The notes under the pieces: model-generated | The model's input: only the letters and a program-made list of their open reading frames with translations | Told to the model about the DNA's origin: nothing | The model's database searches: none | Virus record (IMG/VR): IMGVR_UViG_3300032288_003498 | Coordinates: 1 to 26,585 of that record | Strand: one strand, 5' to 3' | Length of the DNA stretch: 26,585 nucleotides | Source of the DNA: a virus | Program-made: the position numbers and the translations under genes | Shown: in pieces, positions 1-26,585 of the stretch | Layout of the letters: every line of letters starts with the position of its first letter | Position numbering within the stretch: position 1 is the first letter of the stretch

Positions 1-1001
1 GTACCTCCACTTTTTATATCACCAACTGATTTTCCAGCTGATATTTCTTGTTGTCCTACTTTTTTGGCTTGTGATAATTTTTGTTCACCTTCTTTTTTAA
101 TATCACGAATTTTTTCACCTAACTTAGCAAATGGATTTTTTGATGCATTTATACTATTTGTTGAACTTCCAGCGGTAGAACTTATTGGCTTTTCTACACT
201 TGTTGTATTTGTACCTCTAGCTAATAATATTGATGATAAATCATTTCTACCAACTATATCACTATTTGATTTATCTACTGTAGTTGAATAAAATGCCTGA
301 CTATCATATTGAATTTGTGATGGTGATTTTTTTGCGTATAGTTGTTGTCCTTCTGTTCTACCACCAAATAATTTTTTACGAACTGCGTTTTTAGCTAATC
401 CAATTCCACCACCAATAATTCCATTTAATATTTGTTTAGGTGTTCCGGTTGCGTTCTTTGCTAAAAATTTACCTACTAATGTACCAGCTGCATCTTTTTT
501 TATTTCTGCCAAAGTAACCATTGTATTTGGTTCTTTACCCGATTTGAATTTTTCATTCAATGATATCTTTGTTGGTATCATTGTTTCGGGAAATGCAATA
601 CCTAATTTAGATGCTAATTTTAATCCAGCTGTTTTACCTTTATTTATTAAATTACCAACAATCCCTCTATCACCAGCAGTTGTACCAGTACCACCTTTCA
701 TAGTAGTAACCATTTCGGTTGATTGCGTACTTAATCTAAAAACATCAGTACCATATGTTAATGGTGCTGATAATTTAGTTATAATTCTAAGTCCTGTTGC
801 TTCTTCTTCAAAAAACGATTCCGATAATCTAGCCCCAAATCTTTTTCTTAATACATTTGCTCCATTGAATGGTAATCCCAACAAACTATTACCAGGAGTA
901 ATAGGAATATCTTTACTATTACGAATATCGTATTGCTTAGCTGCAGTTTGTCCGCTTTCTAAAACTTTAGTTTGAAATAATTCTTTTAATGACTTTCCCA
1001 T
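1..1001 (-). CDS. Unidentified tail-region protein, 3' end outside window
   Basis: Open frame read from the minus strand that runs off the left edge; 333 complete codons are visible and no stop is seen. It starts MGKSLKELFQTKVLESG. The ATG (1001-999) shares one base with the TAA of the tape-measure gene (1003-1001), giving TAATG, which suggests translational coupling. The N-terminal third is mixed alpha/beta-like with an 'IPITPGNSLLGLPFN' stretch. The middle is Gly/Lys-rich and the visible end is rich in Lys, Glu and Gln, with helix-like character (residues about 290-330). No signal peptide or clear membrane segment is visible. I do not recognise the family. Lying directly after the tape measure, it could be a baseplate, hub or tail-tip component, but that rests on position alone. 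Confidence 0.85.
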   Translation of the reverse strand, partial: MGKSLKELFQTKVLESGQTAAKQYDIRNSKDIPITPGNSLLGLPFNGANVLRKRFGARLSESFFEEEATGLRIITKLSAPLTYGTDVFRLSTQSTEMVTTMKGGTGTTAGDRGIVGNLINKGKTAGLKLASKLGIAFPETMIPTKISLNEKFKSGKEPNTMVTLAEIKKDAAGTLVGKFLAKNATGTPKQILNGIIGGGIGLAKNAVRKKLFGGRTEGQQLYAKKSPSQIQYDSQAFYSTTVDKSNSDIVGRNDLSSILLARGTNTTSVEKPISSTAGSSTNSINASKNPFAKLGEKIRDIKKEGEQKLSQAKKVGQQEISAGKSVGDIKSGG

Positions 1002-4000
1002 TAACTATGTTTATATGAGTTACCTGATAATTTGTCTACAACTCTTGATACACTTGAAGTAACTTTAACACCATCCATATGAACTGCTATCTTACCTGCT
1101 TTCAAGTCATCTCTTAATCCTTTTATTTCGGAAATCAATTCATCCATTTTAGCATCTTTCGATTCACCTTCAGCACCACCACCAATACCAAGAATACTAG
1201 CTAATCCAACTGTTATTTCTTTAATAGATGCCAATGCAGCAATTCCAGGTAAAGCAATTAATCCAGCTGTACCTAAAAATATCATAGATGCTCCCAATCC
1301 AAATAATGCTGTTGATAAAAGTGCAATAGGTCCTATCATTCCAAGTATACCACCTAATGATGTCATAATCATAGATATACTTTCTGCTATCGGTCCAATT
1401 ACATTACCCAACGCACCCATACCACTAGCCAATACATTAATACCTGTACCTAATACTACCAATGCTCCACCTAATGCAATCAATGCTAATATACCAGCAC
1501 CAAATACTAATGCACCAACACCACTAAACATTATTGCTCCCAATGCAAATACAGCTCCAGCAAATAATACCAATCCCAATGCAGCTGCTGCAACTGATTC
1601 CATACTTAACCCTGCTAATAAACTCATAGCATAGGTAAATGGTATCAATGCTACTCCTAATATTGCTATTGCCAATGAACCAACTATAATTTGTGAAGCA
1701 AACTGCCCAAGCACAGCTGCCAATATAGCGAACCCAGCTAATGCAATTCCACCATATAAAACGGATGCCCAATCTACTCCGGCAAATTGTTGAAATGCCA
1801 ATGCACTTAATGCAATAACTCCTGCTAATAATCCAAATATTAAAATACCTTTGAATCCCGCATTACCCATAGCTTTCAAACCACCCGCAATACCAGCCAA
1901 TCCAGCACCAGCAGGGATACCCAATAAAGCAACAGCAGCCAAACCAATAGCACCAACTGTCATTAATGCAAATGCAGCTCCCGTTACTACTAATGATAAC
2001 GCTCCAAGAAATACTTTACCACTTGCCATTTCTGTCAAACCTTCGGCAAGACTTCCCAACCCTTCACCAACTTTACTAATATCCATTTTAGATAAAAAGA
2101 ATAGAGTTGGTAAACCAGGTAACATTCCTAAAAATCCTAAACCCGTTGGTATTAAATTAAGTGCACCAAATAAAACTTTAGCAGTTCCCATTTCTTTCAA
2201 TCCGGCTGCAAGGTCTTTTAGTTTTTCACCAACTCCTTTACCTTCTGACATTTTATCAGATGCTTCAGTTGTTTTGGATACATTTTCCAAATCAGGTCCT
2301 TTTGATTCACCAACACCTTTGAATAATTTATCTTTAAGCGCACCAATTCCTTTTCCTAATTTAGAATCACCCAACCAATTACCAAATGCTTTACTAGCTG
2401 CAAGTAATTTTGTTGGCATTAACATTCCAATCAAATTCTTAAGTACTTGAAATGTACCACCTACCATACCTTTTATAGAAAATCCAAGAGAACCTAATCC
2501 CATATTAAGTTGTCCAGCTGCAATAATGGCACCTCCCAATCCTTTTAATACACTACCTAATGGACCCGATGCAAAGGCAGTTAATGATTCAGACATAGCT
2601 TCAAATGTAGTGAGTTGCATTTCACCATCATCATTAAGCTTGTCCAAATTTTGGGACATTTTATCAAGTTCTTCAACAGATAATCCCAATGCTTTAGCTG
2701 CTTGGCGTTTTTGGAAGATATCCATTTTATTATATGCATCAACTCCACCCATTTGAGTAAGGGCTTCTTTTACGGATGCACCAATCTTACCATCATATGC
2801 TAATTGCCTAGCTTTGTTAAGATTTATATTCCTACCAAGCATTGCACCCAATTCCAATTCATCGGTTATGGATGATTCAAAATCTAATAAATGGTCAGTA
2901 ACTTTAGTTAAAGAATCCATATTAACACCCAACTGAGCGGCTGCTACAGCTGCTTCTGCTATATTCTTACCACCATCTTTACCATATTCCGCAAATGCTT
3001 TTGATGATTTAGCTACATCTCTCATTACGGCTGCTGGCATTACACCTTTTTGTTTTGCTAATGCTTTTGTACTAGCTGCCATATCAGCTGCAATAGATGT
3101 AGAGTTACCATTTAATCTTGCGAAGTTTCCAGTTAATGCTGCTGCTTCCTGACCACTAATACCCATATTAGTAGCCATCAAATTAGTATTGAGTTGCGTT
3201 TGGAACGTTACATCCTTCATACCACCCAACTCTGCGTTTAATCCTTCAGCTGTTGCTTGTGCATCTTTGAATACTAAACCTAATGCGGTGGTTGAGAAAG
3301 TAACACCTCCCATATAGCCACCCATTGCCCTAACAGTCTTACCCAATGCTTCTGCAGCATACCCAGCTCCCATTATAGCTGAACCAATGATTCCAAATGG
3401 TGTTTTTACTAGCATTGATGCGGTTTCCAATACCATACCTATGGTATCTTTCATCGTATCATATACTTTTAATTGCTTTTCTAAAAAAGTTCGTTGTTTA
3501 TCCGTTAATCCTGCTAAACTTTCAGCAATTTTTCGTTGTTCTAATAGTGATTTACGTACATGAGAATGAATTCCCCTAACACCTTCTAATTTTTCAAACT
3601 CATCATCTAATTGTCTTTTGATATCAGCTTGTTGTATTGCATCTTCTGCCGATAATCCTGCTAAAGTTTGATTAAGGTCTGCTATTTTATTAAATACAGC
3701 GGCCTTATTTTTATCCATTCCAAGAGCTCTTCCTTGAATTTGTAATCTTTTTTGCTCAAGAGCTCCTATTGATGTGTAAATTCCAGTTAATTTTTTTGCA
3801 CTACCTTCTTGCTTAATTAAAGTATCTAAGTAATCTCTTTGTTTTGTTCTTAATTCCTGAACTGCTGTATTTGCTTCTCTTAATAATTTTACTTTATCCT
3901 TATATGGTTGCGTTGATTTTATATCAACTCTTTCTTGCGCAGTTTTATTCGCTAGCATGTCATCCAATACAGCTTTATGCTCTTTTGCTATTCGTAGTAA

Positions 4001-4027
4001 TTCTTTTACATCAGGTTGCGCGGCCAT
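1001..4027 (-). CDS. Tail tape-measure protein
   Basis: A 1008-aa protein with the layout of phage tape measures, which set tail length and occupy the tube lumen. Residues about 1-190 are charged and heptad-like, probably coiled coil (runs such as IAKEHKAVLDDMLANKTAQE). Residues about 190-530 are Ala/Gly-rich helices. Residues about 620-930 are a long series of hydrophobic Gly/Ala/Leu segments resembling transmembrane helices, as expected of a protein thought to help DNA cross the inner membrane. The C-terminus (about 955-1002) returns to a charged helix followed by an 'IAVHMDGVKVTSSVSRVV' strand motif often seen at the end of tape measures. The position after tube and chaperone genes fits. 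By the rule of about 0.15 nm per residue from lambda-type phages, the tail would be near 150 nm (inference). The start is the ATG at 4027, after an A/T-rich leader. Confidence 0.93.
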   Translation of the reverse strand: MAAQPDVKELLRIAKEHKAVLDDMLANKTAQERVDIKSTQPYKDKVKLLREANTAVQELRTKQRDYLDTLIKQEGSAKKLTGIYTSIGALEQKRLQIQGRALGMDKNKAAVFNKIADLNQTLAGLSAEDAIQQADIKRQLDDEFEKLEGVRGIHSHVRKSLLEQRKIAESLAGLTDKQRTFLEKQLKVYDTMKDTIGMVLETASMLVKTPFGIIGSAIMGAGYAAEALGKTVRAMGGYMGGVTFSTTALGLVFKDAQATAEGLNAELGGMKDVTFQTQLNTNLMATNMGISGQEAAALTGNFARLNGNSTSIAADMAASTKALAKQKGVMPAAVMRDVAKSSKAFAEYGKDGGKNIAEAAVAAAQLGVNMDSLTKVTDHLLDFESSITDELELGAMLGRNINLNKARQLAYDGKIGASVKEALTQMGGVDAYNKMDIFQKRQAAKALGLSVEELDKMSQNLDKLNDDGEMQLTTFEAMSESLTAFASGPLGSVLKGLGGAIIAAGQLNMGLGSLGFSIKGMVGGTFQVLKNLIGMLMPTKLLAASKAFGNWLGDSKLGKGIGALKDKLFKGVGESKGPDLENVSKTTEASDKMSEGKGVGEKLKDLAAGLKEMGTAKVLFGALNLIPTGLGFLGMLPGLPTLFFLSKMDISKVGEGLGSLAEGLTEMASGKVFLGALSLVVTGAAFALMTVGAIGLAAVALLGIPAGAGLAGIAGGLKAMGNAGFKGILIFGLLAGVIALSALAFQQFAGVDWASVLYGGIALAGFAILAAVLGQFASQIIVGSLAIAILGVALIPFTYAMSLLAGLSMESVAAAALGLVLFAGAVFALGAIMFSGVGALVFGAGILALIALGGALVVLGTGINVLASGMGALGNVIGPIAESISMIMTSLGGILGMIGPIALLSTALFGLGASMIFLGTAGLIALPGIAALASIKEITVGLASILGIGGGAEGESKDAKMDELISEIKGLRDDLKAGKIAVHMDGVKVTSSVSRVVDKLSGNSYKHS

Positions 4028-4044
4028 TAACTATCTAAATTAAA

Positions 4045-4260
4045 TTATTCGTAATCCTTAAGCATTTGCTCAAGTTCTTTTGCAGCTTTATCCAATTCTT
4101 TCATTTTTTGTACAACAGGAACCGGCATACTTTTATTCTTTTTAGCTTTTTCTAATGCATGATTAATTGTATTTGATTTCAACCCATCGAAAAATGCATC
4201 TGTAAATTTCTTAGCAGAATCAAATAAGTTTTCTTTTATTGGTTTTTTATGCGTTGACAT
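4045..4260 (-). CDS. Small charged helical protein upstream of tape measure
   Basis: A 71-aa protein, MSTHKKPIKENLFDSAKK..., rich in Lys, Glu and Asp. The C-terminal half (about residues 45-71) is predicted by eye to be an amphipathic helix (KMKELDKAAKELEQMLKDYE). I do not recognise a family. Its stop lies 17 bp before the tape-measure ATG, and it is the first gene after a hairpin terminator (4302-4325) and a promoter-like motif (4280-4288), so it probably leads the transcript carrying the tape measure. A role as a small tail-assembly or tape-measure-associated factor is possible from position only. The A/T-rich leader and clean ATG support it as a real gene. Confidence 0.75.
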   Translation of the reverse strand: MSTHKKPIKENLFDSAKKFTDAFFDGLKSNTINHALEKAKKNKSMPVPVVQKMKELDKAAKELEQMLKDYE

Positions 4261-4279
4261 AGTTCGTTTCTTTATATTG

Positions 4280-4288
4280 TATAAATAT
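4280..4288 (-). promoter_or_regulatory. ATATTTATA leader motif before the 71-aa/tape-measure unit
   Basis: Coding-strand ATATTTATA, 19 bases upstream of the ATG at 4260. A TATAAA hexamer (4276-4271) follows after three bases. The same motif occurs in five other leaders. It lies just past the terminator hairpin at 4302-4325. The promoter role is inferred from recurrence and position. Confidence 0.55.
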
Positions 4289-4296
4289 TGGATAAT

Positions 4297-4325
4297 AAAA
4301 AAGTGAGGATTAACGCATCCTCACT
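4297..4325 (-). terminator. Rho-independent terminator after chaperone pair
   Basis: On the transcribed strand AGTGAGGAT (4325-4317) pairs with ATCCTCACT (4310-4302) around a six-base loop, followed by six U (4302-4297, the first also closing the stem). The loop and stem include the TAA stop of the 76-codon frame (4312-4310), so the hairpin sits directly on the gene end. Confidence 0.85.
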
Positions 4326-4540
4326 CTTGGTGATTTCATCTTAGATTGTATTTTTTTATTCTCCTCAGCTTCTTTTTTCTTAAGGTCTACTAACTTTTGG
4401 AAGTAGAATCTTCTAAGATAAAGTGGCATCGAATAAACTTCATACCAAGTAAACCCATTACTAAATTGAACCATTTCCCAAATTTGGGTATGTAGTTGAA
4501 TTCTATAATCAGTTGGAAGGGTAAAAAAAGTTAATCCCAA
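4310..4540 (-). CDS. Second tail-assembly chaperone frame, possibly made by frameshift
   Basis: A 76-codon frame (from TTG at 4540) overlapping the end of the gp26-like gene by 32 bases in the +1 frame. It contains no ATG until codon 24 (4471), and an in-frame TAG lies a few codons above the TTG. The product is helical and basic (…YLRRFYFQKLVDLKKKEAEENKK…). It occupies the place of the second member of the G/GT-type tail-assembly-chaperone pair, between tube and tape measure. A run of seven T at 4529-4523, five codons before the upstream stop, would let ribosomes slip +1 or -2 into this frame, giving a fusion of about 340 aa. Alternatives are TTG initiation at 4540 or internal ATG initiation giving 53 aa. 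That it is translated is likely; the mechanism is inference. Confidence 0.7.
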   Translation of the reverse strand: MGLTFFTLPTDYRIQLHTQIWEMVQFSNGFTWYEVYSMPLYLRRFYFQKLVDLKKKEAEENKKIQSKMKSPRVRMR

Positions 4541-5333
4541 ACGGGATATCTAGCGCCTCCGATTCGCCTGTAATATCAGATACAAATACATATCTCATAT
4601 CCATATCTGGTGAAATTTCTTTTATATATGCTCTAAAAGATTTTGTATCTTTTGCTAAAAATGAATTTTGAATCCATCTATTAACAAAGCCTCTATCCGA
4701 ATTACCATCAACAGATATAATCATATATCTAAAACGAGTAGTTACATCCGATGCTAAAGATGAATTTTTATTCAACCTTTCTAATGCCTGAACTTCTTTT
4801 GTAATCTCAACTTCATCCTTATGTGTTAATAATCTGAATTGAATTACTTTTCCGTTTGAAGGTAATGTGAATTCGTATAAATTATTAGAATTTAGTTTAT
4901 CGAAATCCAAATCTTTTGTTTTTATTGCCGATAAATCAATTACTACTTGCTGCCTTTCTCCAGTAAATGGGTCATTTACTTCTACTTCATAATCAGCTCC
5001 ATATCCTAAAATACGAGTTGCTAATAAAATAGCATTTTTATCACCAATATAGACATCATCAATATTCAATCCGGGCTCTACAACAACTGATTCAAATAAT
5101 CTATCCAAAACAATACCTTTTTTAATAAGATTTTGTGATGCTAAGATATCTTCCTCTTTAGCTGTCATATATTTTAGTTGAATAGTACCCTTTCTTAATG
5201 GGTGTCCTTCTGGATAAACTAATCCTTGTGAAGGTAATTCAATTGTTTCCGTTGGGAAATCAAATTGTCTTGGTGGTGGTACATTAGATACTTTTGGAGT
5301 TTCTATGTGTTCCGTATTTGCAATTTCTGCCAT
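4509..5333 (-). CDS. T4 gp26-like baseplate/tape-measure chaperone
   Basis: A 274-aa protein. After a Pro-rich, probably flexible N-terminus (residues 1-28) comes a block that resembles the T4 gp26 baseplate-hub family (Pfam T4_baseplate): TIELPSQGLVYPEGHPL, then GTIQLKYMTAKEEDILASQN and the following KGIVLDRLFESVVV (about 30-85). A beta-rich middle (DYEVEVNDPFTGERQQVVIDL) and a helical C-terminal half follow. Proteins of this family sit between tube and tape-measure genes and act in hub assembly or tape-measure chaperoning without being a major virion part. The next frame overlaps its last 11 codons, with a T7 run in the overlap (see frameshift entry). It is preceded by a strong terminator (5391-5422) and a leader motif (5360-5368), so it probably starts its own transcript. 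The ATG at 5333 has no Shine-Dalgarno. Confidence 0.78.
   Translation of the reverse strand: MAEIANTEHIETPKVSNVPPPRQFDFPTETIELPSQGLVYPEGHPLRKGTIQLKYMTAKEEDILASQNLIKKGIVLDRLFESVVVEPGLNIDDVYIGDKNAILLATRILGYGADYEVEVNDPFTGERQQVVIDLSAIKTKDLDFDKLNSNNLYEFTLPSNGKVIQFRLLTHKDEVEITKEVQALERLNKNSSLASDVTTRFRYMIISVDGNSDRGFVNRWIQNSFLAKDTKSFRAYIKEISPDMDMRYVFVSDITGESEALDIPFGINFFYPSN
4523..4529 (-). promoter_or_regulatory. T7 run, candidate +1/-2 ribosomal frameshift site
   Basis: The coding strand reads AAC TTT TTT TAC CCT TCC AAC TGA in the gp26-like frame. Phe-tRNA on the second TTT can re-pair with TTT after a +1 or a -2 slip, and either moves the ribosome into the 76-codon frame (…ACC CTT CCA ACT GAT). 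No -1 product would enter that frame. A GGAGG (4560-4556) lies 26 bases upstream of the run, probably too far away to stimulate slippage. Inference only. Confidence 0.45.
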
Positions 5334-5359
5334 AACATTAATATTTTTAAGTTTGTATA

Positions 5360-5368
5360 TATAAATAC
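5360..5368 (-). promoter_or_regulatory. GTATTTATA leader motif before gp26-like gene
   Basis: One mismatch from ATATTTATA on the coding strand, 26 bases upstream of the ATG at 5333, immediately followed by TATACA (5359-5354). It lies between the terminator at 5391-5422 and the gene. The promoter role is inferred. Confidence 0.5.
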
Positions 5369-5390
5369 ATAGATTTCAAAAAATTGAAAT

Positions 5391-5422
5391 AAAAAAAGGG
5401 ATACCTTTTGAGTATCCCTTTT
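5391..5422 (-). terminator. Rho-independent terminator after tail tube
   Basis: AAAAGGGATAC (5422-5412 on the transcribed strand) pairs with GTATCCCTTTT (5404-5394) over 11 bp with a seven-base loop. The U tract continues to 5391. It begins 22 bases after the tube stop codon. The flanking A and T runs mean it could also work in the other direction, but no plus-strand gene needs it. Confidence 0.9.
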
Positions 5423-5443
5423 ATTTTTTATTTTAATTGAATA

Positions 5444-5932
5444 TTAGAATTCAAGAATTGCGTAATCGTAAGCTAATGTCAATTCGATTGTTGCAGGTTC
5501 GTTAGAATCAAATGCAACATCACCAAAATTTGCTTGTGAGATGAATGCACCTTTTAATTTCCACTGCTCAATCTTATCACCAACAGGACCTAACATATAG
5601 AAATCGATATCTTTCTTATAGAAATCAGCGTAACCATCTCTACCAGTAATAGATTCATGCGATAAACGAACCCATTCCATCACCGATTGTGCACCAGATG
5701 GTACAATTGGGTCAAACAATGTAATTGTTATATCTTGCCATTCACCTTTACCTTTCAACTTTCTTTTTACGTTGATATGGTCTAAAGTTATTACTTCAAA
5801 TTGAATTGAAGGTCTTGCTGCCGCTTTAACTAAGTAAGATTGAATACCGTCAATTTCCATTACATAGCGGTTCTTCATCTTAGGTTCGAAGTTCGTATAG
5901 AACATCTTGTCAAACTCTAATATTTCTGCCAT
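5444..5932 (-). CDS. Tail tube protein (T4 gp19-like)
   Basis: A 162-aa protein that forms the inner tube of the contractile tail. Its length equals that of the T4 gp19 family (about 163 aa). Features typical of the fold are an N-terminal FYTNFEPKMKNRYVMEIDGI segment, then YLVKAAARPSIQFEVITLDHINVKRKL (positions about 33-59; loop and strand used in ring stacking), WQDITITLFDPI, and a C-terminal ATIELTLAYDYAILEF strand. It follows the sheath gene directly, the usual myovirus order. The 51-bp gap carries a one-mismatch copy of the leader motif but no terminator, so it may be transcribed both with the sheath and on its own, which would suit a high-copy protein. The ATG follows AACAATAAA. Confidence 0.92.
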   Translation of the reverse strand: MAEILEFDKMFYTNFEPKMKNRYVMEIDGIQSYLVKAAARPSIQFEVITLDHINVKRKLKGKGEWQDITITLFDPIVPSGAQSVMEWVRLSHESITGRDGYADFYKKDIDFYMLGPVGDKIEQWKLKGAFISQANFGDVAFDSNEPATIELTLAYDYAILEF

Positions 5933-5954
5933 TTTATTGTTGCTTTTTTATATT

Positions 5955-5963
5955 AATAAATAT
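5955..5963 (-). promoter_or_regulatory. ATATTTATT leader motif before tail tube
   Basis: One mismatch from ATATTTATA, 22 bases upstream of the ATG at 5932. TATAAA (5952-5947) follows after two bases. It lies in the sheath-tube gap with no hairpin. The promoter role is inferred from the shared pattern. Confidence 0.45.
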
Positions 5964-5983
5964 CTACTTTTTGCTTTTCCATA

Positions 5984-8299
5984 TTATGCTGAGAAACTTG
6001 CTCCAGTTGGTAAGATGTTGAAATCTATTACGATAAATTCCGCTGTCTTAGCCGGTTGTAAGAAAATTTGTCCTGCTAATATGTTTCTATCAATTACATC
6101 CGGTGTGTTGTTGGATTCATCCATCACCACTTTGAATGCGTATAAACCTTGTCTTTGTTGAACTGCCTCTAAGTAAGGGTTCACAGTGTTTAAGAATCTA
6201 GCTCTAGTAGTTGCTGTGTTTTGTTCGAACACTAAGTAACGAGATGTTGAAGCGATAAACTTCTTAAGAACGATAAGTAATCTTCTAACATTGATTCTAT
6301 CTAAAGCAGATGCTTTATCTTGCAATGTTTTCTGTCCGAATGCTACAATACCTTGTCCAGGGAATGAAGCGATTGGGTTTACTTTGTTCTCATAAAGAGT
6401 ATCTCTTTCAGCATGCGTTAATCTATTTAGAACACTAATTGCTCCAGTGATACCACCTCTATTCAAACCAGCAGGTGCGAACCATTCTGCTGCTAATCTA
6501 TCGTTTGCAGCGAATACAGCCGGCATCAATACTGATGGTGGAACTGAAAGGATTTTGTTAGTGTTTGTATCTATTGTCTTAACCCAAGGATAGTAAGTTC
6601 CAACATAGTTAGAATCTACTGAATTTGCTTGCGCAGTTGCTTCAGCGATTGTTGCTCCAGATCTATTAAAATCTGCTATATAGAAACAATCTTGTCTATC
6701 TTCAACCATATCAATTACTTTTGTAGTAACTGAAGGGTGTAATTCTCTAATGATACCAGGTGTTACAACCATATTGATATCATATTCATCAGCGTTAGAA
6801 ATAGCGTTGATTGCTTTGAAATATCCTAAAGTACCATTTGATACTGAAGTTGCTAAGTTCAAACCTTGTGAGTTTGCCTGAGTCATATCAGAACCTAAGT
6901 TAATTTTAACAGTAGGTGCGTTACCATCAAATCCATATTGGAATCCTAAGATAAATTGTCTCTTAGCCATATCAGTAGAGTTAGAACCCGTCATTACATA
7001 TGATAATTGTGAATCAAATGCAAATGGTACGTTAGCTCCAGCACCTACACCAAGAGGAATTGGTTTCAAATACATTTTGTTATCATCAGATACACCAGCT
7101 GTTTCAAAATCAAATCCACTATAATAAATTGGAGATGATGCTGTGTTACCAGATGCTGCTGTTGAGTAAACAACAGGAGGTACATATGAATCTTCGTTTG
7201 TATTGTTTGTTTTTATTGGATTAACATAAGCCTCATGTCCAAATGGTGCTGCTGATATTGGATATGAACCAGCTGCTGCTACTTCAACTCTTACATATTT
7301 TGATTGGTTTGCCCAATCACCAAATTCAGTAAGTTTACCACTATCATCAGTTGTATAATATCTATCACCAATTCTTCTACCAATATAGTTAGTTGATGAT
7401 TGGTCTAAGTTTACATTAGCAAATGTTTCTAATACAACCTTTCTCTTATCAGTATCATCAAATCTTCTGATAGTTACAGTAAATGTAGAGTAATCAGTTG
7501 CACCATCTTCTCCAGCTGCCTTCACATTAGAAATAGCAACTTTGAATTTAGTGTTATATGCAGTACCATCACCAATTGTTACAAATTTGAAAAGGTCATA
7601 TCTTTCACCAGAAATTAATTGAGATTCAACCATTGGAGTTTCAGCTTGTGCTGTATTTCCATAAACTTGTGGTGGTAATGCTATCGATTCTACTACTGTT
7701 GCGTTATAAACAGAACCAGTATAAGTAGCCGCCATATTTTCGAAGAACATATAGCTATAAGCTTTCTTAGAACCTAAAGCAGATTCTCCAAATACATCAG
7801 CTATATCATTTGTAGCAGATGGTAGGATTGAAGCAGATACAACTCCACCTGTACCAGACCCACTCATTCCATTTATTGTGAATGAACCAGATATAGTTTG
7901 ACTTGATAGTAATACAGGTGTTGGGAATCCAACTGCTGCATCTCCAGTAGATGTAGAGTACAATGTACCTACAAGCTTTCTACCATTGATAGAACCGGAT
8001 GCAACGATACCGATACCACTATTTTGGGTATAACCCCCAATTCCACCAACTCTTACGATGGTAGCTTGTCCAGCTTCTCTTAAATAATTTTGTACTGCAT
8101 ACTCCGTATAATATGTTCCATCAACTTTTCCGAATTTTTCTTCGAATTCAGCTTGTGTTCTTACGATAGTAGGTACGAATGAAGGTCCTTCTTTCAAAGG
8201 TCCTATGAATGCGGCTCCGATTTCGCCAACCCCTTGAGGTAGGAACGATAAATCGTTTTCTCTTGTGAATACGCCAGGTGATACAATTCTTTCTGCCAT
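5984..8299 (-). CDS. Contractile tail sheath protein (T4 gp18-like)
   Basis: A 771-aa sheath subunit that polymerises around the tube and contracts on infection. The N-terminus MAERIVSPGVFTRENDLS is the classical sheath opening, followed by GAAFIGPLKEGPSFVPTIV, FEEKFGKVDGTYYTEYAV and ATIVRVGGIGGY (residues about 28-92). The C-terminal core includes a DRINVRRLLIVLKKFIAST helix, YLVFEQNTATTRARFLNTV, and a final FIVIDFNILPTGASF strand, which carries the inter-subunit contacts in this family. The middle (about 100-500) is longer and Ser/Thr/Gly-rich, consistent with the surface-exposed variable domains. The protein is longer than T4 gp18 (659 aa), with the excess in this region. The ATG follows GCAGAAATAAA. 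It is preceded by a hairpin and a leader motif, suggesting a separate, strongly expressed unit. Confidence 0.97.
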   Translation of the reverse strand: MAERIVSPGVFTRENDLSFLPQGVGEIGAAFIGPLKEGPSFVPTIVRTQAEFEEKFGKVDGTYYTEYAVQNYLREAGQATIVRVGGIGGYTQNSGIGIVASGSINGRKLVGTLYSTSTGDAAVGFPTPVLLSSQTISGSFTINGMSGSGTGGVVSASILPSATNDIADVFGESALGSKKAYSYMFFENMAATYTGSVYNATVVESIALPPQVYGNTAQAETPMVESQLISGERYDLFKFVTIGDGTAYNTKFKVAISNVKAAGEDGATDYSTFTVTIRRFDDTDKRKVVLETFANVNLDQSSTNYIGRRIGDRYYTTDDSGKLTEFGDWANQSKYVRVEVAAAGSYPISAAPFGHEAYVNPIKTNNTNEDSYVPPVVYSTAASGNTASSPIYYSGFDFETAGVSDDNKMYLKPIPLGVGAGANVPFAFDSQLSYVMTGSNSTDMAKRQFILGFQYGFDGNAPTVKINLGSDMTQANSQGLNLATSVSNGTLGYFKAINAISNADEYDINMVVTPGIIRELHPSVTTKVIDMVEDRQDCFYIADFNRSGATIAEATAQANSVDSNYVGTYYPWVKTIDTNTNKILSVPPSVLMPAVFAANDRLAAEWFAPAGLNRGGITGAISVLNRLTHAERDTLYENKVNPIASFPGQGIVAFGQKTLQDKASALDRINVRRLLIVLKKFIASTSRYLVFEQNTATTRARFLNTVNPYLEAVQQRQGLYAFKVVMDESNNTPDVIDRNILAGQIFLQPAKTAEFIVIDFNILPTGASFSA

Positions 8300-8350
8300 T
8301 TTATTTCTGCAATTTGGTTGTTATTGTAATTTTTAATGTAAAAGTACACA

Positions 8351-8359
8351 TATAAATAT
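8351..8359 (-). promoter_or_regulatory. ATATTTATA leader motif before sheath
   Basis: Exact coding-strand ATATTTATA, 51 bases upstream of the sheath ATG, giving the longest leader in the window. The following hexamer is a weaker TGTACT (8348-8343). It lies six bases past the hairpin at 8365-8409. The promoter role is inferred. Confidence 0.5.
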
Positions 8360-8364
8360 AATGA

Positions 8365-8409
8365 AAATATCCAAAACATAAATTAAGTACTAATATGCTT
8401 TGGATATTT
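8365..8409 (-). terminator. Hairpin, probable terminator after 136-aa gene
   Basis: The 11-bp arms AAATATCCAAA (8409-8399 on the transcribed strand) and TTTGGATATTT (8375-8365), plus a four-bp CATA/TATG extension after one mismatch, enclose a 13-base loop. It lies 23 bases after the stop at 8433. The U tract is short and broken (UUUUCAUUA), so termination is likely but less certain than at the other two hairpins. Confidence 0.65.
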
Positions 8410-8432
8410 CAAATAAAGTATTTTTTATACTA

Positions 8433-8843
8433 TTAAATCGTTGGAGGCGCCATATTTGGGTCAGGTGTAACTGAACCAGAGATAGAACCAGTAGACCAAG
8501 GAAACAATTCTGCATTAACAGACATAATATTGTATTTTGTTTCATCGATTTGTTTTCCGATTCTTTCCATAATATGAGACCAATAGTTTGTAGATGGATT
8601 AGAACCACTAACATGGTTTTTAACCCAAGTCAATACTTCAGTTTCAGTAAGTGCTTCATATTCTACAAAGTTATCAACATCAACATCAGTTGCTTTGAAA
8701 GGTGTAGCTCCAGTAAAACTACCAACATTTCCTTCTTCGTCAGTTGCAGTTACTTTCCATTGTGTACCAATAATAACATCGGTTAAATAATCAGTATTAG
8801 ATTTTTTCAAACCCGTTAATTCCCAGTTATAAGTATATCCCAT
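8433..8843 (-). CDS. Small conserved-type phage protein (DUF7936-like)
   Basis: A 136-aa protein, MGYTYNWELTGLKKSNTDYLTDVI... The pattern of an N-terminal Y-x-W strand, then 'VIIGTQWKVTATDEEGNVGSFTGATPF', then 'FVEYEALTETEVLTWVKNHV' and a C-terminal helix with a Pro-rich tail resembles a small protein family common near fibre genes in marine T4-like phages (DUF7936 from memory, not checked). Function unknown; a virion or tail-fibre accessory protein is a guess from context. It appears to be its own transcription unit, with the ATATTTATA motif 19 bases before its ATG and a hairpin after its stop. No Shine-Dalgarno is present. Confidence 0.82.
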   Translation of the reverse strand: MGYTYNWELTGLKKSNTDYLTDVIIGTQWKVTATDEEGNVGSFTGATPFKATDVDVDNFVEYEALTETEVLTWVKNHVSGSNPSTNYWSHIMERIGKQIDETKYNIMSVNAELFPWSTGSISGSVTPDPNMAPPTI

Positions 8844-8862
8844 AATTTGCTTGTTTATATGT

Positions 8863-8871
8863 TATAAATAT
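8863..8871 (-). promoter_or_regulatory. ATATTTATA leader motif before 136-aa gene
   Basis: Exact ATATTTATA, 19 bases upstream of the ATG at 8843. TATAAA (8859-8854) follows after three bases, the same spacing as at 4280-4288. Only a weak AAUAA/UUAUU hairpin with a U run lies between this and the preceding stop at 8902. The promoter role is inferred. Confidence 0.55.
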
Positions 8872-8901
8872 GTTGTTTTTCAAAAATAATCTTCATCGTT
8901 A

Positions 8902-9321
8902 TTAAATATCAATTGAACTACTATAATAGTCCGTACTTTTAAGATGAAGATATGCTTGTGTTAAAATATTATCAGTATTATCTGTATCTGAATAGAATAC
9001 TATTTTTTCATCCATTCCTTCCGTTGCTAAATGTGCTTCTAATTTAACATCTCTAGCACCCAACGTAGCTATTGGTTTCTTTGCAGTATCTCTTGCTTGC
9101 TTAGATGCATACACATCAACTTTAACTCTACAAGTATATCCACTTTTCCAATATACAGGTTCAGATGCTCTATCTAAGCCAGGATTAAATTGACTACTTC
9201 CCGAAACAGGCCCCATATCATCCATATTTCTTTTTTGGACTTCAATATCACTTATTATATGATATGCACCACTAACAATCAATGAAGTATTTGGTATATT
9301 GTAATTTCTTTGTAATGCCAT
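8902..9321 (-). CDS. Small structural-type protein, paralogue B of a tandem pair
   Basis: A 139-aa protein starting MALQRNYNIPNTSLIVSGAYHII. It shares with its upstream neighbour (9326-9751) the N-terminal MALQ-R/K-NY motif, AYHII, a W-K-x-G in the middle, V-x-VYA-x-K-x-x-RD, a following PI, and the C-terminal ILTQAY-x-x-LK...Y-S-S-I/L-x-I. The two are therefore paralogues from a tandem duplication. Four bases separate them, so they are co-translated. I do not know the function. Placement directly after the S74 fibre gene suggests a fibre- or baseplate-associated structural protein (inference). Confidence 0.85.
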   Translation of the reverse strand: MALQRNYNIPNTSLIVSGAYHIISDIEVQKRNMDDMGPVSGSSQFNPGLDRASEPVYWKSGYTCRVKVDVYASKQARDTAKKPIATLGARDVKLEAHLATEGMDEKIVFYSDTDNTDNILTQAYLHLKSTDYYSSSIDI

Positions 9322-9325
9322 TTTG

Positions 9326-9751
9326 TTAAATTTCTAATGAACCGCTAAAATACGGAATTGTTTTCAAATAATTATAGGCTTGAGTTAAAATTGAATCAGA
9401 ACTTGTATCATCTATAAAAAATTCTAACTGAAATGGTGGAGTTATTGTATATAAATTTTGGTCAATAACACCAGTTATTCTGTCTGCTGCATCGGATGGG
9501 TACTTAACGATTGCTCCAATAGGTCTCATACCATTATCTCTATCATCTTTATTAGCATATACAAATACTGCAATTCTACCAACATGCCCAGCTTTCCATA
9601 ATATTTCAGGCCTTTGTGGCATACCCTTCGGTAATTTTGGTTGAATATAATCATTCAATCTTCGCTCCGTATATACATTGTATATAATATGATATGCATC
9701 TGGTACTTCAATACCAGTATCACCAATAACATAATTTTTTTGTAATGCCAT
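9326..9751 (-). CDS. Small structural-type protein, paralogue A of a tandem pair
   Basis: A 141-aa protein starting MALQKNYVIGDTGIEVPDAYHII and ending in DSILTQAYNYLKTIPYFSGSLEI. It is paralogous to the next gene (8902-9321), with shared blocks at both ends and divergence in the centre, where this copy has a distinct 'YIQPKLPKGMPQRPEILWKAG' loop. The overall look is a compact beta-rich domain followed by a helix. It begins 11 bases after the stop of the giant S74 fibre, in the same operon. Function unknown. The central divergence would fit two related subunits with different partners, but that is speculation. Confidence 0.85.
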   Translation of the reverse strand: MALQKNYVIGDTGIEVPDAYHIIYNVYTERRLNDYIQPKLPKGMPQRPEILWKAGHVGRIAVFVYANKDDRDNGMRPIGAIVKYPSDAADRITGVIDQNLYTITPPFQLEFFIDDTSSDSILTQAYNYLKTIPYFSGSLEI

Positions 9752-9762
9752 AATCTTTATTT

Positions 9763-10278
9763 TTAACTAAGTCCTAAATGTGCTTTTATTGCTGCTAATT
9801 CTGATTTTAATTCTTCGATTTCCTCACATTTCGCATCATACATTTTTTTGAAATCTTGTAGTGCTAATATTTGATAAGTATTAATTACGTTCCAGTTAAG
9901 AGATAATGTATCCGGAACATCCATTGCTGCATGCTTTTCTGCGTACTTTTGCTTTACTTTCTCAACTTCATCAATTCCAGAAATACCAACCTCTTGCATA
10001 ATTGGTTCTGTAATTTCAGATAGTTCGAATTGCATTGGTCTTGCATCACTACCACAATGTACTGCTTCTGGGAATATCTCCATCACATCCTGAGCGATTA
10101 ACCCCTGATTTACAGTTAGCATTTTGGATATTTTTCTCTCTCTTTGTTTAGGAGTATCTGTATCTTTTAGTTCGAATTTATAAGCGAATGTTACCGGCTT
10201 CAATTGCATGAACCTATCTATGTATTCATAGTTTTCACTTACTTTTTCTCTTATAGAATATTTTAATCTTCTATCGGA
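9763..10278 (-). other. Peptidase S74 intramolecular chaperone domain
   Basis: Last 171 codons of the giant fibre. The Ser codon of SDRRLK is at 10278-10276, with Lys five residues later as in known S74 domains. GLIAQDV and FPEAV follow. The long C-terminal helix (YDAKCEEIEELKSELAAIKAHLGLS) fits the trimeric coiled coil of the released chaperone. Confidence 0.92.
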
Positions 10279-13200
10279 GTTATAAAATACACCATTGTTA
10301 CCTAAATATGCAATATATCCACCAGTTCCACCATCTTCATCCGAAAACATAAATGCTTGGAATAAATCGTTTGGTGTCCAGAATTGCATAAAGTCACCAT
10401 TGATACCAATTCCACCAGACTCACCACCACTTAATGAACCAAAGTCACTTCTAACTTCCCACACACCCATTGTGTATCCACCATATAATCCAACACCAGT
10501 ATATCGAGAACTACTACCATTATAAAAATAATGAGCGTTAAATCTAGGTTCTGAACCAGTATTTACTCCCTGATTTAAGTTGTATGCTGCGTTTGCATTT
10601 GATGAATCTAATGCAATAGCAAGGTTACCACCATACGAGTTTTTAGCTATTCGTAAAGTACCACCATACCAATAAGTCTGCCAGCTATAAGAATTATTAT
10701 GGAAACCAGATTCGTTACCATTTGAATAAGCCATTATAGATACAGGACCATTACTTACACTACCAAACTCAATACCAGGCCATCCGTTTCTACTACCATC
10801 CATTCTCCAAGAACCATATGATGCGTTGTTTGGATAAATGTGTGCGGAGTTTATTCCACTATAATGTCCGTGATATCCTGTAAGTTGATTCCAAGTATGT
10901 TGGTATGAATAGTTTGAACCACCATTGAACTGCCATACAATACTTGCCATATTATAGTCGGTATAGAATCTCATACCTTCATAAGATGGGTTTGCACCAA
11001 ATTTAATACCAGTGTGGAATGCTACACGTAAATCAGGATAAGGATAACCCCATCCACCACTTTCTCTAAATATACCATATGCTTCATCAACTGTTGCATT
11101 ACTGAATGATAATCCAAATCTATGGTCGGTAGATACATCATAGTTATTTCTAATATAGAACGTACCAATACCCCATAATCTAGACCAAGTATTTCCATCA
11201 ACATAATATCCAGTGTCATGGTCATAGAAAATTGGAGAGCGAATATCGTTGTTTACATATACACCATAAGGTTGCATTGACATTCTTTCAGAACCAGCAT
11301 AATATAAGTAAAGTACAGCTCCACTCATATACCAAACCCAACCTCTACTATTATCGTGTACACCAACGTTATCGCCGGTAGTACTCATAAACACATATCT
11401 ACTACTAATACCCCACCCATACCAGCCATTTCTACCACCACCATAAGTAGTTACGTTACTATATGAATTGCCCTCACATTCAGGTGACCATATACCTCTA
11501 CCATATGATTGGAAATACAATCCACAACATCCTTGAGGTCTAAACCAATCATTTGCAAATACTGCAGCAAATTGCGAAGAACCATTAGGGTCACAGTAGT
11601 ATCCAGTATTATTTCTATCATAAAAAATAGTACTATCAATTCTACCAACACCATAGATATCGTAACCATTATGTTCGTTATGATAATAGTGTCTAATCCA
11701 GTTATTAGAATAATATTGTAAATAAATTGAATTACCACAAAATGAATCTATATGTAAGTTACCAGGAAGATAAATTCTACCACAACCATTTCTAGCATAT
11801 AGGTATTCGTTTACTTCAAGACGATAGAATTGAGATGTGGATTGTGGATTGATATAATAAGATGTATCACCAGAATCATAATAGAATCCTGCATAGAAGT
11901 CTCTATTAGCTTCGTGGTTATTACCATACATAGCTATCTTAAACCAACCACCAAATGCTGCCCAACTATGTCTCCACCATAATGAATCAGTAACACCACC
12001 AACCATTTGCCATCCATAACGATATCCATTATATCCACCATTAAAGTGCATTGATTGAATACCAAGATAGTGAGAGGTATCACCAGGTGAGTTACCAGGA
12101 GAACTCCATGTATCAAAAAATCCAGAACCCCAACCAAATACATCATTCATATCGGTAGTTCCCCATCCCATTGTACCAACCCAATATCTACTATCAGATG
12201 TTATATTAGAACGTGGATTGTTATAGAAATAGGTCATACCTATTCTATCTTTACTTCTTTCAGTTACCCAGTTCCAGTTTGTATAACTATTACCATCAAA
12301 ATAGTATCCAGTGTCGTGGTCATAATATATAGATGCTCTAACATCAGCATGTGCATAAACACCATGTGACCTCATTGACATTCTATCACTACCAGCGTAA
12401 TACAAATTCAATTCAGCCCCACTCATATACCAAATCCAGCCGTATGAAGTATCATGCAAACCAAAGTTAGTACCAGTAGTAGTCATTAAAGTGTATCTAC
12501 TTGTAACACCATATCCATACCATCCATTTCTACCACCACCATATGTAGTTATATGTCCGTATGGATTACCTTGTTGTTCTGGTGCTACATAACCTCTACC
12601 ATATGAGTTCCAATACATACCTAACGCACCATTGATATAGTACCAATCGTTTATTGTTAGCCAATTAAAGTTAGAACCAGATGCTGGATTTATATAATAT
12701 CCCGTATTATCTCTATCGTAAAAAGTATAAGCGTAAACTGAATTTCTTACATACCAGTTATGAGAAGTATCAAACCAAACGGATGCAGGGTATGACCAGT
12801 TAATACCTACTCCATAATGTGGATTGTAGTTATTATCAAACCAACCAAAACTCATTTCATTTGGATTCCAGTTTGCAACACCAATACTAAATCTTCTAAA
12901 TCCACCAGATATCGAACCTGTCATACTAAACACACCACCATGTGTTGTGTTTCCATTATTTGAATATGTGTTTATATACAAATGTGGATAGTATGGTCCA
13001 TTAACTACTAAACCATATCTACTATCATCAGGATATATTGAAGTTGCTCCATTGGTTGCTAATGTTTCAGGACCAACCATTAAACTCCAACCATTCTCAG
13101 CACTATCTATAAGTAATCTACCTAATCTAGAACGAGATGCTGCATTTATATAATACCCAGTATTATCTCTATCATAGTAAATGTCAGAACGTAAGTTATA

Positions 13201-16200
13201 TGTGTTTACGGCGTTACCTTCACCCATATACATTGTCATAGATGAGTTATTACCATACCAATGTTGTGCTTCAACTACATATGCGGAGAAGTCCCAACGA
13301 GGTTCATTGTTTACGTTGTTTACTAATTTAATTCTATTACCAACAATATAATTTGTACGAGATGTTGATGCAAAATCACCATAATATCCAGCATCGTTTG
13401 AATCATAGTAAATCGGAGCGTACATAGCACCTCCAATAGATACAGTACCACCAATGAATGCCCCACCAGCAAATCCAAAACGAGAGTAAGTTGTACCATT
13501 GTTTCTTAGTGCTAAATGATGGTCATATCCACTACCATATTCATAACCCAATCCGTACATATTACCAATTGGCCAAGATTCACCGATAGTCCAAATTACT
13601 TTAGATGCTGTACCAGTAACATTGTAATCACCCATCAAACCACCACTATTACGGCTTACCAAATAGTTGCTATACCACACTCTACCAGCAAAGTTACCTT
13701 CGTTTAAGTTAGAATAAGAAGCAGGGTTTGTATAATATCCAGTATTATCTTGGTCATAAAATATAGGAGAACGCATTGAACCATATGCATATAAATTACT
13801 ACCGGTATCCAATTCCATTCTAGTGGTATTACTACCTCTATCATATACTGCAAATGTAGCTCCAGATGTTGAACCCAATGACCAATTTCGCGTTGTAGAT
13901 ATTATATCTATCCAAGTATTTGCGTTTGGTGATTGGAAACCCGCTACTTGGTTTTGGTTTCTATTTACATGTACACCATATCCCGGTGCTGATGTGCCAA
14001 ATCCAACATTATCATTAAAATATATATAAGGATATTCATATGCTGTACCATCTGATGTGTAAACACTACTTAGTGTCATACTATCAGTTACATAGTTTCT
14101 AGATGTACTATCTGGTGCAAATACTCTTACTCTTAATGTATAACTATTTGCAGATGAATCTCTACTTGCTACTACAATTCTCCATCTACTACCAGTCCAA
14201 ACAACATTACCAAATGTAATACCATTTCCAGTTTGACCTCCATTATCAATTATCCTACTTTCATTTGCATAAACACCACCATCCGGAGATAATCCTAAAT
14301 AATATCGTTTTTTAACTAAACCAGGTCTATTTGCGTAGTTATATGAAGTAGTTGCTTCAATTTCTATCGTACCCCAAAACCAACCATTAAATTCTAAATT
14401 TGCTTTTTGATTTCCAGCATTGGCAGTACTATAATTAAAATATCTAACACCATGTGTACTATTTTCTTTATATGTACCATTAACAATAAGGTTATTTATG
14501 TTTGAATCCGATGCCGGGTCTAAATAATATGAAGTATTATCTAAATCATAAATAAATGGAGTTCTAAGCTGATTATAGATATATACAATTCTATTGGAAT
14601 CAAATCTCGCTGCATGCTGTCCATTAATAGATGTAAAGTCAGATGTATTATTTACATAGATATCTAACCAACCATTCGTATTTGTTCTACCTGCTACAAT
14701 ATAGTTTGCTCCATTATTACCCAATTGTAAACCATACCAGTTAAGAGATGAATGATATGCATCAGAACCGGCTGTATATCTAGCTCTAAATGAATACGAT
14801 GAATTATAAGTTCGTATATCACCAGTATCATTTATTGAATTGGTGTTTAGATAAACCGTACCATTGAATGTAAGATTATTATATTGTGCTACTAATACAT
14901 CATTTGTATTATATGCTCCATACGTTCTCTTAAATCTTAAACGAATACTTTCGTTAGAATCATAATCATCTTCCGATTGAAGAATCAATGCTCCACTATT
15001 TGAACCAGCTGGCGATTCTCCATATATTTTCCAATAATCGTTATCACCAATAGTTTGCCCAATATAATAAGTTGGCTGAGTTGCAACACCAGCATAAGCA
15101 GTACCAACAGGGTTTTGTGGTAATGATAAAATTCTAGTAGTTGTAGTACCATTTACCGCTGCATTACCATTTATTGTTAATCCAGCAAATGTAGGCGAAT
15201 CCGTTGTACGAACTGCCTGATTTAGATAATCGGAGAATTGATATCCATCCCATAAATCTGCATCAAGTCCACTACCAGCCCCATCATTTCCAGTATGCCA
15301 TAATTTATGACCAGTACCCCAAGTTGCGGAATCGTATGCTTGCCTAGCTACATAAACATTATCAGAGTACTTATCTCCAACAATTGCCCAGCTTTGTTTT
15401 ACATCTCCACCTGTATAAGTTGACATCCATAAAACATCATTCCAACTTCCACCAAATCCAAGGTTACCACCACTAAGCATTGCTACCTTTAACTTACCAG
15501 CACCAAATATAGCGTTGTTTGGCTTTTCACTACCACCACTTACATAATAACCACCTAAATAGTTATCTGCTCTTGTATATTGTCTTTGGTCGTAAAAAGT
15601 ACCATCTTGCCCATCTAATAAATCTGCGTTAAGGTTATCTACTTTTGTTGTAGATGATACCACTAATGGTGAAGTTCCAGTTGCTACCGTTGATGTAATT
15701 CTATTAAATGAAACGTTATCAGATGTACGAACATTCTGATTCATTAAATAAACTTCAGTTGCTCCCTGTCCAGTATCAATTGTTCCACTAACAACTATAT
15801 TACCAGCTACTTCTAAATTTGCATCAGCATACCATTCTAAACCAGACTCACTCCAATAAAATTGACGAGTTGGTTGTGTTCCTCTCTTAACTTCTATACC
15901 AGCATTTTCAGTTGGTGTAGTACCTGCTCCAATATCTGCATTTAATGTGATAATATTATCACCTACGTTAAGAGTTGTTGTATTAATATATGTTGTAGTA
16001 CCACTTACAGTAAGGTCACCACTAATTGTAGCGTTACCAGTTACTGCTAATGTAGTACCATCGAATCTTAAATTTGCTTCAACGGTTGCGTTTGGCGCAG
16101 TTCCGTTTAATGTGATTACACCATTATCAGTTGTACCAGTTAATGATAATAGTCCAGAAGAACCAGATGTACCTTGCGTTCCAGATGTACCCGATGTGCC

Positions 16201-18483
16201 ACTACTACCAGAAGAACCAGATGACCCAGATGAACCCGAACTTCCACTACTTCCACTTGTTCCACTACTTCCAGACGTTCCCGATGACCCAGATGAACCA
16301 GACGTTCCCGATGAACCAGACGTTCCCGATGACCCAGATGTACCACGTGTACCCGATGTACCCGTAGTTCCTGATGTGCCGCTACTACCAGATGTTCCCG
16401 ATGAACCACTACTTCCAGAAGAGCCACTTGTGCCACTACTTCCACTTGTACCAGCTGAACCACTTACTCCAGAAGTTCCCGATGAACCAGAAGTTCCCGA
16501 TGACCCAGATGAGCCAGATGTTCCCGAAGAACCAGAAGAACCAGAAGTTCCAGAAGAGCCACTCGTTCCACTACTTCCACTACTACCAGACGTTCCAGCC
16601 GAACCACTTACACCGGATGTACCACTACTACCAGAAGTTCCAGCTAATCCATCTTTACCACTACTTCCAGACGTTCCAGAAGACCCAGATGAACCATCTT
16701 TACCTGTTGTACCACTACTACCAGACGTTCCCGAAGACCCAGATGAACCCGAAGTACCTCTTGTACCAGAAGTTCCCGATGTGCCAGATGTTCCATTCGT
16801 ACCAACCGCACCATCTTTACCACTACTACCAGAAGTTCCCGAAGAACCAGATGTACCACTTTCTCCACTACTACCACTACTTCCAGAAGTTCCCGAAGAC
16901 CCAGACGTTCCTCTTGTTCCCGAAGAACCAGAAGTTCCTGATGTACCTTGTACACCCGCTATACCACTGCTTCCACTGCTTCCACTGCTTCCACTGCTTC
17001 CAGAAGTTCCTGATGAACCAGAAGAACCAGAAGTTCCTGATGACCCAGAAGACCCAGATGTTCCACCACTTCCTGCCGTTCCAGACCCACCACCAGCACC
17101 AGTTAAACCACTACTACCAGATGAACCAGACGAACCAGATGAACCGGATGAACCACTACTACCAGACAAACCAGATGAACCGCTTGTGCCGGATGAACCA
17201 GATGAACCATCTTTGCCCCCAACTCCAGTTAAACCAGAAGTTCCAGATGAACCAGATGAGCCAGATGTTCCCGATGAACCAGAAGACCCAGAAGTTCCCG
17301 ATGAACCATCTTTACCACTACTTCCAGACGTTCCAGTTGTGCCAGACGAACCACTACTTCCAGTAAGTCCGCTTGTTCCAGAAGAACCAGAAGTTCCGGA
17401 TGAGCCACTACTTCCACTACTTCCACTACTTCCACTACTTCCACTACTTCCATCTTCACCACTACTACCACTAGTACCGCTAGAACCAGAAGAACCAGAA
17501 GTTCCCGAAGACCCAGAAGAACCAGAAGTTCCCGAAGACCCAGAAGAACCAGAAGTTCCAGAAGAGCCACTCGTTCCAGAAGACCCAGATGTACCACGTG
17601 TACCAGAAGTTCCCGATGTGCCAGATGAACCACTACTTCCAGAAGACCCAGAAGTTCCTGATGACCCAGACGAACCAGAAGTTCCCGATGAACCAGAAGA
17701 CCCAGAAGTTCCCGAACTACCACCACTACCAGAAGTTCCCGATGTGCCAGATGTTCCTGATGACCCAGATGAGCCAGACGTTCCTGAAGTACCAGATGTA
17801 CCGGATGTTGCTGCTGCAAACTTTCTACTAATTCTTCCTGTTGTTGTATTGAGAACTAATACTTCGTTTGTTGTATTATCGGTTGGTATTGTATCGCCAG
17901 TTACGAATATTGAACCACTAATAGATAAACTACCAGTTATTTCTTGCTTATCAATTACATTATCACCAAATTTATTTGAACCAGATGAGTAAATTACCGA
18001 TGATGAAATATATGTTGTATGTATTTCAGTAGCCGTTATTTTACCAGCTACACTAACATCTCCTTTGAAAATACCACTACCAGTTACAATTAAAAATTTA
18101 TCTACACTAACACCTGTGTTAATTAATAATCCTTTGTTTGGAGAAATAATTGCTGTTACTGAACCCGATTTTAATCTATCTAAATCACCGATTGATGATG
18201 CTTGAATATTAAATAATCCACTACCATCTCCTTGAAATAAAGATGCAGATACAGAAGACGATATATTTACTGAACCAGTAAATTGAGTATTTCCTTTTAT
18301 TACTATTGGTGAGTTCGATGAACTACCAATTAAATTTGTTTGGATTCCAGATGCAGAAAAATTACCAACAACATTCACCGATTCCGATGTGAAGTTAGCA
18401 ATTCTGCTTCCACTTACAAATAACGAAACTAAGCTTTGGCTTAGTTGATTTAATCCATTAGGGGTGCTACCTAAATACTCCAT
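9763..18483 (-). CDS. Giant collagen-like tail fibre with S74 self-cleaving chaperone
   Basis: A 2906-aa fibre. Residues 1-227 are Ser/Gly beta-type modules (GDGSGLFNI; SGSVTAIISPNKGLLIN) shared with the other giant fibre and probably the virion-proximal end. Residues 228-777 are a collagen-like shaft of 183 Gly-X-Y triplets, X and Y mostly Ser or Thr. From 778 come LTGTTDNGVITLNG, trimeric beta modules with NADLLDG and LDADLWDGY, then nine YYDxDNTGYY-type repeats (about 1310-2440) in Tyr/Asn/Gly-rich sequence. The C-terminus (2736-2906) is the peptidase S74 intramolecular chaperone: SDRRLKYSI, LKPVTFAYKF, GLIAQDVMEIFPEAV. Ser2736 and Lys2741 match the Ser/Lys pair used for self-cleavage in endosialidase-type fibres, so about 171 residues should be released after trimerisation. 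The role is host-surface binding. Confidence 0.95.
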   Translation of the reverse strand: MEYLGSTPNGLNQLSQSLVSLFVSGSRIANFTSESVNVVGNFSASGIQTNLIGSSSNSPIVIKGNTQFTGSVNISSSVSASLFQGDGSGLFNIQASSIGDLDRLKSGSVTAIISPNKGLLINTGVSVDKFLIVTGSGIFKGDVSVAGKITATEIHTTYISSSVIYSSGSNKFGDNVIDKQEITGSLSISGSIFVTGDTIPTDNTTNEVLVLNTTTGRISRKFAAATSGTSGTSGTSGSSGSSGTSGTSGTSGSGGSSGTSGSSGSSGTSGSSGSSGTSGSSGSSGSSGTSGTSGTRGTSGSSGTSGSSGTSGSSGSSGTSGSSGSSGTSGSSGSSGTSGSSGEDGSSGSSGSSGSSGSSGSSGTSGSSGTSGLTGSSGSSGTTGTSGSSGKDGSSGTSGSSGSSGTSGSSGSSGTSGLTGVGGKDGSSGSSGTSGSSGLSGSSGSSGSSGSSGSSGSSGLTGAGGGSGTAGSGGTSGSSGSSGTSGSSGSSGTSGSSGSSGSSGSSGIAGVQGTSGTSGSSGTRGTSGSSGTSGSSGSSGESGTSGSSGTSGSSGKDGAVGTNGTSGTSGTSGTRGTSGSSGSSGTSGSSGTTGKDGSSGSSGTSGSSGKDGLAGTSGSSGTSGVSGSAGTSGSSGSSGTSGSSGTSGSSGSSGTSGSSGSSGTSGSSGTSGVSGSAGTSGSSGTSGSSGSSGSSGTSGSSGTSGTTGTSGTRGTSGSSGTSGSSGTSGSSGSSGTSGSSGTSGSSGSSGSSGSSGSSGSSGTSGTSGTQGTSGSSGLLSLTGTTDNGVITLNGTAPNATVEANLRFDGTTLAVTGNATISGDLTVSGTTTYINTTTLNVGDNIITLNADIGAGTTPTENAGIEVKRGTQPTRQFYWSESGLEWYADANLEVAGNIVVSGTIDTGQGATEVYLMNQNVRTSDNVSFNRITSTVATGTSPLVVSSTTKVDNLNADLLDGQDGTFYDQRQYTRADNYLGGYYVSGGSEKPNNAIFGAGKLKVAMLSGGNLGFGGSWNDVLWMSTYTGGDVKQSWAIVGDKYSDNVYVARQAYDSATWGTGHKLWHTGNDGAGSGLDADLWDGYQFSDYLNQAVRTTDSPTFAGLTINGNAAVNGTTTTRILSLPQNPVGTAYAGVATQPTYYIGQTIGDNDYWKIYGESPAGSNSGALILQSEDDYDSNESIRLRFKRTYGAYNTNDVLVAQYNNLTFNGTVYLNTNSINDTGDIRTYNSSYSFRARYTAGSDAYHSSLNWYGLQLGNNGANYIVAGRTNTNGWLDIYVNNTSDFTSINGQHAARFDSNRIVYIYNQLRTPFIYDLDNTSYYLDPASDSNINNLIVNGTYKENSTHGVRYFNYSTANAGNQKANLEFNGWFWGTIEIEATTSYNYANRPGLVKKRYYLGLSPDGGVYANESRIIDNGGQTGNGITFGNVVWTGSRWRIVVASRDSSANSYTLRVRVFAPDSTSRNYVTDSMTLSSVYTSDGTAYEYPYIYFNDNVGFGTSAPGYGVHVNRNQNQVAGFQSPNANTWIDIISTTRNWSLGSTSGATFAVYDRGSNTTRMELDTGSNLYAYGSMRSPIFYDQDNTGYYTNPASYSNLNEGNFAGRVWYSNYLVSRNSGGLMGDYNVTGTASKVIWTIGESWPIGNMYGLGYEYGSGYDHHLALRNNGTTYSRFGFAGGAFIGGTVSIGGAMYAPIYYDSNDAGYYGDFASTSRTNYIVGNRIKLVNNVNNEPRWDFSAYVVEAQHWYGNNSSMTMYMGEGNAVNTYNLRSDIYYDRDNTGYYINAASRSRLGRLLIDSAENGWSLMVGPETLATNGATSIYPDDSRYGLVVNGPYYPHLYINTYSNNGNTTHGGVFSMTGSISGGFRRFSIGVANWNPNEMSFGWFDNNYNPHYGVGINWSYPASVWFDTSHNWYVRNSVYAYTFYDRDNTGYYINPASGSNFNWLTINDWYYINGALGMYWNSYGRGYVAPEQQGNPYGHITTYGGGRNGWYGYGVTSRYTLMTTTGTNFGLHDTSYGWIWYMSGAELNLYYAGSDRMSMRSHGVYAHADVRASIYYDHDTGYYFDGNSYTNWNWVTERSKDRIGMTYFYNNPRSNITSDSRYWVGTMGWGTTDMNDVFGWGSGFFDTWSSPGNSPGDTSHYLGIQSMHFNGGYNGYRYGWQMVGGVTDSLWWRHSWAAFGGWFKIAMYGNNHEANRDFYAGFYYDSGDTSYYINPQSTSQFYRLEVNEYLYARNGCGRIYLPGNLHIDSFCGNSIYLQYYSNNWIRHYYHNEHNGYDIYGVGRIDSTIFYDRNNTGYYCDPNGSSQFAAVFANDWFRPQGCCGLYFQSYGRGIWSPECEGNSYSNVTTYGGGRNGWYGWGISSRYVFMSTTGDNVGVHDNSRGWVWYMSGAVLYLYYAGSERMSMQPYGVYVNNDIRSPIFYDHDTGYYVDGNTWSRLWGIGTFYIRNNYDVSTDHRFGLSFSNATVDEAYGIFRESGGWGYPYPDLRVAFHTGIKFGANPSYEGMRFYTDYNMASIVWQFNGGSNYSYQHTWNQLTGYHGHYSGINSAHIYPNNASYGSWRMDGSRNGWPGIEFGSVSNGPVSIMAYSNGNESGFHNNSYSWQTYWYGGTLRIAKNSYGGNLAIALDSSNANAAYNLNQGVNTGSEPRFNAHYFYNGSSSRYTGVGLYGGYTMGVWEVRSDFGSLSGGESGGIGINGDFMQFWTPNDLFQAFMFSDEDGGTGGYIAYLGNNGVFYNSDRRLKYSIREKVSENYEYIDRFMQLKPVTFAYKFELKDTDTPKQRERKISKMLTVNQGLIAQDVMEIFPEAVHCGSDARPMQFELSEITEPIMQEVGISGIDEVEKVKQKYAEKHAAMDVPDTLSLNWNVINTYQILALQDFKKMYDAKCEEIEELKSELAAIKAHLGLS
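11173..11547 (-). repeat. Internal duplication in fibre, copy B (125 codons)
   Basis: Residues 2313-2437 of the giant fibre. They align almost without gaps to residues 1947-2072 (copy A): shared SYGRG, TTYGGGRNGWYG, SSRY/TSRY, WYMSGA, LYYAGSxRMSM, GVYxxxDxR and YYDHDTGYY/FYDHDTGYY. Copy B carries CC and ECEG, which copy A lacks. Confidence 0.85.
12268..12645 (-). repeat. Internal duplication in fibre, copy A (126 codons)
   Basis: Residues 1947-2072; partner of residues 2313-2437 (see copy B). The two copies are 1.1 kb apart with unrelated Tyr/Asn-rich sequence between them. They are diverged at the DNA level, so the duplication is not recent. Confidence 0.85.
16153..17802 (-). repeat. Collagen-like shaft of the S74 fibre, 183 unbroken G-X-Y triplets
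   Basis: Residues 228-777 of the fibre. The first and last Gly are 549 residues apart, exactly 183 triplets, and I saw no break in the Gly register. Triplets are mostly GSS and GTS, with sparse GKD, GED, GLT, GRT-type, GVQ and GIA triplets; no proline was seen. The DNA is a nine-base-period repeat that uses several Ser codons (AGT, TCA, TCT, TCC, TCG). Confidence 0.92.
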
Positions 18484-18494
18484 TCATTACAACT

Positions 18495-18827
18495 TTATGA
18501 TATTTCCAAAACCGAAACAATTACATCTGCCGAATTAGCTAATGATGAAGTTACTGAAAGAAAATCTCCTGTTTCCAAAACTAACTTTTGTTCACCACCA
18601 ACCAATACATTAGAACTTCCTGGCAATATTAACGAATCTTTTACAACATATACAGTTTTATCAGCTGATGTATCTCTTACCATAACACTAACTGATATAT
18701 TTTGATTTTGTGTATTAGCTACACCAACTCCGATTACCGTTGTTGATGTTGCTACAGGTGCTTCGTAAACTTTAGCTCCTGTTGTTCCAATCGAACCTGT
18801 TATACTATTTTTGAATGCGTTTGCCAT
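18495..18827 (-). CDS. Small conserved phage structural protein
   Basis: A 110-aa beta-rich protein: MANAFKNSITGSIGTTGAKVYEAP, then STTVIGVGVANTQNQNISVSVMVRD, VVKDSLILPGSSNVLVGGEQKLVLETGD and ADVIVSVLEIS. This order (a Y-x-AP and T-T-V-I-G start, a V-S-V strand with a D-x-S turn, an LPGSS-x-LVGG-x-QKLVL block and an SVLEIS end) resembles a small protein often found beside fibre genes in marine phages. I know no assigned function; a fibre-attachment or virion-decorating role is inferred from its place 11 bp upstream of the giant fibre. The ATG follows AAAATTAAAA. Confidence 0.85.
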   Translation of the reverse strand: MANAFKNSITGSIGTTGAKVYEAPVATSTTVIGVGVANTQNQNISVSVMVRDTSADKTVYVVKDSLILPGSSNVLVGGEQKLVLETGDFLSVTSSLANSADVIVSVLEIS

Positions 18828-18843
18828 TTTTAATTTTATTTTT

Positions 18844-19170
18844 TTATCCCAATGCTATTGCAAATGCGATAGCCGAATCTAATACGTTTACTCCATCTAC
18901 CAAATAACCACCATTTGATAAGTTCATTGAACCAGTCATAATAACAGACCCAGTCAATGCAATAGAACCTGTCATAGAATGAACATCGTCCAAACTATTA
19001 CCAACTGATAATTTTTCTCTTACTGTTAAATAATCAAAAGCAGCTTGTTGTACATCAATTGTACCTTTGAATGAACCAGTGAGTGAGCCAGTAAATGAAC
19101 CACTCAAATCCGCATATGCCGATGATGCTTGTGTAATTGAACCCGAAAATATGGGACTGTGTATTATCAT
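18844..19170 (-). CDS. Small fibre-like protein with TGS repeats
   Basis: A 108-aa protein, MIIHSPIFSGSITQASSAYADLSG, followed by short repeated strands (FTGSLTGSFKGTI; MTGSIALTGSVIMTGSMNLS) and a hydrophobic C-terminus (AIAFAIALG). The SGS/TGS strands resemble the N-terminal modules of both giant fibres, so it may be a minor fibre component or an adaptor to the same attachment site. I do not recognise a named family. It is the first gene after the leader motif at 19199-19207 and sits 16 bp before the 110-aa gene, so it probably leads the operon that carries the S74 fibre. Confidence 0.8.
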   Translation of the reverse strand: MIIHSPIFSGSITQASSAYADLSGSFTGSLTGSFKGTIDVQQAAFDYLTVREKLSVGNSLDDVHSMTGSIALTGSVIMTGSMNLSNGGYLVDGVNVLDSAIAFAIALG

Positions 19171-19198
19171 TTATATCCGATTCTTTTTTTGTTATAGA

Positions 19199-19207
19199 TA
19201 TAAATAT
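19199..19207 (-). promoter_or_regulatory. ATATTTATA leader motif before the fibre operon
   Basis: Exact ATATTTATA, 28 bases upstream of the ATG at 19170. TATAAC (19196-19191) follows after two bases. Just before it, AACCT...AGGTT could form a weak five-bp hairpin that overlaps the stop of the preceding gene. The promoter role is inferred. Confidence 0.5.
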
Positions 19208-19221
19208 AACCTATCCCTCTT

Positions 19222-19665
19222 TTAAGGTTTCGTAGGCCAACTTATATCAAATGGATTAGTTTGTGAAGTAATATCTCTAAGTTGTTGCCTATATGTTTGC
19301 CACAATTCTTTTATTTCCGTTGAAATATCGGATAATTGAGTCCAATCACATTCTTGTAATAATGTATTTCGTATATCTCTGATTTCTTCCCATTTATTTT
19401 CAATTCTAAAATTAATTTCAGATTCCGTTGCATCTACAATTTGCCAATTTTGATAATAAACATCATCAACTAATATAGGAGTTCCCTCTGATATATTTTT
19501 TGTGTAATCATTTGGTTTTGGCGTTGATTGTACATGATACATATCAAATTGTATCATCATACTATCTGTAATAGCCGATGGGAAAGTTACATTTCTATTA
19601 TCATCTCTTAATTTTTGTAAAGAGTATGGATATACTATATTTTCATTTATAATTCTTAAATACAT
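19222..19665 (-). CDS. Tail-fibre assembly chaperone-like protein
   Basis: A 147-aa protein whose C-terminal half has the signature of the phage tail-assembly chaperone family (Pfam Phage_tail_APC): RNTLLQECDWTQLSD, then WQTYRQQLRDIT and PFDISWPTKP (residues about 97-147). Members help fold or attach tail fibres. The N-terminal half (YPYSLQKLRDDNRNVTFP) is the usual variable part. It lies between the two giant fibre genes, three bases after the PKD/LRR protein (TAAATTATG), so coupled translation is likely. Which fibre it serves is not visible from the sequence. Confidence 0.85.
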   Translation of the reverse strand: MYLRIINENIVYPYSLQKLRDDNRNVTFPSAITDSMMIQFDMYHVQSTPKPNDYTKNISEGTPILVDDVYYQNWQIVDATESEINFRIENKWEEIRDIRNTLLQECDWTQLSDISTEIKELWQTYRQQLRDITSQTNPFDISWPTKP

Positions 19666-19668
19666 AAT

Positions 19669-20574
19669 TTATTTCCAATTTAGAGGTATTGATGCAAAAT
19701 TTGATAATCCCGTACAATTATTGAATGCATCAGTTCCAGATGGGGTTGGAGTTCTATTCCACAATTCAGGTGCGTTTCCTATTAAAGCATTAGCAGTAGA
19801 ACTCATATTATAAACACTATTAAAAATAGTAACTTGTGTATTATATTGAAACGTTAAAACATTTGTCAATGACCTACAGTTACGAAATGTACCAGAAAAG
19901 TTTGTTACATTTACATTTTGGTCAAATAAATCAGATGGTACGGATGTTAATGCCGTACATGCAAGAAAACACGATGCAAAGGTAGTTACGTTTAGATTAT
20001 TATCAAACAATCCAGATGGTATGGTTGTTAATGTAGTTATAGATGAAAAAGCATCTATAAAAGTTGTAACATTTGGAGAACTATCAAACATATCAGATGG
20101 TATAGATGAAATTCTAGTACCTCTCATAAAGGAGGCAAACGAAATCATTTCATCTAATCCACTATATCCACCAACTGCACTTAATGATGCGCTTGATGGA
20201 ATTGATGTTATATTAACGCATCCATAAAAGTTCAAAATTCTCAATCCGACTATTCCAAATTGAACTATTTCAGTAATAAGATTTCTTATTGCTGAATTAT
20301 TACTTACTGAAAATCCTGGCATAAAACCACTTATAGTAATTATATAAGTTCCGGGACTTACATAAGTATGTATTCTATTTAAGTCCGTAGATGATGTAAT
20401 TAATGGAGAATTTGGACTCCCATCACCCCATTGGATATTCAATGAAGGAGTTAATCCCCCATAGTTCACCAAAGGTACAGTAAATACAGTGTTTGCGGTA
20501 GTTGTTACTACTTTAATTTTGAAAGGGAATACTTGCCCACTATCCGATGGTATTAATTTTCTAGCTATGCTCAT
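19669..20574 (-). CDS. PKD-like plus leucine-rich-repeat adhesin-like protein
   Basis: A 301-aa protein with two parts. Residues about 20-88 form a PKD-like beta sandwich: IQWGDGSPNSP, then IHTYVSPGTYIITISG, matching the WGDG and HTY-x-x-PGTY core of that domain. Residues about 150-245 contain three 27-residue repeats of the BspA/DUF285 leucine-rich type: IPSDMFDSSPNVTTFIDAF, IPSGLFDNNLNVTTFASCF and VPSDLFDQNVNVTNFSGTF. A partial LTNV/GCVNITSIPS unit lies on each side. No signal peptide is present, as expected for a virion protein. These domains mediate adhesion in bacteria and are abundant in Bacteroidota surface proteins. With fibre genes on both sides, a receptor-binding or fibre-tip role is likely (inference). 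The ATG follows the fibre stop by 11 bp. Confidence 0.85.
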   Translation of the reverse strand: MSIARKLIPSDSGQVFPFKIKVVTTTANTVFTVPLVNYGGLTPSLNIQWGDGSPNSPLITSSTDLNRIHTYVSPGTYIITISGFMPGFSVSNNSAIRNLITEIVQFGIVGLRILNFYGCVNITSIPSSASLSAVGGYSGLDEMISFASFMRGTRISSIPSDMFDSSPNVTTFIDAFSSITTLTTIPSGLFDNNLNVTTFASCFLACTALTSVPSDLFDQNVNVTNFSGTFRNCRSLTNVLTFQYNTQVTIFNSVYNMSSTANALIGNAPELWNRTPTPSGTDAFNNCTGLSNFASIPLNWK

Positions 20575-20585
20575 AACATTAAATA

Positions 20586-23500
20586 TTAACTCATATCTTT
20601 TCCAACCAAAAATCCATAATAAGATGTTCCACCATCAAAAGTAAAGAATGTTAATACATCCGTACCAGATGATGATAATAATGGTTGAGAACCACCTACC
20701 CAATTTACAATAACCGGCCAATCTATCACATAAGCTCCAGCATTTACAGTTGTTATTGTAAATCCAAATGCTCTACCCGATGGGGCTGATGTAAATGTTA
20801 TAGTTGCTGCTGCATTGAATTGTCTTCTAAAGTTATTTGCTGTTGATAAATCTATTGATGTACTTCCACCAGTTCCTAAATCCGAATAAGTTTCTCTAAA
20901 TGCAGTAGCTCCAGCATAAGTTGATTCAATTCCACCTGTTATTGATAATAAACTTCCATTAAATGTAATGTTACTCTCAACTTGCCCTTTAGTATTACCA
21001 TTATCCCAAGTTATTAAACCATTATCAGTTGTACCAGCTAAATCCAAGAAACCACTTGTACCACTACTACCATTACTGCCGCTTATTCCCGATGTACCAG
21101 ATGTACCAGCTCCAGAAGTTCCAGACGTTCCTGATGCTCCGCTTGTACCACTACTTCCAAAGTAAGTTCCATCAAAACCAGATGTTCCAGATGTTCCCAA
21201 TCCAGATGTTCCAGACGTACCATTTGATGCGGATACTCCAGATGTTCCAGATGTACCACTACTACCAAAGAATGTTCCATCAAATCCAGACGAACCGGAT
21301 GTACCTGTTGTACCACTTATACCTGATGTGCCGCTTACTCCAGATGTACCCGATGTACCAGTTGTTCCACTACTTCCGAAGAATGTACCGTCAAATCCAG
21401 AAGAACCAGATGTACCAGCCGAACCACTTATACCCGATGTACCACTTTGTCCAGATGAACCAGAGCTTCCACTTTCTCCCGAAGTACCACTACTACCAAA
21501 TAAAGTACCATCCAAACCAGATGAACCAGACGAACCAGCTGTACCACTAACACCAGATGTACCACTTTCTCCCGATGTGCCAGATGAACCAGATGAACCC
21601 GATGTGCCAGATGAACCAAAGAATGTTCCATCAAATCCAGACGAACCGGATGTACCCGTTGTACCACTTGTTCCAGTTTCTCCCGATGTGCCAGATGAAC
21701 CACTCACTCCCGAAGTACCACTACTTCCGAAGAATGTACCATCAAATCCAGATGACCCAGATGTACCAGATGTACCAGACGAACCAGAAGTGCCACTTTC
21801 ACCAGATGAACCCGATGTACCACTTTCGCCTGAAGTACCATTACTTCCAAAGAAAGTACCATCTAAACCAGACGAGCCAGACGTACCACTTTCGCCAGAT
21901 GAACCAGACGTTCCATCAACTCCACTACTTCCAGAAGTACCTCCACTTCCGCTTGAACCAGAAGAACCAGATGAACCACTACTTCCGAAGAATGTACCAT
22001 CTAAACCAGATGAACCAGACGTTCCATCAACCCCACTACTTCCAGATGAACCACCAGAACCAGAAGTTCCAGATGAACCACTTTCACCACTACTTCCAGA
22101 AGTTCCTGTTGTACCTGAAGTACCATGCGAGCCAAAGAATGTACCATCTATACCAGAAGAACCAGATGAACCGGATGTTCCACTACTTCCCGATGTGCCA
22201 GAAGTTCCGGATGTTCCACTTTCTCCGCTTGTACCACTACTACCAAAGAATGTTCCATCTAAACCAGAAGAACCAGATGTGCCTGAGCTTCCAGACGAAC
22301 CACCACTTCCGCTTGTTCCACTTTCGCCTGATGAACCAGATGAACCGCTTATACCAGAACTACCGCTACTACCATTAAACGTTCCATCTTTACCAGACGT
22401 ACCAGATGTACCATCTACTGCCGATGTACCAGATGTTCCATCAACTCCAGATGTACCAGCAGAGCCGCTAGTTCCAGACGTTCCTGATGTGCCGCTTTCG
22501 CCGCTTGTACCACTACTTCCAAAATATGTACCATCCAAACCAGAACTTCCAGATGAACCAGAACTTCCAGATGAACCACCACTACCATTTGTACCAGATG
22601 AGCCGGATGTACCACTACTACCAGATGAACCAAAATATGTACCATCTAAACCAGACGAACCGGATGTGCCGGATGTGCCAGATGAACCACCACTTCCGCT
22701 TGAGCCGCTTGTACCACTACTTCCACTACTTCCACTTGAGCCACTTGTACCATCTATACCAGAAGTACCATCATTTCCACTACTTCCGCTTGTACCATAT
22801 GAGCCAGTTGTACCACTACTACCAGACGAACCGGATGAACCTCCAGTTCCAGATGAGCCATCAGTTCCCGATGTACCATTTTCACCAGAAGAACCACTAC
22901 TTCCACTTGTACCATATGAGCCAGTCGTACCACTACTTCCACTACTACCAGAAGAACCAGCCGAGCCAGACGAACCATCAGTTCCAGATGTTCCGTTTTC
23001 TCCAGAAGTTCCCGATGAACCACCAGTTCCAGATGAACCTGAGCTACCAGATGAACCCGAGCTACCAGATGAACCCGAGCTACCAGATGAGCCCGATGAA
23101 CCTCCACTACCACTACTACCACTACTTCCAGAAGAACCATTTGTTCCTGAAGACCCAGATGTTCCATCAGAACCCGTAGTTCCAGATGAACCTGAACTAC
23201 CAGACGAACCTGAACTACCAGACGAACCAGACGAACCAGATGTTCCAGATGTTGCTGAAGTTCCACTACTTCCAGATGAACCACTCGAGCCAGATGTTCC
23301 CGAAGAACCTCCCGTACCAGCAGTACCACTACTACCAGACGAACCTGAGCTTCCAGACGAACCGCTACTTCCGCTACTACCACTACTTCCAGATGTGCCA
23401 GACGAACCACTACTTCCGCTTGTTCCAGAAGTTCCTGATGAACCAGACGAGCCAGATGTTCCTGACGTACCACTTATACCATCCGAACCAGAAGTTCCCG

Positions 23501-26500
23501 ATGTACCTCCGCTACCAGACGTTCCTCCACTACCAGACGTGCCAGATGAACCTGATGTACCAGATGAACCTGACGTACCAGCCGAACCACCAGAACCAGA
23601 AGTTGCCGATGTACCAGCCGTACCACCAGAACCAGAAGTACCTGATGTTGCGGATGTGCCAGAAGTTCCGGATGTGCCAGAAGTTCCCGATGTACCAGAT
23701 GAACCACCACTACCAGAAGATGCACTAGTTCCAGAAGAACCAGACGTACCTCCACTACCCGATGAGCCACCACTACCAGATGTGCCAGAAGTTCCTGATG
23801 AACCAGAAGAACCAGAAGTTCCTGAAGTTCCTCCACTACCAGATGTGCCACTACTTCCTGAAGAACCAGACGTTCCACCACTACCACTCGTACCAGGAGA
23901 ACCAGTTGTACCACTACTTCCTGAAGAACCACTACTTCCAGAGGTTCCCGATGTGCCAGAAGTTCCCGATGTGCCAGATGTGCCAGATGTACCAGATGAA
24001 CCAGAACTTCCTGATGAGCCCGATGAACCAGACGTTCCACTACTTCCCGATGAACCAGAAGACCCAGAGGTGCCACTGCTACCACTACTTCCAGACGTTC
24101 CTTCAGAACCAGTAGTTCCTGAACTTCCACTACTTCCACTACTTCCAGAAGAACCAGAAGACCCAGAAGTTCCACTACTTCCACTACTTCCAGAAGAACC
24201 GCTTGAGCCACTACTTCCAGACGAACCTGAGCTTCCAGATGAACCAGATGAACCTGAACTTCCAGATGAACCATCAGCTCCACTACTTCCGCTACTTCCA
24301 CTACTTCCAGACGAACCTGAGCTTCCAGATGAACCAGAAGAACCCGAACTTCCAGATGAACCAGATGAACCAGCAGAACCTGCGCTTCCATCTTTACCAG
24401 ATGTACCACCTGTACCAGACGAACCAACTGCAGCTGCTACGTTTCTTCTTTCTAATCTTTTTGTTACACTATTCCAAATAACAACATCATCGGATGAACC
24501 TGTTGGTAAATTTGTTAAAAATAAATTGGTTGCACCAGTAATACTTCCACTTACACCCAAACTACCACTAATAGTTAAGTTAGCGTTTATTGTAGAATCT
24601 TTATTTACTTGTAAGAATGATGCTGTATTTACTCCTTCCGCATTTAGAGCGTAAAGAGCGTATGATGCAGTGTATGCTAATGAAGCAGTACCAACTAACA
24701 TTGATGCAGTTTGTGAGTTCTGAACAAAGTTAGATGTATCTACGTTTGATGCATTTTGTGCAAATAATGCGTAAGATGCCGTTGTTGCAAATGATGAACT
24801 CAACACTGTCATTGATGATGTTCTATCATTTCTTACATAATCTACTAAATTTAATCCACTTAAGTTTTCAACATAAGATGCGGTTAATGCATAAGAAGAA
24901 CTTACTGCACTAAACACCGCCATTGATGATGTTTGATTATTTCTTACATATTGGGCAGTATCACTTAATGATGCCGATAATGATGCCAACGATGCGGAAT
25001 CAAATCCAGCAACAGTAAGTGCAAACTCTGCTTTTTGTGCATATGATGCAGATAACACATTACCAAATACTCTATCGCCGGTTATAGTTCCATTAATTAA
25101 AGAACCACCACTACCAATTACAGCATGTCCAGATGTTAATCCAGAAAATTTAATTTGTATTGTATTCTCATCAATTGATTTAACAGTGCCAGGTAGGATT
25201 TGGTCTTCAGAACCAGTTGCATAAACCTGAACCATAGGATATAAAATTCCTAAGTTGTGTACGATTGTTAAATCACTTACATTACTAAATGATACAGTTT
25301 CAGTTAATGATGTTTCAGGTTGAGGTACAAAATATCCTCTATTCTCATCGAATCTTAGGATATCATATTCAGCCGATGCAGTAGGTCCAACTCCTTGGAA
25401 ATTATAAGTTCCTAATAAAGAACCACTAACTAATGGAGCAAATACTCTATGCGAAGCAGTAACATCATGTGCTGTTAAATCATTTCCAACATAAAGATTA
25501 CCCCAAATACTTGCTGATGTATTAACTACAAATCCCTTATTAGGAGAAATTGATGCAGTATAAGAACCACTCTTTAATATGAATGTTTCGAATGATAAGT
25601 TAGCAATGTTGATATTTGTAATTCCACTACCATCTCCAATGAATGTTGAACCAGACGAAACTATTACATTTCCTCCCGTCACAAATAATCCACCACTAAC
25701 ACTTAGGTTACCAGATACAAATGTTTTAGTTCCAATTTCTAAGCCTTTATCAGGAGATATTACCGCCTGAACTGAACCAGATATAATTCTATCTAACTTA
25801 AGGTCTTGTAATGCGTTTGCAGGAATGTTAAATAATCCACCACCATCACCTATATAGAGTGCTGCAGTTATTGGTACGTTTACTAATAATTTTTCAGGAT
25901 CAACAATAGCAAATCCAGAACCAGAGTTAATTTTTGCTAATTCAAGTCCTTCAATTGCATCAGGTGGGATATTAAATAAACCACCACCATCACCAAAATA
26001 AAGAGATGCTGTGATTGAACCACTAATTGCTACCGATGATGTAAATTGTGATTTGTATGACCCAGATGATGCTTCTGTGATTACTTGGAATATTTCACCA
26101 CTTGCTACTGATGCAGTTGCCGAACCACTTGCTATTAAAGGTGCTGCTGATGCTTGTACGTTAGTAATAAACCTACCATCACCAAATATAAATCTTCTTG
26201 CTGTTAAATCATCAGCTATTAATGAACCACTTACAGATACTGAACCAGTTAATTGTGAACCAATTTTAGAACCAGTTGCTCCAGTTGTTACTACAAATGT
26301 ATCACCACTTGCTACCGAAGCAGTTGCAGAACCACTAGCGATTAACGGAGCTGCTGATGCTTGTACGTTAGTAATAAATCTACCATCTCCAATAAAGAAT
26401 CCAGTTGAAGTTATATCAAATGCTGATACAGACCCACTAACATTAATCGAACCAGTAAATTCAGAACCAATTTGAGAACCTGTTTTTGAGGTTATCACTA

Positions 26501-26585
26501 CAAATGATTCTCCACTAGCTACTGATGCAGTTGCTGAACCACTTGCTATTAAAGGTGCTGCTGCCGCTTGTACATTGGTAATAAA
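20586..26585 (-). CDS. Giant collagen-like tail fibre, 5' end outside window
   Basis: The open frame runs to the right edge; 1999 residues are visible. A GTG at 26498 is not a real start, because the coding pattern continues above it (FITNVQAAAAPLIASG). In order: 69-residue tandem repeats (1 to about 201), GDG-x-G-L-FNI modules shared with the S74 fibre, a beta region with 'SDLTIVHNLGILYPMVQVYA' (about 405-450), three exact-length 37-residue repeats (546-656), a collagen-like shaft of about 356 Gly-X-Y triplets (721-1845), LAGTTDNGLITWDNG and a C-terminal beta domain ending FTFDGGTSYYGFLVGKDMS. That last domain, with WPVIVNWVGG, resembles receptor-binding ends of other phage fibres. No S74 domain is present. 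Role: host attachment or virion surface fibre. Confidence 0.93.
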   Translation of the reverse strand, partial: FITNVQAAAAPLIASGSATASVASGESFVVITSKTGSQIGSEFTGSINVSGSVSAFDITSTGFFIGDGRFITNVQASAAPLIASGSATASVASGDTFVVTTGATGSKIGSQLTGSVSVSGSLIADDLTARRFIFGDGRFITNVQASAAPLIASGSATASVASGEIFQVITEASSGSYKSQFTSSVAISGSITASLYFGDGGGLFNIPPDAIEGLELAKINSGSGFAIVDPEKLLVNVPITAALYIGDGGGLFNIPANALQDLKLDRIISGSVQAVISPDKGLEIGTKTFVSGNLSVSGGLFVTGGNVIVSSGSTFIGDGSGITNINIANLSFETFILKSGSYTASISPNKGFVVNTSASIWGNLYVGNDLTAHDVTASHRVFAPLVSGSLLGTYNFQGVGPTASAEYDILRFDENRGYFVPQPETSLTETVSFSNVSDLTIVHNLGILYPMVQVYATGSEDQILPGTVKSIDENTIQIKFSGLTSGHAVIGSGGSLINGTITGDRVFGNVLSASYAQKAEFALTVAGFDSASLASLSASLSDTAQYVRNNQTSSMAVFSAVSSSYALTASYVENLSGLNLVDYVRNDRTSSMTVLSSSFATTASYALFAQNASNVDTSNFVQNSQTASMLVGTASLAYTASYALYALNAEGVNTASFLQVNKDSTINANLTISGSLGVSGSITGATNLFLTNLPTGSSDDVVIWNSVTKRLERRNVAAAVGSSGTGGTSGKDGSAGSAGSSGSSGSSGSSGSSGSSGSSGSSGSSGSSGADGSSGSSGSSGSSGSSGSSGSSGSSGSSGSSGSSGTSGSSGSSGSSGSSGSSGTTGSEGTSGSSGSSGTSGSSGSSGSSGTSGSSGSSGSSGSSGTSGTSGTSGTSGTSGTSGSSGSSGSSGTTGSPGTSGSGGTSGSSGSSGTSGSGGTSGTSGSSGSSGTSGTSGSGGSSGSGGTSGSSGTSASSGSGGSSGTSGTSGTSGTSGTSATSGTSGSGGTAGTSATSGSGGSAGTSGSSGTSGSSGTSGSGGTSGSGGTSGTSGSDGISGTSGTSGSSGSSGTSGTSGSSGSSGTSGSSGSSGSSGSSGSSGSSGSSGTAGTGGSSGTSGSSGSSGSSGTSATSGTSGSSGSSGSSGSSGSSGSSGTTGSDGTSGSSGTNGSSGSSGSSGSGGSSGSSGSSGSSGSSGSSGSSGSSGTGGSSGTSGENGTSGTDGSSGSAGSSGSSGSSGTTGSYGTSGSSGSSGENGTSGTDGSSGTGGSSGSSGSSGTTGSYGTSGSSGNDGTSGIDGTSGSSGSSGSSGTSGSSGSGGSSGTSGTSGSSGLDGTYFGSSGSSGTSGSSGTNGSGGSSGSSGSSGSSGLDGTYFGSSGTSGESGTSGTSGTSGSAGTSGVDGTSGTSAVDGTSGTSGKDGTFNGSSGSSGISGSSGSSGESGTSGSGGSSGSSGTSGSSGLDGTFFGSSGTSGESGTSGTSGTSGSSGTSGSSGSSGIDGTFFGSHGTSGTTGTSGSSGESGSSGTSGSGGSSGSSGVDGTSGSSGLDGTFFGSSGSSGSSGSSGSGGTSGSSGVDGTSGSSGESGTSGSSGLDGTFFGSNGTSGESGTSGSSGESGTSGSSGTSGTSGSSGFDGTFFGSSGTSGVSGSSGTSGETGTSGTTGTSGSSGFDGTFFGSSGTSGSSGSSGTSGESGTSGVSGTAGSSGSSGLDGTLFGSSGTSGESGSSGSSGQSGTSGISGSAGTSGSSGFDGTFFGSSGTTGTSGTSGVSGTSGISGTTGTSGSSGFDGTFFGSSGTSGTSGVSASNGTSGTSGLGTSGTSGFDGTYFGSSGTSGASGTSGTSGAGTSGTSGISGSNGSSGTSGFLDLAGTTDNGLITWDNGNTKGQVESNITFNGSLLSITGGIESTYAGATAFRETYSDLGTGGSTSIDLSTANNFRRQFNAAATITFTSAPSGRAFGFTITTVNAGAYVIDWPVIVNWVGGSQPLLSSSGTDVLTFFTFDGGTSYYGFLVGKDMS
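21051..24425 (-). repeat. Collagen-like shaft of the second fibre, with register breaks
   Basis: Residues 721-1845 counted from the window edge. Triplets are mainly GSS, GTS and GGS/GGT-type. Between 21171 and 22646 thirteen four-residue units G-T-F/Y/L-F/N break the register by one residue, and two G-L/G-A two-residue breaks lie near 21197 and 21108. These account exactly for the 1124-residue distance between first and last Gly. Ala replaces Gly in five triplets. Only one proline was seen. Confidence 0.9.
24618..24950 (-). repeat. Three 37-residue (111-bp) tandem repeats
   Basis: Residues 546-656: units start YVRNNQTSSM, YVRNDRTSSM and FVQNSQTASM, each exactly 37 residues, with TASY in the middle of each unit and YALxA around it. 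A degenerate earlier unit (SASLSDTAQ) precedes them. They probably form repeated strands or coils of the fibre neck. Confidence 0.88.
25983..26585 (-). repeat. 69-residue (207-bp) tandem repeats at the right edge
   Basis: Anchors FITNVQA at 26585, 26378 and 26171 are exactly 207 bp apart. Each is followed by APLIASGSATASVASG and a TGS-x-x-GS-type strand. The third copy is degenerate, about 63 residues. The first copy begins at the window edge, so the total number is unknown. Confidence 0.9.

Follow-up and report, generated by a model that had tools for sequence, protein, structure and literature searches.

The stretch of DNA analyzed here (the window, 26,585 bases) is a virus record with genes for a contractile tail sheath and for a baseplate component of the T4 type. 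On its minus strand, positions 20586 to 26585 encode a giant phage tail-fibre protein, of which the window retains the C-terminal 1,999 residues; the 5' end of its gene lies beyond the window at the contig edge. From the N- to the C-terminal side, this open frame is made up of 717 residues of a beta-type repeat, a collagen-like Gly-X-Y shaft of 1,128 residues (residues 718-1845 of the 5'-open frame; 21051-24434, minus strand) and a C-terminal head of 154 residues, predicted to be a small beta domain (20589-21050, minus strand). A fibre-assembly gene is located at 19222-19665, and a second giant collagen-like fibre of 2,906 residues, which we refer to as the sister fibre, is encoded at 9763-18483 (minus strand); besides a GSS/GTS shaft, it has a long distal part rich in beta structure and, at its C-terminus, an S74 (endosialidase-type) chaperone domain. 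Immediately past the fibre gene at 20586-26585, a 301-residue protein (19669-20574, minus strand) shows repeats of the form ..L..IPS.LFD.N.NVT.F...F..C..L.. and matches PHROG 9915 (E 6.2e-25). Antisense to the shaft, an open frame of 1,108 codons with PDVPDEP.. repeats runs from 21328 to 24654 on the plus strand; the simplest explanation is that it arises from the codon repeat of Gly-X-Y and is not a gene.

The fibre matches the Pfam Collagen model (PF01391; E 6.6e-110, 359 bits against a cut-off of 27), and PHROG tail-fibre families match it with a best E of 2.1e-103, a score that stems mostly from the repeat. Together with the sheath, baseplate and fibre-assembly genes within the window, the PHROG match identifies it as a tail fibre. 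A hit to the LPXTG-anchored Scl2/SclB adhesin model (NCBIfam NF038329; 365 against a cut-off of 325) was rejected, as it reflects repeat composition only, the head is a phage beta domain and the translation holds no LPXTG. The full-length fibre of the closest relative (L129/L273), whose head is 95% identical, spans 3,660 residues, with beta repeats over about 2,390 residues followed by the shaft and the head. The N-terminal 2,390 residues in L129 and in L273 (2510-8500) are many alike beta repeats (IPRSALT..SGSVTASVSP..GF.V), among which two domains of the HPFWIK...NGTDNG type are inserted, and this part contains a domain of a PHROG named baseplate wedge/tail fibre connector. A seemingly constant fibre length of 2,812-2,832 residues at many loci turned out to be an artefact caused by fetching the loci with an 8-kb flank. 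The protein is a giant collagen-like tail fibre of uncultured phages that are probably T4-like.

The head was modeled with confidence over residues 68-168 (pLDDT mostly >90). Among predicted viral structures it resembles many phage fibre tips (best E 2.6e-13), and among solved structures it shows a weak likeness to phage spikes and T4 gp9 (Z 7.9 to 6.0, the best below the trusted level). Comparison of the head with cultured phages returned three weak matches, and the two that were examined lack a comparable shaft. The shaft itself retrieves only generic collagens among solved structures.

The shaft comprises 344 regular triplets, foremost GSS (150) and GTS (102), with a single proline, 26 Phe and 5 Tyr. 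Its repeat suggests that this Ser/Thr-rich chain would form a triple helix. Two parts can be distinguished. The N-terminal part of about 594 residues (22653-24434, minus strand) keeps its glycine register throughout, with its longest unbroken runs reaching 78, 66 and 38 triplets, and is interrupted only by in-frame Gly-to-Ala sites, of which the whole shaft has six. The C-terminal part (21153-22652, minus strand) is broken 13 times by a residue too many.

Each of these breaks is a copy of the motif G-x-D-G-T-[FYL]-[FN]-G-S, which occurs exactly 13 times in the window, always on the minus strand, as a preliminary description of this DNA had counted. In every copy G-T-x-x-G replaces G-x-x-G, so that exactly one residue is added to the Gly register; all 13 are interruptions of the +1 type (G-x-x-x-G between regular Gly-X-Y runs), in line with the one-residue insertion claimed before. 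From the N- to the C-terminal side, the array opens with two copies of GLDGTYFGS (22626-22652 and 22515-22541), followed by GKDGTFNGS (22368-22394), the sole copy in the window without the second aromatic residue. GLDGTFFGS (22239-22265), GIDGTFFGS (22128-22154) and two further GLDGTFFGS copies (21981-22007 and 21843-21869) lead to a pair of GFDGTFFGS (21723-21749 and 21612-21638). The distal end is formed by GLDGTLFGS (21492-21518), GFDGTFFGS twice (21372-21398 and 21261-21287) and GFDGTYFGS (21153-21179), all on the minus strand. The spacings in this order are 37, 49, 43, 37, 49, 46, 40, 37, 40, 40, 37 and 36 residues, the same numbers as given previously in plus-strand order. The preliminary description had the array in the right place, with ends slightly inside the true ones. 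Two breaks of the opposite sign, in which one residue is missing, lie at the distal end: GLGTS between breaks 12 and 13 (21189-21203, minus strand; residue 1795 of the 5'-open frame) and GAGTS past break 13 (21099-21113, minus strand; residue 1825). The spacing of 36 residues thus equals 37 minus 1, because the one-residue deletion in GLG falls inside that segment.

The regularity of the array exceeds that of random placement by far. The coefficient of variation of the 13-break spacings is 0.11 compared with 0.86 for random placement, and none of 100,000 trials was equally regular. The confinement of the +1 breaks to the C-terminal half, which had also been noted earlier and is correct, has a chance of about 6e-5, taken as all 13 breaks falling into the last 47% of the shaft.

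To assess how general the array is, we turned to relatives. In viral contigs, a DNA pattern for the motif matched at least 119 stretches, many of which contain 5-12 matches at a spacing of about 100-130 bases, and a search with the head only found 106 relatives in viral contigs. From all loci, some of them chosen by the motif itself, we assembled 154 non-redundant shafts, in which 708 of 713 +1 breaks are the motif or its form with Asn for Asp (592 by the strict Asp pattern). Because part of this large set had been picked by the motif, the census was repeated on loci picked by the head alone. In the resulting 30 non-redundant shafts (31,028 residues), every +1 break is the motif (315 of 315), with 6-15 per shaft, alongside 71 breaks of the -1 type. 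The number of breaks therefore varies between relatives and reaches 17 elsewhere. The sister fibre shafts of the same loci (15,463 residues) contain not a single +1 break and one -1 break. Shafts without breaks reach at most 644 residues in this set, a figure in which length and gene family are confounded because the breakless shafts come mostly from the sister gene. In the relatives' shafts, the unbroken N-terminal part measures 549 ± 134 residues and the broken C-terminal part 400 ± 89. As far as could be seen in these sequences, arrays of breaks appear restricted to this fibre family. The motif is also present in single copy in collagen-like phage proteins unrelated to this fibre; together with scattered variants in a 735-kb metagenomic phage, these single copies indicate that the element itself is wider than this fibre family.

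The spacing follows simple rules. Across 616 spacings from the 63 shafts with at least five breaks, the median is 40 residues, 97% fall between 31 and 52 and one lies below 31, so the division of the distal half into segments that had been described for the window extends to its relatives. In 95% of these 63 shafts the breaks are more regular than random placement (p ≤ 0.01). Where nothing else intervenes (465 cases), the spacing equals 3k+1, and in 136 cases a single -1 break inside the segment restores the register. These -1 breaks sit near the middle of their segments, at a mean fraction of 0.515 with a standard deviation of 0.129, compared with 0.289 for a uniform distribution (124 distinct cases). 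The residue at the -1 break is free, with Ala (79), Leu (55), Ile (24), Val (23) and Phe (12) followed by Ser and others in the same shafts. Three relatives (L087, L096 and L111) carry a variant array of nearly uniform 36-residue units, in which the +1 break is usually cancelled by a -1 break within the unit. We also considered that irregular spacing might serve as a barcode forbidding slipped registers; the off-register coincidence of 0.40, however, is the same as with shuffled spacing order and does not support this idea.

Hinges, ligand or ion sites and inter-fibre contacts were the roles put forward in the preliminary description. Evenly spaced distal breaks could be hinges, each +1 break loosening or bending the helix so that the distal half of the roughly 320-nm shaft becomes a row of rigid rods, each about 11-12 nm long, and the head can search the cell surface. 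Register breaks do bend collagen, as known from the GQG site of mannan-binding lectin and the extra residue of C1q (PMC9898670), and the -1 break near the middle of 136 segments could be a second, softer hinge. We nevertheless regard this explanation as rather unlikely: a hinge needs no fixed sequence, yet of 707 motif copies, 706 have the Thr, 700 have the second Phe and all have the glycines, and the variable -1 breaks resemble plain hinges more than the +1 breaks do. The acidic position is Asp in 593 copies and Asn in the remaining 114, and variation is concentrated in the first residue and the first aromatic position, among hydrophobic or polar types. The emphasis that the preliminary description placed on Asp and paired aromatics is borne out in part. 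The pair is present in 11 of the 13 window copies (the exceptions being GTFNG and GTLFG), but it is no requirement: relatives frequently have Leu, Met or Asn at the first aromatic position, and in 16% Asn takes the place of Asp.

The same conservation would suit contact sites, in which exposed aromatics and Asp/Asn bind a cell-surface glycan, a divalent ion, a neighbouring fibre or, with the fibre folded back, the tail. Many evenly spaced copies are what multivalent contact would call for, and the lone copies in unrelated collagen-like phage proteins point the same way. A contact motif has no need of a +1 shift, yet the shift accompanies 688 of 696 motif cores in the non-redundant shafts, and the scattering without shift that would have spoken against a register break is not what we find. 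Furthermore, by collagen geometry, spacing steps of three residues would turn the helix so that the sites could not all face one side, which weakens this reading. We consider it unlikely.

A third explanation requires no function at all: one accidental break may have been copied along the shaft when a unit about 111-120 bases long was duplicated in tandem. Tandem Repeats Finder reports periods of 111, 120 and 231 bases in the window, one relative has many near-identical 36-residue units, and duplication surely helped to spread the array. As an account of its maintenance, however, this reading is largely refuted, and we hold it to be very improbable. Units of the window are mostly 0.8-0.96 identical to the same-numbered units of L129 (breaks 1 and 6 being 0.71 and 0.76), compared with mostly 0.6-0.8 for differently numbered units, which shows an old array and not a fresh duplication. 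The codons of the motif vary, with both Ser codon blocks in use, while its amino acids are fixed. Every non-redundant head-selected fibre has at least six breaks, and the limits on spacing persist although single triplets come and go between close relatives. Since the whole fibre family keeps the breaks, we take them as a selected structural element. The array is real and under selection; what it does is what we infer below.

Our proposal, to which we give a little less than an even chance, is that one selected structural element, present at all 13 sites, staples together the chains of a homotrimeric, collagen-like shaft. The consensus of the element is G-[LQVKFI]-[DN]-G-T-[FLYM]-F-G-[ST]; it shifts the register by +1 and is found in 6-17 copies per shaft, at spacings of 31-52 residues, in the C-terminal half. 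Layer arithmetic at a one-residue stagger turns G-L-D-G-T-F-F-G-S-S into a single Gly-free layer of Phe, Phe and Thr, and a -1 break into a layer with two Gly. Three chains with the usual one-residue collagen stagger would hence meet in one Gly-free cross-section per break, filled by Phe, Phe and Thr, where the helix would either open or have its centre filled. We envisage that the aromatics form a small knot on the axis or around it, with three Asp/Asn at its flanks, and that the regular triple helix resumes on both sides. Such a knot would staple the three chains and fix their register in a shaft that is nearly proline-free, has few charges and could otherwise melt or slip. The near-invariant Phe and Thr favour a packed knot over a loose hinge. 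Given that collagen is known to bend at register breaks, the knots may bend the shaft as well as staple it, and some local bending at each of them would be expected.

Folding of collagen usually begins at the C-terminal end. The knots adjoin the C-terminal head, which on its predicted model is plausibly the folding nucleus, and the long fibre might thus zip up from head to root. Several observations stand against the stapling proposal. The spacings are not unusually irregular, as register fixing might predict and as the off-register coincidence shows, and in the family of L087, L096 and L111 they are nearly uniform. Moreover, the N-terminal half of the shaft and the sister shaft do without staples. 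A single-chain AlphaFold prediction of a shaft segment with three breaks was uninformative (pLDDT 29.5). A more specific form of the proposal, which we put forward as possible though doubtful, holds that the repeated aromatic knot is a specific trimeric packing unit for nearly proline-free collagen that recurs every 10-14 nm and in some cases alternates with a one-residue deletion at mid-segment, by which the register is regained.

Collagen-like phage fibres and interruptions of collagen are each already known. The prophage collagens of E. coli O157 (EPcl) share with the window fibre a phage Gly-X-Y shaft, the lack of hydroxyproline and interruptions of the repeat, and their C-terminal domain forms trimers (PMC3368898). 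Pro and charged residues abound in their shaft, which lacks Phe, Tyr and Trp, and a single conserved interruption, G-X-P-G-G-P-X-G, has been reported in some members (PMC3368898). The window shaft, in contrast, is built of Ser and Thr with one Pro, contains the Phe and Tyr counted above and carries 13 recurring aromatic +1 breaks; it thus falls outside the Pro/charged-rich, aromatic-free EPcl type. For comparison with the PfN and Pf2 domains of EPcl, Collagen is the only Pfam domain in the window part, the N-terminal 1,997 residues of a relative contain none, and the window's own N-terminus is missing.

One-residue breaks in a collagen stalk that leads to a globular head are also found in mannan-binding lectin, where the GQG deletion causes a pronounced bend and lower stability, and in C1q, where an extra residue resembling the +1 breaks produces a kink (PMC9898670). 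Unlike here, where a near-invariant motif is iterated at regular spacing, those stalks have one break each, of other sequence. The interruptions of type IV collagen are of many types and sequences, whereas all +1 breaks of the head-selected set are one motif. They occur along a long non-fibrillar chain (PMC9898670). In a study of pelagimyophages, collagen repeats are noted for candidate receptor-binding proteins, with no further detail (PMC7029224). Among the open-access papers searched, an incomplete collection, we came across none that describes an array of iterated aromatic +1 breaks.

A DNA search of cultured phages with the broken shaft, limited by the low-complexity filtering of BLAST, returned only the unannotated 735-kb metagenomic phage (two records; LR756501). 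Its triplets are GSS and GTS, as in the window shaft and the sister fibre; unlike the window, it has only scattered copies and no array, with three variant breaks (GVDGSFLGSSG, GVDGTFYGSSG and GKDGNFLGSSG). This phage (LR756501.1, locus L269) encodes several collagen-like proteins of huge size; in one of them GTS blocks adjoin a long GPQ/GPT block, and small globular domains are interspersed. The closest cultured sheaths are those of Microcystis phage Mel-JY01 (46%) and of the Flavobacterium phages 'immuto' (54% over 45%); the stretches read from these phages contain no Gly-X-Y run. Among prokaryote genomes of 84,980 species, the pattern gave 61 single matches, all but one outside a Gly-X-Y context, and these 60 look like chance. 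The exception lies in a Gly-X-Y protein, which has one break; its contig (JAHEYD010000005.1) was assigned to a MAG of the archaeon Ca. Nitrosotalea and is probably that of a phage.

Interruptions of collagen have usually been studied singly and often as defects. Here, one interruption has been made a standard part, with 6-17 per chain in dozens of fibres, its sequence and shift fixed and its spacing bounded, while the sister shaft has none. These fibres offer a natural test set for the effect of a +1 break on the triple helix and a possible recipe for a stable long collagen without hydroxyproline. If the more specific form of our proposal is true, the aromatic knot would be a built-in design rule by which these phages make long hydroxyproline-free collagen.
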